The notes under the pieces were generated by a model, which was not told the DNA's origin, did not search any database, and saw only the letters and a list, made by a program, of their open reading frames with translations. This document shows, in pieces, positions 1-64,000 of a stretch of 64,000 nt of DNA (position 1 is the stretch's first letter; every line of letters starts with the position of its first letter). This DNA is from a virus, in the IMG/VR virus record IMGVR_UViG_3300046328_000221, positions 1 to 64,000 of that record. One strand, given 5' to 3'. The position numbers and the translations under genes were made by a program.

Positions 1-273
1 TCATTTGTTCTCTCCCTTGATAAGAGCAATCAGATGTTCTCCGTACCAGTTTTCAAAGTCTCCACAGGTGCAGCCAACAAAACCACCTTCAATACCTGCT
101 TCTGGCTCATGCGACTCCATCAGTCCAAAAATGCGTTCACGCTCATTGGTAATTGTCTTAGCTTTATATTTTGCTAACCAAAGGTCAAACATTCGGTTTG
201 CGTAAGTGCTATCTACTCTTTCGGCTGAGTATGCGTCACGCACATCTGCTGTTTTTGGTATAAGGTCACTCAT
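1..273 (-). CDS. small conserved phage protein, LIKGE-tail family (90 aa)
   Basis: Function is unknown. The protein has a charged N-terminal half, a CTC pair near residues 67-69 and ends in a helix reading HLIALIKGE. The two genes upstream in the same operon also end in or near an acidic helix plus LI(K/D) motif, and this one is most like its direct neighbour (ALELIKGE ending). I therefore see them as diverged copies of one family common in actinophage early regions. Its ATG overlaps the stop of the upstream gene (ATGA), so it is translationally coupled. It is the last gene of the 967-to-1 operon within this window. Confidence 0.75.
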   Translation of the reverse strand: MSDLIPKTADVRDAYSAERVDSTYANRMFDLWLAKYKAKTITNERERIFGLMESHEPEAGIEGGFVGCTCGDFENWYGEHLIALIKGENK

Positions 274-518
274 TTTGTTTCTCCCTTGATAAGTTCAAGT
301 GCTAGGTTGATGCCGTCTTTAAGCGACCAAGCACCATCTTCTTCATAGTAGGCACCCTCAATGCTTTCTAAAAGTTTGATAATCCGCTCCTCGGCGTGTT
401 TCACACCTAACTGAAACTCTGATACCCCACAACATTCGCAAGGTTCGGTGAACTCTTTTGGTGGGTTATTGATGATGTTGTAAATGTGTGTGTCTTTGTT
501 GTTGTTATTTATACTCAT
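270..518 (-). CDS. small conserved phage protein, LIKGE-tail family (82 aa)
   Basis: An acidic, mostly helical protein with a CECC motif near residue 27-30 (possible metal site) and a C-terminal ALELIKGE helix shared with the downstream gene. Coupled at both ends by 4-nt overlaps. I recognise the C-terminal pattern from actinophage early genes of unknown function; no catalytic motif is visible. The Asn-rich N-terminus (four Asn in a row after MSI) is peculiar to this copy. Confidence 0.75.
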   Translation of the reverse strand: MSINNNNKDTHIYNIINNPPKEFTEPCECCGVSEFQLGVKHAEERIIKLLESIEGAYYEEDGAWSLKDGINLALELIKGETK

Positions 519-736
519 TTCTTTTCCTCCGCTTTCCAGGTATCAATAAGGTCAATTGCCTCACAAAAACAAAAACCCTTTGTGTTGTGAGTTCCAATTG
601 TGCATTTGTTATTTTCTCGTAGCATTGCCATCAATTCCTCCTTGGCATACTCTGTGCCATTGAAAAACCCTGTATTGTATTCAGCCTCAATTGCTTTGCC
701 AATTACTTTGTTTTGTTCTTTTGTAAACTCAGACAT
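515..736 (-). CDS. small conserved phage protein (73 aa)
   Basis: Predicted helical protein with Cys residues near 45, 57 and 59 and a C-terminal AIDLIDTWKAEEKK helix that resembles the LIKGE endings of the two downstream genes. A good Shine-Dalgarno sequence, AAGGAG, lies 7-8 nt upstream of the chosen ATG. It overlaps the stop of the 33-residue membrane gene upstream. Function unknown. Confidence 0.75.
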   Translation of the reverse strand: MSEFTKEQNKVIGKAIEAEYNTGFFNGTEYAKEELMAMLRENNKCTIGTHNTKGFCFCEAIDLIDTWKAEEKK

Positions 737-830
737 TTGTTTTCTCCTTACGGTAATCCATCCACTTGAAAAGCAGAATCAGCGGTGAAGCAAGGTATAG
801 CCCTGCAACCATTCCCCATAGAAATGTCAT
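729..830 (-). CDS. single-pass membrane microprotein (33 aa)
   Basis: Starts MTFLWGMVAGLYLASP and has one hydrophobic segment at about residues 3-22 followed by a basic tail (FKWMDYRKEK), the layout of a one-pass inner-membrane peptide. The ATG overlaps the stop of the 46-residue gene upstream and its own stop lies inside the next gene, so its frame is enclosed by coupled neighbours. That supports it as real despite its size. Its role is unknown. Confidence 0.65.
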   Translation of the reverse strand: MTFLWGMVAGLYLASPLILLFKWMDYRKEKTNV

Positions 831-967
831 TCTGCAATCTCCTCTGGAAATAGAAAGTCCAAGAAACCCAATACTGCATCTTCTGCTAAGGCTTTATCTT
901 CTGGTGACTTCCAGTATGTCTTATTAATGTAATCGTATGCTTGTTCTGCTATTTGTTTTTCATTCAT
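827..967 (-). CDS. small acidic protein, first gene of operon (46 aa)
   Basis: MNEKQIAEQAYDYIN... then an acidic C-terminus (LFPEEIAE). Helical; no known domain. It begins about 23 nt after a promoter-like element and is followed by four coupled genes. A second in-frame ATG is not available close by, and the start chosen is the first ATG after the promoter. Ribosome binding sequence is weak. Confidence 0.6.
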   Translation of the reverse strand: MNEKQIAEQAYDYINKTYWKSPEDKALAEDAVLGFLDFLFPEEIAE

Positions 968-989
968 ATTGGGTTCCGTTCTTTTAGGG

Positions 990-1006
990 TTTATACTATT
1001 ATGACA
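990..1006 (-). promoter_or_regulatory. promoter-like element for the 967-to-1 operon
   Basis: On the minus strand the sequence reads TGTCATAATAGTATAAA. It contains the TGTC box seen at the other early promoters and a TATAAA, but the spacing is shorter than the usual 17 nt, so this is a diverged member. Confidence 0.45.
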
Positions 1007-1011
1007 GAGAC

Positions 1012-1530
1012 TTAGGCGTTTGTCAACTCTGATTTGAAAGAATTTAGATAAATTTCTGCGGTAGGTAGTTCATCTAAACTAAATGATTCCTCAAAGCCAT
1101 TCCACTTAGTAGTAAACTTACGTGTAGAGAAATCAATAGTATATACACCCTCACAGAATAGATCGTCATTCTCAAACTCTGATTCGTCCTGGAGAGGAAT
1201 AGTTGCATTAGAATAAACTAATACCCTCAAGATATCGCAGCCAGTATCTCTAGTTAGACTAGGATACATAATAGAAAAGTCTTGACCTTGCTCAAATGTC
1301 ATCATATCTTCATCATTTACAAATGGCTTAGAGAGTTCTGCAAGTTCTTCCTGTGTAGCAAATCTTGCCTTGACCAATGATTTCTCAATCTTATCAAGCA
1401 TCTTGTGTTCTGAAATGAAATCTAGAATCCTGGTTCCAGTATATGAAGGGTAGCCATCCCATTGGCCATACTGTGCAACACGAGTACGTCCAGTAGAGTC
1501 AATCACCTTAGTTAGATTGCGAGTTCCCAT
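1012..1530 (-). CDS. conserved actinophage protein, YGQWDGYPS family (172 aa)
   Basis: Begins MGTRNLTKVIDSTGRTRVAQ and carries the block YGQWDGYPSYTGTRILDF, a signature I know from a widespread actinophage protein family of unknown function. The open frame extends upstream to 1593 through a TTG. That TTG is the -35 box of the promoter, and the ATG at 1530 has an AAAGAAAGG ribosome site, so I start there. Single-gene transcription unit with its own promoter. Confidence 0.8.
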   Translation of the reverse strand: MGTRNLTKVIDSTGRTRVAQYGQWDGYPSYTGTRILDFISEHKMLDKIEKSLVKARFATQEELAELSKPFVNDEDMMTFEQGQDFSIMYPSLTRDTGCDILRVLVYSNATIPLQDESEFENDDLFCEGVYTIDFSTRKFTTKWNGFEESFSLDELPTAEIYLNSFKSELTNA

Positions 1531-1564
1531 TGGAAACCTTTCTTTAGGGTTTTTTCGATACTCA

Positions 1565-1593
1565 ATTCTCTCACAGATTCTGGGAAAAGTCAA
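1565..1593 (-). promoter_or_regulatory. sigma70-type promoter for the YGQWDGYPS gene
   Basis: Minus strand: TTGACT at 1588-1593, a 17-nt spacer ending in TGA, then GAGAAT at 1565-1570. The -35 lies inside the longer open frame, which argues for the downstream ATG as start. Confidence 0.6.
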
Positions 1594-1649
1594 GTACTAT
1601 CGTAATTGTTTTTTCTATCGTAATTATCTTATTATTATGTAAAGTGAGG

Positions 1650-1676
1650 CCGACCACATTCGATCAGCTTTGTCAA
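1650..1676 (-). repeat. TTGACA-N14-TGGTCGG element, copy a
   Basis: Minus strand TTGACA (1671-1676), exactly 14 nt, then TGGTCGG (1650-1656), followed by CC. TGATC lies inside the spacer. It sits directly downstream of the terminator of the DUF932 gene. Function unknown: promoter, operator or replication iteron are all possible. Confidence 0.7.
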
Positions 1677-1680
1677 TAGA

Positions 1681-1706
1681 AAAACCCCCAGAGTTTCCTC
1701 TGAGGG
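1681..1706 (-). terminator. intrinsic terminator after the DUF932 gene
   Basis: Minus strand stem CCCTCAGAG / CTCTGGGGG with a GAAA tetraloop, followed by TTTTTC. Nine base pairs including one G-T pair. Confidence 0.85.
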
Positions 1707-1721
1707 CTAATCTATTTTTGA

Positions 1722-2738
1722 CTAAGCCATTACGACCTGACGAACAACTTTCATTAGGCGGTTCTTTTCAGCATTGGTCATTGGGTCAAAACCACTAGCA
1801 CTTGCCAAGATAGATTCGTTAGAACCCTTACGCCCATTGCGATACCAATCCAAGCGTTCCGTTAGAGCGTTATAAGCACCCCAAGCAGTTCCTGAAATGG
1901 TGTCGTTGAATTGACCAACATAAATGTCATTGAGCAAGTCAATCTTAGTTGCGTGTTTGGTGTTTGACGCTTTTGCGTTTTCATCTTTTGGAGCAGGATA
2001 AGCAAGTTCAACAATCTTGTCGAATTGTGCTTTGGTAATTTCTGTTTCAATCATCTCATTAGCCATAGCAGAAAACTCGTCAATGTATTTGTGAGCCAAG
2101 CCCAACGCTTCACGAGCAACAGCAATCTTGCCCTCTGCTGTCTGTGTGTGTCTAATCTTGAATGTCTGCTTAGGAGCGTTCTTGCCCTTTAGAGAAGTCA
2201 AAGCCAAGTTTAGAGTGTTAGCACAAACAACACGAACAGGAGTGATACTTGCCTGAATAGCAATCGAACCGTCGTGTGAAGTATTGACAAGCAAGTAGTT
2301 GTCAATCTTATCAGCAACGCCATTTGGGTCAAGGGTAATTGAATTGGTCAATGCGATAGCACCAAAGACAACACGCCCACCACGAATAGAGCCAGCAGTT
2401 TCCCAACGTCCACCACCGTCTAGCAGGTTATCACCAAACGAGAATAGGTCTTCGTTCTGTAATGGAACATAGCGTTCACCAACGACACCAAGAATGTCAT
2501 TTGTGCTACGGTCAAAAGGGTTAGTCCTAGTCACGAATGAATAGTTCTTGTCGCTGTTGAAACCCTCTGGAGTTTCTACGTCCTCAAGGCGAACGTTCCA
2601 ATCGTTTAGTTTTGCCAAAGACAACATCTGTGCTGTGTCTACCTCATCAGCAAAGACTGTTCCCAATCCATGCCAAGCAGGTTGGCGAAGTGAAGCAAAT
2701 GCTGTTTCGCCGTTTACTGTTTCTAAGTCGTGAGCCAT
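1722..2738 (-). CDS. DUF932 / TIGR03299 phage-plasmid-like protein (338 aa)
   Basis: Starts MAHDLETVNGETAFASLR and continues PAWHGLG, the diagnostic N-terminus of the DUF932 (phage/plasmid-like, TIGR03299) family. Typical family length is 300-400 residues, which fits. Its biochemical role is unknown; members occur on phages and plasmids, often near replication or early genes. The frame is open to 2870, but the extra residues cover the promoter at 2781-2809. The ATG at 2738 gives the family's usual MAH start, so I choose it. Monocistronic: own promoter upstream, terminator downstream. Confidence 0.88.
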   Translation of the reverse strand: MAHDLETVNGETAFASLRQPAWHGLGTVFADEVDTAQMLSLAKLNDWNVRLEDVETPEGFNSDKNYSFVTRTNPFDRSTNDILGVVGERYVPLQNEDLFSFGDNLLDGGGRWETAGSIRGGRVVFGAIALTNSITLDPNGVADKIDNYLLVNTSHDGSIAIQASITPVRVVCANTLNLALTSLKGKNAPKQTFKIRHTQTAEGKIAVAREALGLAHKYIDEFSAMANEMIETEITKAQFDKIVELAYPAPKDENAKASNTKHATKIDLLNDIYVGQFNDTISGTAWGAYNALTERLDWYRNGRKGSNESILASASGFDPMTNAEKNRLMKVVRQVVMA

Positions 2739-2780
2739 AGGAGCCAACTTTCTTTTTAGGGGTGAATGTTTAGTAAGACT

Positions 2781-2809
2781 ATTATCCCACGAACCACTGA
2801 CAATGTCAA
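2781..2809 (-). promoter_or_regulatory. promoter of the DUF932 gene
   Basis: Minus strand TTGACA (2804-2809), 17-nt spacer that begins TTGTCAG like the early WTGTC box, then GATAAT (2781-2786). Confidence 0.75.
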
Positions 2810-2854
2810 GCGTATTTAGATAATTATTTGGGGAAAAATAGATCGTGTCGTAAC

Positions 2855-2881
2855 TTGACATCTGATCCAAGATCTGGTCGG
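2855..2881 (+). repeat. TTGACA-N14-TGGTCGG element, copy b
   Basis: Plus strand TTGACA (2855-2860), 14 nt including TGATC, TGGTCGG (2875-2881). CGTGTCG lies just upstream. The element is followed by a GGCCCC-GAA-GGGGCC type hairpin (about 2880-2896). It faces away from the minus-strand genes, so if it were a promoter it would read antisense into the small-gene operon. Confidence 0.7.
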
Positions 2882-2929
2882 CCCCGAAGGGGGGCCAGTT
2901 TTACATCATGGCCAGGATGTTTCATACCA

Positions 2930-3103
2930 CTATGAAAATAGTGGACGTGTTAGTTTTTCAAGGTTATCTAGTTTATCAATATACTCTTCAAGTACATCAC
3001 GCATGTACCCTGCACTAACGTGTGCACTGTGGCTTGCAATATATTCATCGTGAAGCTCCACAGAATATTGTCTAATTAGTTTATTTAGTTTACGTTTACT
3101 CAT
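2930..3103 (-). CDS. small basic helical protein (57 aa)
   Basis: Starts MSKRKLNKLIRQYSVELHDE. The N-terminus is basic and the rest is helical and amphipathic. I start it at the ATG (3103) that overlaps the stop of the acidic gene upstream (ATGAGTAA) rather than at more distant starts within that gene. Last gene of a seven-gene operon. Function unknown. Confidence 0.6.
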   Translation of the reverse strand: MSKRKLNKLIRQYSVELHDEYIASHSAHVSAGYMRDVLEEYIDKLDNLEKLTRPLFS

Positions 3104-3281
3104 CTTCTTCTTCCTCATCTGGAACCTCTTCAACATCAATAGAGACAACATCTTGATATGTGATATCGCTATCCATGCTGTCTCCCCATGATTCCCATGC
3201 TAGGGCTTCTGCTGCTTCTTTAGATTCCGCTTCAATCTCTCCAGCAAATTCAATTGTCATTTCAATATAAAACTTTGGCAT
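3096..3281 (-). CDS. acidic protein with E/D-rich tail (61 aa)
   Basis: Begins MPKFYIEMTIEFAGEIEAES, alternating beta-like residues, then a helix, and ends in nine acidic residues out of eleven. I know similar short beta-alpha proteins with an acidic tail from actinophage early regions; no function is established. Its ATG overlaps the upstream stop (TAATG). Strong negative charge could suit a DNA-mimic or protein inhibitor, but that is only a guess. Confidence 0.65.
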   Translation of the reverse strand: MPKFYIEMTIEFAGEIEAESKEAAEALAWESWGDSMDSDITYQDVVSIDVEEVPDEEEEDE

Positions 3282-3514
3282 TAATCCATCTCTCCGTCGT
3301 AGTATTTGTGTGAACAGTCAACACACATCTTTAGTTCTTCAAACCATATGTCATGGTCAACAGGTGTTTGGCAATAGACACAAGGTCGTGTCTCTGTGTA
3401 TTTATATTCTTGGTCACCCTCGCAAATATCGCAAAAGGGATTACAGTCAAAGCCACCTTCGTGGACTGGGCATTCAATCATCATACCCACAATTCTATCC
3501 TGAGCCTCTGACAT
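3281..3514 (-). CDS. zinc-ribbon-like small protein (77 aa)
   Basis: Starts MSEAQDRIVGMMIECPVHEGG. Three cysteine pairs: CNPFCDIC, CVYC and CVDC, the last followed by SHKYYD. It should bind one or two zinc ions. The ATG at 3514 follows the previous stop by one nt with GGGAG upstream, the same TAAAATG arrangement as the gene at 3903. Function unknown; could bind nucleic acid or a host protein. Confidence 0.65.
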   Translation of the reverse strand: MSEAQDRIVGMMIECPVHEGGFDCNPFCDICEGDQEYKYTETRPCVYCQTPVDHDIWFEELKMCVDCSHKYYDGEMD

Positions 3515-3515
3515 T

Positions 3516-3704
3516 TTAGCAACTCCCATCTGTAGGAATACGTTCTTCTGGTACGCCCATCATACGCAATACAGTTTGAGTTCTTTCAATAACACCCTGT
3601 ATATAATCACCCATTGGGTCGTTTATGGAAAGGGTATCAAGTTCAGGAATCAATTCTTCAAGGTCAATAATCAACCTATTGATAATAGCCTCATTACTCA
3701 TCAT
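3516..3704 (-). CDS. small helical protein (62 aa)
   Basis: Reads MMSNEAIINRLIIDLEELIP and ends GVPEERIPTDGSC. Start is uncertain: ATGs at 3710, 3704 and 3701 are all in frame. A GGA 7 nt upstream favours 3704. The gene overlaps the end of its upstream neighbour. No recognised domain. Confidence 0.55.
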   Translation of the reverse strand: MMSNEAIINRLIIDLEELIPELDTLSINDPMGDYIQGVIERTQTVLRMMGVPEERIPTDGSC

Positions 3705-3903
3705 AGCCATGTCCGTTCTGTAGAATGTAAATAAATTCAAGGGCCTCAAGGAATCCTTCATTGTATTTTCTATCCATAGTGTGGTCTATGTCATAGCCAG
3801 ATAGTTCTTCATTGTTGACAGACATTGCTAAAGATAGACGAGCCAACTCAATTTGCTTTTCTAATTCATTCATAGATACCATTGTAGTCATACCCTCTGA
3901 CAT
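3694..3903 (-). CDS. small conserved helical protein (69 aa)
   Basis: Reads MSEGMTTMVSMNELEKQIEL and contains YNEGFLEALEFIYILQNG. The ATG at 3903 lies one nt after the upstream stop and has a perfect GGAGG 7 nt upstream, which decides the start against the longer open frame. No domain recognised. Confidence 0.65.
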   Translation of the reverse strand: MSEGMTTMVSMNELEKQIELARLSLAMSVNNEELSGYDIDHTMDRKYNEGFLEALEFIYILQNGHGYDE

Positions 3904-3904
3904 T

Positions 3905-4099
3905 TTAGTCCTCCCACTCAGATACATCTTGGCCATTCAAAACGGCATTGGCATAATCGTAGCGGTCGTTATCGCTCAGGGTACCTAGTAGTTCCATCTG
4001 CTCCTCAGTGAAAGCGTCGTGGTCAGCAATAATAATCTTGCCACCACCATAGTTGCCATCCTCAGAAAAGTACAAACCATCGTATTCAACATAAGCCAT
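3905..4099 (-). CDS. conserved actinophage protein, 'MAYVEYDG' family (64 aa)
   Basis: MAYVEYDGLYFSEDGNYGGG then EEQMELLGTLSDNDRYDYANAVLNG. I recognise this pattern (N-terminal beta hairpin, then an EEQ..L..LSD..RYEY helix) from many actinophage early genes of unknown function. TAATG coupling to the gene upstream. Confidence 0.75.
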   Translation of the reverse strand: MAYVEYDGLYFSEDGNYGGGKIIIADHDAFTEEQMELLGTLSDNDRYDYANAVLNGQDVSEWED

Positions 4100-4215
4100 T
4101 AGTTATTCTCCTTTACGCAATCGCATTCTTGAACCATTAGTTTACCATTGACCACTGACACTACACCAAACTCATTACAGGTTTCGCAAAAGTGGATAGA
4201 CAAATTGCCTTGCAT
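4099..4215 (-). CDS. zinc-ribbon microprotein, first gene of operon (38 aa)
   Basis: Starts MQGNLSIHFCETCNEFGVVS and ends QECDCVKENN: a CETC pair, two strands, and a CDC pair, the minimum for one zinc ribbon. The frame is open further upstream, but the promoter (4240-4262) and an AAAGAAAGGA ribosome site fix the start at 4215. Function unknown. Confidence 0.65.
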   Translation of the reverse strand: MQGNLSIHFCETCNEFGVVSVVNGKLMVQECDCVKENN

Positions 4216-4239
4216 AGGGGTTCCTTTCTTTATACCTCT

Positions 4240-4262
4240 ATTGTATAACAGGGGTACGACAT
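4240..4262 (-). promoter_or_regulatory. WTGTC-box promoter for the 4215-to-2930 operon
   Basis: Minus strand box ATGTCGTACCCC (4251-4262), spacer of 17 nt counted from the A, then TACAAT (4240-4245). No TTGACA at -35. Confidence 0.7.
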
Positions 4263-4315
4263 TTTGGGGAACGTAAAGGGCGTGTCTTAAAGTTGTTATT
4301 GTTTTGTTATCTGAG

Positions 4316-4342
4316 CCGACCACAAAATGGATCAGTTGTCAA
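4316..4342 (-). repeat. TTGACA-N14-TGGTCGG element, copy c
   Basis: Minus strand TTGACA (4337-4342), 14 nt with TGATC, TGGTCGG (4316-4322). Like copy a, it follows directly after an intrinsic terminator. Confidence 0.7.
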
Positions 4343-4362
4343 GCTGCCAAGATCAGGGCAAA

Positions 4363-4391
4363 AGAAAAACCCCTACCATTTCTGATAGGGG
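4363..4391 (-). terminator. intrinsic terminator after the 148-aa coiled-coil gene
   Basis: Minus strand stem CCCCTA / TAGGGG around TCAGAAATGG, followed by TTTTTC. Confidence 0.8.
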
Positions 4392-4406
4392 CTAATCTTA
4401 TTTTAT

Positions 4407-4853
4407 TTAGATAAGGTCAATCACAGCAGAGTATGAACTTGCTGAAACTTCCTCTTGGGTAGTCATACGCAAGATACGCAAGTTGCGTTCTAGGATTTCC
4501 TTACGAGTTGTGTATTCACGACCAAAACTTTCTTTCTGATTTGGGCGTGTTGGTTCTGTTGGCTTGGTTGGGAAACCTAGCACATCAGTATCAAACTCAA
4601 CAGAGATAGAGTTGTAGCGGTATGAAGAGGTTAGACGAGCAGGTGAAGAACTATCAGTTCCAATGTTGTCAGGGTTGCTTAGGGCTTCCTTAGCCTTAGT
4701 CAATACCTCAGCCTCATACGCCTTTACTTCTTCCTTGTATGTCTTTACTGCCTCAGAGTAGTTAGCAACCTCTTCGTCAATCTTAGCAATAGACTTCTCA
4801 ATGTCAGCGATTAGAGATGAGGTTGGGATTTTTACAGACAGGGTTCTAGCCAT
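4407..4853 (-). CDS. coiled-coil early protein (148 aa)
   Basis: MARTLSVKIPTSSLIADIEK. Residues about 12-60 are heptad-like and charged (coiled coil). The middle holds a Pro-rich linker (PTKPTEPTRP, about 96-105). The C-terminal helix carries REYTTRKEILERNLRILRM. I have seen similar proteins in actinophage early regions without an assigned role. Own promoter and terminator, so a single-gene unit; AAAAGAAAGAAG upstream is the ribosome site. Confidence 0.75.
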   Translation of the reverse strand: MARTLSVKIPTSSLIADIEKSIAKIDEEVANYSEAVKTYKEEVKAYEAEVLTKAKEALSNPDNIGTDSSSPARLTSSYRYNSISVEFDTDVLGFPTKPTEPTRPNQKESFGREYTTRKEILERNLRILRMTTQEEVSASSYSAVIDLI

Positions 4854-4897
4854 AATTAGACTTCTTTCTTTTAGGGGTATTTGTTTATTACTTGATT

Positions 4898-4920
4898 ATT
4901 GTATCAGAGGGGTCTGACAT
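4898..4920 (-). promoter_or_regulatory. WTGTC-box promoter of the coiled-coil gene
   Basis: Minus strand box ATGTCAGACCCC, 17-nt spacer ending TGA, TACAAT at 4898-4903. Confidence 0.75.
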
Positions 4921-5007
4921 TTTAGTTGCTAGGTGAGAGCCTTACATCTACTTCTAGAATAACTCATCTTGTGCTTTGTAGAAACCTAACAAACTAAAAT
5001 TAGTTTA

Positions 5008-5154
5008 TTACTTTACAGTAGTCCAGCGGTCTTGTCCGTTCACCAAAAGGCGAACACGAGCAGAACCAGACTTGTTCTTTACGATTTCCTGAATTGTTCC
5101 TACAACGCCAGACTTAGCGGTGGTGAACTGTGAGCCAACAGTTAGAGTGTTCAT
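5008..5154 (-). CDS. small basic protein (48 aa)
   Basis: Starts MNTLTVGSQFTTAKSGVVGT and ends NGQDRWTTVK. The layout, a short strand-rich fold with 'GVVGTIQEIVKNKSGSARVRL', resembles KOW/SH3-like segments. That is fold-level impression only. GGAAAGAAG ribosome site 6 nt upstream, preceded by the best consensus promoter of the region. Confidence 0.65.
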   Translation of the reverse strand: MNTLTVGSQFTTAKSGVVGTIQEIVKNKSGSARVRLLVNGQDRWTTVK

Positions 5155-5228
5155 TTTTGCTTCTTTCCGATACAGAGTATCTTGTTTGCTAGTGATTTCT
5201 AGTTATTTACAACTTTTGTTGTATCTCT

Positions 5229-5257
5229 ATTATAGGGCTACCCTACGACATTGTCAA
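5229..5257 (-). promoter_or_regulatory. strong promoter combining TTGACA, the WTGTC box and TATAAT
   Basis: Minus strand TTGACA (5252-5257), spacer ATGTCGTAGGGTAGCCC (17 nt), TATAAT (5229-5234). It anchors the register of all other WTGTC boxes. Confidence 0.85.
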
Positions 5258-5325
5258 GTGTTTTGGCATAATTTCTTTTGTGGATTTTCACAAACTTTTT
5301 GGGGATTTTTTGTGCGTGTCGTAAG

Positions 5326-5352
5326 TTGACTGGGGATCAAGAATGTGGTCGG
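5326..5352 (+). repeat. TTGACA-N14-TGGTCGG element, copy d
   Basis: Plus strand TTGACT (5326-5331), 14 nt containing GATC, TGGTCGG (5346-5352), followed by CCCC. GCGTGTCG lies just upstream, as at copy b. Confidence 0.7.
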
Positions 5353-5356
5353 CCCC

Positions 5357-5491
5357 CTATCGCCAATTAAAAATTACAGCAAGAATAATTATTCCAACTA
5401 GAATAAAGAATGGTCCTGCAAAAATTATGCAGCCTAAGTCCATTGCTCCTATTGCAGGATAATCACTATCGCTATTGTCAACACTACCCAT
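5357..5491 (-). CDS. single-pass membrane microprotein (44 aa)
   Basis: Acidic N-terminus (MGSVDNSDSDYPAIG) then a hydrophobic helix at about residues 19-41 rich in Ile, Phe and Val, ending NWR. Ribosome site GGATGGAG. Third gene of the 6219-to-5357 unit. Function unknown; a membrane-acting early peptide. Confidence 0.65.
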   Translation of the reverse strand: MGSVDNSDSDYPAIGAMDLGCIIFAGPFFILVGIIILAVIFNWR

Positions 5492-5506
5492 AAAAAGTAC
5501 TCCATC

Positions 5507-5698
5507 CTATTTACCATTATCCCATACAACTTCTGAACAGTCAACACACTCAATTGCAATATTGATACCGCCATAAGTCACTGCGGTTAGGTCATGGTGA
5601 AAGTGTTCTTTTACACGTCCCTCTATCCAATCACTCTCATATCGCATACCTGCACTAAACACTTCTGGATTTTCTTGGTAGGCCTTCAACTTTTCCAT
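5507..5698 (-). CDS. small conserved protein (63 aa)
   Basis: MEKLKAYQENPEVFSAGMRY then a His-rich patch (EHFHHD) and a C-terminal CVDC pair. His and Cys together could form a metal site. TAATG overlap with the gene upstream. Not recognised. Confidence 0.65.
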   Translation of the reverse strand: MEKLKAYQENPEVFSAGMRYESDWIEGRVKEHFHHDLTAVTYGGINIAIECVDCSEVVWDNGK

Positions 5699-6219
5699 TA
5701 CTCTGCACTTCCTCTAATGATAATCCAAATAAGTGCCTGCATTGAGCGTGGTGTCATTCCAAATTCGAATGCAACCTTTTTTACTGCATTAGCCAATTCG
5801 TTATAGGTTGACTGATTAGGTGTTTTCTTTTCAATACCAACTGCTCTCAACATCCATACGTCAATTACTACGGCCTGCTCATCACCTGCAATAGCCTTAG
5901 CGAATGCATTAGTTTTCATTCCCTTTAGTGCACTGAATCCCATAGTCAAAGAATTGTTAGCCATAGTCATGTTGTTTTTGAATCCTGGTACATGTTCACC
6001 TAGTGAGAAACTAATAGCCTTAGTGACATTGGCAGACCAACGTTCACGAGGTGAGAATGCACTAACAACACTTGCACCAACTTCAAGATAGGTGTCTAGG
6101 TTCCTTGCAACTTCAAGTGCAACCTTTTCTGCGTCAACATACCATTTACTGGCCTGCTCTACTTGTCCAAAGGTTGCCTTGCTTACTAGTGCACGATAGA
6201 TTTCTACGTAGTTAGTCAT
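5698..6219 (-). CDS. conserved actinophage protein, glycosylase-like helical fold (173 aa)
   Basis: The blocks SAFSPRERWSANV (about 54-66) and GDEQAVVIDVWMLRAVG mark a family I know from actinophages (often without an assigned function). The all-helical layout with an invariant-looking VIDVWM...R resembles HhH-GPD DNA glycosylases, but I do not see the hairpin-helix-hairpin or catalytic Lys/Asp with confidence. Own promoter upstream, AAAGAAAG ribosome site. Confidence 0.7.
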   Translation of the reverse strand: MTNYVEIYRALVSKATFGQVEQASKWYVDAEKVALEVARNLDTYLEVGASVVSAFSPRERWSANVTKAISFSLGEHVPGFKNNMTMANNSLTMGFSALKGMKTNAFAKAIAGDEQAVVIDVWMLRAVGIEKKTPNQSTYNELANAVKKVAFEFGMTPRSMQALIWIIIRGSAE

Positions 6220-6251
6220 GGTGACTTCTTTCTTTAGGGGTTGATAAGATA

Positions 6252-6274
6252 AGTTTACTACAGGGGTACGACAT
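6252..6274 (-). promoter_or_regulatory. WTGTC-box promoter of the 6219 operon
   Basis: Minus strand box ATGTCGTACCCC, 17-nt spacer, TAAACT at 6252-6257. The box touches the stop codon of the upstream gene. Confidence 0.7.
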
Positions 6275-6396
6275 TATAGGAATTCGAATGGATCCCGATC
6301 TTGGAATATTTCCTCAAAGTCATAGAGTGAGTACGCTTCTGGATTAGCGTAGTAGTCTTGCAAAGCTTCTTTTATTTCCTCTGCTTGTTCATCCAT
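6274..6396 (-). CDS. acidic microprotein (40 aa)
   Basis: MDEQAEEIKEALQDYYANPE, strongly acidic, helical. Its stop overlaps the promoter box of the next operon. It begins one nt after the stop of the 99-aa gene. Function unknown. Confidence 0.6.
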   Translation of the reverse strand: MDEQAEEIKEALQDYYANPEAYSLYDFEEIFQDRDPFEFL

Positions 6397-6397
6397 G

Positions 6398-6697
6398 TTA
6401 GTATTCCTCTCCGCTTATGAATCCCTCAATACGAGTATTCTCAACAACCTGCATTGCGGTCACTTCAATACTTCCGTCACGATTACGAACTTGGAAGTCA
6501 CCAATTTTTGGCAGGGTAAGCATACGATAGTAGTCACCGTCATCATAGGCGTGAATCGCTTCAACACATACGTCAACCATTTCAATTGGAATAGGTGGAT
6601 AACAATTTCCTCTAAGGTGCATGCCAACTGCATCTCTCAAGGTCACGTTAGGGAATAGGTCATTGTCTTGAATCTCTGCTACAAAGTTGCTGCCCAT
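6398..6697 (-). CDS. conserved actinophage protein, 'YPPIP..MV..CVEAI' family (99 aa)
   Basis: LRDAVGMHLRGNCYPPIPIEM followed by VDVCVEAIHAYDDGDY is a pattern I know from many actinophage small genes of unknown function. TAATG coupling to the 34-aa gene upstream. Confidence 0.75.
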   Translation of the reverse strand: MGSNFVAEIQDNDLFPNVTLRDAVGMHLRGNCYPPIPIEMVDVCVEAIHAYDDGDYYRMLTLPKIGDFQVRNRDGSIEVTAMQVVENTRIEGFISGEEY

Positions 6698-6801
6698 TAG
6701 TATCCTGCCTTCTCTAGAATTGATAGAATTTGTTCAATAGTGTCGCTATCAAGGTTATCAATAGCCGCTTCGTTGATTACGTTTTCAAACATGCAACTCA
6801 T
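6697..6801 (-). CDS. small helical microprotein (34 aa)
   Basis: MSCMFENVINEAAIDNLDSD then a Leu/Ile helix (TIEQILSILEKAGY). Supported by a consensus promoter upstream and TAATG coupling to the next gene. Confidence 0.6.
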   Translation of the reverse strand: MSCMFENVINEAAIDNLDSDTIEQILSILEKAGY

Positions 6802-6823
6802 TTCTTTTGGGGTTATTAGTATT

Positions 6824-6852
6824 AGTATAAACTATTTGTTAGTAATTGTCAA
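6824..6852 (-). promoter_or_regulatory. consensus sigma70 promoter
   Basis: Minus strand TTGACA (6847-6852), 17 nt, TATACT (6824-6829). It lacks the WTGTC box and lies within the 3' end of the 50-aa gene. Confidence 0.75.
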
Positions 6853-6991
6853 GGGCCTTACGCTTATTTTCTGAGCGTGTCCCCTTGTATTTTTTAGGCA
6901 CGACAACTTGCTTCTTGCCAGCCTTTAGCATAGAGTGGAATAACGCTTGGCTCTCTGCCTTGCGTCTTGCTTCATTTCTTTTACCTAACAT
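6839..6991 (-). CDS. basic microprotein, leaderless (50 aa)
   Basis: MLGKRNEARRKAESQALFHS, then KKQVVVPKKYKGTRSENKRK. About one third of residues are Lys or Arg, suggesting nucleic acid binding. The -10 hexamer ends 6 nt before the ATG, so the transcript should start at or next to the start codon. Confidence 0.65.
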   Translation of the reverse strand: MLGKRNEARRKAESQALFHSMLKAGKKQVVVPKKYKGTRSENKRKALDNY

Positions 6992-6997
6992 ACAACT

Positions 6998-7020
6998 ATC
7001 TTAGCATTACCCTATGACAT
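6998..7020 (-). promoter_or_regulatory. WTGTC-box promoter, leaderless start
   Basis: Minus strand spacer ATGTCATAGGGTAATGC (17 nt), TAAGAT at 6998-7003, 6 nt, ATG. Confidence 0.75.
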
Positions 7021-7057
7021 TTTGGGAAATTGGGGCAAATTTCTTAATTAACGTAAT

Positions 7058-7107
7058 TTGACATTTGATCAAAAATGGGGCCGACCACACCTGCCAGCTT
7101 TTGTCAA
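7058..7107. repeat. TTGACA-N14-TGGTCGG element, copy e (two facing half-elements)
   Basis: Minus strand: TTGACA (7102-7107), 14 nt, TGGTCGG (7081-7087), then CCCC. Plus strand: TTGACA (7058-7063), 14 nt with TTGATC, then the variant GGGGCCG. The two TTGACA boxes point at each other across one GGTCGGCCCC core. Confidence 0.7.
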
Positions 7108-7125
7108 GCCAGCAAGTGGGTGTGT

Positions 7126-7239
7126 CTAAAACGGTGGGGTATCTTTTTCAATCCAACCTGCCATTTTCCAAAGAATGTATCCCTGCATTATGTTGAAAGC
7201 CAAAGATAGAATTAGTGCTAGTGTTAGAATGTTTTCCAT
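7126..7239 (-). CDS. membrane microprotein (37 aa)
   Basis: MENILTLALILSLAFNIMQG: one hydrophobic helix at residues 4-26, then a polar tail. TAATG overlap with the gene upstream. Function unknown. Confidence 0.65.
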   Translation of the reverse strand: MENILTLALILSLAFNIMQGYILWKMAGWIEKDTPPF

Positions 7240-7409
7240 TAGTTCCCCTTTACAGCATTACGGAATCGAATCTCATCAAAGCGTGAGTTATCATTTTTGA
7301 ACATAGAAACAAAATCACTAACCATTTTTGAAAATAATGCTGGGTGTGTTTTGTCGCTTGCGTAGTTTAGAATCTTTGCGGTTTCGACATAGTCTTTGCG
7401 TGTCATCAT
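7239..7409 (-). CDS. small conserved actinophage protein, 'MTRKDY' family (56 aa)
   Basis: MMTRKDYVETAKILNYASDK, then FVSMFKNDNSRFDEIRFRNA. I know the DYxxxAxIL...F..DNPRFD..RF pattern from actinophage early proteins of unknown function. Either of two adjacent ATGs may be used. Confidence 0.7.
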   Translation of the reverse strand: MMTRKDYVETAKILNYASDKTHPALFSKMVSDFVSMFKNDNSRFDEIRFRNAVKGN

Positions 7410-7421
7410 TATTTTCTATCC

Positions 7422-7574
7422 TTAGTTTTTGTGAGCGAGTGAAAAGGTAAAGTAGCCCTCAAAGTGTGGGCTTGGGATTTTGTGGTGAAACATAGGCATT
7501 AGGTTTAGGTTGTTAGCCATTAGACCCAATCCACCGCATACCTCGCAAGGTGTTAGTTCTTCATCTGAATACAT
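7422..7574 (-). CDS. small protein with CEVCGGLG knuckle (50 aa)
   Basis: MYSDEELTPCEVCGGLGLMA resembles one half of a DnaJ-type zinc knuckle (CxxCxGxG). The remainder is His- and aromatic-rich (MFHHKIPSPHF). Own promoter at 7600-7622 and ribosome site AAGGGA. Confidence 0.65.
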   Translation of the reverse strand: MYSDEELTPCEVCGGLGLMANNLNLMPMFHHKIPSPHFEGYFTFSLAHKN

Positions 7575-7599
7575 AGGTTTTCCCTTCTTAGTTGTTTTT

Positions 7600-7622
7600 A
7601 GTTTAGCATTACCCTACGACAT
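7600..7622 (-). promoter_or_regulatory. WTGTC-box promoter
   Basis: Minus strand ATGTCGTAGGGTAATGC (17 nt) then TAAACT at 7600-7605; nearly identical to the element at 6998-7020. Confidence 0.75.
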
Positions 7623-7623
7623 T

Positions 7624-7767
7624 TTAGAATGTCTTGTTTAGGTGTAGGTTCACCCATTTTTGCCACATAGGGCCAGGCATATCGTTAGGCTTTACCCCTG
7701 CGTGAATGACCTTTAGCATTTTGTTGTAAAAGTCTTTTTCTGATTCTGTCATTCTTGGCTTTGGCAT
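7624..7767 (-). CDS. small basic protein (47 aa)
   Basis: MPKPRMTESEKDFYNKMLKV then MPGPMWQKWVNLHLNKTF. Helical, basic. AAAGGG ribosome site. Not recognised. Confidence 0.6.
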   Translation of the reverse strand: MPKPRMTESEKDFYNKMLKVIHAGVKPNDMPGPMWQKWVNLHLNKTF

Positions 7768-7795
7768 TAGTTGCCCTTTCTTTGTTTGTTAGTTT

Positions 7796-7818
7796 ATTTT
7801 AGCAGAGGGGTCTGACAT
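7796..7818 (-). promoter_or_regulatory. WTGTC-box promoter
   Basis: Minus strand ATGTCAGACCCCTCTGC (17 nt) then TAAAAT at 7796-7801; extended TGC. Confidence 0.75.
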
Positions 7819-7819
7819 T

Positions 7820-7984
7820 TTAGCGGTAGCCATAGCCTAGGTATTCTGCGAAATCAACAGGGTCTAAGTCTAGGTAAGTGATAGCACTAGCCAACGGCAT
7901 TAGTCCGTCAAGTTCATCACAGGTAGGGCATACAACAGTATCGCTAGTGAAAACACCCTCGCAGTAAACACACATTTTATCCAT
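7820..7984 (-). CDS. zinc-ribbon small protein (54 aa)
   Basis: MDKMCVYCEGVFTSDTVVCP with CVYC (5-8) and CPTC (19-22), then an acidic helix ending GYGYR. I know this layout (two CxxC knuckles, D/E-rich tail) from actinophage early genes. Confidence 0.7.
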   Translation of the reverse strand: MDKMCVYCEGVFTSDTVVCPTCDELDGLMPLASAITYLDLDPVDFAEYLGYGYR

Positions 7985-8010
7985 TAGTTTTCCTTTCATC
8001 TGATAGTTCT

Positions 8011-8033
8011 ACATTACCATAGGGGTCTGACAT
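8011..8033 (-). promoter_or_regulatory. WTGTC-box promoter
   Basis: Minus strand ATGTCAGACCCCTATGG (17 nt) then TAATGT at 8011-8016; extended TGG. Confidence 0.7.
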
Positions 8034-8108
8034 TTATGGCACAAACACGCCTTTTTTCTTTGTAAGTTTCTACAAACTTTTTTGGAGGTTTCTTACAATG
8101 ATCTTAAG

Positions 8109-8129
8109 TTATCCACAGAGTTATCCACA
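8109..8129 (+). promoter_or_regulatory. two tandem DnaA boxes
   Basis: TTATCCACA at 8109-8117 and again at 8121-8129, 3 nt apart and in the same direction. Both match the bacterial DnaA-box consensus. They abut repeat copy f, with no gene across 8034-8155, so they may be part of a replication origin. Confidence 0.6.
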
Positions 8130-8132
8130 GGA

Positions 8133-8159
8133 CCGACCAGGTTTCCCTGGATTTGTCAA
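8133..8159 (-). repeat. TTGACA-N14-TGGTCGG element, copy f
   Basis: Minus strand TTGACA (8154-8159), 14 nt, TGGTCGG (8133-8139). Overlaps the stop of the Cys-rich 24-aa gene and sits 3 nt from the tandem DnaA boxes. Confidence 0.7.
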
Positions 8160-8230
8160 TAGTCTCCCTCATAGATTGAATATTCCTCAGAGCCACAGCC
8201 ACAGCATGGACGGTCTTCGCACGAGCACAT
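8156..8230 (-). CDS. Cys-rich microprotein (24 aa)
   Basis: Begins MCSCEDRPCCGCGSEEYS: five Cys in the first twelve residues, then an acidic tail. GAAAGGA ribosome site and a WTGTC-box promoter directly upstream support it. Small RPCCGC proteins are familiar to me from actinophages; likely a metal-binding peptide. Function unknown. Confidence 0.6.
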   Translation of the reverse strand: MCSCEDRPCCGCGSEEYSIYEGDY

Positions 8231-8252
8231 AGTTTTCCTTTCGATTAAAATA

Positions 8253-8275
8253 AGATTAGCAGAGACATACGACAT
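8253..8275 (-). promoter_or_regulatory. WTGTC-box promoter
   Basis: Minus strand ATGTCGTATGTCTCTGC (17 nt) then TAATCT at 8253-8258; extended TGC. Confidence 0.7.
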
Positions 8276-8437
8276 TTAGTCGAATGCCCACTGGGAAGCA
8301 TACATCTCCCCAATCATCTCCTCGTGAGCAATCCGTGCCTGAGCACGGTCAGAAGCAGCCTGCTCCTCTGGGGTAAGGATTTCCTCCTCCCAGAAGTCAT
8401 CTAGGTCCCAACCGAAATCTTGTGCCATATCTTCCAT
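8276..8437 (-). CDS. acidic helical protein (53 aa)
   Basis: MEDMAQDFGWDLDDFWEEEI then a heptad-like helix. Very acidic. AAGGAGAG ribosome site and TAATG coupling to the 21-aa gene upstream. Unrecognised. Confidence 0.65.
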   Translation of the reverse strand: MEDMAQDFGWDLDDFWEEEILTPEEQAASDRAQARIAHEEMIGEMYASQWAFD

Positions 8438-8502
8438 TACTGCTCTCCTTCTGATAGAAATTCCTGAACATCTTCATCTGTAAAATCACCGTATCTAGCC
8501 AT
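8437..8502 (-). CDS. leaderless acidic peptide (21 aa)
   Basis: MARYGDFTDEDVQEFLSEG and a two-residue end. Its ATG is 6 nt after a WTGTC-box promoter's -10 and its stop overlaps the next start. It could be a leader peptide that couples translation of the 53-aa gene. Confidence 0.5.
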   Translation of the reverse strand: MARYGDFTDEDVQEFLSEGEQ

Positions 8503-8508
8503 AAGATA

Positions 8509-8531
8509 AACTTAGCACACACCTACGACAA
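8509..8531 (-). promoter_or_regulatory. WTGTC-box promoter, leaderless start
   Basis: Minus strand TTGTCGTAGGTGTGTGC (17 nt) then TAAGTT at 8509-8514, 6 nt, ATG. Confidence 0.7.
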
Positions 8532-8580
8532 TTACAACACGACACGCCAGAATTGGGAGAAATTTTTAAAGCTTCTTAAC

Positions 8581-8607
8581 TTGACAAACTGTGATCTTTG
8601 GGGTCGG
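8581..8607 (+). repeat. TTGACA-N14-TGGTCGG element, copy g
   Basis: Plus strand TTGACA (8581-8586), 14 nt with TGATC, GGGTCGG (8601-8607). It is followed by CTCC-TTTC-GGAG-TTTTT (8609-8625), a short terminator-like hairpin on the same strand. Confidence 0.65.
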
Positions 8608-8624
8608 CTCCTTTCGGAGTTTTT

Positions 8625-8642
8625 GTCAAATCGACACGCCGT
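8625..8642. repeat. 18-bp direct repeat GTCAAATCGACACGCCGT, first copy
   Basis: Identical 18-mer at 9208-9225. Read on the minus strand it places GGCGTGTCGAT directly before TTGAC, the same flank seen (on the plus strand) at copies b and d of the long element. Confidence 0.7.
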
Positions 8643-8740
8643 TAGAAGGGCAATCCATTTTTCTTTATGTCAATGACCATCTCAACTAAAAAGCCAATGG
8701 TTATGATTACGATTACTGTTTGAAAAATTGCGGTAAGCAT
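8642..8740 (-). CDS. membrane microprotein (32 aa)
   Basis: MLTAIFQTVIVIITIGFLVE: hydrophobic helix at residues 3-22, then DIKKNGLPF. TAATG overlap with the 29-aa gene. Confidence 0.6.
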   Translation of the reverse strand: MLTAIFQTVIVIITIGFLVEMVIDIKKNGLPF

Positions 8741-8829
8741 TAGATTAGTTCCTTATCGTTGATTAGCATTATGTCAATGAGGGTGATTAGTTCCTCAAGT
8801 TCTGAGATAGGTAGTTTATTTTCATTCAT
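8740..8829 (-). CDS. leaderless acidic microprotein (29 aa)
   Basis: MNENKLPISELEELITLIDI then MLINDKELI; one amphipathic helix. The ATG is exactly 6 nt downstream of a -10 hexamer. Confidence 0.55.
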   Translation of the reverse strand: MNENKLPISELEELITLIDIMLINDKELI

Positions 8830-8835
8830 AGCATT

Positions 8836-8858
8836 ATCCTAACATAGAGGGCTGACAA
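8836..8858 (-). promoter_or_regulatory. WTGTC-box promoter, leaderless start
   Basis: Minus strand TTGTCAGCCCTCTATGT (17 nt) then TAGGAT at 8836-8841, 6 nt, ATG. Confidence 0.65.
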
Positions 8859-8930
8859 TTATAGCCAAGCCATTACTGAGAAAGTTCCTAGAGCGATAGC
8901 CCCAAGGGTAGCAAGCAAGTAGATCCACAT
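8859..8930 (-). CDS. membrane microprotein (23 aa)
   Basis: MWIYLLATLGAIALGTFSVM, then AWL: almost entirely one transmembrane helix. AAAGG ribosome site 7 nt upstream of the ATG at 8930. Confidence 0.55.
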   Translation of the reverse strand: MWIYLLATLGAIALGTFSVMAWL

Positions 8931-8943
8931 AGCATTACCTTTC

Positions 8944-9066
8944 TTAGTTATTGTAAGTGTAGCAGGATACACAGACATTCTTGCCGTTATCCTTGATGAT
9001 TGTTAGAACACGACCTTCGCAAATCTCGCAACGGTCTGTCTTTGTTATTACCTTTAGTGAATTCAT
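8944..9066 (-). CDS. zinc-ribbon microprotein (40 aa)
   Basis: MNSLKVITKTDRCEICEGRV with CEIC (13-16) and CVSC (32-35): a compact two-knuckle zinc ribbon. AAAGGAA ribosome site; own promoter at 9096-9124. First gene leftward from the divergent region. Confidence 0.65.
   Translation of the reverse strand: MNSLKVITKTDRCEICEGRVLTIIKDNGKNVCVSCYTYNN
8956..8978 (-). promoter_or_regulatory. candidate WTGTC-box promoter inside the zinc-ribbon gene
   Basis: Minus strand ATGTCTGTGTATCCTGC (17 nt) then TACACT at 8956-8961. Same geometry as the others but intragenic; would drive the 23-aa membrane gene. Confidence 0.45.
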
Positions 9067-9095
9067 CTGGAATTCCTTTCTTTATCTATACCTAT

Positions 9096-9124
9096 AACCT
9101 ATCACAGGGGTATGACAATGTCAA
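9096..9124 (-). promoter_or_regulatory. leftward promoter at the divergent boundary
   Basis: Minus strand TTGACA (9119-9124), spacer TTGTCATACCCCTGTGA (17 nt), TAGGTT (9096-9101). Confidence 0.8.
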
Positions 9125-9164
9125 GAGTATTTGAGGAAATTTTTATAACAAACATATAACATAG

Positions 9165-9185
9165 TTATACACACCCTGTGGATAA
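9165..9185. promoter_or_regulatory. convergent pair of DnaA-box-like sequences
   Basis: TTATACACA on the plus strand (9165-9173) and TTATCCACA on the minus strand (9177-9185), 3 nt apart, in the gene-free 9125-9305 segment between the leftward and rightward promoters. Next to repeat copy h. Candidate replication origin. Confidence 0.55.
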
Positions 9186-9187
9186 GT

Positions 9188-9212
9188 CCGGCCAGGATCC
9201 TGAAAAAGTCAA
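9188..9212 (-). repeat. diverged TTGACA/TGGTCGG element, copy h
   Basis: Minus strand TTGACT (9207-9212), 12 nt including GGATCC, TGGCCGG (9188-9194). Shorter spacing and one substitution relative to the other seven copies. Confidence 0.45.
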
Positions 9213-9225
9213 ATCGACACGCCGT
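9208..9225. repeat. 18-bp direct repeat GTCAAATCGACACGCCGT, second copy
   Basis: Identical to 8625-8642. The remainder of 9226-9305 is AT-rich and holds no gene that I can see. Confidence 0.7.
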
Positions 9226-9305
9226 GTTTTATGAAAGATTAATTAAGTTAACATTAAATAACGAAATGATAACAAAGGGTCAAAACAGGGCAAAAAGGGC
9301 AATAA

Positions 9306-9328
9306 ATGTCAGACCCCCCTGTTAGTGT
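9306..9328 (+). promoter_or_regulatory. rightward WTGTC-box promoter
   Basis: Plus strand ATGTCAGACCCCCCTGT (17 nt) then TAGTGT at 9323-9328; extended TGT. The early box is thus used in both directions. Confidence 0.7.
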
Positions 9329-9369
9329 ATTAGTAGATAAAGAAATATATAAAAGAAATGAGGTCAGAA

Positions 9370-9516
9370 ATGACAGTTAAGATTTACAAGACAGATGGTT
9401 CATTCTACTACCAGTGGTTGGACCGTGATGAAGTTAGAATGCTACCTCGCATTACTAAGCAATACACTAGCCTAACAAAGGTTGGACTTATCAAGGGGTT
9501 CAGTATCTCTCGCTAA
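9370..9516 (+). CDS. small basic protein (48 aa)
   Basis: MTVKIYKTDGSFYYQWLDRD then RMLPRITKQYTSLTKVGLIK. Strand-rich start, basic overall. GAGG lies upstream of the ATG. First rightward gene after the divergent region; function unknown. Confidence 0.65.
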   Translation: MTVKIYKTDGSFYYQWLDRDEVRMLPRITKQYTSLTKVGLIKGFSISR

Positions 9517-9539
9517 TTGTCAGGGGTATCTGATACAGT
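9517..9539 (+). promoter_or_regulatory. rightward WTGTC-box promoter
   Basis: Plus strand TTGTCAGGGGTATCTGA (17 nt) then TACAGT at 9534-9539, directly after the stop of the 48-aa gene. Confidence 0.7.
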
Positions 9540-9567
9540 ATTACTAAATAGATAAGGATAAAACATT

Positions 9568-9765
9568 ATGGATAAAACACTAGGTCAGATTACAGATGAA
9601 ATTTACAACGCTGTAAAAAACTTTCACACTGCCTCTATGGGCAACGATAGAAAAGAAATAGAAAATGCTCAGGCAGAATACGCAGGTATGATTTCTATCT
9701 ATGGAACTAAAGCAGTTGCCGATGTAGTAGAATTTTACAACGAAACAGTTATTAGAAGGGCTTAG
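9568..9765 (+). CDS. small helical protein (65 aa)
   Basis: MDKTLGQITDEIYNAVKNFH followed by a helical region with VADVVEFYNETVIRRA. AAGGA upstream. Unrecognised; pairs with the 28-aa gene 3 nt downstream. Confidence 0.65.
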   Translation: MDKTLGQITDEIYNAVKNFHTASMGNDRKEIENAQAEYAGMISIYGTKAVADVVEFYNETVIRRA

Positions 9766-9768
9766 AAA

Positions 9769-9855
9769 ATGATTACACTTACATTCGAAACTTGGGAAGA
9801 GTTTGACCAAGCAATCGCAGGTATTGCTAGTTTAGAAATTGAGATAACAAAATAA
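9769..9855 (+). CDS. microprotein (28 aa)
   Basis: MITLTFETWEEFDQAIAGIA: strand then helix. Ends just before the terminator at 9871, consistent with being the last gene of this unit. Confidence 0.5.
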   Translation: MITLTFETWEEFDQAIAGIASLEIEITK

Positions 9856-9870
9856 AAGACTTGGGGGGCG

Positions 9871-9900
9871 TATAGTCCCTGAGTGCGGACTATAATTTTT
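9871..9900 (+). terminator. intrinsic terminator
   Basis: Perfect 8-bp stem TATAGTCC / GGACTATA with an 8-nt loop, followed by ATTTTT. Confidence 0.85.
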
Positions 9901-9905
9901 GATAA

Positions 9906-9928
9906 TTGTCTGCCAGATCGTGTATCAT
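9906..9928 (+). promoter_or_regulatory. weak WTGTC-box match
   Basis: TTGTCTGCCAGATCGTG (17 nt) then TATCAT. Same geometry, but 86 nt from the next gene, which has its own closer promoter. Confidence 0.35.
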
Positions 9929-10001
9929 ACATCAGCTCTACATTCACAGATTTAGTAATTTTCATTTCTGAAAACATATTCAGATTTCTGAATTTCTATG
10001 G

Positions 10002-10007
10002 TATACT
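10002..10007 (+). promoter_or_regulatory. extended -10 promoter of the endonuclease VII gene
   Basis: TGGTATACT with the ATG 6 nt after the hexamer; a leaderless transcript is expected. Confidence 0.7.
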
Positions 10008-10013
10008 ATATAC

Positions 10014-10541
10014 ATGAAGCAATGTACAAAATGTCATCAAACAAAAGATTTTTCAGAATTTCACAAAAAATCTAAACTTCCAGGTGGACTAGCATATCAC
10101 TGTAAATCCTGTGTACGTGAATATGATATGAAAGAGCATGATCCTAAAAGAGTTATGCCTAGAAAGCTTAAAGCTGATTTAGTTCATTGTCGTAAATGTA
10201 ATCAATATTTAGATAAGTCAAAATTTTGGGGGCAGCTAACATATTGCAAAGAATGTTCTAAACTAGTAGGACATTCTGCAAACCTAAAAAGATTTGGCCT
10301 TACAGTAGAAGACTATATTGACCTAGAAAGATCACAAAATGGTGTATGTGCTATTTGCAAAGATCCAGAAATAAATAAAAGACGTTTATCTGTTGATCAT
10401 AATCATTCATGTTGTCCAGGTAGTGGTTCTTGTGGAAAATGTATTAGAGGACTTTTGTGTTCAAATTGCAATACATTTCTTGGAAATGCCAAAGACAATG
10501 TTGAAATATTAAAAGCTGCTATAAGATATTTGCAAAAGTAA
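10014..10541 (+). CDS. endonuclease VII-like HNH nuclease (175 aa)
   Basis: The C-terminal half has the recombination endonuclease VII layout: FGLTVEDYIDLERSQNGVC, AIC, RRLSVDHNH, IRGLLCSNCN and FLGNAKDN (about residues 93-165). In this family, typified by T4 gp49, the DHNH block is catalytic and CxxC pairs hold zinc; it resolves branched DNA. The N-terminal half adds two extra zinc knuckles (CTKCHQTKDFSEF and CRKCNQYLDKSKF), which are near repeats and common in phage HNH proteins. Leaderless start. It could equally be a free-standing homing-type nuclease. Surrounded by tiny genes on the opposite strand. Confidence 0.85.
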   Translation: MKQCTKCHQTKDFSEFHKKSKLPGGLAYHCKSCVREYDMKEHDPKRVMPRKLKADLVHCRKCNQYLDKSKFWGQLTYCKECSKLVGHSANLKRFGLTVEDYIDLERSQNGVCAICKDPEINKRRLSVDHNHSCCPGSGSCGKCIRGLLCSNCNTFLGNAKDNVEILKAAIRYLQK

Positions 10542-10562
10542 AATATTTTTCAGATTTTGCGG

Positions 10563-10568
10563 TATACT
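10563..10568 (+). promoter_or_regulatory. -10 promoter of the 17-residue Cys-rich peptide
   Basis: GGTATACT with the ATG 6 nt downstream, the same spacing as the endonuclease VII gene. Confidence 0.55.
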
Positions 10569-10574
10569 AATTAC

Positions 10575-10628
10575 ATGACTGATTGTAACTGTAGCTGCAA
10601 TGGATCTTGTCCATGCAAGCCTAATTAA
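10575..10628 (+). CDS. leaderless Cys-rich peptide (17 aa)
   Basis: MTDCNCSCNGSCPCKPN: five Cys in 17 residues with alternating CxCxC...CxC spacing like a metallothionein fragment. Far below normal gene size, but it has its own TATACT exactly 6 nt upstream of the ATG, as at other leaderless genes of this phage, and a clean stop. Likely binds a soft metal ion if made. Its 3' end overlaps the convergent membrane gene by 8 nt. Confidence 0.45.
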   Translation: MTDCNCSCNGSCPCKPN

Positions 10629-10719
10629 AGACTAGATAATTAACTAGTTCATAAAACATATACATCCACATAAATGCAACGGTAGATGCAAAGATAACCC
10701 ATAACGTATTTTTAATCAT
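10621..10719 (-). CDS. membrane microprotein (32 aa)
   Basis: MIKNTLWVIFASTVAFMWMY: one long hydrophobic helix (5-30). Overlaps the gene upstream by 8 nt in another frame. Could assist lysis (holin-like neighbour at 11545), but that is guesswork. Confidence 0.55.
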   Translation of the reverse strand: MIKNTLWVIFASTVAFMWMYMFYELVNYLVFN

Positions 10720-10780
10720 TGTAGCTCCATGCAAATAGAAATATAACAATAACCACACATGTTGTAATAAACCCTATCAT
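10712..10780 (-). CDS. membrane microprotein (22 aa)
   Basis: MIGFITTCVVIVIFLFAWSY then ND: a single transmembrane helix. TAATG coupling to the HTH gene upstream. Confidence 0.5.
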   Translation of the reverse strand: MIGFITTCVVIVIFLFAWSYND

Positions 10781-10950
10781 TACGATATGCCAAACTCTTT
10801 AAGCTTAATATGTACAAGTTTTACTGATACATTAAGTTCTTTAGCGATCTCGCCAACTTCTTTTCCTTGTACAATATATGCATTACGTAGCCAATCTTCT
10901 TGCTGATGTGGCTTTGTATCTCTAAATGCGTTAGTTTCTTTGTTTTCCAT
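10780..10950 (-). CDS. small helix-turn-helix protein (56 aa)
   Basis: The core WLRNAYIVQGKEVGEIAKEL followed by NVSVKLVHIKLKEFGI is a single HTH of the type found in resolvases and terminase small subunits (helix, EIAKEL, turn, VSVxxVxxxLKxFG). It is clearly paralogous to the 50-aa gene at 62041. AAGGAGAG ribosome site and a full promoter upstream. Probably binds DNA; target unknown. Confidence 0.7.
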   Translation of the reverse strand: MENKETNAFRDTKPHQQEDWLRNAYIVQGKEVGEIAKELNVSVKLVHIKLKEFGIS

Positions 10951-10972
10951 AGTCTCTCCTTAATGAATGTAA

Positions 10973-11001
10973 AGTGTATCACATATATGATGGTTTGTCA
11001 A
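10973..11001 (-). promoter_or_regulatory. promoter of the HTH gene
   Basis: Minus strand TTGACA (10996-11001), 17 nt ending TGA, TACACT (10973-10978). Confidence 0.75.
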
Positions 11002-11044
11002 ATATTTGTCGGTACATAAGCAGCACAGCTGCTCTGATGAAACA

Positions 11045-11251
11045 TCACCATTTGCCAACAGGACAAGTAGCTTGACGTAATGTAGATTTCAATTGCATAA
11101 AACATCCGCACTTGGTGCATTTCATCAAATTCTTATTAAGAGCAGGACATTCCATACATATAGCCAAACGCTCTTCTTTTAAATCTTTATCTGATCTTGG
11201 TTGTCTTGGATCAAATAAATCTAAAAACTCAACATCTCCGTTATCCTTCAT
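11045..11251 (-). CDS. zinc-binding small protein, DUF6171-like (68 aa)
   Basis: ERLAICMECPALNK, KCTKCGCFMQLKSTLR and ATCPVGKW form a pattern I know from a phage family (AICxxCP...C..CGCFM..K..L..A.CP.GKW) with four to five zinc-ligand Cys. Function unknown. TGATATCAT lies 6 nt upstream of the ATG, so the message is probably leaderless. Confidence 0.75.
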   Translation of the reverse strand: MKDNGDVEFLDLFDPRQPRSDKDLKEERLAICMECPALNKNLMKCTKCGCFMQLKSTLRQATCPVGKW

Positions 11252-11544
11252 TATTAAATGATATCACATTCTTGCGAGGATAGTTCCTATGGGGATTTGG
11301 GTATGGGTTTTGTTAAGTTATACCCCGAAAGTTTAAAATCCTGTCTATGGGGCATACAAGGCTTTGCAGAAGTATTAATCGATATCACATTTATTGGATG
11401 GGACATCCATATTTTATGTTTATGGGGATTTGGGATCTCTATATCACGCCGACGAATAAATCCGAAGAGCTTTATATCAAAGTTATCCACATATATAATC
11501 AGGCTGTTAATAACTTTTAAAAACTATATTATAATTAAATCATT
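11252..11544. other. gene-poor segment with a duplicated promoter-like block
   Basis: No convincing gene in about 290 nt. On the minus strand the block CCCAAATCCCCATA is followed, after a variable gap, by AATGTGATATC(A/G)NTTAAT. The pair occurs twice (11258-11301 and 11378-11432). The first copy carries the leaderless promoter of the 68-aa gene. A DnaA-box sequence TTATCCACA lies at 11483-11491. Open frames here (plus 11258-11548, minus GTG 11287-11490) show no family features. Confidence 0.5.
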
Positions 11545-11829
11545 ATGACTATTGAAGCTTGGATAGGTACCATAGTTGGTATATCTACAATAATCACATC
11601 AGCCACGCTTGGCATTAGATGGTTAGTCAAACATTATTTCGCAGAGATCAAGCACGAACTAAAACCTAATGGTGGTTCGTCAATAAAAGATCAGGTTAAT
11701 AGAGTAGAAAAAGACATAGTTGATTTAAAGAATCAAAACATAAAAGGTGAAGAATATCACGAAAAACTAGATAATAAAATTGATCACCTAACAGAGCTTT
11801 TTATTCAATACGTATCTCGCCAGAAGTAA
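11545..11829 (+). CDS. holin-like membrane protein, DUF2746-type (94 aa)
   Basis: One transmembrane helix (about 5-28, AWIGTIVGISTIITSATLGI), then HELKPNGGSSIKDQVNRVEK and a coiled coil to the C-terminus. The 'ELxPNGGSSxKDxVNRxE' motif is typical of a DUF2746-like actinophage membrane protein often annotated as holin or lysis-associated. TATAAT 9 nt upstream of the ATG gives a very short leader. Its distance from the lysin at 14.4 kb fits a dispersed lysis module. Confidence 0.7.
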   Translation: MTIEAWIGTIVGISTIITSATLGIRWLVKHYFAEIKHELKPNGGSSIKDQVNRVEKDIVDLKNQNIKGEEYHEKLDNKIDHLTELFIQYVSRQK

Positions 11830-12016
11830 AACTGCGAAAACTTAAAACCCATTATATTATTATATATATAAAACTATCTAACTATATTTAATATATCTTA
11901 TATCTTTTATCTAATATATATTTATATATAATACACCTTGTTTAAAAAATATTCCCATAATTCATGTTAAATCTATGTTAAATCTTTGTAACAATTCTGA
12001 AACAATTGAAATATGA
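11830..12016. other. AT-rich intergenic segment
   Basis: About 190 nt composed almost only of A and T (runs of TATATA at 11855-11935), with no gene. It could be a DNA-unwinding element or simply a promoter-proximal spacer before the tail-fibre operon. Confidence 0.5.
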
Positions 12017-12022
12017 TATAAT
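12017..12022 (+). promoter_or_regulatory. extended -10 upstream of a stem-loop
   Basis: TGATATAAT. A transcript from here would begin about 12029 and fold immediately into the hairpin at 12031-12074. Confidence 0.55.
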
Positions 12023-12030
12023 TTATTAAA

Positions 12031-12074
12031 CTAGCATTCAGGATAGTCTCTCAACCCACCATTCTGAGTGCTAG
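12031..12074 (+). ncRNA. 5'-proximal RNA hairpin or tiny RNA
   Basis: CTAGCATTCAG (12031-12041) pairs with CTGAGTGCTAG (12064-12074), 10 Watson-Crick pairs plus one G-T, around a 22-nt C-rich loop containing CTCTCAACCCACC. It is followed by a second extended -10 (12086-12094) that makes the next gene nearly leaderless. So the hairpin is either a separate short RNA or a leader of read-through messages. Confidence 0.4.
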
Positions 12075-12088
12075 TTCTATTTATATGG

Positions 12089-12094
12089 TATAAT
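12089..12094 (+). promoter_or_regulatory. extended -10 promoter of the first tail-adhesion operon
   Basis: TGGTATAAT, 9 nt before the ATG at 12104. Confidence 0.7.
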
Positions 12095-12103
12095 TTGATT
12101 ACT

Positions 12104-12487
12104 ATGACTAATTGCTGCCCAGATATTGTTGGTGCCAATCCAGTAAGTTTTCAATGGGTTGTTACAAGAGGAGACACCTCTCCACTTCGTGTATATTTTT
12201 ATGAGCCAGATGAAGTATCTTTCTTTGATATGACAGGTTGGGACTTTACTTCAACTGCCTATGACTTTAAGAATGACATATCTGATGAATTAGAGATTTC
12301 TGTTGGTGAAGGCTATGTTGATATTACAGCTCCAGCAAGCATTACAGGGTATTGGGGTACAGGATATGCCACTACCGTTGCAGAATTAGCATTTGATCTC
12401 CAGGTAACATTAACTGACGATTCCGTTTGGACCTCAGTAATTGGAACCATTAAGGTTCTTGGAGACGTAACAGGAGGAAGTTTATAA
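12104..12487 (+). CDS. BppU-like baseplate/tail protein, copy 1 (127 aa)
   Basis: The ATG at 12104 is preferred to the open-frame start at 12068 because the TATAAT lies between them. The segment FQWVVTRGDTSPLRVYFYEP, then a D-W-D strand region and a C-terminal IGTIKVLGDVT is the pattern of BppU N-terminal-like domains (TRGDT...F.V...). It is paralogous to the gene at 15214 (WTVVRGDTASFKVYV...IILEDVT). Probably a small all-beta virion protein joining fibres to the tail tip. TAATG coupling to the fibre gene downstream. Confidence 0.65.
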   Translation: MTNCCPDIVGANPVSFQWVVTRGDTSPLRVYFYEPDEVSFFDMTGWDFTSTAYDFKNDISDELEISVGEGYVDITAPASITGYWGTGYATTVAELAFDLQVTLTDDSVWTSVIGTIKVLGDVTGGSL

Positions 12488-14361
12488 TGGCCACACCAAT
12501 TATTAAAATTGTACCTATGCCAGGCATACAGGTTGCTGGACCAGCAGGAGTTAATGGAGTCGGAGTACCAACTGGAGGATCAGAAGGTCAAGTTCTTGCA
12601 AAAGCATCAAACAATAACTATGATACTGAATGGGTAAATGCTGGTGGCAGTGGAGTAAGCTCCACAGTTCCTTTTGAGCTAACAGATACTAATAACGATG
12701 TCCTTTTGAGCATTACTCAAACTAACGTTGGAACCACTCGTATTGAAACACCACAAGATGATCTTTCTCTTCGTTCTGCAAGAGATATTACTCTTTATCC
12801 TGGAAGTGATGGACCTGGAAAGGTTTACATTGGATGGGGAGATGCTCAATATACACCAAACTCAGGAAATGAAGTTGCAACTAAAGGCTACGTTGATGAT
12901 GCAACTGGTGCAAGTGCAGTCAAGTACCGTGTTTGGGGCTACCCAACAAATGATGCAATTGCTATTATGCCAACCACCGACAACGAGTCAATCGCACTCA
13001 AATCAAGTGATGCTGCTGCGATTCGTTGGCACGTTCGTAATAACACTGGCTCTATGCAACTTCTTTCGGCTACAGTAACTGCTGGTGATGGATACCAAGT
13101 TATCTTTACCATTAATGAGCAAAACTCAGTTCCTGCTACTGGTGCTGGGAAGTACTACCAGATTAACTGCCCAAATAACTCTGCTTATAATGGTGCTTTT
13201 ATTGCTATATCAGCAACTACGACTACACTCACTTTTATATATGAAAGTGATCCAGGAGTCTTTGACCCTACAGATGCATCTATATCTCAACCATCTGTCT
13301 ACTCACAGTTTGAGGTAGATTCAGATGGTGCTCATGTCAAGATTGCTGACTGGACTTCTGGTCCAGGAGGTTATAGCCAGCAGTGGGACTTTACAAAAGA
13401 GGGTGCAATTCATTTCCCATATGGACCATCAAACCAAAGAACAGGTTATGGAGATGTTCTAAGATTTGCAACATCATTTGATCAGTCAATCATTACTGGA
13501 GCACCTGCTACAGAAGGAACTCCTAATGCTAATCGCCTAGTTATTGCTGGACAAGATGGCTATGATGGAACAGGCTATGATGGAGAAGGTGGAGACATTT
13601 ATCTATGGGCTGGTATCGGTGGAGGAACCACTGGTGGTGGTGGAGACATAAAAATTGATGCTGGTAATGGTGCTGTAGATGGTAATGGTGGCTATGTTAA
13701 GATCCGTGGTGGATACTCTGAAACTGTTAATGGTGGATATGTAAACATTGATGCTGGAGATTCAAACACTGGTAGCGGAGGATATGTAAACATTAGAGCT
13801 GGTGAAAATATCAATGGAACAGGCTCTGGTGGACAGGTTTATATTCAAGGTGGTTATAGTGCTGATCCTACACTTGGTGGAGACGTTCATATAGAAACTT
13901 CTCAGTCTGGAAAAATTGTATTAGCTGGTGCTGGCGGAGAGTTCTTGAATGACGCTACTGTATCAAATAATCAGATTGCAACTATTGGACACGTAGCTAC
14001 AGCAAAAAGTACTTTTGAGCGAATCAATGTTTACTATGAGACACCTGTATCAGTAGATCTATCTCACGTTGGTTCTCTGCTATATGCAGCTGTAGCAGGA
14101 GATACTTTTGCAACATATCAAATTCCTACTAATGCATCAGTTGCGTTTCCCATCGGATCTGAAATTAAGTTTGCTACTAATGGAGGCTCTGTCTGGTTCA
14201 TCTCTGCTATAGATACCGAGATAACTACGCTAATTGGAGAAGGCAGTAATGGATACACTGGAATAAACTACAATTTTATTGTTCCAACCAACTCAACTGC
14301 AACTCTTCTAAAAGTTGATACTGATCGTTGGATTCTTTCTGGACTAAGACTTACAGACTAA
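12487..14361 (+). CDS. tail fibre / minor tail protein with Gly-rich beta-helix (624 aa)
   Basis: N-terminus has a collagen-like GPAGVNGVG segment and GGSEGQVLAKASNNNYDTEWV-type linker, common in phage fibres. A central region (about 370-490) repeats GGYVxIxAGxxxxGSGG roughly every 18-22 residues, typical of a right-handed beta-helix. The C-terminal 100 residues form a separate globular domain (FERINVYYETPVSVDLSHVG). Follows the BppU-like protein and precedes the antisense lysin. Role: host recognition (inference). Confidence 0.75.
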   Translation: MATPIIKIVPMPGIQVAGPAGVNGVGVPTGGSEGQVLAKASNNNYDTEWVNAGGSGVSSTVPFELTDTNNDVLLSITQTNVGTTRIETPQDDLSLRSARDITLYPGSDGPGKVYIGWGDAQYTPNSGNEVATKGYVDDATGASAVKYRVWGYPTNDAIAIMPTTDNESIALKSSDAAAIRWHVRNNTGSMQLLSATVTAGDGYQVIFTINEQNSVPATGAGKYYQINCPNNSAYNGAFIAISATTTTLTFIYESDPGVFDPTDASISQPSVYSQFEVDSDGAHVKIADWTSGPGGYSQQWDFTKEGAIHFPYGPSNQRTGYGDVLRFATSFDQSIITGAPATEGTPNANRLVIAGQDGYDGTGYDGEGGDIYLWAGIGGGTTGGGGDIKIDAGNGAVDGNGGYVKIRGGYSETVNGGYVNIDAGDSNTGSGGYVNIRAGENINGTGSGGQVYIQGGYSADPTLGGDVHIETSQSGKIVLAGAGGEFLNDATVSNNQIATIGHVATAKSTFERINVYYETPVSVDLSHVGSLLYAAVAGDTFATYQIPTNASVAFPIGSEIKFATNGGSVWFISAIDTEITTLIGEGSNGYTGINYNFIVPTNSTATLLKVDTDRWILSGLRLTD

Positions 14362-14933
14362 GTTGTCTTTAGTATTGTTCTAAAAGTAACGTTTGAGTAG
14401 TTACCAGCAAAACTATTAATATTTTCAATTCTAGTAGCATGTCCATGTTTCGGGGCATGAATCATCTTGCCATTACCAATATAAACACCAACGTGGTAAG
14501 CATCGCTATTTCCCTTATAGTGAAATACGACTAGATCTCCAGGCTTTGGATCTTTAGTCTGAACTCCAGAAGTATCCTGCTTAGATGCACGATGCTCTAG
14601 CTCAATACCAACCTGCTCATAAAACCACATTGTAAGTCCAGAACAGTCCCAGCCAGCTGGCGTAGCACCTGAGAATACATACCATGTTTTATTTACATGG
14701 CTGCTTAACTTTTTAATTGCTTTGGTTACTTTAAGAGTATTTTCTTGAAGTTTCATTTCATGCAGCATCTTAGCCTTTGCTTGGGCTTTAAGCTCAGCTT
14801 TGTGGATCATAGCTACTGATACGTGATCTCCACGAACAGTTTGGGGTAATGTAGATCCTTGGGCAGTTCCAGCAGTAATACTACCAGTTGCCAGTGTAAA
14901 AATTGTGGTTCCTATTAGCAATAATTCTTTCAT
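14358..14933 (-). CDS. secreted NlpC/P60 cell-wall peptidase, lysin (191 aa)
   Basis: Residues 1-24 form a signal peptide (hydrophobic LLLIGTTIFTLATGSI, then AGTAQG). A charged helical linker follows, then an NlpC/P60 domain from about 83. Catalytic residues are visible: Cys97 in GWDCSGLTMWFY, His147 in YHVGVYIG, and His159 in MIHAPKHG. This family cleaves peptide bonds in peptidoglycan stems. GGAGG 8 nt upstream sets the start. It lies alone on the minus strand between two fibre operons and overlaps the end of the fibre gene by 4 nt. Its long leader holds an attenuator and a short peptide gene. It could be the endolysin or a virion-independent wall remodeller; a signal peptide points to host-mediated export. 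Confidence 0.9.
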   Translation of the reverse strand: MKELLLIGTTIFTLATGSITAGTAQGSTLPQTVRGDHVSVAMIHKAELKAQAKAKMLHEMKLQENTLKVTKAIKKLSSHVNKTWYVFSGATPAGWDCSGLTMWFYEQVGIELEHRASKQDTSGVQTKDPKPGDLVVFHYKGNSDAYHVGVYIGNGKMIHAPKHGHATRIENINSFAGNYSNVTFRTILKTT

Positions 14934-15005
14934 AAATTACTACCTCCTTTTTATTCTTTTCGTTGTTACGGTACCAGCATCAGTACCTTGGCGACAATAT
15001 TTTTA

Positions 15006-15083
15006 TTAGTGCGATAGCAATAAATATGTCTGTTGCTGAGAGTTAGTATTGATTTCTACTTTGTTGTTACTCTGCTTAATCAT
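15006..15083 (-). CDS. candidate leader peptide of the lysin (25 aa)
   Basis: MIKQSNNKVEINTNSQQQTY then LLLSH. A perfect AAGGAGG lies 5 nt before the ATG. No homologue known to me. It sits between an attenuator-like hairpin and the lysin ribosome site, so translation of this Gln/Asn/Leu-rich peptide could control downstream RNA folding (GGTAC/GTACC stem at about 14970-14987). Confidence 0.5.
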   Translation of the reverse strand: MIKQSNNKVEINTNSQQQTYLLLSH

Positions 15084-15096
15084 TTGTCCTCCTTAG

Positions 15097-15122
15097 AACA
15101 AAAACTTCTTTTGCAAGAAGTT
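15097..15122 (-). terminator. attenuator-like terminator in the lysin leader
   Basis: Minus strand AACTTCTT-GCAA-AAGAAGTT (perfect 8-bp stem, 15103-15122) followed by TTTTGTT. It lies only about 10-30 nt after the expected transcription start, before any gene, so it would stop most transcripts unless relieved. Confidence 0.7.
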
Positions 15123-15130
15123 AGATATCA

Positions 15131-15139
15131 ATTATACCA
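15131..15139 (-). promoter_or_regulatory. extended -10 promoter of the lysin leader
   Basis: Minus strand TGGTATAAT. Confidence 0.65.
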
Positions 15140-15198
15140 TTGTTTACCTTCCGTTTTAAGTCTCATATATTTTATTGAAATAAAATTATCAATTATGG

Positions 15199-15204
15199 TA
15201 TAAT
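15199..15204 (+). promoter_or_regulatory. extended -10 promoter of the second BppU-like gene
   Basis: TGGTATAAT with 9 nt to the ATG at 15214; same sequence context as at 12089. Confidence 0.7.
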
Positions 15205-15213
15205 TAAGACATT

Positions 15214-15606
15214 ATGGCTAGAACTTCTGGATACAATGTTGGTGCAATTCCACCTCAAGTTACATGGACAGTCGTTCGTGGAGATACCGCTTCATTTAAG
15301 GTATATGTAACAGATGATGCTAAGCAGCCACTAAATATTCCAGACTGGACAATCTCTATGAAGATTAAGCGTCCAAACTTACTGTCGGATGCTGGAGTAA
15401 TTACAGATGATGCAACACTAAAGTTTACCCTAACTCCAGAACAAGATCCAGATGACTTGCCTGGAGAATTTACAGTTTTTCTATCTGATACAGAGTCTGT
15501 AGAGTTAGCAACAGGAGATATTTTTGATATCCAGCTATCACAGGTAGGAACTGTATGGACAGTTGCCCAGGGTAAAATGATTATCCTGGAAGATGTAACT
15601 GACTAA
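15214..15606 (+). CDS. BppU-like baseplate/tail protein, copy 2 (130 aa)
   Basis: Reads VTWTVVRGDTASFKVYVTDD near residue 17-36 and ends QGKMIILEDVTD. Same fold pattern and near-leaderless promoter as the copy at 12104, so the two operons look like a duplicated module (BppU-like protein, then fibre). Predicted all-beta virion protein; role in fibre attachment is inferred. Confidence 0.65.
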   Translation: MARTSGYNVGAIPPQVTWTVVRGDTASFKVYVTDDAKQPLNIPDWTISMKIKRPNLLSDAGVITDDATLKFTLTPEQDPDDLPGEFTVFLSDTESVELATGDIFDIQLSQVGTVWTVAQGKMIILEDVTD

Positions 15607-15917
15607 TGGCTCAAGCTGTAATTAGAGATTCTAAAAATAATGTTTTACAAAATTTAGCAGATAAATCTGCCAGGAATACAAAGATATCCCCTATTGATCA
15701 TAATTCAGTAGTTATAGATATAAGCAATAAGACAAAAAATGTTAAAGCAAAAAACTACCCTATTACTAAGATAAATGATATTGTCAGAAATGTAGCAATT
15801 AATCAGGTATTGCCTTTTAGGATTAAGTTTACAACAGTTACTATTCCAGGATATGGTCCAAACAACCCTGCACCAATTGGAATTGCTGTTATTGGAGTAA
15901 ATAATTATATCCTATAA
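15606..15917 (+). CDS. unknown tail-region protein (103 aa)
   Basis: MAQAVIRDSKNNVLQNLADK, basic, beta-rich, ends AVIGVNNYIL. TAATG coupling with the BppU-like gene. No known domain; a structural or assembly protein by context. Confidence 0.6.
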   Translation: MAQAVIRDSKNNVLQNLADKSARNTKISPIDHNSVVIDISNKTKNVKAKNYPITKINDIVRNVAINQVLPFRIKFTTVTIPGYGPNNPAPIGIAVIGVNNYIL

Positions 15918-15950
15918 AATGGTATAATTATAGTTTAGGGGAAGTGAACC

Positions 15951-17816
15951 GTGACTACAAATAGCAAGAACTTTAAAGTTAAGAATGGCTTAGATGCCAC
16001 TGGAACCATAACTGGCCTTGACTTGGTATCTACTGCATCTTCTGGTAATGAAGGTGGAGAGATTCGTCTTGCTACCGCTGCAACTGGGTCAACCCTTACA
16101 GCAGGCACAGTTACTATTGATGTTTTTCAAAACAAGCTTCGTATTTTTGAAACAGGTGGAACTAATCGTGGAGCATACATTGACCTGTCTGCTGCAACTA
16201 CTGGAGTAGGATCAAACCTTTTATCTGGCGGCGGTGCTGGAACTGTAACAAGCATTACAGCAGGAACTACAGGGCTAACTGGTGGCACCATCACCTCATC
16301 TGGAACTATTGATATTGATACTACAAAAGTACCAAGACTTTTAACAAACACAAATACTTTTGCTGCAAGCACGGGTGCAACAACACTTATAGTAAAACAA
16401 GGTGCAACACAAAGCACTACAAGCTTGCAAGAATGGCAGGATAGTGCTGGAACTATTTTATCAAAAATTAGCTCAAGCGGTGCACTCAATGCCACATCAA
16501 TTAGTAACACGGCAAATACTGGTCCTGTAATTACACTTTCATCAAATCAGTTAAGAATTGATACTAGAGCCGTTGGTTCGGTTGGTCTTATTGTGAAGGG
16601 CACAGCTTCTCAAACAGCCTCACTACAAGAGTGGCAGGATTCTACTGGGACATTAATGTCCTATATAGATTCATCTGGAAGTTTCAAGGTGGGTCCGACA
16701 GGTACATATGCCTCAATCGGTTCAACTGGAACTATTGGTATGTCATATGGGACAATTAATGGCAACCTTGGTGGAACCATGTTGTCCATTACTTCTAACA
16801 ACGTAGCAAATGCTGGAATAAAGATAAAGTCAATTGCCAGTCAAACTGCCAACATGGTAGAAATTTTAAATAGTACTGGAACTACAGTTGTATCTAAAAT
16901 CGACACTACTGGAAATATTACTGGCGCTTCATTTGTAAAGACCAGTGGAACATCAACTCAGTTCCTAAAGGCAGATGGTTCTGTAGATTCATCTACATAC
17001 TTAACTTCAGCAGTAACATCAATTGCTGGAACAACTAATCAAATAGCAGTTTCAGGAGCTACTGGATCTGTCACGTTATCTCTTCCAACTGCAGTTACAG
17101 TAGATACTATTAATGTTACTACTCTAAATGTTTCGGGTACTCAAAATATTTTTGATGTTACAAACCTATCAGTAACAGACTCTTTAATTTATCTAGCAGA
17201 TAGTCAATTTGATGCAGATGTTCTTGATATTGGTATTTATGGAGCATACGGAGATGCAGGTGCTGGACATTTCCATACTGGATTAGTCCGTGATGCTACT
17301 GACGGTATTTGGAAATTAGTTTCTGGAACACCTGAGCCAGCTAGCAATGTTGTTAATTTTACTGGTGCAACGTATGACACGTTACTTGCAGGATCATTTA
17401 AGAAAAATGGTGGTACATCAAGTGAATTCCTAAAAGCAGATGGTTCTGTAGATAGTAGCACATATTTGACTACAGGAAATGCATCTTCTACATATGCACC
17501 ACTAGTATCTCCATCTTTCACAACGCCATCTCTGGGTGAAGCAACCGCTACCTCTATCAATAGCACGACTATTCCATCAAGTGCTACCTTAATTACCACT
17601 ACTTCTGGAACTGCATTATTAGCAGCAGATATTGCTGGAGGAACCGCTGGTCAAATTCCATATCAGTCTGCAGCAGACACAACTGTGTTTATAGCTACTG
17701 GAACTGCTGGACAGGTTTTAACATCAAATGGAACATCTGCTCCTACTTGGAGTACTCCATCTGCTTCTGTAGCCAGCACAGATTTCTCTCCGATCTTTAT
17801 GATGATGGGGGCTTAA
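15951..17816 (+). CDS. tail fibre protein (621 aa)
   Basis: GTG start with GGGGAAG ribosome site. N-terminus SKNFKVKNGLDATGTITG matches the opening of the fibre at 26561 (NKDFRLKNGLVVGGL), a shared attachment segment. The rest is Ser/Thr/Gly-rich with repeats such as FLKADGSVDSSTYLT (twice, about 345 and 500), TGATTLIVKQG and LQEWQDS(A/T)GT repeats, typical of elongated trimeric fibres. It ends GTSAPTWSTPSAS then a short tail. Directly followed by the propeller gene family. Confidence 0.8.
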   Translation: MTTNSKNFKVKNGLDATGTITGLDLVSTASSGNEGGEIRLATAATGSTLTAGTVTIDVFQNKLRIFETGGTNRGAYIDLSAATTGVGSNLLSGGGAGTVTSITAGTTGLTGGTITSSGTIDIDTTKVPRLLTNTNTFAASTGATTLIVKQGATQSTTSLQEWQDSAGTILSKISSSGALNATSISNTANTGPVITLSSNQLRIDTRAVGSVGLIVKGTASQTASLQEWQDSTGTLMSYIDSSGSFKVGPTGTYASIGSTGTIGMSYGTINGNLGGTMLSITSNNVANAGIKIKSIASQTANMVEILNSTGTTVVSKIDTTGNITGASFVKTSGTSTQFLKADGSVDSSTYLTSAVTSIAGTTNQIAVSGATGSVTLSLPTAVTVDTINVTTLNVSGTQNIFDVTNLSVTDSLIYLADSQFDADVLDIGIYGAYGDAGAGHFHTGLVRDATDGIWKLVSGTPEPASNVVNFTGATYDTLLAGSFKKNGGTSSEFLKADGSVDSSTYLTTGNASSTYAPLVSPSFTTPSLGEATATSINSTTIPSSATLITTTSGTALLAADIAGGTAGQIPYQSAADTTVFIATGTAGQVLTSNGTSAPTWSTPSASVASTDFSPIFMMMGA

Positions 17817-17819
17817 TCC

Positions 17820-19007
17820 ATGGCAATATATTATTCAGTCTTAGGACAGGTACAGCCAACAAGCACTGCAGAAACAGACTTATATCGTCCACAAGGATCT
17901 GCAATCGTTTCTACTTTGGCAATTACCAATACTTCAGATTATCAATCAAATGCTAGCGTATATATAAATACTGGATCTACTCTTTCAGATGCAATTAACT
18001 GGGTTCCTATAAATGCAAATATAGGAACTAATATTATTTATACTGTTGCTTATAAAAATGGTCTTTATTTTGCTGCTAGCAGTAACGGTGTCTATTCAAC
18101 CTCTACAGATGCCGTTGTATGGACTACAAGAAGTATGCCAGTAGGTACAAATATTATTAAAGGTATTGCTTATGGAGCAGGGGTCTATGTCGCTGTTGCT
18201 CAATCAGCAGCTGCCTCATCAACAGATGGCATTACTTGGGTAACTCGAAATATTGGTTTGGGCGGTATTGCTAATACGGTAATCTTTTCAAATGGGCTAT
18301 TTATTGCAGCAGGGTCTGGACCCTCCATTGGCAATATGAAAATTTCTACAGATGGAATTACGTGGACACCAAGATTTGTCCCTGGAACCACGATAACAGA
18401 AATTCTTTATGAAAATGGCATATATATTGCATCTGCATATCAAGGTGTGGTATATACATCTACAGACTCTATTACCTGGTCAACCCGTGACACTGGTATT
18501 GGAACAAGCGATATTCTTGCTATGGGATATGGAAATGGTATCTTTGTTGTTGGAGCTAGGAATAGAGCAGTGGCCACATCTACAGACGGAATTACTTGGA
18601 CAACTCGTAATCCTAATTTAACCACTGTAGGTAATATTAATGAAATTAGTTTTGGAAACAACACATATATAATAGTTGCAGATACTGGTAATATATCTAC
18701 CTCAACAGATGCAGTAACTTGGTCGCTCCGCACATCTAATTTTGGAACATCAAATATTAATTCAATATCTTACAATGATGGACTATTCTTAGCTGGAGGA
18801 GCAGGAGGTACAATGAGAGCTAGTTTTGGTGGTAACTATGATGCATCATCTAGTTCAAATGCTATTTTATATAATACTCCAATTTCTCCAAAATCAACGG
18901 TACCTTTAACAATAGGAATTGCTTTAGAAAACACAAATAAGATATCTGTGCAGTCAAGTATGCCAAACACTTTAACCTTTAATGTATTTGGGAGCGAGAC
19001 AATATAA
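17820..19007 (+). CDS. tail protein with inserted seven-bladed Asp-box propeller (395 aa)
   Basis: Residues 1-50 (MAIYYSVLGQVQPTSTAETD ... ITNTSDYQSNASVYI) and the last 55 (ILYNTPISPKSTVPLTIGIA ... LTFNVFGSETI) match the two halves of the small protein at 20218. Between them are seven repeats of about 40 residues, each with an STDGITW(T/V)TR-type strand: tryptophans at about 61, 101, 140, 181, 220, 260 and 301. STDGITW is a one-residue-short Asp box (BNR) motif, so a seven-bladed beta-propeller is predicted. Blade loops read YGNGIFVxGxxG. Probable receptor-binding lectin-like tail protein. No sialidase catalytic Arg triad is evident. Confidence 0.75.
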   Translation: MAIYYSVLGQVQPTSTAETDLYRPQGSAIVSTLAITNTSDYQSNASVYINTGSTLSDAINWVPINANIGTNIIYTVAYKNGLYFAASSNGVYSTSTDAVVWTTRSMPVGTNIIKGIAYGAGVYVAVAQSAAASSTDGITWVTRNIGLGGIANTVIFSNGLFIAAGSGPSIGNMKISTDGITWTPRFVPGTTITEILYENGIYIASAYQGVVYTSTDSITWSTRDTGIGTSDILAMGYGNGIFVVGARNRAVATSTDGITWTTRNPNLTTVGNINEISFGNNTYIIVADTGNISTSTDAVTWSLRTSNFGTSNINSISYNDGLFLAGGAGGTMRASFGGNYDASSSSNAILYNTPISPKSTVPLTIGIALENTNKISVQSSMPNTLTFNVFGSETI

Positions 19008-20218
19008 TGGCAACTTTATACAAAGTTTTAGGAATAGCAACACCAGTAGGAAATACAATCCTCACTGGACCATATGCACCAGCAGAATCCATAATATCTT
19101 CTTTAGTAATTTGCAATACTACATCAAATATAGCTAAAGCCAATGTTTATATTCAAAAATTTGGAGATGCTATTACTTGGACTACTCGTAACTCAAGCTT
19201 TGGAACAACTGGAATTACTGCTCTAACCTATCCAAATGATATTTCAATTGATCCAATATTTGTAGCAGGAGGTGCTAGCGGAACCCTAGCTACCTCAACA
19301 GATGGAATTACTTGGACTCTTAGAAATTCTGGATTTGGAGCTAACGCAATTTCGGCTTTAGCTTATGCAAGCTATTCAGGAACTTACATTGCAGCTGGAG
19401 CTTCAGGTACGTTATCTACAAGTAATGGCGGTATTGTGTGGACCACCCGTACCTCCACTTTTGGAACTACTGCAATTAATGCTTTAACTTCTGGCAATTT
19501 TATACTAGTAGCTGCTGGAGCAGCTGGCCAAATTAGAACATCTAGCGATAATGGGATTACTTGGGTAACAAGAACATCTAATTTTGGAACATCATCAATA
19601 AATGCACTAACTTTTGGAAATGGAATCTATGTAGCAGCAGGTGCTGGTGGTGCCATAAGAACTTCAACAGATTCAATTACCTGGACTACTAGACTTTCTG
19701 GCACAACAGCAAGCTTTGCTTCTCTAACATATGGAAATGGTATATATGTAGCTGGTACATCAACTGGGGTTCTAGTTACATCTACCGATTCAATTACATG
19801 GTCTACAAGATCTGCAAACTTTGGAACATCTGCAATCTCTGCATTAATATATAATGATATTTCTGGTATTTATGTTGCTGCAGGGTCAGGTGCAGCTAAT
19901 GCACAAATGTCTACCTCAACAGATGGTATTACTTGGACTACTAGAAGCATCACTCTAGCATCTAATACCGCTACTGCATTAACTTATGGAAATTCTGGAG
20001 GAACCTACCTTGTTGCAGGAGCTAGCGGTAGCTTGTCAATGTCTGGAAATTATACTACTGGAATAACAACACAGATATTGTCAAACTACAGTATTCAGCC
20101 AAATGACACAAAAGTACTAACTTTGGGAATTACTTTAGACTCTAATGACTATATTACAGTTAACTCATCAATAAATTCTGCACTTACCTTTACTGCTTTT
20201 GGAAGTGAGATTTCATAA
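19007..20218 (+). CDS. tail protein with inserted seven-bladed Asp-box propeller (403 aa)
   Basis: Same plan as the gene before: scaffold N-half (MATLYKVLGIATPVGNTILT ... VYI), seven W repeats, scaffold C-half (ILSNYSIQPNDTKVLTLGIT ... LTFTAFGSEIS). One blade carries SSDNGITW, the canonical Asp box SxDxGxTW, while the others have the shortened STDxITW, which ties the family to Asp-box propellers. TAATG coupling on both sides. Likely binds a surface glycan; specificity unknown. Confidence 0.75.
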   Translation: MATLYKVLGIATPVGNTILTGPYAPAESIISSLVICNTTSNIAKANVYIQKFGDAITWTTRNSSFGTTGITALTYPNDISIDPIFVAGGASGTLATSTDGITWTLRNSGFGANAISALAYASYSGTYIAAGASGTLSTSNGGIVWTTRTSTFGTTAINALTSGNFILVAAGAAGQIRTSSDNGITWVTRTSNFGTSSINALTFGNGIYVAAGAGGAIRTSTDSITWTTRLSGTTASFASLTYGNGIYVAGTSTGVLVTSTDSITWSTRSANFGTSAISALIYNDISGIYVAAGSGAANAQMSTSTDGITWTTRSITLASNTATALTYGNSGGTYLVAGASGSLSMSGNYTTGITTQILSNYSIQPNDTKVLTLGITLDSNDYITVNSSINSALTFTAFGSEIS

Positions 20219-20571
20219 TGGCAACTACATATAAAATTTTAGGTCAGTCTACACCAGTAGTAACTTTTGCGACTAATCTTACTGCTGGGCTAATAACACT
20301 ATTTTCACAATCTTGTGTAGTATCGACTGTAACAATAACAAACACAACACCTTTGCCAGTAGTATATAGTATTTATATTGCTAGAAATGGATCTTCTACA
20401 ACAAATGAGTCTACTGCATTAATATATCGTCAAACTATAAATCCATATGATATAATTCCATTAACGATGGGAATCACTTTGGGATTTATAACTGGATCAG
20501 ATAATATCTATGTTCAATCAGAAACAGCCTCAGCACTAACCTTTATGGCATTTGGGAGCAAAATTAGCTAA
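20218..20571 (+). CDS. propeller-free scaffold tail protein (117 aa)
   Basis: MATTYKILGQSTPVVTFATN ... VTITNTTPLPVVYSIYI is followed directly by ALIYRQTINPYDIIPLTMGI ... LTFMAFGSKIS. This is the flanking domain of the two genes upstream with no propeller in the middle. It defines the insertion point between the VYI strand and the ILYN strand. Predicted small beta-sandwich virion protein that may pack with, or compete with, its propeller-bearing relatives. Confidence 0.7.
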   Translation: MATTYKILGQSTPVVTFATNLTAGLITLFSQSCVVSTVTITNTTPLPVVYSIYIARNGSSTTNESTALIYRQTINPYDIIPLTMGITLGFITGSDNIYVQSETASALTFMAFGSKIS

Positions 20572-22634
20572 TGTCGATTAATGAGCTTGGTGTTAAAGTT
20601 TCTGGATCTTCAATTGGATCTGTTGGGACAATATTCTCAAAAGTCTATAACGGAACTTTTGATAGAAAAGTTTATAATGAATATGTAGATATTCCTACTG
20701 GAGAATATTCTATTTATATAAATACCCAAGGCACAGAAGGAAATACAACGGTAGACCTATCTGACTCACAGGGAATAGAGCAAAAAAGGTATACAGTTGC
20801 AAATAACACATCAACTACTGACTATTTTTATTTTAAAGAAGTTGTAGACACTGTCCCTTTTAATAGTCTTTCAGCATGGACTACCAGAGCTTCTAATATA
20901 TCAAGTTCAAAACCTATAGCATATTCTGGAAATCTGTATGTTATTGGAGGCTCTACTGGTCAGTTATCAACATCTACAGATACTATTACTTGGGTAACTC
21001 GCAATGCGAACTTTGCAACATCTTCAATAAATGCAATTACTTTTGGAAATGGAATTTTTGTTGCAGGTGGTGCAGCAGGATGGCTCACCACATCCACAGA
21101 TGGAATTACTTGGACAACTCGTGCAGCAAACTTTGCAACATCAGCAATTAATGCTTTGATTTTTGGAAATGGAATTTTTGTTGCAGGCGGTGCAGGTGGA
21201 CTAATCAGAACTTCCACAGATGGAATAACTTGGACTACTAGAACAAATAGCATGAACATCAACGCAGTTCAAGGTCTTGCTTATGGCAATGGAATTTATG
21301 TAGCTGCTGGTGCTTCTGGAAATATCTCTACTTCCACAGATGGAATAACTTGGACTACCAGATATACAAACTTTGGTACATCAACAATAAATGCAGTTAC
21401 TTTTGGAAATGAGATTTTCTTAGCTGGAGGAGCAGGAGGAGCTTTAGTTACTTCGACAAATGGAATAACTTGGACACAAAGAAACAGCTCTTCGGGAAAT
21501 GTGGATATTGCTGGTCTAGCATATGGAAATGGAACATACTTTTTATCAAACACTAGTGGATTTGTAAATGCCTCAACAGATGGAATTACTTGGAGTACAA
21601 GTAGTGCACCATTATTATCAGGAGGCCCACTACTATTTGGACCACATGGACTAGTCTCTATAGGAAATCTAGCTTCAGGTATAATTGCAACAGCTCAATT
21701 ACAAAGATCACAATTATCAAATGTATCTACAACATTAGCAGATACTGGAGTTTGGACTACCCGTACAGTAAACTTTGGAACGTCTACAGTACAATATCTA
21801 ACATATGGTAATGGATTATACCTTGCTGGAAGCTCTGGTGGATTAATCTCAACATCTGTAGACTCTGCTACTTGGACAACACGTGTATCTGGTTTTACAA
21901 CTGCACAAACAGTGTATGGGATAACTTATGGAAACGGACTCTATGTCGCAGTCGGTGGTCAGACATCAACCTCTTCTAACATTTCTACTTCTACAAACGG
22001 AACCACTTGGACAACTAGATCACATGCTTTTGCAACTAATGCCATTCTTTCAGTATGCTATGGCGGAGGTTTGTATGTTGCAGGTGCTCAGGGCGGACTT
22101 CTAGCTACCTCAACCGATGGAATTACCTGGACTACAAGAAGTGCTAACTTATCCACCAACCAGGTTCAGGCTCTTTTTTATAATAATGGACTATACCTTG
22201 CAGCAGGGGCAACAAACACGTTATCGACCTCAACCGATGGAATTACCTGGACTACAAGAAGCGTCACTGGAACTATAGCATCTATTACTTTTGGAAATGG
22301 TAAATATCTAGCTACTGCTGGAACTGGATCAATTATAACATCTACGGATGGAATAGCTTGGACAATATCTACACCCCCAATCTTTCTTAGCTCAAATCTT
22401 TTTTCATCAACATATGCTAATGGATATTATCACGTATCTGGTGTCAACGGAAATATTTTTATTTCATCTGATCTAACATATTGGTCAAAACGTGAAGTAA
22501 GTCTTGGAACAAACACTGTTCAGTCACTTACCTATGGAAATGGAATATTTTTGGCTGGTGGTCTTGGAGGGGTACTGTCAACAAGAACTCAAGGAAAAGT
22601 TTTAGTTCAAATATCTAAGTTAGGGACAGTGTAA
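20571..22634 (+). CDS. tail protein with two seven-bladed propellers (687 aa)
   Basis: N-terminal domain of about 95 residues (MSINELGVKVSGSSIGSVGT, different from the scaffold above). Then fourteen W repeats that fall into two groups of seven, separated by a linker without repeats (about 345-385, ASGIIATAQLQRSQLSNVST). Each group starts with a bare WTTR strand and then six (S/T)(T/V)DxxxW strands, so two propellers in tandem. The last residues (VLVQISKLGTV) probably complete the N-terminal domain. Highly repetitive at DNA level. Likely receptor binding. Confidence 0.75.
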   Translation: MSINELGVKVSGSSIGSVGTIFSKVYNGTFDRKVYNEYVDIPTGEYSIYINTQGTEGNTTVDLSDSQGIEQKRYTVANNTSTTDYFYFKEVVDTVPFNSLSAWTTRASNISSSKPIAYSGNLYVIGGSTGQLSTSTDTITWVTRNANFATSSINAITFGNGIFVAGGAAGWLTTSTDGITWTTRAANFATSAINALIFGNGIFVAGGAGGLIRTSTDGITWTTRTNSMNINAVQGLAYGNGIYVAAGASGNISTSTDGITWTTRYTNFGTSTINAVTFGNEIFLAGGAGGALVTSTNGITWTQRNSSSGNVDIAGLAYGNGTYFLSNTSGFVNASTDGITWSTSSAPLLSGGPLLFGPHGLVSIGNLASGIIATAQLQRSQLSNVSTTLADTGVWTTRTVNFGTSTVQYLTYGNGLYLAGSSGGLISTSVDSATWTTRVSGFTTAQTVYGITYGNGLYVAVGGQTSTSSNISTSTNGTTWTTRSHAFATNAILSVCYGGGLYVAGAQGGLLATSTDGITWTTRSANLSTNQVQALFYNNGLYLAAGATNTLSTSTDGITWTTRSVTGTIASITFGNGKYLATAGTGSIITSTDGIAWTISTPPIFLSSNLFSSTYANGYYHVSGVNGNIFISSDLTYWSKREVSLGTNTVQSLTYGNGIFLAGGLGGVLSTRTQGKVLVQISKLGTV

Positions 22635-23833
22635 TGGCAATATCTGACATATCAAATACTAAAAGTTTATATAACCCAACTGGCGGATCTGGATTAGTTT
22701 TTTCTAAAATTATCTATGGTCCATGGAATCCAAATGCCTCAACATTGTCATATAGTATGACTAATCCAATGTCCTCTGGAAATTATATTGTGTATGGTGC
22801 AAAAACTCAGGGAGCAAATCCATTGGTAGTATCCGTCTTGGATCAGTCTGGAGCACTACTCGGATCATACACCCTTCCATTATTATCATCTGGAGCAACA
22901 AACACACTTATAGATATTCCAAATATGGCATCTACAGTAACAGCAACATATACTGGGACAGCCTGGACTACTAGAACCTCTGGATTTGGTGTCTCAGCAA
23001 TACTTGCGTTATCTTACTTTAATGGCCTATTTGTTGCAGGAGGTGCAGGTGGAGCACTAACCACTTCAACAGATGGAACTACTTGGACAGCAAGAACATC
23101 AACTTTTGGAACATCTCAAATTCAAGCTCTTACCTATGGAAATGGATTCTTTGTTGCAGGAGGGGCAGGCGGCCAGATCAGAACTTCTACAGATGGTATC
23201 ACATGGGTAACAAGAACTGCTAACTTTGCTACTAATGCTATCAATGCTCTTACTTATGGAAATGGTCTTTATGTGGCTGGTGGCAACTTTGGACAATTAA
23301 CGATATCAACAGATGCTATTACATGGGTAACTAGAAATGCAAATTTTTCAGCATTATCTGGAATCAATGCTCTTGCTTATGGTAATGGAGTATTCCTTGC
23401 AGGTGGCTCAGCAGGATGGCTTACCACATCTACAGATGGAATTACGTGGACTACTAGAAATGCAAACTTTTCTTCTGGAAATGATATCCTATCTATTACC
23501 TATTTCAATGGATTATATATAGCAACTGGTCAATCTGGAAATCTTACAACTTCTACAGACACCATTACATGGGTAACTAGGTCATCAGTAATTGGCGGTA
23601 GCATTTCTGCTAGTGCTTATGCAAAAGAATCATATGTGATTGCTGGATCCTCTGGACTTATGGCTACTTCAACAGACGGAATAACTTGGACATCAAGAAA
23701 TGCAAATTTTGCAACATCTACGATAAATGCTATAACTTTTGGAAATAACATATTTGTGGCTGGTGGTGCAGGAGCATGGATGACTACCAACGAAACTGGA
23801 TTTTCTGGAATTTTTCAAATTTATCAAATATAG
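22634..23833 (+). CDS. tail protein with one seven-bladed propeller (399 aa)
   Basis: N-terminal domain (about 1-112, MAISDISNTKSLYNPTGGSG) is like that of the preceding gene (shared FSK(I/V)(I/Y) and IPxG/SSGNY blocks). Then come seven W repeats, beginning TAWTTRTSGFG and followed by six STDxxTW strands. The C-terminus closes with GIFQIYQI, probably the last strand of the N-terminal domain. Last of five genes linked by one-nt TAATG overlaps. Confidence 0.75.
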   Translation: MAISDISNTKSLYNPTGGSGLVFSKIIYGPWNPNASTLSYSMTNPMSSGNYIVYGAKTQGANPLVVSVLDQSGALLGSYTLPLLSSGATNTLIDIPNMASTVTATYTGTAWTTRTSGFGVSAILALSYFNGLFVAGGAGGALTTSTDGTTWTARTSTFGTSQIQALTYGNGFFVAGGAGGQIRTSTDGITWVTRTANFATNAINALTYGNGLYVAGGNFGQLTISTDAITWVTRNANFSALSGINALAYGNGVFLAGGSAGWLTTSTDGITWTTRNANFSSGNDILSITYFNGLYIATGQSGNLTTSTDTITWVTRSSVIGGSISASAYAKESYVIAGSSGLMATSTDGITWTSRNANFATSTINAITFGNNIFVAGGAGAWMTTNETGFSGIFQIYQI

Positions 23834-23857
23834 CTAGACAAAGTCACTTGATAGTGC

Positions 23858-23863
23858 TATAAT
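23858..23863 (+). promoter_or_regulatory. extended -10 promoter of the glycosyltransferase cassette
   Basis: TGCTATAAT; ATG 7 nt downstream, so leaderless. Confidence 0.75.
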
Positions 23864-23870
23864 CATATTT

Positions 23871-24545
23871 ATGACAAAACCACATGTAAATTTAATTATT
23901 GCAACTCCTGGCCATTCTATGATGACTAGTTACGTTCGTAGCCTATTGGCTGCTACCCAACTTTTATCATCAAAGGGGATTACCTGGGCGTGGAGTTCTG
24001 AATATTCTTCTCACGTAGCAGATGCTCGTGAAATGACCATGAACGGTGATAATCAAAATGATCCTTCAGAAATGCGACCATTTAAGGGAGAGATTACATA
24101 TGATAAGATCCTTTGGATTGATTCTGACATTGCTTTTGCCCCTGAAGATGTTATTAAAATGTATGAATCAGATTATGATGTAGTTTCTGGTGCATACTTG
24201 CTGGCTTCTGGAGAATGTGTAGTCTACAAAGAACTATTTGGGCAAGGATATTCATTTGAAGAAGTAAAGAAAATGACTAAGCCCGTCAAGGTATTTGGAG
24301 CTGGATTTGGATTTCTTTGCGTAAAGCAGGGCATCTTTGAGAAGCTAACTCGTCCATGGTTTCAGTCTCCAATGGCATCTAAAACTATGTCTAACGGAGA
24401 AACCTTTACTTTCCCAATCATGGGCGAAGACCTTTCGTGGTGCAAACGTGTAAATGACTTAGGTTACGAGATTTGGTTTGATCCATCAGTCAAGGTAACA
24501 CACCATAAAATGATGAAGTTAACTTGGGATGGAATTCTTCCATAA
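23871..24545 (+). CDS. GT-A type glycosyltransferase, family 2-like (224 aa)
   Basis: NLIIATPGHSMMTSYVRSLL at the start and KILWIDSDIAFAPEDVIKMY (about 81-100) with a DSD metal-binding motif define a nucleotide-sugar GT-A fold. Downstream DYDVVSGAYL and MGEDLSWCKRVNDLGYEIWF fit the acceptor-side motifs (ED.....R). Related phage and cyanophage proteins carry the same 'DSD.....VV.G.Y' layout. It starts an operon with a GT-B enzyme and a methyltransferase. Substrate unknown: tail fibre Ser/Thr residues or a cell-surface polymer. Confidence 0.75.
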   Translation: MTKPHVNLIIATPGHSMMTSYVRSLLAATQLLSSKGITWAWSSEYSSHVADAREMTMNGDNQNDPSEMRPFKGEITYDKILWIDSDIAFAPEDVIKMYESDYDVVSGAYLLASGECVVYKELFGQGYSFEEVKKMTKPVKVFGAGFGFLCVKQGIFEKLTRPWFQSPMASKTMSNGETFTFPIMGEDLSWCKRVNDLGYEIWFDPSVKVTHHKMMKLTWDGILP

Positions 24546-25501
24546 TGTTTATTAGTGATCTAACACCAAAAATTATAAATATTCCTCAGTTTCAGTATGA
24601 TCCAAACCAGTCTGGTGGAACAGAATATATGGCAAAGAATGTTTTAGTTAATATTCTTCCAGATTTACCCAAGTTTAAAAATTATGATTGCATAGTTATT
24701 CCTGGAATATTTGATCACAAAATTAATACTGGAAAGCAAAGACTTATTTGGCTGCACAATTACCCATATGAATTCTTTGAGGGGCAGATTGAGCTTTTAA
24801 AATCTATCATTAGGGAAGAGCGAACCAAATATGTTATTGCTGTTTCAGAAACTCAAAAAAAACGACTAGTAGATTATTTTGAGTTACCAGAAGAAAAAAT
24901 CTATGTGCTTCCAAATGCCATCTACCCATTGCCAACTAATTTAAATAAATTTAATAATGTAGACAACATTGAATTAATTCATCTTTCTTCTCCAGAACGA
25001 GGTATGGAAATTCTTCTTACAGCATTAAAGTATACAAAAAAAGAGTTTATCCTACGTATATTTAATAGCTATTACCCTGGTATGAACGAAGAATTTAAAG
25101 ATCTAATTGATGATAATAGGGTTATTTTTTATGGTAAAACTCCTCAAAAAACTTTATTTAAATACTTTGCTAACGCACATATTCATGCCTATCCATCTAC
25201 ACATCCAGAGACTTTTTGCTTATCACAGGTAGAGGCTATGAGTGCTGGATGTCTTAATGTATTTAGTACACCAGAAAACGCATCCTTGACAGATATAACA
25301 AACGGCTTTGGAATTAATGCTAAGTTAGGGTATAATAATTTAGAAGAAGATGCAAAGAAATTTGCTAAATCTCTAGATCAAGCAATTGATTTAATAAAAA
25401 GCAACAAGTTTAATCCAGAAGAAGAGATTAGCTATGCTAATAATACCTTTTCCTGGGAGGCAGCAAAAGAAAATTGGACCAAGTTCCACGAACTACTATA
25501 G
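24545..25501 (+). CDS. GT-B type glycosyltransferase, family 4-like (318 aa)
   Basis: Start at 24545 overlaps the previous stop (TAATG). Motifs: GGTEYMAKNVL near the N-terminus, AVSETQKKRLVDYFELPEEK (acceptor/linker), LPNAIY, LIHLSSPERGMEILLTAL, and the C-terminal HAYPSTHPETFCLSQVEAMS with the E-x7-E type signature of GT4 enzymes. Transfers a sugar from a nucleotide donor. Works with the GT-A neighbour, perhaps extending the same glycan. Confidence 0.8.
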   Translation: MFISDLTPKIINIPQFQYDPNQSGGTEYMAKNVLVNILPDLPKFKNYDCIVIPGIFDHKINTGKQRLIWLHNYPYEFFEGQIELLKSIIREERTKYVIAVSETQKKRLVDYFELPEEKIYVLPNAIYPLPTNLNKFNNVDNIELIHLSSPERGMEILLTALKYTKKEFILRIFNSYYPGMNEEFKDLIDDNRVIFYGKTPQKTLFKYFANAHIHAYPSTHPETFCLSQVEAMSAGCLNVFSTPENASLTDITNGFGINAKLGYNNLEEDAKKFAKSLDQAIDLIKSNKFNPEEEISYANNTFSWEAAKENWTKFHELL

Positions 25502-25509
25502 GAGATAAA

Positions 25510-26073
25510 ATGGCATCATCATCAAGAGAAGGCAAGCCTGAGACTCGTCAATGGATTAAAGACAACAATATTAAGACTATCTTAGATATTGGACCTGGAA
25601 TTGGCAACTATTCAGACCTACTCAAGTATGGTCGCCTAGAAGATCCCGATAAAGGATATTCGGAATATCCAGTAATGAATGATATTTTTATTGACAAAAT
25701 TGATGCTGTGGAGATATGGGAGCCATATGTTGAAATGTTTGGTCTTAGAGATAAGTACAATGCTATTAATATATCTGCAGCACAAGACTGGACTGACTGG
25801 AACTATGACCTTGTAATTTTTGGAGATGTTCTAGAGCATATGACAAAAGAAGATGCCATCAAGGTCTGGGAAAGATGTTCTAAACAGGCAAAACATGCAA
25901 TCATATCTATTCCTATTATTCATCACCCACAAGGTCCATCGGATGGAAATCCATACGAAACTCATCTAAAAGAAGACTGGACAACACAAGAGGTTCTAGA
26001 AACTTTTAAAGGAATTCATAGCCATGAAGAATATCATATCGTAGGCGTTTTTTATGCCACCTTCAATAACTAA
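25510..26073 (+). CDS. SAM-dependent methyltransferase (187 aa)
   Basis: GGAG ribosome site at 25501 sets the start at 25510. Class I motif I ILDIGPGIGNYSDLL (about 24-38), then the acidic AVEIWEPYVEMFG after beta 2, and DLVIFGDVLEHM for motif IV. Small-molecule or sugar methyltransferase type, not a DNA methylase (no DPPY or PC motif). Third gene of the sugar cassette, so it may cap or modify the glycan. Confidence 0.8.
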   Translation: MASSSREGKPETRQWIKDNNIKTILDIGPGIGNYSDLLKYGRLEDPDKGYSEYPVMNDIFIDKIDAVEIWEPYVEMFGLRDKYNAINISAAQDWTDWNYDLVIFGDVLEHMTKEDAIKVWERCSKQAKHAIISIPIIHHPQGPSDGNPYETHLKEDWTTQEVLETFKGIHSHEEYHIVGVFYATFNN

Positions 26074-26086
26074 ACTAATATCATGA

Positions 26087-26092
26087 TATAAT
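26087..26092 (+). promoter_or_regulatory. extended -10 promoter, leaderless start
   Basis: TGATATAAT, 6 nt, ATG at 26099. Confidence 0.75.
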
Positions 26093-26098
26093 TGGCCT

Positions 26099-26545
26099 AT
26101 GGCTAAAATTTCTATCAATGACTTAAAAGATAAGTTTGAAACAGGGGATAGACCAACTGGAGCAGATTACTCTGATCTAATTGATACCCTTATATCTCAG
26201 GCTACAGATTTAGGGACAAATGGTAATAATGACCTAGAAATATCGGGTATTGAGAATGTCACTGTTCTTGAGACTTTAGTAGCTTCTGAATGGCGTATAG
26301 TAAAATACCTAGTATCAATTTCAAAAACTTCTAATGGTGATAATAAATTTTATGCTACAGAGATTTCCATTCTTATTGACGGTACGAATATAAACGTTAG
26401 TGAGTATGGTGTTATAGACAACGATGGGGATATTGGAACCGTTGATGTCTCAAGGAGTGGGGATAACATTCAATTAATTATTACCCCCAATCCTGCAGTT
26501 AAGCCAGTTACCGTGCGATTTGCTCGTATGGGACTTAAGGCGTAA
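26099..26545 (+). CDS. small tail protein sharing a C-terminal domain with the big fibre (148 aa)
   Basis: MAKISINDLKDKFETGDRPT then GADYSDLIDTLISQA, an N-terminal segment common in phage tail proteins. The C-terminal half (YLVSISKTSNGDNKFYATEI ... VRFARMGLKA) aligns by eye with the last 80 residues of the next gene (KVLVISDGTNFYVTQYGDVS ... TSVKVSGTLIAA). So the two share a fibre-tip or attachment domain. Confidence 0.65.
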   Translation: MAKISINDLKDKFETGDRPTGADYSDLIDTLISQATDLGTNGNNDLEISGIENVTVLETLVASEWRIVKYLVSISKTSNGDNKFYATEISILIDGTNINVSEYGVIDNDGDIGTVDVSRSGDNIQLIITPNPAVKPVTVRFARMGLKA

Positions 26546-26560
26546 ACAAGGAGATGGAAA

Positions 26561-28990
26561 ATGGCAACAGTAAATAAAGACTTTAGACTCAAAAATGGTC
26601 TGGTAGTAGGAGGACTAACCACTTCTGGTGTGGTGCTTACAAACTCTACTGGACAGATCTCAAGTATTGCAACACTTGGTAATTCTTACCTAACAAATTC
26701 AAGCCTCACAGTTAATGGAACATCGATTGCTCTAGGATCATCTGCGACCATTACTGCAAATACTACAAACTCGTTAGTAATTAAGGCAGATTCTGGAACC
26801 ACTGAAGGAACAGATTTATATACCTTTAACGGTTCTGCAGCAAAAACACTAAATTTTATTGCTGGTACTGGAATTAGCATTTCAAAGGCATCTGGATCAT
26901 TAACAATTAATGCTACAAGTGCAGGAACGGTAACATCAGTAACTGGAACTTCTCCAGTAGTATCCTCTGGTGGATCTACCCCTGCAATTTCTCTTGCTTC
27001 TGGATATGGAGATACTCAAAATCCTTTTGCATCTAAGACTGCAAACTATTTCTTAGCTGCTCCAAATGGATCTGCTGGTTCACCAGTATTCCGTGCAATT
27101 GTTGCTGCTGATATTCCAACTCTTAACCAGAATACAACTGGTTCAGCTGGATCGGTAGCAAACTCTCTTACAATTGGAACTGGTCTTTCAGGAACATCTT
27201 ATAATGGTTCTTCTGCCGTCACAATTGCTGCAGTGTCTGGATCAACATCTGTTGCAGGTATTCTACAGCTTACAGATAGCACTTCTTCTACAAGCACTAC
27301 TACTGCTGCTACACCAAACAGCGTAAAAACTGCCTATGACCTAGCAAATGCTGCAGTTCCAAAGTCTGGTGGAACCATGACTGGTACACTAACACTTTCT
27401 GCAGATCCTACATCAGCAATGCATGCTGCTACTAAGCAGTATGTTGATGGAGTAGCTCAAGGTGTAAATGCTCACGATGCTGTTCAGTATGCAACTACAG
27501 GAACAATTGCTGGTGCCTATACAGCAGGATCTGCAGGTGCTGATGGCGGTACTGGTGTTGGAGCAACAATTACTTACACATCAACAGGAACAACCACACT
27601 TGATAGCGGAGCTTCTCCACTAGCACTTAATGATCGTGTTCTTGTTAAAGATGGTATAACTGCTGATCCTGGAACTGGTTCAAAAGCTAACGGTATTTAC
27701 TATGTAAGTACCGCTGGTGCTACTGGTGTAGCTACAGTTCTTACCCGTGCACTAGACTACGATAACTCCATTGCTGGAGATATTATGACTGGTGACTTGG
27801 TCTATGTTATTGCTGGATCATCAAATGGAGGAATTCAGTACTTGATGAATGTTTCAGGTACTGCAACTACACCAGCTAAGGGTATTAAGATTGATACAGA
27901 CTCAATTACCTTTACACAGTTCTCTGGAGCAACATCAACACTTGCTGGTAACGGTCTTGTTGCTACTGGTAATACATTCAACGTTGTTGGAACTGCAAAT
28001 AGAATTTCTGTCACATCAGACGCTATTGACATTGCATCAACATATGTTGGTCAATCAACCATTACTACATTGGGAACAGTTGCTACTGGTACATGGAATG
28101 CTACAACTATCGGTACAACAAAGGGTGGTACAGGACTAACATCATTCACATCTGGTGGAGCAGTATATGCCACATCTACATCAGCACTTACTACTGGAAC
28201 ACTTCCTGTAGCATCTGGTGGTACTGGAATTACATCATTTGGTACTGGAGTAGCAACTGCTCTTGGAAATAACACAGGTGGAGCTGGTGGTCTAGTAACC
28301 TTCAGCGGTGCCATGGGAACTCCAACATCAATTACATTAACTAATGGAACAGGACTTCCAGTAGCAACTGGTATTTCTGGTCTTGGAACTGGTGTTGCTA
28401 CTGCTCTAGCAGTCAACGTAGGTTCTTCAGGTGCAGTAGTTGTAAATGGTGGAGCATTGGGAACTCCTTCAGGTGGTACACTTACAAATGCAACTGGCCT
28501 ACCAGTAGCAACTGGTATTAGTGGACTAGGAACTGGAGTTGCCACATTCCTTGCAACACCATCATCTGCTAACCTTGCATCCGCAGTAACAGATGAAACT
28601 GGTACTGGTGCTCTTGTATTTGCTGGCAGCCCAGCTCTAACTGGAACAGTAACTCTAAATGCTATTGCAGGTCAAGTTACAGCATCTGGAAGCACTACAG
28701 GAACAACCGCTCTTACTCTATCAACAGTATACTCATCATCAACATATACTGGTGGGGAGTTCTTGGTCAAGGCTGTTAATGGGTCAAATATTGAAATCAT
28801 AAAGGTTCTAGTAATTTCTGATGGAACTAATTTCTATGTAACTCAGTATGGAGATGTATCAATTAGCTCATCTCTAGTAGATGTTGACTTCTCATATTCA
28901 ACTGCAAATGTTGATATGGTAGTTACTCCAGTAGCAGGATCTACAGGAACAACATCTGTAAAGGTATCTGGAACTCTAATAGCTGCCTAG
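26561..28990 (+). CDS. large tail fibre protein (809 aa)
   Basis: AAGGAG ribosome site. N-terminus NKDFRLKNGLVVGGLTTSGV as in the fibre at 15951. The shaft holds repeats such as ATGLPVATGISGLGTGVAT (twice) and AAxxAVPKSGGTMTGTLTL ... AATKQYVDG, a motif widespread in phage fibres. A central globular insert (about 305-480) contains DRVLVKDG and a YxVxxAG-type block. The C-terminal domain is shared with the 148-aa protein upstream. Followed by a terminator. Role in adsorption inferred. Confidence 0.8.
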   Translation: MATVNKDFRLKNGLVVGGLTTSGVVLTNSTGQISSIATLGNSYLTNSSLTVNGTSIALGSSATITANTTNSLVIKADSGTTEGTDLYTFNGSAAKTLNFIAGTGISISKASGSLTINATSAGTVTSVTGTSPVVSSGGSTPAISLASGYGDTQNPFASKTANYFLAAPNGSAGSPVFRAIVAADIPTLNQNTTGSAGSVANSLTIGTGLSGTSYNGSSAVTIAAVSGSTSVAGILQLTDSTSSTSTTTAATPNSVKTAYDLANAAVPKSGGTMTGTLTLSADPTSAMHAATKQYVDGVAQGVNAHDAVQYATTGTIAGAYTAGSAGADGGTGVGATITYTSTGTTTLDSGASPLALNDRVLVKDGITADPGTGSKANGIYYVSTAGATGVATVLTRALDYDNSIAGDIMTGDLVYVIAGSSNGGIQYLMNVSGTATTPAKGIKIDTDSITFTQFSGATSTLAGNGLVATGNTFNVVGTANRISVTSDAIDIASTYVGQSTITTLGTVATGTWNATTIGTTKGGTGLTSFTSGGAVYATSTSALTTGTLPVASGGTGITSFGTGVATALGNNTGGAGGLVTFSGAMGTPTSITLTNGTGLPVATGISGLGTGVATALAVNVGSSGAVVVNGGALGTPSGGTLTNATGLPVATGISGLGTGVATFLATPSSANLASAVTDETGTGALVFAGSPALTGTVTLNAIAGQVTASGSTTGTTALTLSTVYSSSTYTGGEFLVKAVNGSNIEIIKVLVISDGTNFYVTQYGDVSISSSLVDVDFSYSTANVDMVVTPVAGSTGTTSVKVSGTLIAA

Positions 28991-29003
28991 TATTAAAACT
29001 AAT

Positions 29004-29034
29004 GCCCCTCCTGAAATATGGAGGGGTATTTTTT
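29004..29034 (+). terminator. intrinsic terminator after the fibre operon
   Basis: CCCCTCC (29005-29011), 8-nt loop, GGAGGGG (29020-29026), TATTTTTTAT. Confidence 0.9.
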
Positions 29035-29067
29035 ATATTTATACTTTTAAAAACATGCTCAATATGC

Positions 29068-29073
29068 TATAAT
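29068..29073 (+). promoter_or_regulatory. extended -10 promoter
   Basis: TGCTATAAT; the gene at 29106 follows with a GAAAGG ribosome site, so this is a leadered message. Confidence 0.65.
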
Positions 29074-29105
29074 AAACATACACATATCATAGAAAGGCGA
29101 TCAAT

Positions 29106-29342
29106 ATGTCAAACTTTGACTTTGGATCACTACTATCAGTAGAACAGAAGAAGAATCTTCTAGAGAACCGTATCACTCAGTTTGCTGCAGATGCTTACCA
29201 GGCATCTCTAAATTCAGAAACAATTCAGAAGGTAAATCCTGAAAGCGAAGAGCTTCCTAAGATTGAGGAATCTTTAAAACTGCTTGAGGCTGCAATTAAA
29301 ACTCACCAAAAAGCACTATCAGAACTTCCTGCAACTGAATAA
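29106..29342 (+). CDS. small helical protein (78 aa)
   Basis: MSNFDFGSLLSVEQKKNLLE, then a long coiled-coil-like helix (about 45-75). Single-gene unit between a promoter and a terminator just before the head genes. Not recognised; possibly a head assembly factor by position. Confidence 0.65.
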   Translation: MSNFDFGSLLSVEQKKNLLENRITQFAADAYQASLNSETIQKVNPESEELPKIEESLKLLEAAIKTHQKALSELPATE

Positions 29343-29356
29343 TTCTAAATAAATCT

Positions 29357-29399
29357 AATAGGCAAACAGGATAAAACTTGTTTGTCTATTATTTTTTTA
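29357..29399 (+). terminator. intrinsic terminator
   Basis: AATAGGCAAACA pairs with TGTTTGTCTATT (12 positions including one G-T pair), followed by ATTTTTTT. Confidence 0.85.
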
Positions 29400-29433
29400 T
29401 GGTAATTGTAATAATAGTTTTTTGATAATGTGG

Positions 29434-29439
29434 TATACT
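29434..29439 (+). promoter_or_regulatory. extended -10 promoter of the head gene cluster
   Basis: TGGTATACT; an ATG lies 7 nt downstream at 29447. Confidence 0.7.
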
Positions 29440-29446
29440 TATGGTT

Positions 29447-29848
29447 ATGAATATGGATAATTTGCCACTTTTCGGTCAAGAAGAACCAAGAATGCCTGGA
29501 CAAATAGGTAAAACAAAGATACAGGTCATTGAAGAAGCATTCTCAAATGCTGGAATCTATGTTTGGAAAACTACATCTGGTAAAGTATTCACTGACGGAG
29601 ATGGGAATGCATTGAGCATTGAGTCAATGAAGGGTGATCAGTCCAAGATTCAAGAACTTAAAGATGCTGCAAAATATTGGGGTGCTCCAGAAGGAGAGCC
29701 AATGTTCTTCGCAAATGTGAGAAAAATCTCTGATGAAGAGTATAGTGAGCAGCAAGATAGAATGGCACAGGGACTAATCCCAAGCATGAATGACCTAGGT
29801 GCTGTTATGGCTGCTAAGAAGACATTGGAGATGTACGGCGATGAGTAA
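29447..29848 (+). CDS. conserved protein upstream of portal (133 aa)
   Basis: MNMDNLPLFGQEEPRMPGQI then KIQVIEEAFSNAGIYVWKTT. ATGs at 29441, 29447 and 29453 are all in frame; 29447 is favoured by the promoter distance. Overlaps the portal start by 8 nt. I have seen comparable short proteins before actinophage portals, without known function. Confidence 0.65.
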   Translation: MNMDNLPLFGQEEPRMPGQIGKTKIQVIEEAFSNAGIYVWKTTSGKVFTDGDGNALSIESMKGDQSKIQELKDAAKYWGAPEGEPMFFANVRKISDEEYSEQQDRMAQGLIPSMNDLGAVMAAKKTLEMYGDE

Positions 29849-31445
29849 TATTGAAAAGATCTATACACCAGCTAGAATTGATGAAGCTGTTGTTGCTGAA
29901 AATCCATTTAAAGATTCTGATCCATTTATTAAAAACTGGGAAGATCTAAAATCTCTTAATGGGCTAGATAACAACTTTAAGCGTCGTGCTGCACGTATCT
30001 CAAAGATGACATACTCAGATGGATACCTTGATTCAGCTCACGCAGTTCAGTCATCAACTTCGGGGGACTCAAAGTCAAAGGCATTGAATCCAGGAACAAT
30101 ATACAGAAATGCCTATGGACTATTTGATGTAATTACTCCACCATATAACCTATATGAACTTGCAAGCTACTATGATACTTCATTTGCTAACCACGCAGCT
30201 ATTGATGCAAAGGTAGAAAATACTGTTGGCCTAGGATATGATTTTGTTGTATCTGACAGAACAACTCTAAAACTAGAATCTTCAGCAGATCCAGAAGCGG
30301 TAGGTCGTGCACGTAATCGTATTGAAAGACTAAAGATCCAGCTTCGTGATTGGCTAGAAAATCTTAATCAGGATGAGAGCTTTACCAGTATTATGGAAAA
30401 GGTCTTCACTGATGTTCACTCAGTAGGAAATGGATATATTGAAATTGGTAGAACCTTAACTGGTGATATTGGTTACATTGGTCACATTCCTGCTACAACA
30501 ATTCGTGTACGTCGTATGCGAGATGGGTTCGTTCAGATCATTGCGAATAAGGTTGTTTACTTCCGCAATTTTGGAGCAAAGAATCCAAACCCTGTTACAA
30601 CTGATAATCGCCCAAATGAAATTATCCACATTAAAGAATATTCACCTCTAAACACATTCTATGGAGTTCCAGATGTTATTGCTGCGATGCCATCATTACT
30701 CGGAGATGCTCTGGCATCACAGTATAACATTGACTATTTCACCAACAAGGCTGTTCCACGTTACATTGTAACTCTTAAGGGTGCACAACTTACATCAGAA
30801 GCAGAAGATAAACTATTTAGATTCTTGCAGACTGGACTAAAGGGTCAAAATCACCGTACACTTTATATTCCACTTCCTGGTGATTCAGATACAAATAAGG
30901 TTGAGTTCAAGATGGACCCAATTGAAAGTGGAATCCAAGAAGGATCATTTAAGGAATATAGAAAGCAGAATCGTGACGACATCCTAGTTGCTCACCAGGT
31001 ACCGCTTTCAAAGCTTGGTGGATCAGACTCTTCTCAGATTGCTGCTTCTCTTGCACAAGATCGTACATTTAAAGAGCAGGTTGCTAGACCAGCACAACGT
31101 AATCTTGAAAAGATTCTAAACAAGATCTTCCGTGAGAAGACAGATGTTGTAGAGCTTAAGTTTAATGAGCTTACACTTACAGACGAACTTGCACAATCTC
31201 AGATTCTTACTAACTATGTTAAGAATCAGATTATGGTTCCTAATGAGGCTCGTGCTATTATTAATCTTCCAGAAAGAAGCGATGGGGATAGCCCAGTAGT
31301 CCCAACAGCTAGACAGGCTGCAGACTCAAATGCTAACAACCAACAGAACAGATCAAGAGATGCTCAACGCCAACAGGCTCAGGCTGACAATACTGCAACA
31401 GTTTCTGGTAGGAATCCAAAAGGAGAGGGTAGATCTTCAAACTAA
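29841..31445 (+). CDS. portal protein (534 aa)
   Basis: Dodecameric head vertex channel. Recognisable PBSX/HK97-type blocks: NPGTIYRNAYGLFDVITPPY, YIEIGRTLTGDIGYIGHIPA, IHIKEYSPLNTFYGVPDVIA (about 255-275), YFTNKAVPRYIV and DILVAHQVPLSKLG with a long C-terminal helix region. Tail of about 50 residues is Gln/Asn-rich and probably disordered. I start at the ATG overlapping the previous stop (ATGAGTAA) rather than at 29799. Next to protease and capsid, as expected. Confidence 0.9.
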   Translation: MSNIEKIYTPARIDEAVVAENPFKDSDPFIKNWEDLKSLNGLDNNFKRRAARISKMTYSDGYLDSAHAVQSSTSGDSKSKALNPGTIYRNAYGLFDVITPPYNLYELASYYDTSFANHAAIDAKVENTVGLGYDFVVSDRTTLKLESSADPEAVGRARNRIERLKIQLRDWLENLNQDESFTSIMEKVFTDVHSVGNGYIEIGRTLTGDIGYIGHIPATTIRVRRMRDGFVQIIANKVVYFRNFGAKNPNPVTTDNRPNEIIHIKEYSPLNTFYGVPDVIAAMPSLLGDALASQYNIDYFTNKAVPRYIVTLKGAQLTSEAEDKLFRFLQTGLKGQNHRTLYIPLPGDSDTNKVEFKMDPIESGIQEGSFKEYRKQNRDDILVAHQVPLSKLGGSDSSQIAASLAQDRTFKEQVARPAQRNLEKILNKIFREKTDVVELKFNELTLTDELAQSQILTNYVKNQIMVPNEARAIINLPERSDGDSPVVPTARQAADSNANNQQNRSRDAQRQQAQADNTATVSGRNPKGEGRSSN

Positions 31446-31485
31446 CAATTTTACCACTAAATTGTAACATTTGTAAAAAAGGGTC

Positions 31486-31491
31486 TATAAT
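31486..31491 (+). promoter_or_regulatory. -10 promoter before the protease gene
   Basis: TATAAT with 9 nt to the ATG. A weak hairpin ACAATTT/AAATTGT (31445-31465) ends the portal message just upstream. Confidence 0.5.
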
Positions 31492-31500
31492 AATAATAGT

Positions 31501-32751
31501 ATGTCTATATCTAAAGCCCACTGGAATACGGAGGGAGACAATGTTCGTCTCTCTATGCCGTTTAGCAAGGTCGATGCGGAGCGTCGCATCGTCTCTGGTT
31601 TTGCCACACTTGACAACATAGATCGTCAAAAGGATATCGTTACAGCAGAAGCTTCTCTTGAGGCATTCTCAAAGTTTCGTGGTAACATTCGTGAAATGCA
31701 CCAACCACTAGCAGTTGGCAAAATGGTTTCATTCAAAGAAGACAAGTACTTTGACCCTGAGACAAAGAAGTTCTATTCAGGTGTATACGTATCAGCATAT
31801 GTTTCTAAGGGTGCTCAGGACACATGGGAAAAGGTTCTAGATGGAACTCTATCAGGATTCTCTATTGGTGGCAAGATGAACACCTGGGATGACGCATATG
31901 ACGAAAAGATGGATTGTGCAATTCGTGTTATTAAGGCATATGACCTCACAGAACTATCTTTGGTAGATAGCCCAGCAAATCAGTTTGCAAGTATTCTTTC
32001 TGTAGAAAAGGTAAACGGAGTTGATACCCTAAAGGGTGAAGCCGTTGATACTATTATTGAAAATGTTTTCTATGACAAAGACTCTGGTCTTGTAATGTTG
32101 TCAGAAAACGAAGTTGAGGTAAGCCCTACTTCTGGGATACCAATGACTAACATAGGTTTCGTTGAGAAAAATGATAACGAAAAAACAGATATGATAAAGT
32201 TCTTAATTGATAGTGCTAAAGGCATTAACACAGTTGAGATTAATAAGGAGGCAAACACTATGACAGATGAAAACGTAAATGTTGACAATGTTGAAGTCGC
32301 TCCAGAGGCAGATGCCGTAGTTGAAGAAACTACTACAGATGTTGTTGAGAAGTCAGACACAGTCGAGACTTCAGATGCAGCTGAAGAAGTAGTTGTAGAA
32401 ATTCCTGCAACTGAAGAGGTATCTCAGTCAGAAGAAGTAGAAGCTGAAAAAGCTGATGCAATTGCTGACTTAAAGAATACACTTACATCAGCCTTTAGCG
32501 ATATTACTGCAGTAGTTAAATCACTTAGTGAAGAAGTTGCTGCACTAAAGAAGTCAAACGAATTATCAGCTGCAAAACTTGCAGATGCTGAGGGAGACTT
32601 TGAAAATCTTGGAAAGCGTATCGATGCAGTTGAGGCTGATACTGCTTTCCGTAAGTCTGGCGATCTCGGAGAGATTGTACAGGAACCAGCAATGGTTGAA
32701 AAATCAGTATGGGGCGGACGTTTCCTCACAACATCCGATCTACTAAAGTAA
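31501..32751 (+). CDS. prohead protease fused to scaffold (416 aa)
   Basis: Residues about 15-160 fit the HK97 gp4/XkdF-type prohead serine protease: VSGFATLDNIDRQKDIV, His67 in REMHQPLAVGK, Ser121 in SGFSIGGKM and Glu151 in LTELSLVDSPAN. The spacing suits a His-Ser-Glu triad. From about 250 the sequence is acidic and coiled-coil (ALKKSNELSAAK), as expected of a scaffold (delta) domain. An internal ribosome site and in-frame ATG separate the two parts. Processes capsid and scaffold during head maturation. Confidence 0.85.
   Translation: MSISKAHWNTEGDNVRLSMPFSKVDAERRIVSGFATLDNIDRQKDIVTAEASLEAFSKFRGNIREMHQPLAVGKMVSFKEDKYFDPETKKFYSGVYVSAYVSKGAQDTWEKVLDGTLSGFSIGGKMNTWDDAYDEKMDCAIRVIKAYDLTELSLVDSPANQFASILSVEKVNGVDTLKGEAVDTIIENVFYDKDSGLVMLSENEVEVSPTSGIPMTNIGFVEKNDNEKTDMIKFLIDSAKGINTVEINKEANTMTDENVNVDNVEVAPEADAVVEETTTDVVEKSDTVETSDAAEEVVVEIPATEEVSQSEEVEAEKADAIADLKNTLTSAFSDITAVVKSLSEEVAALKKSNELSAAKLADAEGDFENLGKRIDAVEADTAFRKSGDLGEIVQEPAMVEKSVWGGRFLTTSDLLK
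32260..32751 (+). CDS. putative in-frame scaffold protein from internal start (163 aa)
   Basis: ATG at 32260 is codon 254 of the protease frame and is preceded by AAGGAGG at the ideal distance of 7 nt. The product (MTDENVNVDNVEVAPEADAV onward) is acidic and coiled-coil, the properties of a scaffolding protein. The arrangement is the same as lambda C/Nu3, where the scaffold is made from an internal start. Inferred, not proven. Confidence 0.6.
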   Translation: MTDENVNVDNVEVAPEADAVVEETTTDVVEKSDTVETSDAAEEVVVEIPATEEVSQSEEVEAEKADAIADLKNTLTSAFSDITAVVKSLSEEVAALKKSNELSAAKLADAEGDFENLGKRIDAVEADTAFRKSGDLGEIVQEPAMVEKSVWGGRFLTTSDLLK

Positions 32752-32780
32752 ATCAAAAGAATCACTTGGAGGTGAAAATA

Positions 32781-33875
32781 ATGTCGGAAGAAATAATCAA
32801 AAACAATCCTGCTCCAACCAGCTATCCTAATGCGGATGGTGGTTTTGCTGCAGGTGGTATTGGGGGAGTTGACTCTCCAGCCTTTGCGTTCCTGGGAAAT
32901 ACAGCAACAGCAGAGTTCGGAGAAACTAGCGGTCCAAACGCAGTTAACCCATCATTTACCGAAAGCCCAAATTACCCAGGTGCTGGTATCCTACGTCCTG
33001 ATCAAGCTCGTCGTTTTATCGACTATGTTTGGGATGCTACCACACTTGCTAATGATGGTCGTCGTGTAACAATGCGAGCTAACACAATGGAACTTGAGAA
33101 AGTTAACGTTGGAGAGCGTGTTGTACGTGCTGCAAATCAGGGTGATGCATCATTCACAAACGCTGGAGCAACTTTCAGCAAGGTAGAGCTTACCACAAAG
33201 AAGCTACGCCTTGACTGGGAAGTTTCAGCAGAAGCACTAGAAGACAACATTGAAGGTGGTGCTCTTGAGGATCACATAGTACGTCTTATGACTACTGCTT
33301 TTGGTAATGACATCGAAGATCTAGCGATCAACGGTGACACCGATTCAGCAGATGCGTTCCTTGGCATCATGGACGGTTTCAACAAGAAGATTGCAGCAGA
33401 TGGTTTCGGTAACGAAGCTGTTGTATCTGCAGGTTCAAACTGGACCGTAGAAGACATGCAGAAGCTTATCCTTGCCTTGCCTCGCCGTTACCGTGCGATT
33501 CAGTCAGGACTTAAGTTCTATGCAGGATCAGACACATTTGCTAACATCGTAAAGAACAACGGTACCGTATTTGATTCAATTGGATCAACTGAGGCTGCTC
33601 GTGGATCATACCTTGGAGGAATCGATCAGACTTTCGGAAACGCTCGTCAGACTCGTGTTCTAGGTATTCCAGTTCTAGAGGTTCCTTACTACCCTGCGGA
33701 TTATGTAGACCTTACATTCCCACAGAACCGCATCTGGGGCTTCCAGCGTGACATCACTGTAAACCGCTTCTATGTTCCTAAGAAGGACACAATTGAGTAC
33801 ACCGTATTCGTACGTTTTGGTATCAATTGGGAAGAGCAGGATGCAGTTGCATGGGCAGCAAAGCCAGCTTCATAA
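32781..33875 (+). CDS. major capsid protein, HK97 fold (364 aa)
   Basis: GGAGG ribosome site before 32781. LRPDQARRFIDYVWDATTLA (about 72-91), then ELTTKKLRLDWEVSAEALED and GALEDHIVRLMTTAFGNDIED match the N-arm, E-loop and spine helix of HK97-like capsids of long-tailed actinophages. FYVPKKDTIEYTVFVRFGIN near the end is the P-domain strand region. More GC-rich and codon-biased than its neighbours, as expected of a highly expressed gene. Followed by a terminator. Confidence 0.92.
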   Translation: MSEEIIKNNPAPTSYPNADGGFAAGGIGGVDSPAFAFLGNTATAEFGETSGPNAVNPSFTESPNYPGAGILRPDQARRFIDYVWDATTLANDGRRVTMRANTMELEKVNVGERVVRAANQGDASFTNAGATFSKVELTTKKLRLDWEVSAEALEDNIEGGALEDHIVRLMTTAFGNDIEDLAINGDTDSADAFLGIMDGFNKKIAADGFGNEAVVSAGSNWTVEDMQKLILALPRRYRAIQSGLKFYAGSDTFANIVKNNGTVFDSIGSTEAARGSYLGGIDQTFGNARQTRVLGIPVLEVPYYPADYVDLTFPQNRIWGFQRDITVNRFYVPKKDTIEYTVFVRFGINWEEQDAVAWAAKPAS

Positions 33876-33899
33876 TTTGAAGTAGGTAACACCCTTTGA

Positions 33900-33932
33900 G
33901 GGGGGCAGGACTAACCTCCTGCTCCCCTTTAT
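33900..33932 (+). terminator. intrinsic terminator after the capsid gene
   Basis: GGGGGCAGGA, loop CTAACC, TCCTGCTCCCC, then TTTATTAATT. Confidence 0.85.
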
Positions 33933-33944
33933 TAATTAATCTGT

Positions 33945-33950
33945 TATAAT
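33945..33950 (+). promoter_or_regulatory. extended -10 promoter of the connector operon
   Basis: TGTTATAAT; AAGGAGG ribosome site follows before 33972. Confidence 0.7.
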
Positions 33951-33971
33951 ATTACTTAAGGAGGCATAACT

Positions 33972-34418
33972 ATGTCAGAAAAAAATGAGATTGAAACATC
34001 ATTAGATTTTCTACCAGAAGGAGAAGTCCTTGTCCCAGAAGAAGTTCTAGAAGAACTGTCTAAGATTGTAGAAAATACCGATAAGCCAGTTGAGGCTAAA
34101 GAATCAGAAGTTAATGAAAACGTTATTTCGCTAGAGAAGCCAGAAGTTACTGGCCCAGGTCTTGCTCCAGTGGCATCAGGTGCTATTGGAAGTACACAGG
34201 TAAAGGCACGTCCAAAGCCAGAGTCAAAGACAAAGGCAAAGAAAGCTGATGTAGAGAAGGTTGCTATTCATTCTAGTCGCAATGTGACTTGGGATGGCGT
34301 TGGTAAGGTAAACATTGGCTACAACATTGTTACTGAAGATCAAGCAGCAAAGTGGCTAGAAAGAAACCACATTAGACTTGCAACACCAGAAGAAGTTGCC
34401 AAGGAGTTTATCCAATAA
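33972..34418 (+). CDS. conserved head-region protein (148 aa)
   Basis: Acidic N-terminal half, Lys-rich linker (KARPKPESKTKAKKA), and a compact C-terminal domain SRNVTWDGVGKVNIGYNIV ... KWLERNHIRLATPEEVAKEF, which I know from actinophage genes between capsid and connector. Possibly a decoration or connector accessory protein. TAATG coupling onward. Confidence 0.7.
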   Translation: MSEKNEIETSLDFLPEGEVLVPEEVLEELSKIVENTDKPVEAKESEVNENVISLEKPEVTGPGLAPVASGAIGSTQVKARPKPESKTKAKKADVEKVAIHSSRNVTWDGVGKVNIGYNIVTEDQAAKWLERNHIRLATPEEVAKEFIQ

Positions 34419-35347
34419 TGGAAATCCTAAGAGTTCCACCATATCCAATTATAACAACCTGGGATGTCCCAGAGGCAAACCATGCATATACAATTTATAT
34501 TGAAGATGTGGTGGATCACTCTTATGAAACACTAGACGTTATCTCATCAGGCGGATCAACCGTTGACTATATTCTTCCACGAGCAAAGGTTCAGTTTGAC
34601 CGTGATTTTGTTTTTAGAATTCACGATACAGATATTAATGGAGAAATCGTTGTAGATTCAAACCTAACAGTTTATCGTCCATATGTAGATCCAAACACTC
34701 TTGGAACAACAGCTTCAGAAATAGCAGAATATAAAAAATTAGAGATAGTCGCTAGATCAATTATTGACTCATATCTTGGAAATGACTCAGCCAATGGAGA
34801 GGGTTTCTATAACCACAAGCTGGTCCTTCAGACAGTTGGACAAGGAACTGACTATATTCCAATGTGGCATAATCCAAAGAAGATTCTAAAGGCGTATGAG
34901 AATAACGTTCTTGTGTATGACTCAGAAACTCCAGAAACAAACATCTATACATATGTAATCTCACCAGATAACTCTGCAATTATGCGATATGAGGCTGACC
35001 TTTATAATAGGCTTGAGCAAGCTCCAGCTAGAGTTCCTGCAGGGACTGGAGATCTGGGGTATTATGGAAGAGCTGGAGCAACATTCCCAAGAGGAAATGA
35101 CTATACTTTTGTCCTTGATGTAGGATACAAAGCAATTCCACCAGATGTAGAAATAGCAACAACCATGCTAATTGATGATCTTAAGTGTGGAAGAAATGAC
35201 TATTACAATAGATTTGTTACTCAATACAGCACAGACCAATTCGATATTAAGTTTAGTGCACAAATGTTAGAGGGTACGGGGAATATGGTAGTAGATAAGA
35301 TTCTTAATGGATATAAGGGATCTGTTATCAAACCAGGATTGATCTAA
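34418..35347 (+). CDS. head-tail connector / adaptor (309 aa)
   Basis: A beta-rich N-terminal domain of about 90 residues (VPPYPIITTWDVPEANHAYT) precedes a helical gp6/gp15-like adaptor part: KLEIVARSIIDSYLG, ... PPDVEIATTMLIDDLKCGRND. The helical part is the usual adaptor that docks under the portal. The N-terminal addition is common in this phage group. First of four coupled neck genes. Confidence 0.7.
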   Translation: MEILRVPPYPIITTWDVPEANHAYTIYIEDVVDHSYETLDVISSGGSTVDYILPRAKVQFDRDFVFRIHDTDINGEIVVDSNLTVYRPYVDPNTLGTTASEIAEYKKLEIVARSIIDSYLGNDSANGEGFYNHKLVLQTVGQGTDYIPMWHNPKKILKAYENNVLVYDSETPETNIYTYVISPDNSAIMRYEADLYNRLEQAPARVPAGTGDLGYYGRAGATFPRGNDYTFVLDVGYKAIPPDVEIATTMLIDDLKCGRNDYYNRFVTQYSTDQFDIKFSAQMLEGTGNMVVDKILNGYKGSVIKPGLI

Positions 35348-35793
35348 TGATATGCGAAACCACAGACTTTATGTACCCACTCCTTGCGGATATTTACTAT
35401 CCAATAGTTGAGCAAGGTGGATTTGGCAATATCAAAAAGCAATGGATTCTTGACAGAACCGTTGCCTGCTCATTTAATCCAGCTGGTAGAAAATTTAAGC
35501 AAGACCTTCAGATTAATCCAAATATTACACTAGACAATATCCTTGTTGGTAGAACAAGATCTGATATCCTATCTTCAAATCGTGAAGATCTAAATGCTAT
35601 GACTAATGTTATTATTACAAATATTCGTGATAGATTTGGTAATAGGATCTATAATGAGTCATCTGGTATCCGTAAAGGAAAGTCCACAATCTTTGAAATT
35701 TCAACCTTTAGTCCAATTGTTGGAGCCTTTGGCTCAACAGAATACTACAAGATTGTCCTAGCTCGTTCAGAAAACCAGGGTGCTGATATTTAA
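35347..35793 (+). CDS. head closure / stopper protein (148 aa)
   Basis: CETTDFMYPLLADIYYPIVE then KQWILDRTVACSFNPAGRKF. Size, beta-rich composition and position between adaptor and gp10-like protein indicate the head closure (stopper) protein. TAATG couplings on both sides. Confidence 0.65.
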   Translation: MICETTDFMYPLLADIYYPIVEQGGFGNIKKQWILDRTVACSFNPAGRKFKQDLQINPNITLDNILVGRTRSDILSSNREDLNAMTNVIITNIRDRFGNRIYNESSGIRKGKSTIFEISTFSPIVGAFGSTEYYKIVLARSENQGADI

Positions 35794-36464
35794 TGCTAAG
35801 ACTTGACGATAAACAATTTTTTAGAGAGATGAATAATATCATGGAATACTCTGTAGGGTATCTAGATGGAATTCATCAGGGTAAACAAAAGTTTCTTGGA
35901 AGCATTGGTAGCAGTGTGATTGAGACACTAAAGACATACATAGACTCAAGTGCAAGAGTTGATCCCCAAATGTTGCACCATGTCTATGAATGGAATCAAA
36001 CAGGCAGCCCCTCAGCAAGATTATTTGATATTGAATATACTATTAGTAATTTAGGATTATCTTTTAAATCAAGCTTTACCCAATCATCATCTGTCAAAGA
36101 TGGATCAACTACCCCATTCTACAATAAGGCAATGATCATGGAAAATGGTATCCCAGTTACCATTAAGCCAAAGAATGCTAGTATCCTATCCTTCAATGTT
36201 GATGGAGAACAGGTTTTTACAAAGGGACCAATTGAGGTTTCAAATCCAGGTGGTGACATGGTTCAAGGAAGTTTTGAGAACGTCTTTGATGAATTCTTTA
36301 ATAGATATTTCACACAGGCATTCCTTTCTTCAAGTGGAATATCTTCATATCTAAAGAGTCCAGTTTTATATAAAAAGAATTTAGTAGCAGGCAAGTCATT
36401 AGGCAAGTCTGCTGGAGTATCTACAGGATACCGCTGGATCGCTAACGCAGGAGTTGTTATTTAA
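35793..36464 (+). CDS. neck / tail completion protein, gp10-like (223 aa)
   Basis: MLRLDDKQFFREMNNIMEYS then an alpha/beta domain with LHHVYEWNQTGSPSARLFDI (about 61-80), a block seen in HK97 gp10-type tail completion proteins of long-tailed phages. Position supports the call. Confidence 0.65.
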   Translation: MLRLDDKQFFREMNNIMEYSVGYLDGIHQGKQKFLGSIGSSVIETLKTYIDSSARVDPQMLHHVYEWNQTGSPSARLFDIEYTISNLGLSFKSSFTQSSSVKDGSTTPFYNKAMIMENGIPVTIKPKNASILSFNVDGEQVFTKGPIEVSNPGGDMVQGSFENVFDEFFNRYFTQAFLSSSGISSYLKSPVLYKKNLVAGKSLGKSAGVSTGYRWIANAGVVI

Positions 36465-37024
36465 TGGCTATTTACTATCCACCAGCATTTATTAATGCAT
36501 ATCTTCAAGACAAGATAAACGAGCACTTCACTGAAAATCCAATAGCTGGATTTGACCCAAGTGTTCTAAATCCAAGCAAAACTTTCCCATTCTTTCCAAC
36601 AACCCCAACGGATATAAACTCACTATTTGAGACATTCTCAACTGGAAATGGCCAGTTTGCGGTATTTGACAGAATGTTTAAAATGCGTAGATTACCATTC
36701 CCACACATAAAGTCAGAGCAGTTACTATACTACTTCTATGCTACTGGAACAAACCCAATCCCATTTATGGTTGAGATTGCTCAAAAGGTACAGGACCTAC
36801 TTGATAGCGAAGATGAGTCTGCACAGGATCTAAATGACTGGGCAAAGGCCAAGCAGTCATCATCCACCCCACTTACTGATGACAACGGAGTAAAGCTTCC
36901 GCTGCCATTCTTCCACAGAATCAAGGTCTATCAATTACAGGAAACTAGGGATGTAGTCAACTTTGGAACTGCCAGAACCTTTGCTGGTAATAAGATGATT
37001 ATTGACTATGACTGGCATAAGTAA
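36464..37024 (+). CDS. tail terminator protein (186 aa)
   Basis: MAIYYPPAFINAYLQDKINE, FDRMFKMRRLPFPHIKSEQL, and AQKVQDLLDSEDE..., ending ARTFAGNKMIIDYDWHK. The closing 'NKMIIDYDWHK' and central 'PHIKSEQLLYYFYA' are familiar from actinophage tail terminators. It lies just upstream of the tail tube gene. Confidence 0.75.
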   Translation: MAIYYPPAFINAYLQDKINEHFTENPIAGFDPSVLNPSKTFPFFPTTPTDINSLFETFSTGNGQFAVFDRMFKMRRLPFPHIKSEQLLYYFYATGTNPIPFMVEIAQKVQDLLDSEDESAQDLNDWAKAKQSSSTPLTDDNGVKLPLPFFHRIKVYQLQETRDVVNFGTARTFAGNKMIIDYDWHK

Positions 37025-37099
37025 TAGTTTAAAAAAGCTGTTATACTTAGTTTGAGGAAACACGCCCATTATTTCTATAGAAAAAAGAGGTGAAAAAAT

Positions 37100-37744
37100 A
37101 TGCCATATACACGTGGTTCAAGTACCAACATTATAGTTGGTGCTGCAGCACTATTTACATACGAGGCAGGGACTCTAACAGAGGCTGACCTACCAGCGTA
37201 TGCAAATGGTGTTTCATACAAGGATACTCTGACAGCAGATACAGATTTCCGTAACGTTGGATATACAAGTAATGGTCTAGAGCTTATGTTCCAGCCTGAC
37301 TTCGGAGAAGTTAGAGTTGATCAGGTTCTTGATGTTGCTAAGTTGTACAAGCAGGGTATGCAGGTTAACCTAAATACCACATTTGCTGAATCAACACTAG
37401 AAAACCTATTGTTTGCAATTGCAGGAAAAGATGAAGATCTTACTTCAGCAACTGGAACAGGTATTGGTGCAGGCTCAAGCCAGCTAAACCTATCAGCAGG
37501 AGACATCGGAGAATGTCCTGTTGAGCGTGGTCTAGTTGCAGTTGGTCCAGGTACAGGAGACTGTGCAGTTGGATCTTCTAAGGAACGAGTTTATGCTGCT
37601 TACCGTGCGTTGTCAATTGAGAGCGTAACAGTATCAGCCAAGCGTGACGAAGCAACTCAGTTTGCAGTGTCATTCCGCTTGCTACCAAATGACACAGCTT
37701 CATACGGTAAGATCGTTGATCGTACCATCCCAGCTGCATCATAA
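37100..37744 (+). CDS. major tail tube protein (214 aa)
   Basis: MPYTRGSSTNIIVGAAALFT, then VGYTSNGLELMFQPDFGEVR and DVAKLYKQGMQVNLNTTFAES match the tube proteins of long-tailed actinophages (beta-sandwich that stacks into hexameric rings). GAGG ribosome site 8 nt upstream; TGTTATACT promoter about 55 nt upstream; terminator after it. Such separate control fits a very abundant protein. Confidence 0.88.
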   Translation: MPYTRGSSTNIIVGAAALFTYEAGTLTEADLPAYANGVSYKDTLTADTDFRNVGYTSNGLELMFQPDFGEVRVDQVLDVAKLYKQGMQVNLNTTFAESTLENLLFAIAGKDEDLTSATGTGIGAGSSQLNLSAGDIGECPVERGLVAVGPGTGDCAVGSSKERVYAAYRALSIESVTVSAKRDEATQFAVSFRLLPNDTASYGKIVDRTIPAAS

Positions 37745-37764
37745 TCTACAACTTAATACTGCAG

Positions 37765-37800
37765 AACCGTCTAGTTTAACTACTAGGCGGTTTTGTTTTT
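37765..37800 (+). terminator. intrinsic terminator after the tail tube gene
   Basis: AACCG-T-CTAGT ... ACTAG-G-CGGTT stem with TTTTGTTTTT. Confidence 0.9.
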
Positions 37801-37802
37801 GG

Positions 37803-37808
37803 TATACT
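37803..37808 (+). promoter_or_regulatory. extended -10 promoter, leaderless start
   Basis: TGGTATACT embedded in the terminator T-tract edge; ATG 6 nt downstream at 37815. Confidence 0.75.
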
Positions 37809-37814
37809 TATAGG

Positions 37815-38504
37815 ATGGCCACAGAAGTATACAAATCAGCAACGGTACATCTAATAGATGGTACTGAGCTATACATTACCCCATTAAAAATAAAATACTT
37901 ACGTGAAGTCATGGACACCTTTGAAGCGGTAAAAAGATCAAAGAATGATAACGAAGCTATTTCCTGGCTGTCTGAATGTACCAGAATAGCCATGAAGCAA
38001 TACTACCCTAAGATAAAGACAATAGAGGATTTAGAAGATAGCGTTGATATTGAAACACTGTATAGGATATTGGATATTGCTGCAGGAATAAAGATAGACC
38101 AGGAAAAGACAGAAGAGACAGTACAAGAGCAAGCAGCAGAAAGCGGTCCTGGCTGGGAAAAGTTTGATCTAGCAAAGCTGGAGTCTGAGGTATTTTTGCT
38201 GGGTATCTGGAAAGATTACGAAGAACTAGAAGCATCTCTATCAATGCCAGAGCTATCTGCTATTTTGGAATCAAAAAGAGATTTAGATTATAAAGAAAAG
38301 AGATTTCTAGCAAGTATCCAAGGAGTTGATCTTGATGAACAGACTGGAAATAACGAACCAAATGCCTGGGAAAAGATGAAGGCCAAAGTATTCAGCAATG
38401 GTAAAACAGAAAATCCAAATGATGTAGTATCTCTACAAGGACAGAATGCAGTAAAAGCTGGTTTTGGTATTGGCATGGGATTAGACTACGAAGATCTTGG
38501 ATAA
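37815..38504 (+). CDS. tail assembly chaperone, long form (229 aa)
   Basis: N-terminal domain (about 1-95: VHLIDGTELYITPLKIKYLR ... YRILDIAAGIKI) plus C-terminal domain (about 115-229: KFDLAKLESEVFLLGIWKDY ... FLASIQGVDLD). This is the architecture of the frameshifted G-T chaperone of other long-tailed phages, which coats the tape measure during tail assembly. Here both domains are in one continuous frame. The start at 37815 is set by the leaderless promoter. Confidence 0.8.
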   Translation: MATEVYKSATVHLIDGTELYITPLKIKYLREVMDTFEAVKRSKNDNEAISWLSECTRIAMKQYYPKIKTIEDLEDSVDIETLYRILDIAAGIKIDQEKTEETVQEQAAESGPGWEKFDLAKLESEVFLLGIWKDYEELEASLSMPELSAILESKRDLDYKEKRFLASIQGVDLDEQTGNNEPNAWEKMKAKVFSNGKTENPNDVVSLQGQNAVKAGFGIGMGLDYEDLG

Positions 38505-38520
38505 AATAAGTTATTTATGC

Positions 38521-38526
38521 TATAAT
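38521..38526 (+). promoter_or_regulatory. extended -10 promoter
   Basis: TGCTATAAT; AGGAGG ribosome site follows before 38555. Confidence 0.65.
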
Positions 38527-38554
38527 TGATTAACCTAACAGGAGGAAAAATAAA

Positions 38555-38872
38555 ATGGCAACAACAACGCACCAAGAAAAAACAATCGTATTGTTTGATG
38601 GACAAGAAATCAAAATTAGACCACTAAAAATTTCACTTTTACGTGAATTCCTAAAGACATTTGAGGCTATCGAAGAAATTTCTGAAGATAACGACAAGTC
38701 TATGGATGAGCTTATTAAGTGTGTACAGATTGCTTTTAAGCAGTACAAACCAGAATTGGCAGAAGATGCCAAGGCACTGGAAGATCTACTAGATCTACCA
38801 ACTGTCTATGAGATTATTGGAGAAGCATCTGGAAACAGACTAGGTGATTCATCTCTATTGAATAATCTATAA
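38555..38872 (+). CDS. tail assembly chaperone, short form (105 aa)
   Basis: KTIVLFDGQEIKIRPLKISL, then LREFLKTFEAIEEISEDND and YEIIGEASGNRL align along their whole length with the N-terminal domain of the gene upstream. It corresponds to the unframeshifted G product. Strong AGGAGG ribosome site and separate promoter would allow the higher level that G normally has over G-T. Confidence 0.8.
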   Translation: MATTTHQEKTIVLFDGQEIKIRPLKISLLREFLKTFEAIEEISEDNDKSMDELIKCVQIAFKQYKPELAEDAKALEDLLDLPTVYEIIGEASGNRLGDSSLLNNL

Positions 38873-38894
38873 AATGTAAAGAGGGTGTATATGA

Positions 38895-41800
38895 ATGGCT
38901 GAAGATATTCAGTCCAACATTAGAGTCAATATTGACACTAATCAAGCTTTGGCAAACATTAAACTTTTGCAAAGAGAGCTTTCAGCCTTTCATACATCTT
39001 TTGCTAAGGGGTCAGCCACTGCCGTTGCTGCCTCAAGACAATTTCAGCAAGAGTTAATTAATGATGTTAACGCCACTGGAAAATTTAGTGCCCAATTCAA
39101 AACGGTAAAAACCTCTACAGAATCTTTCACTACAGCCCTTGAAAAGAACAAGCTCTCAATGGGAGAGTACTTCCGCTATGCTGGTGGAGCATCAAGATCA
39201 TTTGGAAAGCTCTTCAAAACAGAGTTTGACACTATAAATAAGGTAGCTCGTGAACGTGTTAAAGACCTTCAAACCCAATATATCAAGATGGGTCGTGACG
39301 CAAACGGGGCAATGAAGGCTATTGCTATTCGTCCACTTACTCTAGATATGGAGAGTCTAGGAACAAAAACAGCAATTGCAGCACAGAAACAGGCATTGCT
39401 GAATCAGCTTCTAAAACAAGGATCTACGAATCTTCTAAACTTCGGTAAGAATACCCAGTGGGCTGGTCGTCAGCTTATGATTGGTTTTACTATTCCACTA
39501 ACAATGCTAGGTACTGCTGCTGCCAAAACCTTCATGGACATGGAAAAGCAAGCAATTGCGTTTAAGCGTGTTTATGGAGATATGCTTACAACATCTTCGG
39601 AAACAGAAAAGGCCCTAAAGGATGTTCAAAATCTTGCAGTTGAGTTTACAAAGTATGGAGTAGCAGTAGCAGATACCATGGAGCTTGCGGCAAAGGCAGC
39701 AGCGACAGGCAAGACTGGTGCAGACCTTATTGCTCAAGTAAGCCAGGCGACTAGGCTATCTGTTCTTGGTGGAGTAGATCAGCAGCAAGCACTTGAGGCA
39801 ACTATATCTTTGACAGATGCATTTGGAACATCTGCAGATGCCTTAGCTGGAAAAATTAACTTCCTTAACGCAGTTGAAAACCAGACTGTAACATCTATTG
39901 AGGACCTAACAATAGCTATTCCAAAAGCTGGTCCAGTTGTAAAGCAGCTTGGTGGAAACGTTGAAGACCTAACCTTCTTCCTTACAGCAATGCGTGAGGG
40001 TGGGATTAACGCATCAGAAGGTGCTAACGCCCTTAAGTCTGGTCTTGCATCTATGATTAACCCAACAGCAAAGGCATCTGAATTCCTTGCTGGATTTGGG
40101 GTAAATCTAAAAGGTATTGTAGAGGCAAATAAGGGAGACGTCAAGTCAACAGTCATTGAGTTTGCAAAAGCTTTAGACACACTTGATCCACTAAATCGTG
40201 CTCGTGCTATTGAGCAACTATTTGGCAAGTTTCAATTTTCTCGTATTTCTACATTGTTTAAGAATGTAATAGATGAGGGAACTCAGGCAGGCAGAGTTCT
40301 TGAATTAACAAATACATCAAACATTCAACTTGCAGCATTGTCACAAAAAGAGTTGCAGAGAATATCAGAGTCTCCAATGTTTAAATTTCAAAAGGCTGTA
40401 GAAGACCTAAAGAAGTCATTGGCCCCAGTTGGAGAAGAATTCCTGAAGGCAGTAACGCCACTGATTAATTTTGGAACAGATGTCTTAAAAAAGTTTAATG
40501 ATCTTGACTCAGGAGCAAAAGCCTTCATTACGAATCTTATTGGAGGTCTGGGAGTTGTTGGTCCAGTAGCCCTGATGACGTTTGGTCTATTGGCTAACGG
40601 AATTGCAAACCTTATCAAAGGCTTTGTGTTTATTAAAAATGTATTCAATAGAGCTGGAACTGCATCAACAGAGCTAGGCCAACAAACAGCATACATGTCT
40701 GCTGCTCAGATTGAGGCTTCGGCAGTTGCAGCATCTTTAAATCAAACACACAGCAAGCTTATACAGACATTTAACTTAGAAGCAGGAGCACTAAACTCAC
40801 TAACAACAGCGTACAATCGCTCACTATCCTCAATGTCTGCCTTCACTGGTGTTCCAAGAGGAACTGGAAAGTCAACAAAGAAGTTTGCTGCTGGAGGGAT
40901 GGTTCCAGGGTCTGGCAGTGGAGACATTGTTCCATCATTGCTTACCCCTGGCGAATTTGTTGTAAACAAAAAGGCTGCAAGTCAAAACATGCTGGCACTA
41001 AATGCTCTAAATTCTGGTAAAATTTCTAGGTTCGCAAGGGGTGGCAGAGTTGGCTCTGGACCATCTGGCCGTGTTGGAAAATCGCTAATAACTCTACCAA
41101 TTGACTATAAGACAAATGTCTCGAATCAATCTGGTGCATTGAATATGTCAGACATCACGCCAGATGCAGCATCACTATCATACATGTATGCAGATGAAAT
41201 ACTTAAGCAGTCTAAGACCTCTGCTGGAGCAGTTTCTAGAGAGATAATCCAGTGGGAGCAAATAAATAAAAAAGCTATCGATGAGGCGACAAATGCAGTG
41301 AATGCTGGAACCCCTGCTGCAGAGGCCTTTAAAGATCTATCAGACAAATTTGTTTCTGATATGGAATCTGCAAATGGTCCAGTAAAGAAGTTTTCAGATA
41401 CTGCTAGATCAATGCTACCACAAATTGAGGCAGATTTTAGAGAGGCACAGGCAGCAGCAAACTCAATGGGCCTAAATCTTAGGTCTGGAGCAGATACCGC
41501 AAAACTAGCAGAAAAAATGCCGAACAATCTCCTAGCTCAGGGAATGAATACCCCAGGAAACTTTGGAAGACTGTCTAGGGTTAGGGGGGCAGCAGCACAG
41601 ATATTCGGAGGCGGTAGCAAGAACTTTGGAAAAACTGGCACTCCAGCATTTATGATGACAAAGGGTCTAGATACAAAGTCTATAGCCTATGGAACTATGA
41701 TGACTCAAGAGCACATAGCTGTAACAAAGCTTCAGGAAGAAAACAGAAAAGCTCTAGCTGGAATAAGAACCCAAACAACCAAATTTGCCCAAGCAGTTCC

Positions 41801-44030
41801 AAAAGAAACCGTTTCCGCAATAGAAGAAGTCACTCGTCAGGCATCTCCATCTAAAGAAGCATATAATGCTGGAGCAAACATTGGTATTGGTGCAATAAAT
41901 GGTATCAAGTCAACTCAAGGACAAGCAGTTACAGCTGGAGAATCTCTTGCAACAGCTACCCAATCTGGAGCTAGACGTGCATCTCAGGGACAGACAAACT
42001 ATGATCTACTAAACCTTCCAATGCAGGGACCAGCAAAACCAACATTTAGACAAAAGGTTGGATCAAAGATTAGTTCTGGCATAAGGTCAGCAGCCAACAT
42101 GAAAGTCGGAGACTTGTCTGGTGGAAAGCTGGCTGGTCTTGGTGCAGCAGCATCTATGGCAACATTTGCTCTATCTGGAATGGGCGGCACAGTTGGACAA
42201 GTAGCAAACGCCATTCTTCCAGTCGTGAGCATTTTTAGCTTACTTGGCCCGCTGTTGACTGGTTTTGCAGCATCTCTAGGATTAGCCTCATTACCACTAC
42301 TACCGATAATTGCTGGTCTTGCTGGCTTAGCAGCAGTTGTTGGGGTATCAGCATTTGCTATAAACCAAGCGAATGAAGCTAAGAAAAAAGAATTAGAACA
42401 AATTAATGCTTCAGCAGACGCATACAAGTATGCAACAAAGGCAGTATCAGAATTTGCAACTTTGAGTGGTACGGCCACCAAGCCAACGCTAATGGATCTT
42501 TCCAAAGAAAGCTTTAAGTCTGATGTAACTGGAAAAAACCTAAATGATATTCAAACACTTTTGGCAAGCGATGAGTTTACTAATCCAGAATCTCAAATAT
42601 TTAAAATGATTACGGCTCTTAAAAAAACTACTGACGTTCAAGCAAAGGCTTTTGTTTCAGCATATGCTCAGCAACTAGTTGCTTCTGGAATAGGGGAAGC
42701 CGAAGTTGATGCTAGCATTAAGGCAATTCAATCAGCAGCAGGCAAAAAAGATTTAAATATAGATTTTGCATCAGTTAATATAAATACCAAGACTGGAAGA
42801 GAAAATCTTCTTAAATCTATTGAGGAAGCTACATCAAATATTACAAAAAACAAAAAGCTAAAAAGAAGAGATGGAACAACTGTTCTAGATCCTATAGCGA
42901 CCGCAAAAAGAACAGCCGATGTAAAGTCAGCAGCATCTGCATTATCATTCTCGTTTGCAAATATTAACTCTCAGTTCTCAACTGGTGCAATATCGGGCAA
43001 TGTCTATAATTCAATGATATCGGGTATCACAAAAAGCCTCAAGGGAATGACGGACCAAGCCTTGGCTGGACGTATTCTAAAAACAATGTTTTCTGACATA
43101 AGCCCTGCAGCAGCTAGCTTTGCAGCTGGCTTTGATTCCATGACAGATAAAGTAAAAATCTTTACAATAGTCTCTCTTGCAGGTGCAGATGCTTTGGCAA
43201 GTCTGCAAGACTCTTTTGCTAGAATGGGTCCAATTGCAGATCCAAAGCAAAGGGCATCTTTGATAAAGTATACTCTAGACAAATCCTTAAAAGATGCAAA
43301 AGCATTTGGAAAAGCCTTTGATAAGATTACTGGCACAGGGAGCACTGGCACTGGATCTGGAACTGGTGGGACAGTCGCAAATACCTCAGCCCTAGAAAAA
43401 CAACTTGACACATTGAAGAAAAAGCTTGAATCTCTAAGGAGTATAAATGCAGAACTCAAGAGACAGCAAGATTTTGAAATGGCTCAGCAAAAGAGAATTC
43501 AGGATATGAAGCAAGACTTTATCTCTGGTAACTACCTAGCTGCATCTATGAAGCGTCAAGAAATGGCCTATGCTCAACAGAATTATAACAAAGAGTCTGA
43601 AACCATATCTCTAGAAAAGAAGATTTCAGATCTTGAAGCACGAATTGCTGCAAAAAAGAATACTGGAAGAGCTTCTGGTGGAATGGTTTATCCAGGAATG
43701 GCTATGGGAGGACTAATCTCTGGTCCAGGAACTGGAACCTCAGACTCAATTACTGCAAAACTAAACTTTGCTAGTGGTGGTCAGATCAATGTTTCTAATG
43801 GAGAATATATCACTCGTGCTGCTTCTGTAAGACAGTATGGAACTGACTTTATGAACTCTGTAAACAATGGATCATATAATCCAGGAGCATACTCTGGCGA
43901 TTCAGTGTATAATGTTAATATGACAATTAATGGCGGTAATGCAAATGCTGATCAAATTGCATCAGCAGTAATGAAGAAACTTGATGTTATTGCTACCAAG
44001 AATAATAAGACAAACAAGGTTAGAGTTTAA
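38895..44030 (+). CDS. tape measure protein (1711 aa)
   Basis: Sets tail length; at 1.5 angstrom per residue about 255 nm. Domains: N-terminal coiled coil, then the TP901-type tape measure core (about 190-470: KNTQWAGRQLMIGFTIPLTM, AEATGKTG-like 'AAAATGKTGADLIAQVSQAT', EDLTFFLTAMREGGINASEG). A hydrophobic segment lies at about 540-585 and a longer one at about 1095-1160 (LPVVSIFSLLGPLLTGFAAS). AAGGMVPGSGSGDIVPSLLT and FASGGQINVSNGEYITRAAS are Gly-rich loops typical of these proteins. No lysozyme or peptidase domain was recognised. Confidence 0.93.
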   Translation: MAEDIQSNIRVNIDTNQALANIKLLQRELSAFHTSFAKGSATAVAASRQFQQELINDVNATGKFSAQFKTVKTSTESFTTALEKNKLSMGEYFRYAGGASRSFGKLFKTEFDTINKVARERVKDLQTQYIKMGRDANGAMKAIAIRPLTLDMESLGTKTAIAAQKQALLNQLLKQGSTNLLNFGKNTQWAGRQLMIGFTIPLTMLGTAAAKTFMDMEKQAIAFKRVYGDMLTTSSETEKALKDVQNLAVEFTKYGVAVADTMELAAKAAATGKTGADLIAQVSQATRLSVLGGVDQQQALEATISLTDAFGTSADALAGKINFLNAVENQTVTSIEDLTIAIPKAGPVVKQLGGNVEDLTFFLTAMREGGINASEGANALKSGLASMINPTAKASEFLAGFGVNLKGIVEANKGDVKSTVIEFAKALDTLDPLNRARAIEQLFGKFQFSRISTLFKNVIDEGTQAGRVLELTNTSNIQLAALSQKELQRISESPMFKFQKAVEDLKKSLAPVGEEFLKAVTPLINFGTDVLKKFNDLDSGAKAFITNLIGGLGVVGPVALMTFGLLANGIANLIKGFVFIKNVFNRAGTASTELGQQTAYMSAAQIEASAVAASLNQTHSKLIQTFNLEAGALNSLTTAYNRSLSSMSAFTGVPRGTGKSTKKFAAGGMVPGSGSGDIVPSLLTPGEFVVNKKAASQNMLALNALNSGKISRFARGGRVGSGPSGRVGKSLITLPIDYKTNVSNQSGALNMSDITPDAASLSYMYADEILKQSKTSAGAVSREIIQWEQINKKAIDEATNAVNAGTPAAEAFKDLSDKFVSDMESANGPVKKFSDTARSMLPQIEADFREAQAAANSMGLNLRSGADTAKLAEKMPNNLLAQGMNTPGNFGRLSRVRGAAAQIFGGGSKNFGKTGTPAFMMTKGLDTKSIAYGTMMTQEHIAVTKLQEENRKALAGIRTQTTKFAQAVPKETVSAIEEVTRQASPSKEAYNAGANIGIGAINGIKSTQGQAVTAGESLATATQSGARRASQGQTNYDLLNLPMQGPAKPTFRQKVGSKISSGIRSAANMKVGDLSGGKLAGLGAAASMATFALSGMGGTVGQVANAILPVVSIFSLLGPLLTGFAASLGLASLPLLPIIAGLAGLAAVVGVSAFAINQANEAKKKELEQINASADAYKYATKAVSEFATLSGTATKPTLMDLSKESFKSDVTGKNLNDIQTLLASDEFTNPESQIFKMITALKKTTDVQAKAFVSAYAQQLVASGIGEAEVDASIKAIQSAAGKKDLNIDFASVNINTKTGRENLLKSIEEATSNITKNKKLKRRDGTTVLDPIATAKRTADVKSAASALSFSFANINSQFSTGAISGNVYNSMISGITKSLKGMTDQALAGRILKTMFSDISPAAASFAAGFDSMTDKVKIFTIVSLAGADALASLQDSFARMGPIADPKQRASLIKYTLDKSLKDAKAFGKAFDKITGTGSTGTGSGTGGTVANTSALEKQLDTLKKKLESLRSINAELKRQQDFEMAQQKRIQDMKQDFISGNYLAASMKRQEMAYAQQNYNKESETISLEKKISDLEARIAAKKNTGRASGGMVYPGMAMGGLISGPGTGTSDSITAKLNFASGGQINVSNGEYITRAASVRQYGTDFMNSVNNGSYNPGAYSGDSVYNVNMTINGGNANADQIASAVMKKLDVIATKNNKTNKVRV

Positions 44031-44710
44031 TGGCATATCCAATAGAAGCTGGTATTCAGCTTGCCCTAAATAATACCCCTACAACGGCTACATATGCCTC
44101 TGATGGGGCTTTGGGTGCTACTTCTGTAGTTATTGGTGCGTCTAACTCAAATATCGTTGTAGGCCAAACTGTGACTGGTACTGGCTTTGCTGCTAATACT
44201 CTAGTTACCAGCATTGATGGAACAACTATAAACTTTTCTCCAGCCACAACTGCCCAAGTAGCTGGAACAATAACCTTTAGCACCACTTGGTATAAACTTA
44301 CAGATCACAATAGATCAGAAATTAGTATCCAGCCAGAGCTAATTGAGAAATCTCAAAGAATGGCTAATGGAACTATGCGTAAATATGTTGTAGCAAAGAA
44401 GCACAATATCTCTACATCGTGGGACTTCCTACCAGCAAAAACTATCCTAGCAGTTGATGGAAACTATGCAGCAGCATGGCTAGAAGCTTTTTATAATGCT
44501 AACTGTGGGATTCCAATTTTTGTAAAAGTTGTAAAGGCTAAAGATACTGCGGTAAGTCTAGGACAGTTGCCATTAGACTCTACATTTGCAACTGCTCAAA
44601 ACTCAAGCACAATATACGAAGTGTTCATGACTGGATTCTCAAATACAGTTAGATATAGAACAACTACATCAGACTATGTTAATATGAGCATAGAGTTTAC
44701 AGAGGTATAA
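44030..44710 (+). CDS. distal tail-like minor tail protein (226 aa)
   Basis: Follows the tape measure with TAATG coupling. Residues about 25-85 form a separate beta insert (GATSVVIGASNSNIVVGQTV), flanked by WYKLTDHNRSEISIQPELIE and NTVRYRTTTSDYVNMSIEFTEV, which look like the tail-tube-like core of distal tail (Dit) proteins. Probably a ring at the tail tip. Confidence 0.65.
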   Translation: MAYPIEAGIQLALNNTPTTATYASDGALGATSVVIGASNSNIVVGQTVTGTGFAANTLVTSIDGTTINFSPATTAQVAGTITFSTTWYKLTDHNRSEISIQPELIEKSQRMANGTMRKYVVAKKHNISTSWDFLPAKTILAVDGNYAAAWLEAFYNANCGIPIFVKVVKAKDTAVSLGQLPLDSTFATAQNSSTIYEVFMTGFSNTVRYRTTTSDYVNMSIEFTEV

Positions 44711-47700
44711 TGTTAAATACAGTAGACTCCTCAGTATTCCTGAATTCTAAATACATCAACATGAAGCCAGTAGTCTCTGCTGAGTGGAATAATAACCTAT
44801 ACAATTCTCCATACGTTGTTGTATCTGGAAATGCTGCTTTTAATCCATCAGATATTTCATATTATGGATCACTATCAACCAAAACACTTTCATCTGTAAG
44901 TTCTGGATCAGAGTATGCTAAAGAAAACTTTGTTACTAATAGTTTTCCTTTAGATGCTGGAGCTAGTACTTCTACTGTAGCTTTTAGATACTCTGGCACT
45001 TTAGCAGCAGGAGAAGCATATAAAATAGTAATGTATGTTAAAACTAACAGCATTTATCCAGTATTGCTAAATACTAATATTGCTGGGTACTCCGCAAAGT
45101 CAAAAGAAATTGATTCTTTAAATTGGACAAAAATAGAGACATATGCTTCCTGGGATTCAAATGTAACGCCAACATCCCTTGACTTTATAATAAACGCATC
45201 CAACATTGTGACATATAATACTAGTGCTAATATCTACATAACATTACCAGAAGTTTATAAGATAACAAGATTTGATTATGAAAATGGATCATTGTGGTCA
45301 GCATATAGTCCATTCAAAATTTTTAGACCAGGAGAATCATATGTATCTTCTGGAAATGCAGATATATCATATCCAGTTAATTTTAGAAGAGCTACTAAAG
45401 GACTTAAGAGTGGACAGACCTATCAAGATATGCCAATTAGTCCTCTAGTTAATAATCCAAAATTCTTTTTAGCATCACCTCCAGTGGGAATATATAAAAC
45501 TGGGGTAGCTAATGATACAATGCCATATCAATATTTTGTATCATCTGATCAATCAGCTGAGAAGATTATCACTGCAAAATATGAAAAAACTGTATATTGT
45601 AATAAACTTGTTTTAAAATTTAACACACTAATGTCTACACCAACAGTAACAGTAAGCCTTGATGGATCAAGTATTGGGTCCTTTACTCCAGACTCAACAG
45701 GTCTTTTGGTTCTATACTATAGTGGTTCTAGTTGGAGCACTACAAAATGGGCATCTAGTATAACGCCTAGATTTTCGAAAACTGGAACAATGTCTCCAGC
45801 ATATAAAGAGTTTAACAAGATTTCTATAAATCAGATATCCTCGTCTGTAAGCTCTTCATTCTCATCATATTCTTCATTAACCTCTGAAATGACAAGATTG
45901 CAGCTAATTGAAGTATCCCCTAGACTTGAAATAGATTTGACGGATCTTGTTCTAAATGTCTCTATAAATAAGTCATTAGATAGCAAGAATAGCTATGTCC
46001 CAATATCTTCTATTAATTCAAATGATGCGTCAATTGAAATTTCAGCAATACCTCTAACAAGCTCTACTGGACCAATTCCATTATTTTCAAATGAATCTAA
46101 TCTAACAAACACTGTATTAAAAAATATGTTAACCAAAAACGTTAAGTTTTATATTAGCTTCTTGTTGTCAGAAGCAAGCTCCCCAGCAATCTCTACACAA
46201 GACTACTATATTCCTGCAGGAGTTTTTTATTCAGAGTCCTGGTCAGAAAGCGATGTGTCGTCAGTCTCAGTTCAGGCATATGACATAACAAGATATTTGC
46301 AAACAACTCCAGTACCAGATTATGTAGCAAACAAGAAAAGTGTGTTTGATATAATCTCAAACATTTTAGACCTGTCTGGATTTACAGACTATGACTATGA
46401 CTCACTATATAATGTCTGTAATGATCCTGTGCTACCACTAGATCTTGCATACTACTATTGCAACTCTAAAGATTCAACAATAGTAGAGGCTCTATCTGAA
46501 ATATTCTTAGCCTATCAAATCGGGGCATATATTGATGAATATGGGATAATGAAGTTCCTAAGTCTAAGTAATATTATGTCCAATACAGGAACAACCATAA
46601 GCATCAGTGATTCAAACATCATTGATGGTGGATATTCTATTCAAACAAATGCAAAACCTGGGAAAATATCTTTAAGATATCAACCACCAAAAATTAAGCA
46701 GTCACTCTCACTACAAAATACTGCAAGTCCAGATATGAAAAACTCTCCATCTTTCATATATGCAACATCAAATGATGTTGTTTGGTCACAGCAAAACCTA
46801 GACTCTGTTGGATTTAACTATCTAAGTAAGTCTATGTCAGCAAATAGCAATAGTTTTACTTTAGATAAACGTGACCTACTAGATATTTTTCACACATATT
46901 CATTAAATAGTAATGGGTATGCTGCAATTGAAAATGAAATAGTTTCTTTTGTTTATAAAGAATATAACATAAAGACCCATGATTATGTTGAAGGTGTATC
47001 TGGACATCAGGAAACTGTTTCTGTCAAGAGCGATATAGAGTTAGCTTATGAGATAAATAGGTTTATAAGAAAATATCCAATAACCATAAGAAAGATTGAT
47101 AGTGTTATTACTGATGTTATTGGGACTGGAGATTTAGTGTCATATGTGTCAGATAATGATTTTGTTATTGGAGACAGCGTTAGTATTGTTGGGGTTACTC
47201 CAGCAGTATATAATATCATTGGGACAATTGTAGATCGTGATCCAACATATTTTTCTATTAAAAATACTGCAGTTGGAACCTTTAACTCAGCAGCATCACT
47301 AAATGCAATGGCTATTGCCAAAACTGATTATGACGTAACCATAGAGCCTACAGGAAACATTAACAATGTTCAAAGAGGCGTTTTCAATACAAAGGTGTCA
47401 GAACACAATATTCTTGAAACAACCATAGAAAGTAAGGGTCTTACTCAGGCAAGAGTATCTTCTTCTAACGTAATATCTACTGGAAATATCGATGCAACTG
47501 TTTTATCTGAAAGTTCTTACCCAGATATAGATAAAAATAGCTATTCTAAAATTGCTGTTAGATCTTCAACATTAATAGATAAGGTATTAATATACTCAGA
47601 TACAGATAGAGATTCTGGAAATCAATTAGATACTATTACTGAAAAATATCTAGGCTACCAGACATACATGACAAAATTTAATTTTAACTATGATGTAAAG

Positions 47701-49335
47701 CTTGGTTCAGCTGGGTTATTCTTTAATCTTGATTCAGACCTAACAATGACTAATTCGTATTTTGTAGAAATTACACAATACTACAAATCTACAAAAACTA
47801 CACTTGACGGCTATGGAAATCCAACAAAAGTATATGGATATTTGTGTACCGTTTATTACATTAATTCTTCAAATGAAAAAATTATTGTTGGCTATTCAGA
47901 TATAAGTTCAATTGTGGCATCTATTGTATTTAATTTTCCAAAAGTTATGACAAAAACAACAGACTCCTATACTGGTATAGTTTCATATAAAAACGATTTA
48001 ACTGTAGAGACTCCATTCATTCTAAAAGTAGCCCACAGCATAGAAGAAAACGTTCTTGGGAATGTAGCCACTGATGGAGATAGGGTTCTAAGAGTATTTT
48101 TAAATAATATAGAGATATCTGGCTGGCAGGTTCCAATAAACGGAAGCTCTGTAGCCATTACTGGAGCTACCGTTGACTACGAGTTTCACAAAACAACTTA
48201 TTCATTTTCTGGAACCAAGCCATCAGATTTTATAGCTGGAAATTCCGTAACAATATCTGGAATAAATCCAACAGAGTTAAATGGAACTTTTGTAATTTAT
48301 GCAACAACAAGCAGTTCCTTTACAATAAATCAAATAGTTTCTTCAAGTGCATACATTTCTGACGGTACCGCAGTAATTGTAGATACAATTAATGAAACAA
48401 GCTACAAGACAATAGATGTAAACTCAACATCTAAAATTAGAAAGAAGCTAGTCTTACCACACCAAATTTCAGAAAATACTATTTTTGGAATTTTTGCCAG
48501 TGCCAATCCATTAATGGATAATGGAGTCACAGCCGATAACTTAAATATTTGCACATTTTCAGAGATATATGCAACCCAGTCTGATCTAAAAGAGCATTCC
48601 GTAAACTATTTCTTTCAGGATAGGAGATTCTTAAACGCATCTCTTCAGGGACAAAATTTAATGGAAAAAACATACTGTATGCAAACTAAGCCAGAAGTTA
48701 TTGGAATAAACTACTATGATGTTCAATATACAACACCAGCAGCAGTCTCTGTCGATGTTCTTCCAATTGAATATTCTTGGTACTATTTCCCAGGAAATAT
48801 GCCAGAAGATCAAAAATGGTATCAAAGACAGTTTGTTAGCGAAACATCTGTATCCTACTCAACACCAATTAATACTGGATTTAGAGCAAAAATGATAATT
48901 GTCAATAATGCACCACACATGGTTTTCTTGAATAAAGAATCTGATGAACTTAATCAATTTACGGTTAGACTAAATCTATGGACACATGAAATCATAGCTC
49001 AATCTGATCAAGAAATTATCGAAAAGAGTGTCAGTGATTCTAATAGTTCTGAGGTTGCACAAATAGATTCAGAATGGATTCAGTCAAAACAGGCTGCAAA
49101 CAGAATGCTCTCTACAATAAATTCTGGACTAGACGGATTTTCTAAAAATACAACAATTCAAATATTTGGAAATCCATTAATTCAGGTGGGAGATGTTGTT
49201 AGTCTAACATATACTCTAAACGGAATCAATCAGCAAAAATATACAGTACACTCTGTAAATCATTCATTTGATAATGGATTAAGCACAACCTTAGTACTAA
49301 ATACCATTAAGAAGGGAATTAGCTATAGTGTCTAA
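44710..49335 (+). CDS. large tail-tip / baseplate hub protein (1541 aa)
   Basis: N-terminal carbohydrate-binding-like beta domain (about 60-190: SSTVAFRYSGTLAAGEAYKI ... WTKIETYASW). The hub-like region follows, about 400-760 (LTDLVLNVSINKSLDSKNSY, YIPAGVFYSESWSESDVSSV, ITRYLQTTPVPDYV, EALSEIFLAYQIGAYIDEYG, MKFLSLSNI). The C-terminal part (about 1470-1541: FSKNTTIQIFGNPLIQVGDV, VSLTYTLNGINQQKYTVHSV) is the closing domain seen in gpD/Tal-type hubs. Two Ig-like inserts with repeated 'VVITGVxP..YNxIGTIV' strands occur at about 795-870 and 1150-1230. Likely the host-contacting tail tip. Confidence 0.78.
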   Translation: MLNTVDSSVFLNSKYINMKPVVSAEWNNNLYNSPYVVVSGNAAFNPSDISYYGSLSTKTLSSVSSGSEYAKENFVTNSFPLDAGASTSTVAFRYSGTLAAGEAYKIVMYVKTNSIYPVLLNTNIAGYSAKSKEIDSLNWTKIETYASWDSNVTPTSLDFIINASNIVTYNTSANIYITLPEVYKITRFDYENGSLWSAYSPFKIFRPGESYVSSGNADISYPVNFRRATKGLKSGQTYQDMPISPLVNNPKFFLASPPVGIYKTGVANDTMPYQYFVSSDQSAEKIITAKYEKTVYCNKLVLKFNTLMSTPTVTVSLDGSSIGSFTPDSTGLLVLYYSGSSWSTTKWASSITPRFSKTGTMSPAYKEFNKISINQISSSVSSSFSSYSSLTSEMTRLQLIEVSPRLEIDLTDLVLNVSINKSLDSKNSYVPISSINSNDASIEISAIPLTSSTGPIPLFSNESNLTNTVLKNMLTKNVKFYISFLLSEASSPAISTQDYYIPAGVFYSESWSESDVSSVSVQAYDITRYLQTTPVPDYVANKKSVFDIISNILDLSGFTDYDYDSLYNVCNDPVLPLDLAYYYCNSKDSTIVEALSEIFLAYQIGAYIDEYGIMKFLSLSNIMSNTGTTISISDSNIIDGGYSIQTNAKPGKISLRYQPPKIKQSLSLQNTASPDMKNSPSFIYATSNDVVWSQQNLDSVGFNYLSKSMSANSNSFTLDKRDLLDIFHTYSLNSNGYAAIENEIVSFVYKEYNIKTHDYVEGVSGHQETVSVKSDIELAYEINRFIRKYPITIRKIDSVITDVIGTGDLVSYVSDNDFVIGDSVSIVGVTPAVYNIIGTIVDRDPTYFSIKNTAVGTFNSAASLNAMAIAKTDYDVTIEPTGNINNVQRGVFNTKVSEHNILETTIESKGLTQARVSSSNVISTGNIDATVLSESSYPDIDKNSYSKIAVRSSTLIDKVLIYSDTDRDSGNQLDTITEKYLGYQTYMTKFNFNYDVKLGSAGLFFNLDSDLTMTNSYFVEITQYYKSTKTTLDGYGNPTKVYGYLCTVYYINSSNEKIIVGYSDISSIVASIVFNFPKVMTKTTDSYTGIVSYKNDLTVETPFILKVAHSIEENVLGNVATDGDRVLRVFLNNIEISGWQVPINGSSVAITGATVDYEFHKTTYSFSGTKPSDFIAGNSVTISGINPTELNGTFVIYATTSSSFTINQIVSSSAYISDGTAVIVDTINETSYKTIDVNSTSKIRKKLVLPHQISENTIFGIFASANPLMDNGVTADNLNICTFSEIYATQSDLKEHSVNYFFQDRRFLNASLQGQNLMEKTYCMQTKPEVIGINYYDVQYTTPAAVSVDVLPIEYSWYYFPGNMPEDQKWYQRQFVSETSVSYSTPINTGFRAKMIIVNNAPHMVFLNKESDELNQFTVRLNLWTHEIIAQSDQEIIEKSVSDSNSSEVAQIDSEWIQSKQAANRMLSTINSGLDGFSKNTTIQIFGNPLIQVGDVVSLTYTLNGINQQKYTVHSVNHSFDNGLSTTLVLNTIKKGISYSV

Positions 49336-49876
49336 ATATAAATCACCGTTTTCTGTCAGCCATAGACAGCCAATAATTATAGACCCAAAAGATCCTCGCA
49401 GCAATAACATTGATAGGTATAGATCTAGAATAGGATCAGAAGTTATTCTGGCAAAGCCAAAAGATCAGCCAATAGGTATGGTCGACAGCCCAGGTAGAGC
49501 AATTCCAATAAATTATTATGCAAATGTGACAATTCACCAAACATATAACAATTTACCACATCAACTTTTGCTTATTCGTAGATATTTGGAAAGCCCTTTA
49601 TCAATAGAGGATCTAGCAGAAGAGACAACTACCTTCTGTGTATTAGATGAGGGAGGATTTGATATTGATTTTGATCCCATTTATCCAGATCAAAATGGAG
49701 GCAATTTAGTTATCTATGTTCCAAAAATACCAGGATTTTCGACAAGTCCAACATATAGCTATACAATATCTAATTCAGCAAATGCAGAATGGCTTGCTAC
49801 ATACAACGTAGGAAATAAGTGGGAATTTACCTTCCATGTACATGGAGATGTTGATATTTCTATGACTGTGATATAA
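49328..49876 (+). CDS. minor tail protein (182 aa)
   Basis: GTG start overlapping the hub gene by 8 nt. Basic N-terminus, then a beta-rich C-terminal half (NANYYANVTIHQTYNNLP-like region, WEFTFHVHGDVDISMTVI). Contains YPDQNGGNLVIYVPKIPGFS. Not recognised beyond tail-tip context. Confidence 0.65.
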   Translation: MSKYKSPFSVSHRQPIIIDPKDPRSNNIDRYRSRIGSEVILAKPKDQPIGMVDSPGRAIPINYYANVTIHQTYNNLPHQLLLIRRYLESPLSIEDLAEETTTFCVLDEGGFDIDFDPIYPDQNGGNLVIYVPKIPGFSTSPTYSYTISNSANAEWLATYNVGNKWEFTFHVHGDVDISMTVI

Positions 49877-49895
49877 TTAAACATTAAGGAGAAAA

Positions 49896-50342
49896 ATGCC
49901 ATACGTACAAATATCTGATCCAAATATCATTGACCTAGCCTCATGGCATCAGGTTATTAATGTTGTTAATCAACATAGTGATGCTATTGCAGCATTAACA
50001 AATAATTTTGGACTATCTTGGAGTCCAGACTATGACGGAGACGACTGGTCCTCAGCTTTTGACTTTGGATCACAGATTATTGTTTATGGTAGATCAAGAG
50101 TTAATGGTACTGTTGATAATACTACAACAATTAGTCAAACAATAAACTTTACACAGCCATTTTCTGCTAAGCCAGTAGTTACTGCAACCGTATACACAGG
50201 AACAGAAAGTAGATATGATGCAGTTGCGACAACTATGGATCAGACAACTTCAAGTTTTACATTGAGAGTAACTAATCTTCCTGCAACAGTAACTGTGGAT
50301 ACGTATGTGACCGTAAACTGGATTGCAATCGGTCCTAAGTAA
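49896..50342 (+). CDS. minor tail protein with H-type lectin-like fold (148 aa)
   Basis: Helical N-terminus (DLASWHQVINVVNQHSDAIA) then a beta domain QTINFTQPFSAKPVVTATVY ... FTLRVTNLPATVTVDTYVTV NWIAIGP. The ending 'F..PVVTATVY...F.LRV.N......V.VNWIAIGP' is typical of H-type lectin-like domains on phage tail proteins. Sugar binding is plausible. AAGGAG ribosome site. Confidence 0.7.
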   Translation: MPYVQISDPNIIDLASWHQVINVVNQHSDAIAALTNNFGLSWSPDYDGDDWSSAFDFGSQIIVYGRSRVNGTVDNTTTISQTINFTQPFSAKPVVTATVYTGTESRYDAVATTMDQTTSSFTLRVTNLPATVTVDTYVTVNWIAIGPK

Positions 50343-50368
50343 TCCTATAACTTAAACTAGGCTTAATT

Positions 50369-50911
50369 ATGGCTAATAGAAAAGGCAGCATATCTGATGA
50401 AGGCTATAATGAGTCTACAATAATTCCTGGTAACAAAAAAGTATGGTTTTTAAATGGAGATTTAGTTCGTATTCATCACCTAAATAGATCTAATGGCATC
50501 ATGTCTGTCTATAATATTATAAAAGATCAGATTGAAAGTTGCCTAATTGCTGATTTTAAAAAGAATCGTGAACGTGCTTTTACAGTTGGAGAAACTGCAC
50601 AACTGGTAAATCGTCACAAAAAATATATGCCTTCATTAGTAAAAAGAGGCATAATCCCAGAGCCTACTGGCTCACAAAAAGGTGGGGCACGAGGCTGGCA
50701 GGTAAGAAGCTATTACTCAGAATCTCAAGTAAGAGAAATTCGTGATATACTTGCTTCCTACCATATTGGTCAACCAAGGAAAGATGGTCTTATTACTAAC
50801 AATATGACACCATCAAAACAGGAGTTGACACGTCGTATGGGAGATGGTATACTAACTTATACGAGAACAGAAGATGGAAGATTTATACCAGTTTGGTCTG
50901 AATCTATATAA
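50369..50911 (+). CDS. MerR-like helix-turn-helix protein (180 aa)
   Basis: RAFTVGETAQLVNRHKKYMP (about 68-87) followed by RGIIPEPTG and GWQVRSYYSESQVREIRDIL is the winged-helix layout of MerR/excisionase-type HTH proteins, with the wing Tyr-Ser-Tyr motif before the second helix. An N-terminal extension (VWFLNGDLVRIHHLNRSNGI) is found in the actinophage version. No effector domain. Located at the start of the replication block, so a regulator of that block or a replication-associated DNA binder. Confidence 0.78.
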   Translation: MANRKGSISDEGYNESTIIPGNKKVWFLNGDLVRIHHLNRSNGIMSVYNIIKDQIESCLIADFKKNRERAFTVGETAQLVNRHKKYMPSLVKRGIIPEPTGSQKGGARGWQVRSYYSESQVREIRDILASYHIGQPRKDGLITNNMTPSKQELTRRMGDGILTYTRTEDGRFIPVWSESI

Positions 50912-50929
50912 CCGTTGAAAGGGTTGAGA

Positions 50930-51127
50930 ATGTCAGAAGACAGTACAAAAGTAAACGTAGCATTGGGCTACACGCTAAATCTAGGAAACTTTCAGTCATT
51001 GCGTATTGATCTAGGAGTCCAGGACTCTAAGCGAGATGGAGAGACAACCGCAGAAGCGTTTGACCGTATCTATTCATTCGTTGAGGCAAAGCTACACGAC
51101 AAGATTAAAGAGAATCAAGAAGACTAA
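50930..51127 (+). CDS. small conserved actinophage protein (65 aa)
   Basis: KVNVALGYTLNLGNFQSLRI then DLGVQDSKRDGETTAEAFDR is a pattern I know from actinophage genes next to replication functions ('S.RIDLGV.D..RDGET...AFDRIY.FVE.KL'). The ATG at 50930 with AAAGGG 6 nt upstream is chosen over a TTG at 50915. TAATG coupling onward. Confidence 0.72.
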   Translation: MSEDSTKVNVALGYTLNLGNFQSLRIDLGVQDSKRDGETTAEAFDRIYSFVEAKLHDKIKENQED

Positions 51128-51438
51128 TGGCTGTAGAACGCAAAGACCGAATGGCTTTGCTTTCACGCTATAGCAAATTCCATACTGCTAAGTATGAACA
51201 AAAGCCGTTACTAAATCTAAATGTGGAACAATGGGCATCAGATGCTCTTATTGAATCCTATACTTTACCTTTTTGCTATGATCTGCTAGAATATTATTTC
51301 AAGGTAGCACAAAGTCCAACATGGAAATATTTTGCTAACTATGCTGACAAAATTATTGATGCAAGAGCAGAACAAGAACAAGATTCTAAGGAGAGAGCTG
51401 AGCGACGCAAGTTAGCTCAACAGTGGTTAAATGAATAA
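51127..51438 (+). CDS. conserved helical protein before DnaB (103 aa)
   Basis: MALLSRYSKFHTAKYEQKPL then NLNVEQWASDALIESYTLPF and a charged C-terminal helix. Overlaps the helicase start by 8 nt. By position it could be a helicase partner or loader, but no AAA or loader motif is visible. Function unknown. Confidence 0.65.
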   Translation: MAVERKDRMALLSRYSKFHTAKYEQKPLLNLNVEQWASDALIESYTLPFCYDLLEYYFKVAQSPTWKYFANYADKIIDARAEQEQDSKERAERRKLAQQWLNE

Positions 51439-52651
51439 TACAGAAGCTAAACTAATATCCGCAGTACTACAGGATAAGCAGATCCATGTTTTGCTACAAG
51501 CAAATGTGGAAACCTTGTTGCGTACTCATAATGATATTTGGACCTTTATTCGAAACTACTCAGAAAATAATGGATCTCTCCCACCAACTAATCTTGTAGT
51601 AGAAAAGTTCCGTGACTTTTCCCCAGTCGATGGGGTAGGTGCAACCAAACATCACCTAGAAGAGCTACAGGTAGAATACCTAAACGATAGCATGAAAGAT
51701 ATTCTTCGTAATGCTGCCTCAGAGGTTCAAGCTGGTCAGGGATCAAAGGCACTAGAAGAACTAATTACTAAAACCTCAGAGCTTAAGAAAAACACCTCAA
51801 CCATCCGTGACATTGATGCTACTGATCTTGAAGATGCTGTTGCATACTACCAAAACGTTCAACGCCAAATGGAGATTGGATCTATTGGTATTAAGACTGG
51901 TCTTGCTGGATTTGACAACTACCTACCATCTGGTATTATGCCAGGGCAGCTGGGCGTGTTTCTAGCCTATCCAGGTATTGGTAAATCTTGGATGGCTCTA
52001 TACTTTGCGGTACAGGCATGGAAACAGGGTAAGTCACCACTAATCATCTCACTTGAAATGAGTGAGACAGAAGTTCGTAACCGTGTATTTACAATTATGG
52101 GTGCAGGTCTGTGGTCACACCGTAAGTTATCTAATGGACAGATTGAGATCGATGATCTAAAGCGTTGGCACGAAAAGGATCTTGCTGGTAAGCCAGAGTT
52201 CCACATTATCTCAAATGATTCAGGTGGTGAAGTTACACCATCAGTTATTCGTGGAAAGATTGATCAGTATAAGCCAGATCTAATTATTGTAGACTACCTA
52301 CAGTTGATGAGTCCAAACCAGAAGTCTGAAAATGAGACTGTCCGTATGAAGAACCTTTCTCGTGAGCTAAAGCTAATGGCGATTGGTGAAGAGATGCCTA
52401 TCATTGCAATCTCCTCAGCGACACCAGATGATGTTAATAAGTTGGATACCGTTCCTACTCTAGGCCAGACTGCCTGGAGCCGTCAGATCGCTTACGACGC
52501 TGACTGGGTTTTAGCTCTGGGTCGTGCCACAAACTCTGATATCATTGAGTGTGTATTCCGTAAAAACCGTAATGGATTTATGGGAGAGTTCCTAGTGCAA
52601 GCAGACTTTGATAAAGGCTGGTACAAGTATAAAGACTTTGAAGATAAGTAG
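51431..52651 (+). CDS. dnaB: replicative DNA helicase, DnaB-like (406 aa)
   Basis: N-terminal helical domain (1-110), linker, then the RecA-like motor. Walker A AYPGIGKSWMAL at about 179-190; H1a-type SLEMSETEVRNR at 207-218; Walker B DLIIVDYLQLMSP at 283-295; H4 region GQTAWSRQIAYDADWVLALG. Unwinds duplex DNA at the phage fork, working with the primase gene 258 nt downstream and the polymerase. Slightly shorter than cellular DnaB (about 450-470). Confidence 0.93.
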   Translation: MNNTEAKLISAVLQDKQIHVLLQANVETLLRTHNDIWTFIRNYSENNGSLPPTNLVVEKFRDFSPVDGVGATKHHLEELQVEYLNDSMKDILRNAASEVQAGQGSKALEELITKTSELKKNTSTIRDIDATDLEDAVAYYQNVQRQMEIGSIGIKTGLAGFDNYLPSGIMPGQLGVFLAYPGIGKSWMALYFAVQAWKQGKSPLIISLEMSETEVRNRVFTIMGAGLWSHRKLSNGQIEIDDLKRWHEKDLAGKPEFHIISNDSGGEVTPSVIRGKIDQYKPDLIIVDYLQLMSPNQKSENETVRMKNLSRELKLMAIGEEMPIIAISSATPDDVNKLDTVPTLGQTAWSRQIAYDADWVLALGRATNSDIIECVFRKNRNGFMGEFLVQADFDKGWYKYKDFEDK

Positions 52652-52652
52652 T

Positions 52653-52658
52653 TATAAT
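52653..52658 (+). promoter_or_regulatory. -10 promoter, near-leaderless start
   Basis: TATAAT just after the helicase stop, 5 nt before the ATG at 52664. Confidence 0.55.
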
Positions 52659-52663
52659 GGAGT

Positions 52664-53008
52664 ATGGCCAGCTATCACCATCGACCAATTAAAAAGTTTT
52701 ATTTGGATGGAGTAATCAATGATGATTCAGTGCTTGGAAGATTAAAAATTGAATACATAAGATTGTTAATATCTGAAATGAAACTTTTGGGATATGTTCC
52801 AAGACTTGACATTGATCCAGACTTTACAATACAATATAATGATACAAAAGAATATTTTGAATTTAAATTATCAATACATGGGGTTTACACAGGGAAGAAA
52901 AAGAGCGAATGCATAACGGGAATAGACGGAACAACAGCGGTATATACACAAAAGAGCAAATCAAGCGTGTCCTTGCAGGAGCAGGAATCACGATTGAATC
53001 AGAAATAG
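52664..53008 (+). CDS. conserved actinophage protein, 'FYLDGVINDDSV' family (114 aa)
   Basis: IKKFYLDGVINDDSVLGRLK then LLISEMKLLGYVPRLDIDPD are blocks I recognise from actinophage replication regions. Function unknown. Its last 100 nt overlap the primase gene in another frame. In relatives the core ends near 'GIDGT', so the final 20 residues here (Ser/Gln-rich) may be dispensable. Confidence 0.7.
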   Translation: MASYHHRPIKKFYLDGVINDDSVLGRLKIEYIRLLISEMKLLGYVPRLDIDPDFTIQYNDTKEYFEFKLSIHGVYTGKKKSECITGIDGTTAVYTQKSKSSVSLQEQESRLNQK

Positions 53009-53853
53009 ACTCTGACTATATCATTTTCTGCCCATTCCATAATAACTATCGCACCCCAGCAGGTGAAGTTGATAAAACTAGTGGTATATTCTTTTGCTTT
53101 TCTTGTCAAAAAGCTACAGACCTAGTTGAACTAATTATGTTTACTTCAGCTAGAACTTACTTTGAATCAGTTCGTTTTATTAAAAGTAAGCAGCAAGAGG
53201 GTAATCTAGAGCAAGAAATTGTAAGCAAGTTAATTCAAAAGCCAGACTATGTTCAATTTGATGAACTAACGATTAAGAGACTAAACAATCAGGCCCTAGA
53301 GTCTCCTCGTGCTATGAGATATTTTAGCGGAAGATTGATAACAGAAGACTCTGTAAAGAAGTTTGTACTGGGCTTTTCTGAAAAGCAGGACATGGTAACT
53401 ATTCCAGTTCACTCTCCAGATGGTATGGAGATCGGCTTTGTTGGTAGATCTATTGAGGGTAAAGAGTTTAAGAATACCCCAGGACTACCAAAGAGCAAAA
53501 CCCTATTTAATCTTAATAGAACTAAGGCATCAAGCAAGGTGTATGTAGTAGAATCATCCTTTGATGCTATTCGTTTAGATCAATGTGGATTCCCAGCGGT
53601 AGCAACCCTGGGAGCTAATGTATCAAATATACAAATAGAACTTCTTCAAAAATACTTTAATAACATTATAGTTATTGCAGATAATGATGAAGCTGGTGGT
53701 AACATGAAGGATAGGCTTATTGAAAGACTAGGATCTCGTGTAACTGTCATAAAACTAGATAAACAATATAAAGACATAGGAGATATGGAAGATGCAGATA
53801 TTAAAAAGTTTGACTTTTCATTTGACAAATCTATATCATCTATGTTAAACTAA
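52909..53853 (+). CDS. dnaG: DNA primase, DnaG-like (314 aa)
   Basis: Zinc-binding domain Cys41-x2-His44 (CPFHNN) and Cys63-x2-Cys66 (CFSC), then TOPRIM motifs: VVESSFDAIRL with Glu215 and IADNDEAGG with Asp257 and Asp259. Makes RNA primers for the phage fork. At 314 residues it is half the size of bacterial DnaG: the region between zinc domain and TOPRIM is short and the helicase-binding C-terminal domain is missing. The start lies inside the previous gene; no closer start would preserve the zinc domain. Confidence 0.87.
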   Translation: MHNGNRRNNSGIYTKEQIKRVLAGAGITIESEIDSDYIIFCPFHNNYRTPAGEVDKTSGIFFCFSCQKATDLVELIMFTSARTYFESVRFIKSKQQEGNLEQEIVSKLIQKPDYVQFDELTIKRLNNQALESPRAMRYFSGRLITEDSVKKFVLGFSEKQDMVTIPVHSPDGMEIGFVGRSIEGKEFKNTPGLPKSKTLFNLNRTKASSKVYVVESSFDAIRLDQCGFPAVATLGANVSNIQIELLQKYFNNIIVIADNDEAGGNMKDRLIERLGSRVTVIKLDKQYKDIGDMEDADIKKFDFSFDKSISSMLN

Positions 53854-53878
53854 TATACCGCTAAATAAGGAGAAAAAC

Positions 53879-54532
53879 ATGAGCGTAATTAAAGGGCTAA
53901 AAGATATCAACGCACTACTTGATAAGCCAAAATATGAAAGCACAGGATCAAAGGTTCGCTGGGTAAAGCTAGTTGACGGACAATCTGCAAAGGTTCGTTT
54001 TGTTGAAGAACTAGATTCAGATTCAGCAAACTATTCAGAAGACCGTGGTCTATCTGTAGTAATTTCAGAACACACAAATCCAAAGGACTACAAGCGTAAG
54101 GCTGCCTGTACTATTGATTCAGAAGGCCGTTGCTACGGTTGTGAGATGGCTCGCAAGGAGCCAAAGTCAGGATGGCGTTCACGCCTACGTTTCTACTGCA
54201 ATGTTCTAGTAGACGATGGCACAGAAGATCCATACGTTGCTGTATGGTCACAGGGTATTTCAAAGCAGTCTGCTTTTAATAATATTCGTGAGTATGCACT
54301 AGATACTGGATCTATCTCAAATCTTGAGTGGAAGCTAAAGCGTAACGGGCAGGGAACTGAAACCAACTACACTCTACTACCTAGCAAGCCAGATTCAGAA
54401 CCATTTGCTTGGACAGGTCACGAATTCTTTAACCTTGAGAAGGTTGTTCGTGAAGTCCCTTATGCAGAACAGGAACAGTTCTACTTTGGTTTTGACGCAC
54501 CATCAATTACTTCAGGTAACACTGACTGGTAA
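53879..54532 (+). CDS. putative single-stranded DNA-binding protein (217 aa)
   Basis: AAGGAGA ribosome site. KVRWVKLVDGQSAKVRFVEE begins an OB-like beta domain. RKAACTIDSEGRCYGCEMAR holds a CxxC pair for zinc; FYCNVLVDDGTEDPYVAVWS follows. The C-terminus is aromatic with two acidic residues upstream (FGFDAPSITSGNTDW). Layout (KVRF ... C...CYGCE ... FY.NV) matches the gp32/gp2.5-like SSB proteins of actinophages. Position between primase and polymerase supports it. Confidence 0.72.
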   Translation: MSVIKGLKDINALLDKPKYESTGSKVRWVKLVDGQSAKVRFVEELDSDSANYSEDRGLSVVISEHTNPKDYKRKAACTIDSEGRCYGCEMARKEPKSGWRSRLRFYCNVLVDDGTEDPYVAVWSQGISKQSAFNNIREYALDTGSISNLEWKLKRNGQGTETNYTLLPSKPDSEPFAWTGHEFFNLEKVVREVPYAEQEQFYFGFDAPSITSGNTDW

Positions 54533-54547
54533 TCGCTGAGTGAGTGG

Positions 54548-54568
54548 GGGTAGCTATAATGGCTACCC
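54548..54568 (+). terminator. hairpin with -10 hexamer in its loop
   Basis: GGGTAGC / GCTACCC stem around TATAATG, followed only by TCATTTG, so a weak terminator. The loop contains a perfect TATAAT. Confidence 0.5.
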
Positions 54569-54586
54569 TCATTTGCCTTACAGGTA

Positions 54587-54615
54587 TTGACAACCTATAG
54601 AAAATATGTCATAAT
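54587..54615 (+). promoter_or_regulatory. sigma70-type promoter of the polymerase operon
   Basis: TTGACA (54587-54592), 17 nt ending TGT, CATAAT (54610-54615). AAGGA ribosome site before the ATG at 54649. Confidence 0.75.
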
Positions 54616-54648
54616 TTTATATATTATAAAAATAACATTAAGGAAAAT

Positions 54649-57600
54649 ATGAGTTACGCAGGGCTTCACGTTCACACGCATTACAGTTTGTTTGACGGAA
54701 TCGCCACCCCACAGGAATATGTGGATCGTGCAGTAGCGTTGGGTATGCCAGCTATTGCAATTACTGACCATGGATCTCTATCTGGTCACCGTGAAATGTA
54801 TCGTGCTGCCAAAGAAGCAGGCATTAAGCCTATCCTTGGCCTTGAGGGGTATATTACTAAAGATCGCCTACATCACGAAGATAAAAAGGCTAACAATGAC
54901 CCACTAGATCTTAACTATAATCACCTTATTATTCTTGCTAAGAATGCCCAGGGATTAGAAAACCTAAATAGACTTAATGAAATTGGTTGGACAGAGGGCT
55001 TTTACAAAAAGCCACGTATTGACTGGAAAGTCCTAGAGCAATACAAAGAAGGTCTAATTATTACATCAGGATGTCTATCTGGTGTCCTAGCTAAGGCTAT
55101 TGAGGCAAATGAGTTTGCATATGCAAAAGACCATATCAAGTGGTGTAAAGAAACTTTCGGTGATGACTACTACATTGAGGTAATGCCACACAATCCTCCA
55201 GAGATTAACAAGGCTCTTCTTGAACTTGCAGATGAATTTGGGGTATCTCCAGTAGTAACACCAGACTGTCACCACTCAGACCCATCTCAGAAAGAAATTC
55301 AAGAGCTAAAACTAATTCTTAATACCTATTCTAATCAGGTACAAAAGGATGCCAGCTATGATGGCTCTAAGAAGTATGAAAACTTGATGGATAAGCTTGA
55401 CTACCTATATGGTGCAGATCGTCAAATGTCATTTAATAAGTTTGAGATTCACCTATTGTCAGATGCAGAGATGCGTAGTGCCATGGAAGCCCAGGGTATT
55501 GACCGTGAAGACATGTACCAGGCCACTCTTGATATCGTAGCTAAAATTGAAGACTACGACATTAAAGACCATGCAGATCTCTTGCCTGTTCAGTATAAAG
55601 ATCCAGACAAAGAGTTGTATGAACTAGCTATAGTTGGATTGGCTGATCGTGGTCTTGAAGGTAAGCAGGAATATCTAGATCGTCTAGATGAAGAACTTAA
55701 GGTAATCAAAGATAAGAACTTTGGGCCATATTTCCTTGTTGTACGAAGCATGATTGCTTGGGCTAAAAAGGAAGACATTATGGTTGGTCCAGGTCGTGGT
55801 TCTGCTGCAGGTTCGCTGCTTTGCTATGCCCTAGGAATTACAGATATTGATCCAATTCAACATGGACTTTTGTTCTTCCGTTTTATTAACCCAGAACGTA
55901 ATGACTTCCCAGATATCGATACAGATATCCAGGATTCACGTCGTGAAGAAGTAAAGGATTACCTTGTTCGTCAGTATCGCCACGTTGCTTCTATTGCAAC
56001 ATTTCTTGAATTTAAGGGCAAGGGTATGGTTCGTGATATTGCTCGTACACTTAATATTCCGCTACCAGATGTCAACAAAGTTCTAAAGCTAGTTGATGAT
56101 TGGGATGATTACTGTAACTCAAAATCAACTGCTGAGTTCCGTGAAAAGTATCCAGAGATTGAGCTATATGGCGAACAGCTACGTGGTCGTATTCGTGGAA
56201 CTGGTATTCACGCTGCAGGTGTTGTTACATCTAAGGAGCCTATCTTTAGATTTGCACCTATGGAAACTCGCACGGCACCAGGAACTAAGGAACGCATTCC
56301 AGTAGTAGCAGTAGACATGGCAGAGGCAGAGCGTATTGGTCTAATTAAAATCGATGCTCTTGGTCTAAAGACTCTATCAGTTCTTCAAGATACTCTAAAG
56401 ATTATCGAAGAGCGAGATGGCAAAAAGATTGAGCTTCTAAAGATTGATATGGAAGACAAGAATGTATACTCTATGCTATCTGACGGATATACAAAGGGTG
56501 TGTTCCAATGTGAAGCTACTCCATATACTAACTTGCTAGTTAAGATGGGTGTCAAGAACTTTGCAGAACTTGCTGCATCTAATGCTCTAGTTCGTCCAGG
56601 TGCTGCTAATACTATTGGTAAAGACTACATTGCTCGTAAGCATGGCAAGCAGAATATCTCATATCACCACCAAGTAATGAAAGCATTTACTGCTGAAACT
56701 TATGGATGTATCCTATACCAGGAACAGGTTATGCAGGCTTGTACCGAACTTGGTGGGATGACTATGGCAGAGGCCGATAAGGTTCGTAAGATCATTGGTA
56801 AGAAGAAGGATGCCCGTGAATTTGACGCATATCGTGATCAATTTGTTACTGGGGCATCTAGATTCCTACGCCCAGAGGTCGCAGAAGAGCTGTGGACGGA
56901 CTTTGAGGCCCACGCTGGGTACTCTTTCAACAAGTCTCACGCTGTGGCTTATTCGACGCTCTCATACTGGACCGCTTGGTTGAAGTACTATTACCCAATT
57001 GAGTTTATGTATTCATTGCTTAAGAATGAGAAGGATAAGGATGCTCGTACAGAGTATCTAATTGAAGCAAAGCGTATGGGTATTCCAGTTCGTCTACCAC
57101 ACATCAATGAGTCAGACATTGACTTTAAGATTGAGGGTAAGGGAATTCGTTTCGGACTATCAGCTATTAAGTTTATTAGTGATAACATTGCTAGTAAGTA
57201 TATTGCAGCCCGTCCATTTGCTTCTTATAAAGAGGTTGAAGACTTTACTTTTGGCAAGGGCAATGGAGTTAACAGTCGTGCTCTAAATGCTATGCGTGTT
57301 GTTGGTGCAGTTACTTTTGAGGATCAGCCACGTAATGATGAAGAGATTAAAGAAAATCTATACGAATACCTAAACCTACCAGAATTTAATATGTCTGTTC
57401 CTGCTCACTATCATGCATTTATTAATGATGTTGAAGAGTTTGAAGAAAAGGGAGCATACGTTATTATGGGTATGGTCAAGGGAATTAAGCGTGGTAAAGG
57501 TTGGTCACGTGTAGAAATTCTAGACAAGACTGGTAGCGTGGGTATCTTTGATGAAGAGGAAAGTTCAATTGAGGCAGGTAGAACATACATAGTCTTAGCT

Positions 57601-57921
57601 AGTGATAACAGAATTGTCTCAGCAGTTCCAGTAGATGAGATTAAAGGATCAGAATCTGGTCTAGTTAAAATTCTAAATTATCGCATGTTGCCTTTCAAAG
57701 AGGATGAACTGTTTGTGGTATCATTTAAACCTAGAATTACAAAAGCAGGAAAGAAAATGGCAGCACTAGTTTTGGCAGACGTTAGTCGTGAACTACACAG
57801 TGTCACTGTATTTCCTACAGCATTCCCTCAAGCGTACATGAGGATTCAAGAGGGAAGTGCATACAAGTTTAAGCTTGGTAAAACTAAAGATGGAACAACT
57901 ATTATGGAAGAAGTAAAATAA
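54649..57921 (+). CDS. dnaE: DNA polymerase III alpha subunit, DnaE-type (1090 aa)
   Basis: PHP domain at the N-terminus (LHVHTHYSLFDG, AITDHGSLSGHREMY). Family C polymerase active site: GPGRGSAAGSLLCYALGITDIDPI (about 380-403), PDIDTDIQDSRR (about 421-432, two catalytic Asp) and GLIKIDALGLKTLSVL (third Asp near 569). Helix-hairpin-helix region and C-terminal OB domain (YVIMGMVKGIKRGKGWSRVE). Replicates the phage genome. A little shorter than bacterial DnaE (about 1160). TAATG coupling to the redoxin gene. Confidence 0.95.
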   Translation: MSYAGLHVHTHYSLFDGIATPQEYVDRAVALGMPAIAITDHGSLSGHREMYRAAKEAGIKPILGLEGYITKDRLHHEDKKANNDPLDLNYNHLIILAKNAQGLENLNRLNEIGWTEGFYKKPRIDWKVLEQYKEGLIITSGCLSGVLAKAIEANEFAYAKDHIKWCKETFGDDYYIEVMPHNPPEINKALLELADEFGVSPVVTPDCHHSDPSQKEIQELKLILNTYSNQVQKDASYDGSKKYENLMDKLDYLYGADRQMSFNKFEIHLLSDAEMRSAMEAQGIDREDMYQATLDIVAKIEDYDIKDHADLLPVQYKDPDKELYELAIVGLADRGLEGKQEYLDRLDEELKVIKDKNFGPYFLVVRSMIAWAKKEDIMVGPGRGSAAGSLLCYALGITDIDPIQHGLLFFRFINPERNDFPDIDTDIQDSRREEVKDYLVRQYRHVASIATFLEFKGKGMVRDIARTLNIPLPDVNKVLKLVDDWDDYCNSKSTAEFREKYPEIELYGEQLRGRIRGTGIHAAGVVTSKEPIFRFAPMETRTAPGTKERIPVVAVDMAEAERIGLIKIDALGLKTLSVLQDTLKIIEERDGKKIELLKIDMEDKNVYSMLSDGYTKGVFQCEATPYTNLLVKMGVKNFAELAASNALVRPGAANTIGKDYIARKHGKQNISYHHQVMKAFTAETYGCILYQEQVMQACTELGGMTMAEADKVRKIIGKKKDAREFDAYRDQFVTGASRFLRPEVAEELWTDFEAHAGYSFNKSHAVAYSTLSYWTAWLKYYYPIEFMYSLLKNEKDKDARTEYLIEAKRMGIPVRLPHINESDIDFKIEGKGIRFGLSAIKFISDNIASKYIAARPFASYKEVEDFTFGKGNGVNSRALNAMRVVGAVTFEDQPRNDEEIKENLYEYLNLPEFNMSVPAHYHAFINDVEEFEEKGAYVIMGMVKGIKRGKGWSRVEILDKTGSVGIFDEEESSIEAGRTYIVLASDNRIVSAVPVDEIKGSESGLVKILNYRMLPFKEDELFVVSFKPRITKAGKKMAALVLADVSRELHSVTVFPTAFPQAYMRIQEGSAYKFKLGKTKDGTTIMEEVK

Positions 57922-58142
57922 TGATTACAGTATATTCAAAACCAGCCTGCGTCCAATGTGAACAGACAAAGAAACTACTAACTAAGAATGGTCTTGAGTT
58001 TGAGACTATCGATATCACAGAAGATCAATCTGCATACGATAAGATCGTAGCAATGGGCTTTCAGGCAGCCCCTGTGGTCATTACAGATGATGATGCATGG
58101 GCAGGATTTAATCCTGTTAAAATTAATGGATTGGTGGCATAA
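57921..58142 (+). CDS. nrdH: NrdH-like glutaredoxin (73 aa)
   Basis: ITVYSKPACVQCEQTKKLLT carries the redox pair Cys10-x2-Cys13 (CVQC) and QAAPVVITDD supplies the cis-Pro loop (here AAPVV). NrdH proteins reduce class Ib ribonucleotide reductase. No reductase gene is in the window, so it may feed the host enzyme. Sandwiched between polymerase and recombinase. Confidence 0.9.
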   Translation: MITVYSKPACVQCEQTKKLLTKNGLEFETIDITEDQSAYDKIVAMGFQAAPVVITDDDAWAGFNPVKINGLVA

Positions 58143-58144
58143 GA

Positions 58145-59149
58145 ATGACTACTATGGAAGAAGCTCTTGCAGCTCTAGATCCACGTATCCGCAAGCGTTT
58201 GTCAAATGGGGTAGGATTTAAGACTGAGTATCAGGCAACGCCTAGCTATGGCTTGAACCGTGCACTAAATGGCGGATTGCCTATGGGTAGACAAGTTCTG
58301 ATTTGGGGATCAAAGTCATCAGCTAAGTCATCTCTATGTCTTCAAATGATTGCTATTGCCCAGCAAGAAGGAAAGCTTTGTGCTTGGATTGATGCAGAGA
58401 TGTCATATTCTGAAGAGTGGGCAAAAGCTCTTGGGGTAGATACAGAACAACTCATTGTGTCTCAGGCACGTACTATTAATGAAATGGTAGATGTGGGAAC
58501 TAACCTGATGAATGCAGGTGTAGACCTAATTGTAGTAGACTCTATTACATCTCTTCTGCCTGCAATTTATTTTGAAAAGGATTCAGATGAACTTAAACAA
58601 TTGGAAAACACTAAGCAAATTGGTGCTGAGTCAAGAGACTTTAGTAACGCTTGGAAAATGCTTAATTACGCAAACAACAAAGTTAAGCCAACGCTTTTTG
58701 TACTTATCAGCCAATCTCGCAATAACATTAGTGCTATGTATACTAGTCAACAGCCTTCTGGTGGTCAAGCTACTAAGTTCTATTCTTCAACTGTTATTAA
58801 ACTCTTCTCGTCTGAATCAGACAACCAGGCTATTAAGGGTAAGATTGCTGTCGGAGATAAGCTTATTGAGGAAAAGGTTGGACGTAAAGTTCGCTGGGAG
58901 GTTCAGTTTTCAAAAACTTCTCCAGCTTTCCAGTCTGGTGAATACGACTTTTATTTCAGGGGCGATGTTGGCATTGATAGCGTTGGTGACCTTGTGGACA
59001 CTGCAGAACTTATGGGTATTGTTAGTCGCACTGGGGCTTGGTATATTCTCCCAGACGGCTCTAAGGTCCAGGGTAGAGAAGCTTTTGTCAACCGTGTTCG
59101 TGAAGATTTAGATCTACAGGATTCAATCAAGGCACAGGTAAATGGCTAA
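58145..59149 (+). CDS. RecA/UvsX-like recombinase (334 aa)
   Basis: Walker A is VLIWGSKSSAKSSLCL (about 51-66), with Ala replacing the second Gly of the usual GxxxxGKS/T. Then come LCAWIDAEMSYSEEWAKALG, and Walker B VDLIVVDSITSLLPA. FVLISQSRNNI matches the L1/ATP-sensing region. Fold and order are those of RecA; the recombinase acts in strand exchange and replication restart. Start could be at either of two ATGs 9 nt apart. Confidence 0.87.
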   Translation: MTTMEEALAALDPRIRKRLSNGVGFKTEYQATPSYGLNRALNGGLPMGRQVLIWGSKSSAKSSLCLQMIAIAQQEGKLCAWIDAEMSYSEEWAKALGVDTEQLIVSQARTINEMVDVGTNLMNAGVDLIVVDSITSLLPAIYFEKDSDELKQLENTKQIGAESRDFSNAWKMLNYANNKVKPTLFVLISQSRNNISAMYTSQQPSGGQATKFYSSTVIKLFSSESDNQAIKGKIAVGDKLIEEKVGRKVRWEVQFSKTSPAFQSGEYDFYFRGDVGIDSVGDLVDTAELMGIVSRTGAWYILPDGSKVQGREAFVNRVREDLDLQDSIKAQVNG

Positions 59150-59321
59150 GTATACAGTATTTCACGGTCAGTTTACTTGCCACGTCTGTAAGACAGAGGT
59201 TAGCTCATTGAGATCATATCCAGATACTAAAGAATTAACCTGGATGTGCTCAGAAAAGCATCTAAGCAAAGTAAATCTGTCATATAAAAAGATTAAGAAG
59301 GACTATGAGCGAGAAAAATGA
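59142..59321 (+). CDS. small zinc-binding protein (59 aa)
   Basis: MAKYTVFHGQFTCHVCKTEV with CHVC at 13-16 and CSEKH at about 36-40: a CxxC...C..xH zinc knuckle, then a basic helix (KKIKKDYEREK). Overlaps genes on both sides by 8 and 17 nt. Function unknown; probably nucleic-acid binding. Confidence 0.6.
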   Translation: MAKYTVFHGQFTCHVCKTEVSSLRSYPDTKELTWMCSEKHLSKVNLSYKKIKKDYEREK

Positions 59322-59598
59322 GAGTAAGAGAATAGGTGCTAAACAGCACAAAAACTCTGGTAGAGGGACTCATAAGGGCGATGCTACATGGGAAAACTTT
59401 ACAGTAGACTTCAAAGAGGTTGGTAAATCATTTACCATCAATAAGGAAGTCTGGGCAAAGGCAACAACAGATGCAATTAGAAATGGTAATGATCCAGCCA
59501 TCGTTGTTGTCATAGGATCTGAGGGTATAAAGACAAGACTTGCTTTAATAGAACTATCCTTGCTAGAACAGCTGATTAATGGTATAATAGAAGAATAA
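59305..59598 (+). CDS. PD-(D/E)xK Holliday junction resolvase-like protein (97 aa)
   Basis: KRIGAKQHKNSGRGTHKGDA followed by FTVDFKEVGKSFTINKEVW. A GD...(V)DFK motif pair sits where small phage resolvases carry GD...E.K, then a helix AKATTDAIRNGNDPAIVVVI. I read it as a diverged RecB-like/Mrr-type resolvase; the Glu of ExK is Asp here. Cannot exclude a catalytically dead relative. Confidence 0.55.
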   Translation: MSEKNESKRIGAKQHKNSGRGTHKGDATWENFTVDFKEVGKSFTINKEVWAKATTDAIRNGNDPAIVVVIGSEGIKTRLALIELSLLEQLINGIIEE

Positions 59599-59613
59599 CA
59601 CTGGAGACAATAA

Positions 59614-59919
59614 ATGGAACATGAAACAACAACAATAGATAAAGTAAATGGTCTAACAGAAATTGCAGACTTTATGAATGACGAAGAGCTAACTCAAGCT
59701 CTTACTTTCATAGCTAAGATCATCATTAAACCAGATATTCCACTTAATGTCGCCACACTAGAAATCGTTAGACTTCAGGCAATTGCTGCAAAGATGTCTT
59801 TTAAAGCAACTTGGATGACTAACGTAGACAAAGGAGATAGAGCGAAGAAGAATATCTACTATACAGCTGCTGAGGCCATCAATGACCTAGTATCTGCATT
59901 GAAGTATATTACTCGCTAA
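59614..59919 (+). CDS. conserved helical actinophage protein (101 aa)
   Basis: LNVATLEIVRLQAIAAKMSF then KATWMTNVDKGDRAKKNIYY, TAAEAINDLVSALKYI: blocks familiar from actinophage replication regions between recombinase and exonuclease genes. All-helical; function unknown. GGAGA ribosome site. Confidence 0.7.
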   Translation: MEHETTTIDKVNGLTEIADFMNDEELTQALTFIAKIIIKPDIPLNVATLEIVRLQAIAAKMSFKATWMTNVDKGDRAKKNIYYTAAEAINDLVSALKYITR

Positions 59920-59926
59920 TCACATC

Positions 59927-60736
59927 ATGGCAAAAAGTTTACTACAGCAGGTTATGCTAAAGAAGATCGACAACAGTGGTCCATCTTTTATTGACAAGCA
60001 AGCACTAATTGATAAGATTCAATCTGGATACACAGTAAATCGTGTAGACAAGTTTACAACCAAAAAGACATTTGCACCTAGTACTATTGCATATTCTCAT
60101 GGAGAATGTCCTCGTTACTGGTACCTTGCTTTTACTGGTGCTAACTTTACTGATAATGCTGATGCATACGGTGGTGCTAATATGACTGCTGGTACTAAAT
60201 CACATGAGCGTATTCAGGAAGCAATGGGTAATGTCCCTGGCTTCTTAGTCGATTCAGAATTTAAGATTACTTATAATGATCCTCCAATCTTTGGATTTGG
60301 TGATGTCATGCTTAACTGGGAAGGCGAAGAACTTCTTGGTGAAATCAAGACTATGCCAAACGAAGGATTTGAATATCGTAAGCAAGCAGGGAAGCCAAAG
60401 ACTGGCCACCTTGTACAGCTACTTATTTATATGAAGATCAAGAATAAGAATAAAGCCGTATTGATTTATGAAAACAAGAATAATCACGAACTGTTGATTT
60501 TCCCTGTTGAACTTAGTCAGTACTATTTTGAGTGGGTTGAAAATGCATTTGAATGGATGCGAACAGTTCGAAAAGCTTGGGAGAATAAAGAACTTCCAAC
60601 AAAGAACTATCGCTCTAATTCTAAAATCTGTAAGACATGTCCAATTAAGGAAGCATGTGACGCAGCTGGCATTGGGGAGATCAAGATTAAATCTCTGGAG
60701 CCTATAGATGAAAACCAAGCATTGCCAGTGGTGTGA
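59927..60736 (+). CDS. Cas4/RecB-like exonuclease with Fe-S cysteines (269 aa)
   Basis: Cys61 (HGECPRYWY) and a C-terminal triplet Cys235, Cys238 and Cys244 (CKTCPIKEAC) form the 4Fe-4S set of Cas4/AddB-type nucleases. Active site: His93 (KSHERI), Asp126 (GFGDVML), Glu139-x-Lys141 (LLGEIKT) and Gln164 (QLLIYM). Processes DNA ends for recombination with the RecA-like protein upstream. Phage-encoded relatives are common without any CRISPR locus, and none is seen here. Confidence 0.87.
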   Translation: MAKSLLQQVMLKKIDNSGPSFIDKQALIDKIQSGYTVNRVDKFTTKKTFAPSTIAYSHGECPRYWYLAFTGANFTDNADAYGGANMTAGTKSHERIQEAMGNVPGFLVDSEFKITYNDPPIFGFGDVMLNWEGEELLGEIKTMPNEGFEYRKQAGKPKTGHLVQLLIYMKIKNKNKAVLIYENKNNHELLIFPVELSQYYFEWVENAFEWMRTVRKAWENKELPTKNYRSNSKICKTCPIKEACDAAGIGEIKIKSLEPIDENQALPVV

Positions 60737-60998
60737 TCACACCTTTGAGACTAATATCTCATATCAAATATATTGTTCTTCTGAATGTAGAGAGTCTGCA
60801 ACCAAAGAAAAAATTGCAGCACGGTATCTACAGACTAGAAGGACTAGGCGTAGTGGGAAAAACAGGGTATGTAAATCTTGTGAGCAAAGCTTGTCTATCT
60901 ATAATGATAATGATCTGTGCTTAAACTGTGATGTAAATCCGAAAGATGTTTTAAAAGCATTGAAGGATATTAAAGGATTAGCAAATGGTAAAAATTAG
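60708..60998 (+). CDS. double zinc-knuckle protein (96 aa)
   Basis: CQWCDHTFET then CSSEC (6-28), basic linker (RRTRRSGKNR), CKSC and CLNC (55-73), helix to the end. Two zinc sites joined by an Arg-rich segment suggest nucleic acid binding. Overlaps the exonuclease gene by 29 nt and the resolvase gene by 14 nt. Confidence 0.65.
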   Translation: MKTKHCQWCDHTFETNISYQIYCSSECRESATKEKIAARYLQTRRTRRSGKNRVCKSCEQSLSIYNDNDLCLNCDVNPKDVLKALKDIKGLANGKN

Positions 60999-61560
60999 TG
61001 CTGTTAATGAAAAGCCAAAAGTAGTATGTAGTATTGATGCTAGTACTAACAGTCTGGCATTTGCCATATTCTCCGACCTTTCATTAATAAGCATTGGCAA
61101 GATCAATTTCCAGGGTACTAATACATACGCTAAAGTTGCAGATGCTGCTAAGAAAACGGTATCATTCTTTAAAGAGTTTGAAATTGATGCCATTGTGATT
61201 GAACATACAGTCTTTATGAATAGTCCTAAGACTCAGGCTGATCTAGCATTGGTTCAGGGTGCACTTTTAGGGGCAGCAAGTATCAATAATATTAAAATTG
61301 CTGGTTCAATCAATCCAATTACTTGGCAATCATATATTGGAAATAACAAGCTTACTTCTGCTGAAAAACAGGAGCTTATGAAACAGTACCCAGATAAGTC
61401 AAAAGCCTGGTATACAACCAGAGCTAGAGATATTAGGAAAATAAGAACTATAGATTTCGTAAATACATATTATGACAAAGATATATCTGATAATGATGTT
61501 GCTGATGCTGTTGGTATTGGGCATTGGGCAATTCATAATTGGGGAAAGTTGACAAAGTAG
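60985..61560 (+). CDS. RuvC-like Holliday junction resolvase (191 aa)
   Basis: RNase H-fold acidic residues: Asp18 in CSIDASTNSLAFAI, Glu73 in DAIVIEHTVF and the C-terminal pair in SDNDVADAVGIGHWA. QADLALVQGALLGAA between them is the conserved helix. Cuts branched recombination or replication intermediates before packaging. Second branched-DNA nuclease besides the endonuclease VII-like gene at 10014. Confidence 0.88.
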   Translation: MVKISAVNEKPKVVCSIDASTNSLAFAIFSDLSLISIGKINFQGTNTYAKVADAAKKTVSFFKEFEIDAIVIEHTVFMNSPKTQADLALVQGALLGAASINNIKIAGSINPITWQSYIGNNKLTSAEKQELMKQYPDKSKAWYTTRARDIRKIRTIDFVNTYYDKDISDNDVADAVGIGHWAIHNWGKLTK

Positions 61561-61565
61561 TATGA

Positions 61566-61571
61566 TATAAT
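61566..61571 (+). promoter_or_regulatory. extended -10 promoter of the HNH gene
   Basis: TGATATAAT right after the RuvC stop, ATG 6 nt downstream; leaderless. Confidence 0.7.
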
Positions 61572-61577
61572 TTTCTT

Positions 61578-62063
61578 ATGGGAAGAAAATTTTATAATGG
61601 ATATAAACAAGGGCTATGGACCATAGTTAACTATCCAGCAAAAAGCAAAAAGGCATTGATGAGATGCAGTTGTGGTTACGAAACTTGGAACTTTTTATCT
61701 AACCTATCTTCTCACAATTCTCAAGGTTGCAGAAAATGCATGTTGCAAACTCCAGCACATAGAACCTATCTTTTAGTTCTTAGAACTGCAAGCAGGAGAT
61801 CAATTAAGTGGAATATTTCAGAAGAGGCCTGGGTCACAATCTCACAACAGGACTGCTTTTACTGTGGAGCTAAGCCGTCTAATATGATTACAGAATATGG
61901 ATACCCATATAATGGATTAGACCGAATTGATTCAAATGGAATCTATGAGTTGACAAATGTAGTTTCCTGCTGTAAGATTTGCAATAGATCAAAAAGTGAT
62001 ATTACACAAGAAGAGTTTTATAGCTGGATAAGGAAAGCCTATGAGCAAATTATATCAAAGTGA
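61578..62063 (+). CDS. HNH endonuclease, free-standing (161 aa)
   Basis: N-terminal zinc-ribbon part (MRCSCGYETW, CRKCML), then HNH core: DCFYCGAKPSN ... GLDRIDSNGIYELTNVVSCC ... CNRSKSDIT, where the D-R-I and N..S.C..CN.SK residues form the catalytic and zinc motif. Such genes are often mobile (homing) and have their own promoter, as here. It is followed by, and overlaps, a small HTH gene. Confidence 0.82.
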   Translation: MGRKFYNGYKQGLWTIVNYPAKSKKALMRCSCGYETWNFLSNLSSHNSQGCRKCMLQTPAHRTYLLVLRTASRRSIKWNISEEAWVTISQQDCFYCGAKPSNMITEYGYPYNGLDRIDSNGIYELTNVVSCCKICNRSKSDITQEEFYSWIRKAYEQIISK

Positions 62064-62193
62064 AAATTGGCTTCGTAAACGCTATTGGCTAGACAAGAAA
62101 AGTCCAGAAGATATTGCAAAAGAGTGTGGGACAAGCGTAGAGACTATCTATGTTTATCTTGCTAAATTTAAACTTAGGAGATCAAAACGATGA
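62041..62193 (+). CDS. small helix-turn-helix protein, paralogue of 10780-10950 (50 aa)
   Basis: SENWLRKRYWLDKKSPEDIA then KECGTSVETIYVYLAKFKL matches WLRNAYIVQGKEVGEIAKEL NVSVKLVHIKLKEFGI at 10780 position by position in the HTH core. Basic C-terminus. It overlaps the HNH gene by 23 nt and the next gene by 4 nt (ATGA). DNA-binding; target unknown. Confidence 0.7.
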   Translation: MSKLYQSENWLRKRYWLDKKSPEDIAKECGTSVETIYVYLAKFKLRRSKR

Positions 62194-62444
62194 CTATATT
62201 TTTAAGAGAACCACAGGTGACTCTAGAAAATGGAAAAATTATTCAAAATGGGGATCTTATTAAGATTCGTGGAGAGTATGGACTTAGCTTTAAGTTCCAG
62301 AATCTAACTACCAATCCTAATACTGGTGCTCAATGGATTGACTGTTTTGAGATGTTTCGTGGACATGCTGGGGTACTTAGATCATTTAGATCTGATAGAA
62401 TTAAACGTATACCAAAGAGAAGAGTAAAGAAGAATGTCAACTGA
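62190..62444 (+). CDS. conserved actinophage protein near terminase (84 aa)
   Basis: GDLIKIRGEYGLSFKFQNLT then TNPNTGAQWIDCFEMFRGHA and SFRSDRIKRIPKRR form a pattern I know from many actinophages, usually encoded near terminase or replication genes. Small beta barrel-like, basic C-terminus. Function unknown. Confidence 0.78.
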   Translation: MTIFLREPQVTLENGKIIQNGDLIKIRGEYGLSFKFQNLTTNPNTGAQWIDCFEMFRGHAGVLRSFRSDRIKRIPKRRVKKNVN

Positions 62445-62967
62445 AGCAGATTTAATTGCACATCTAGATGAAGTAAATAAGGTAGTAGAGAAATATCTAC
62501 AGGGAGCTGAACCTACACAAATATCTAAAGAGCTTGCCCTACCAAGACAAAAGGTAGTCGCTCATCTGAATGAGTGGAAGATGATGGCATCTGATAATGC
62601 TATTATTCGTGCACGTGCCAAGGAAGCTTTAGCAGGAGCAGATACTCACTACAACAAGCTAATACAAAAAGCCTATGAGGTTATGGATGATGCAACTACT
62701 ACTGCTAATCTTGGTGCTAAGAATGGTGCCATCAAACTTGTAATGGATATTGAGAAGACTCGCATCGACATGCTTCAGAAGGCTGGTCTGCTGGAGAATA
62801 AAGAACTTGCAGAAGAGATGCTAGAGATTGAACGTAAGCAAGATGTCCTTGTTGGTATCCTACGTGATATTGCATCTGAATACCCACAGATCCGTGATGA
62901 AATTATGCGTAGACTCTCTAACGTATCTAGAGAGCAGGAAGTGATCACAATTGTCAACAATGTTTAA
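62434..62967 (+). CDS. terminase small subunit-like DNA-binding protein (177 aa)
   Basis: N-terminal HTH (VVEKYLQGAEPTQISKELAL PRQKVVAHLNEW region), then helical domain (YEVMDDATTTANLGAKNGAI) and a long acidic coiled coil. Such helical proteins bind packaging start sites and hand DNA to the large subunit, whose gene overlaps it by 8 nt. Could alternatively be a separate HTH protein, but position argues for terminase. Confidence 0.75.
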   Translation: MSTEADLIAHLDEVNKVVEKYLQGAEPTQISKELALPRQKVVAHLNEWKMMASDNAIIRARAKEALAGADTHYNKLIQKAYEVMDDATTTANLGAKNGAIKLVMDIEKTRIDMLQKAGLLENKELAEEMLEIERKQDVLVGILRDIASEYPQIRDEIMRRLSNVSREQEVITIVNNV

Positions 62968-64000
62968 TGAGTTCTTAGAGGTTCTCAAAAATAATAATTT
63001 CGATGAGACTCCAGTAGATGCTAAAACATTTGTTGAGGGTGAGAATTATCTTGCTCAACCACCACTATCTCAAATTCAATATGACATCGTTGAGGCAATG
63101 AGTCAGATTTATAGACTTGAAGACTTGATTGATATCATGGGTGAAGAAGAGGGTAGACGTTACTATAAAAAGTATACAAAGAATGAAGTAATTCTACAGC
63201 TTGGTAAGGGTAGTGGAAAAGACTTTGTTTCTACTGTTGCTTGTGCATATATTGTTTACAAACTGCTATGCCTTAAAGACCCTGCAAGATATTTTGGTAA
63301 GCCATCTGGGGATGCTATTGATATTATCAATATTGCTATCAATGCTCAGCAGGCTAAGAATGTTTTCTTTAAAGGCTTTAAGACCAAGATTGAAAAATCT
63401 GAATGGTTTGGTGGGAAGTATAATCCAAAGGCTGAATCTATTGAATTTGATAAAGGCATTACAGTTTATTCAGGACACTCTGAACGTGAATCCCATGAAG
63501 GTCTTAACCTGATCCTTGCCGTGCTAGATGAGATCTCTGGTTTTGCTACTGAAGTTGGAACTGGAAACGAACAGGGTAAGACTGCAGACAATATCTACAA
63601 GGCTTTCCGTGCTTCTGTAGACTCTCGTTTCCCAGATCTTGGAAAAGTTGCACTACTATCTTTCCCTCGTTATCCAGGTGACTTTATTTCCCAGAGATAC
63701 GATGCTGTAATTGCAGAGAAAGAAGTTATTACAAAGCATCATAAGTTTATTATGAATGAAGATCTGCCAGCGGATGCAGAAGGTAACTCATTGGAAATTA
63801 GTTGGGATGAAGATACCATTCTTTCTTATAAGTTTCCAGGAATGTTTGCTATCAAGCGTCCTACTTGGATCGTAAATCCAACTCGTAAGATTGATGACTT
63901 TAAGCTTGCATTCTATACAGACCTTGGCGATGCAATGATGCGTTTTGCATGTGTTCCAACCTATTCATCAGATGCATTTTTTAAGCAGATAGATAAGGTT
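62960..64000 (+). CDS. terminase large subunit, partial (first 347 residues)
   Basis: The frame is open to the end of the window. ATPase motifs: Walker A EVILQLGKGSGKDFVSTVA (about 75-93) in the adenine/P-loop region and Walker B LILAVLDEISGF (about 183-194). TWIVNPTRKIDDFKLAFYTD follows; the nuclease domain lies beyond the window. Motor that packages DNA through the portal. GKGSGKD is the classical phage variant of the P-loop. Start at 62960 inside the small-subunit gene; no better start nearby. Confidence 0.92.
   Translation, partial: MFNEFLEVLKNNNFDETPVDAKTFVEGENYLAQPPLSQIQYDIVEAMSQIYRLEDLIDIMGEEEGRRYYKKYTKNEVILQLGKGSGKDFVSTVACAYIVYKLLCLKDPARYFGKPSGDAIDIINIAINAQQAKNVFFKGFKTKIEKSEWFGGKYNPKAESIEFDKGITVYSGHSERESHEGLNLILAVLDEISGFATEVGTGNEQGKTADNIYKAFRASVDSRFPDLGKVALLSFPRYPGDFISQRYDAVIAEKEVITKHHKFIMNEDLPADAEGNSLEISWDEDTILSYKFPGMFAIKRPTWIVNPTRKIDDFKLAFYTDLGDAMMRFACVPTYSSDAFFKQIDKV

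Follow-up and report, generated by a model that had tools for sequence, protein, structure and literature searches.

The 64,000-nucleotide stretch of viral DNA analysed here (the window) carries, between 17820 and 23833, an array of five overlapping genes, most of them filled with repeated tryptophan strands. The locus raises the question of what these repeats are built on and what such a row of related genes could be doing in a phage. Our findings point toward a mobile phage adhesin cassette whose exchangeable propellers are displayed on a small virion adaptor, a reading that we consider probable.

Layout of the array

A preliminary description of this DNA had read the five genes as tail proteins made by inserting seven-bladed Asp-box propellers into one small scaffold. 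Its coordinates proved exact in our ORF check, and the one-nucleotide TAATG overlaps are present at all four junctions (19007, 20218, 20571 and 22634). Because of these stop-start overlaps, coupled translation of the array genes is suggested. Upstream, a gap of 3 nt separates the stop of fibre gene 15951 from the first array gene (17820). The features considered below are the following, genes being named by their first nucleotide:

15606..15917, +: left conserved flank of the variable slot, 103 aa; homologues in L195, L196 and L197 beside an empty or differently filled slot
15951..17816, +: fibre-like gene immediately upstream of the array, C-terminus ...SPIFMMMGA; comparison of termini
17820..17984, +: scaffold N-terminal part, gene 17820-19007; half-profile and excision tests
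17985..18833, +: seven-bladed propeller in scaffold loop, gene 17820-19007; seven Trp units
18849..19004, +: scaffold C-terminal part, gene 17820-19007; half-profile and excision tests
19007..19162, +: scaffold N-terminal part, gene 19007-20218; half-profile and excision tests, model strands 2-50
19163..20044, +: seven-bladed propeller in scaffold loop, gene 19007-20218; seven Trp units, 28 model strands, Foldseek
20066..20215, +: scaffold C-terminal part, gene 19007-20218; half-profile and excision tests, model
20218..20571, +: stand-alone scaffold, 117 aa, without propeller; stand-alone homologues in viral contigs, phiPsal1_021
20571..20873, +: N-domain of the double-propeller protein, non-scaffold; no scaffold match, 33% identity to N-domain of L222 gene 7895
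20877..21746, +: first seven-blade propeller, gene 20571-22634; Trp units
21753..22592, +: second seven-blade propeller, gene 20571-22634; Trp units, full-length fourteen-unit homologues in L049 and L222
22634..22963, +: N-domain of gene 22634-23833, non-scaffold; no scaffold match, weak match to L222 gene 10082
22964..23788, +: seven-bladed propeller, gene 22634-23833; seven Trp units, DUF6242 above Pfam cut-off
23871..24545, +: glycosyltransferase-like gene (phrog_1574); 83% identity to L222 counterpart
24524..25501, +: second glycosyltransferase (phrog_2170); PHROG match
25474..26073, +: possible methyltransferase; Pfam score under the cut-off
26099..26545, +: right conserved flank of the slot; 54-67% identity in L195, L196 and L197, weak tail/baseplate PHROGs

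The row sits among fibre genes 12487, 15951 and 26561, outside the head block, and is followed by the genes for head, tape measure and minor tail proteins. The nearest isolate portals to that of the window belong to Streptomyces phages (~45% identity). As for head gene 32709-33875, its matches in two relatives contain one in-frame stop, and, as this ORF runs over the protease gene, its true start may lie downstream of the start codon used.

A small scaffold, bare and interrupted

The 117-aa protein encoded by 20218 has about 100 relatives in IMG/VR (94), most of them stand-alone and of about 100-118 aa; its best isolate match is gene 021 of Pontimonas phage phiPsal1 (phiPsal1_021), annotated as a putative virion structural protein. 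Half-profiles of this scaffold match residues 1-47 and 342-393 of 17820, and residues 1-45 and 352-402 of 19007. In line with this, both proteins split cleanly around the propeller in a blind alignment with 33 stand-alone homologues. Once the propeller is excised in silico, 17820 and 19007 score 85.8 and 72.1 bits against the scaffold profile, as compared to 84.0 bits for the intact 117-aa protein and <5 bits for shuffled controls, those made from these very sequences staying under 2 bits. Three array proteins thus match the profile over its whole length, either contiguously (20218) or after excision (17820, 19007). At the sequence level, these scores agree with the earlier proposal that the 117-aa protein corresponds to the joined flanks of its two neighbours, that is, to the scaffold without its insert.

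The proposal that one scaffold serves all five genes stands for 17820, 19007 and 20218, and fails for the other two. Against the scaffold profile, the flanks give 1.1 bits for 20571 and 3.3 bits for 22634, which is noise, so that the scaffold is common to three of the five array genes only. The other N-domains carried by 20571 and 22634 are weakly alike (E 0.003); a kinship with N-domains of other scaffold-linked adhesins was considered and rejected (E 1.8 or no match).

At the gene ends 19007, 20218 and 20571, respectively, GGGAGCGAG, GGAAGTGAG and GGGAGCAAA encode the conserved FGSE/FGSK end of the scaffold. Lying directly before the overlapping start codon, these stretches may double as ribosome-binding site.

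An AlphaFold2 prediction of 19007 (35-sequence alignment, mean pLDDT 73, the best of five models by a clear margin) shows an eight-strand scaffold domain (residues 2-11, 16-19, 27-37, 43-50, 354-363, 368-377, 382-387 and 393-402), with 28 propeller strands (7x4) between scaffold strands 43-50 and 354-363. Together with the excision test on 17820 and 19007, this model backs the claim that whole seven-bladed propellers are inserted into a small scaffold. In Foldseek searches against the PDB, seven-bladed WD40 proteins reach TM 0.75-0.80 (target-normalised; rmsd 3.1-3.5), and the eight-bladed Tako/Ika designs lie below them (~0.61-0.65); against BFVD, a 299-aa phage DUF6242 protein is found at 0.86. 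The top PDB sequence match, Ika8, is a designed eight-bladed WD40-derived protein and fits the 19007 model worse than the seven-bladed ones do. The closed seven-bladed rings predicted for the array are therefore seen for 19007 only, as seven four-stranded blades in a model of moderate confidence. For 20571, a two-sequence alignment gave no usable model, and its two closed propellers are consequently predicted from the repeat count and the homologues.

Blades, closure and exchange

The earlier count of tryptophan units was accurate: seven each in 17820, 19007 and 22634, fourteen in 20571 and none in 20218, giving 35 blades spaced 37-54 aa apart, mostly ~40. The box S-x-D/N-x-x-x-W occurs six times in 17820, five in 19007, twelve in 20571, six in 22634 and not at all in 20218, compared with at most three per protein in shuffled controls (2000 shuffles each). 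The array blades at large do not have the canonical Asp-box spacing (S-x-D-x-G-x-x-W); as already noted in the preliminary description, it is found in one of the 35 (SSDNGITW, in 19007), the remainder being one residue shorter or degenerate. Against Pfam DUF6242 (cut-off 29), 20571 scores 62.3, 22634 scores 31.5, 17820 scores 26.9 and 19007 scores 23.6. A D-A-I-T-W-like strand opens each propeller and is absent from its final unit. Propellers are typically closed by a 1+3 arrangement of strands, and the opening strand and the shortened last unit are such a closure.

Seven is also the preferred number elsewhere. Among 79 complete ORFs of related phage proteins the modal contiguous run is seven blades (63 runs), followed by 29 single-blade fragments and 12 runs of eight; seven blades are present in 36 of these ORFs and fourteen in 10. 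An alignment query against viral contigs retrieved at least 339 stretches confirmed as propeller; searches of these contigs with 20571 alone and with 17820 alone gave no matches. Two giant propeller proteins were also observed, one of 2985 aa with ~60 blade matches (L089:2897-11854) and one of at least 3701 aa with 76 (L232:1-11106).

Blade identity is 0.44 within and 0.43 between propellers, and 0.433 at the same index and 0.427 otherwise; blades group weakly by propeller, not by index, and certain 120-nt copies reach 79% identity, whether in one gene or across genes. As blade identity tracks neither propeller nor position, exchange of blades by recombination is likely.

The cassette in other phages

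A second cassette is found in an unrelated phage, L222 (IMGVR_UViG_3300032323_000894):

gene 5102: scaffold
gene 5434: 701-aa protein, scaffold enclosing two seven-blade propellers
gene 7539: scaffold, 47% identical to 20218
gene 7895: fourteen-blade protein, 34% identical to 20571 over 717 aa
gene 10082: one-propeller protein, 37% identical to 22634
gene 11456: glycosyltransferase, 83% identical to 23871

The order (scaffold, scaffold with inserts, scaffold, fourteen-blade, seven-blade, glycosyltransferase) is that of the window, with the difference that two propellers stand at two loops of one scaffold. In the 701-aa protein the scaffold pieces cover residues 1-20, about 314-359 and about 653-701, and excision of both propellers yields 57.9 bits against the scaffold profile. 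L222 also differs in having sheath-like genes (an apparent tail sheath gene, judged by eye), and no homologue of the window portal, head protein or polymerase was found in its record, which may be incomplete.

The scaffold thus occurs in other phages both with propellers (L222) and without them (the stand-alone homologues). In L049, L217, L224, L227 and L261 a scaffold gene is followed by a propeller gene with a 1-nt overlap, and elsewhere the scaffold forms the N-terminal domain of proteins that continue into collagen or RCC1 repeats. In L072:2001-3962, for instance, scaffold and RCC1 repeats, a different propeller kind, make up one 653-aa protein. Glycine-rich genes account for 37 of the 74 genes next after a scaffold (42 of 583 other genes), and a 1-nt overlap joins 48 of the 74 to the scaffold (64 of 583 others); these counts include related phages, the events not being independent. 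In L033 and L022 the locus holds five to six paralogues of the scaffold, and several of these have a 1-nt-overlap glycine-rich adhesin gene directly after. At L269:8978-11215, three consecutive ~250-aa genes with faint scaffold similarity at both ends follow a propeller gene and a glycosyltransferase.

The interval between the homologues of 15606 and 26099 varies among phages closely related to that of the window. L195 and L196 have polymerases 76-85% identical to that of the window phage; the interval is empty in L195, as it is in L197, and in L196 it is occupied by a fibre, a gene of 171 aa and three glycine-rich paralogues. Such differences between close relatives are direct evidence that genes are exchanged at this position. 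Relatives identified through the portal had no propellers or scaffolds in the stretches examined. The modular, swappable character attributed to the array on first reading is upheld by this slot, by the double insertion in L222 and by the alternative appendages elsewhere.

The upstream fibre and the adjacent glycosyltransferase

The N-terminus of fibre 15951 (KNFKVKNGLD) resembles by eye that of the L196 fibre. A hydrophobic ...PFLLMGA-like end is present in 37 of 61 genes directly upstream of scaffolds and in 12 of 1130 control genes. Such ends are seen in 15951-17816 itself, and in L011, L026, L062, L222, L227 and others. This end is a possible docking peptide; part of its coding stretch could also be the ribosome-binding site of the next gene.

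In the loci examined, all 47 homologues of 23871 (window gene included) have a propeller gene no more than five genes away. This association carries some bias, as propellers were used to collect the loci and some of these are close copies of one another; none of the homologues was found in scaffold-seeded loci. The family (phrog_1574) stands beside propeller genes in many phages (L199-L272), sometimes as two tandem copies, and related genes are present in cyanophages too. Serine and threonine make up 25-31% of the five array products, compared with 9-22% of seven other window proteins. In this regard, we hypothesize that the propellers could be glycosylated by the neighbouring glycosyltransferase.

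A model for the array

Drawing on the domain anatomy, the insertions, the gene order, the variability of the slot and the occurrence across phages, we propose that a ~110-aa beta-sandwich virion protein, the scaffold, serves as adaptor. One loop of this scaffold holds a whole seven-bladed propeller of Asp-box type in 17820 and in 19007, 20218 is the bare scaffold, and 20571 (two propellers) and 22634 (one) are separate probable propeller adhesins on other N-domains. The scaffolds would sit on tail or fibre, carrying or docking propellers that bind several host-surface glycans, and the adjacent glycosyltransferases may decorate the Ser/Thr-rich array proteins. The cassette is found in unrelated phages, the slot being empty or filled by other adhesin types in relatives. 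We infer tail location and receptor binding from the neighbouring fibre genes, from precedent and from the homologue that bears the annotation virion structural protein.

Alternatively, the propellers could be enzymes, namely depolymerases resembling sialidases or glycosidases, whose main task would be to cleave glycans on the host surface and not to bind them; we regard this as unlikely. Matches to BNR_2 (E 0.00046) and to the NCBIfam glycosylhydrolase family F510_1955 (E 2.9e-9), together with a phage protein named xyloglucan hydrolase among the structural matches, speak for an enzyme; all curated enzyme-family cut-offs were missed, however (20.1 vs 31.4 for BNR_2, 36.6 bits vs 175 for F510_1955). 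Moreover, the blades are near-regular and almost without charged residues (3-5% acidic), no recurrent catalytic site was seen in them, and arrays of up to dozens of blades suit binding better.

The scaffold could instead be a capsid decoration protein, with propellers on the head holding the phage, for example, to surfaces or extracellular polymers. This is conceivable because 20218 resembles the head decoration family phrog_5204, but the match is weak (E 0.022), the array stands among fibre genes and not in the head block, and elsewhere the scaffold comes before glycine-rich adhesins and after fibre-like genes, all of which makes a capsid position very unlikely. Functionless drift, in which propellers expand and jump by blade recombination and the insertions are chance products, fits the lack of blade grouping described above but is hardly credible, given that counts remain seven, frames remain open, and an unrelated phage, whose proteins are 34-47% identical, keeps the five-gene order with an extra insertion.

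Within the preferred reading of a mobile cassette of adaptor and propellers, a wider proposal is offered more tentatively. The array might exemplify a general, undescribed display system of aquatic phages, made of a fibre with a conserved ...PFLLMGA end, a small scaffold and an adhesin, the latter being either the product of the overlapping gene that follows or an insert in scaffold loops. Asp-box propellers, RCC1 propellers, collagen and glycine-rich folds would plug into one adaptor, the cassette would move between phages whether or not these have sheath genes, and the propellers would be modified by a dedicated glycosyltransferase.

Comparison with known systems

Propeller-bearing phage adhesins are already known, those of phi11, PRD1 P2, PhiKZ gp131 and the endosialidases among them (PMC4901313). 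In Staphylococcus phage phi11, a beta-propeller is the presumed glycan-binding part of the receptor-binding protein Gp45 and, as in the window, is closed by its N-terminal strand; it is, however, five-bladed and lies in line within one trimeric protein, with neither insertion into a small scaffold nor a paralogous array (PMC4901313). The propeller of Pseudomonas phage PhiKZ gp131C (4GBF) is the C-terminal domain of one protein, without scaffold insertion (PMC4901313). The phiPsal1 gene 021 and the stand-alone IMG/VR family share the full-length scaffold with 20218 but have no inserted propeller. Conversely, DUF6242 (20571 and 22634 score above its cut-off), BNR/Asp-box propellers and Ycf48 are alike in blade sequence and fold, whereas most boxes of the window are one residue shorter than the Asp box and the known proteins lack the scaffold. 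In a catalogue of contractile injection system tail fibres, swappable binding domains, propellers included, stand on conserved baseplate-anchoring domains; these fibres differ in being domain chains at a single locus, and no propellers nested in a 110-aa adaptor were found in the passages covered (PMC12923769). The literature searched, which covered few subscription journals, gave no account of propellers nested in a phage scaffold, which is weak evidence of absence.

Together, propeller adhesins are known and the nested-insertion architecture looks new. Previous phage propeller adhesins were described singly; here propellers stand inside the loops of a 110-aa adaptor, beside bare adaptors, in two window genes and twice in one gene of an unrelated phage. 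The array is thus a natural example of nested-domain display with a traceable adaptor family. It also marks a locus of adhesin exchange, between the homologues of 15606 and 26099, and therefore the evolution of attachment in uncultured phages could be traced in metagenomes. The array, with its recurrence in an unrelated phage, points to a plug-in system for changing what a phage holds on to.
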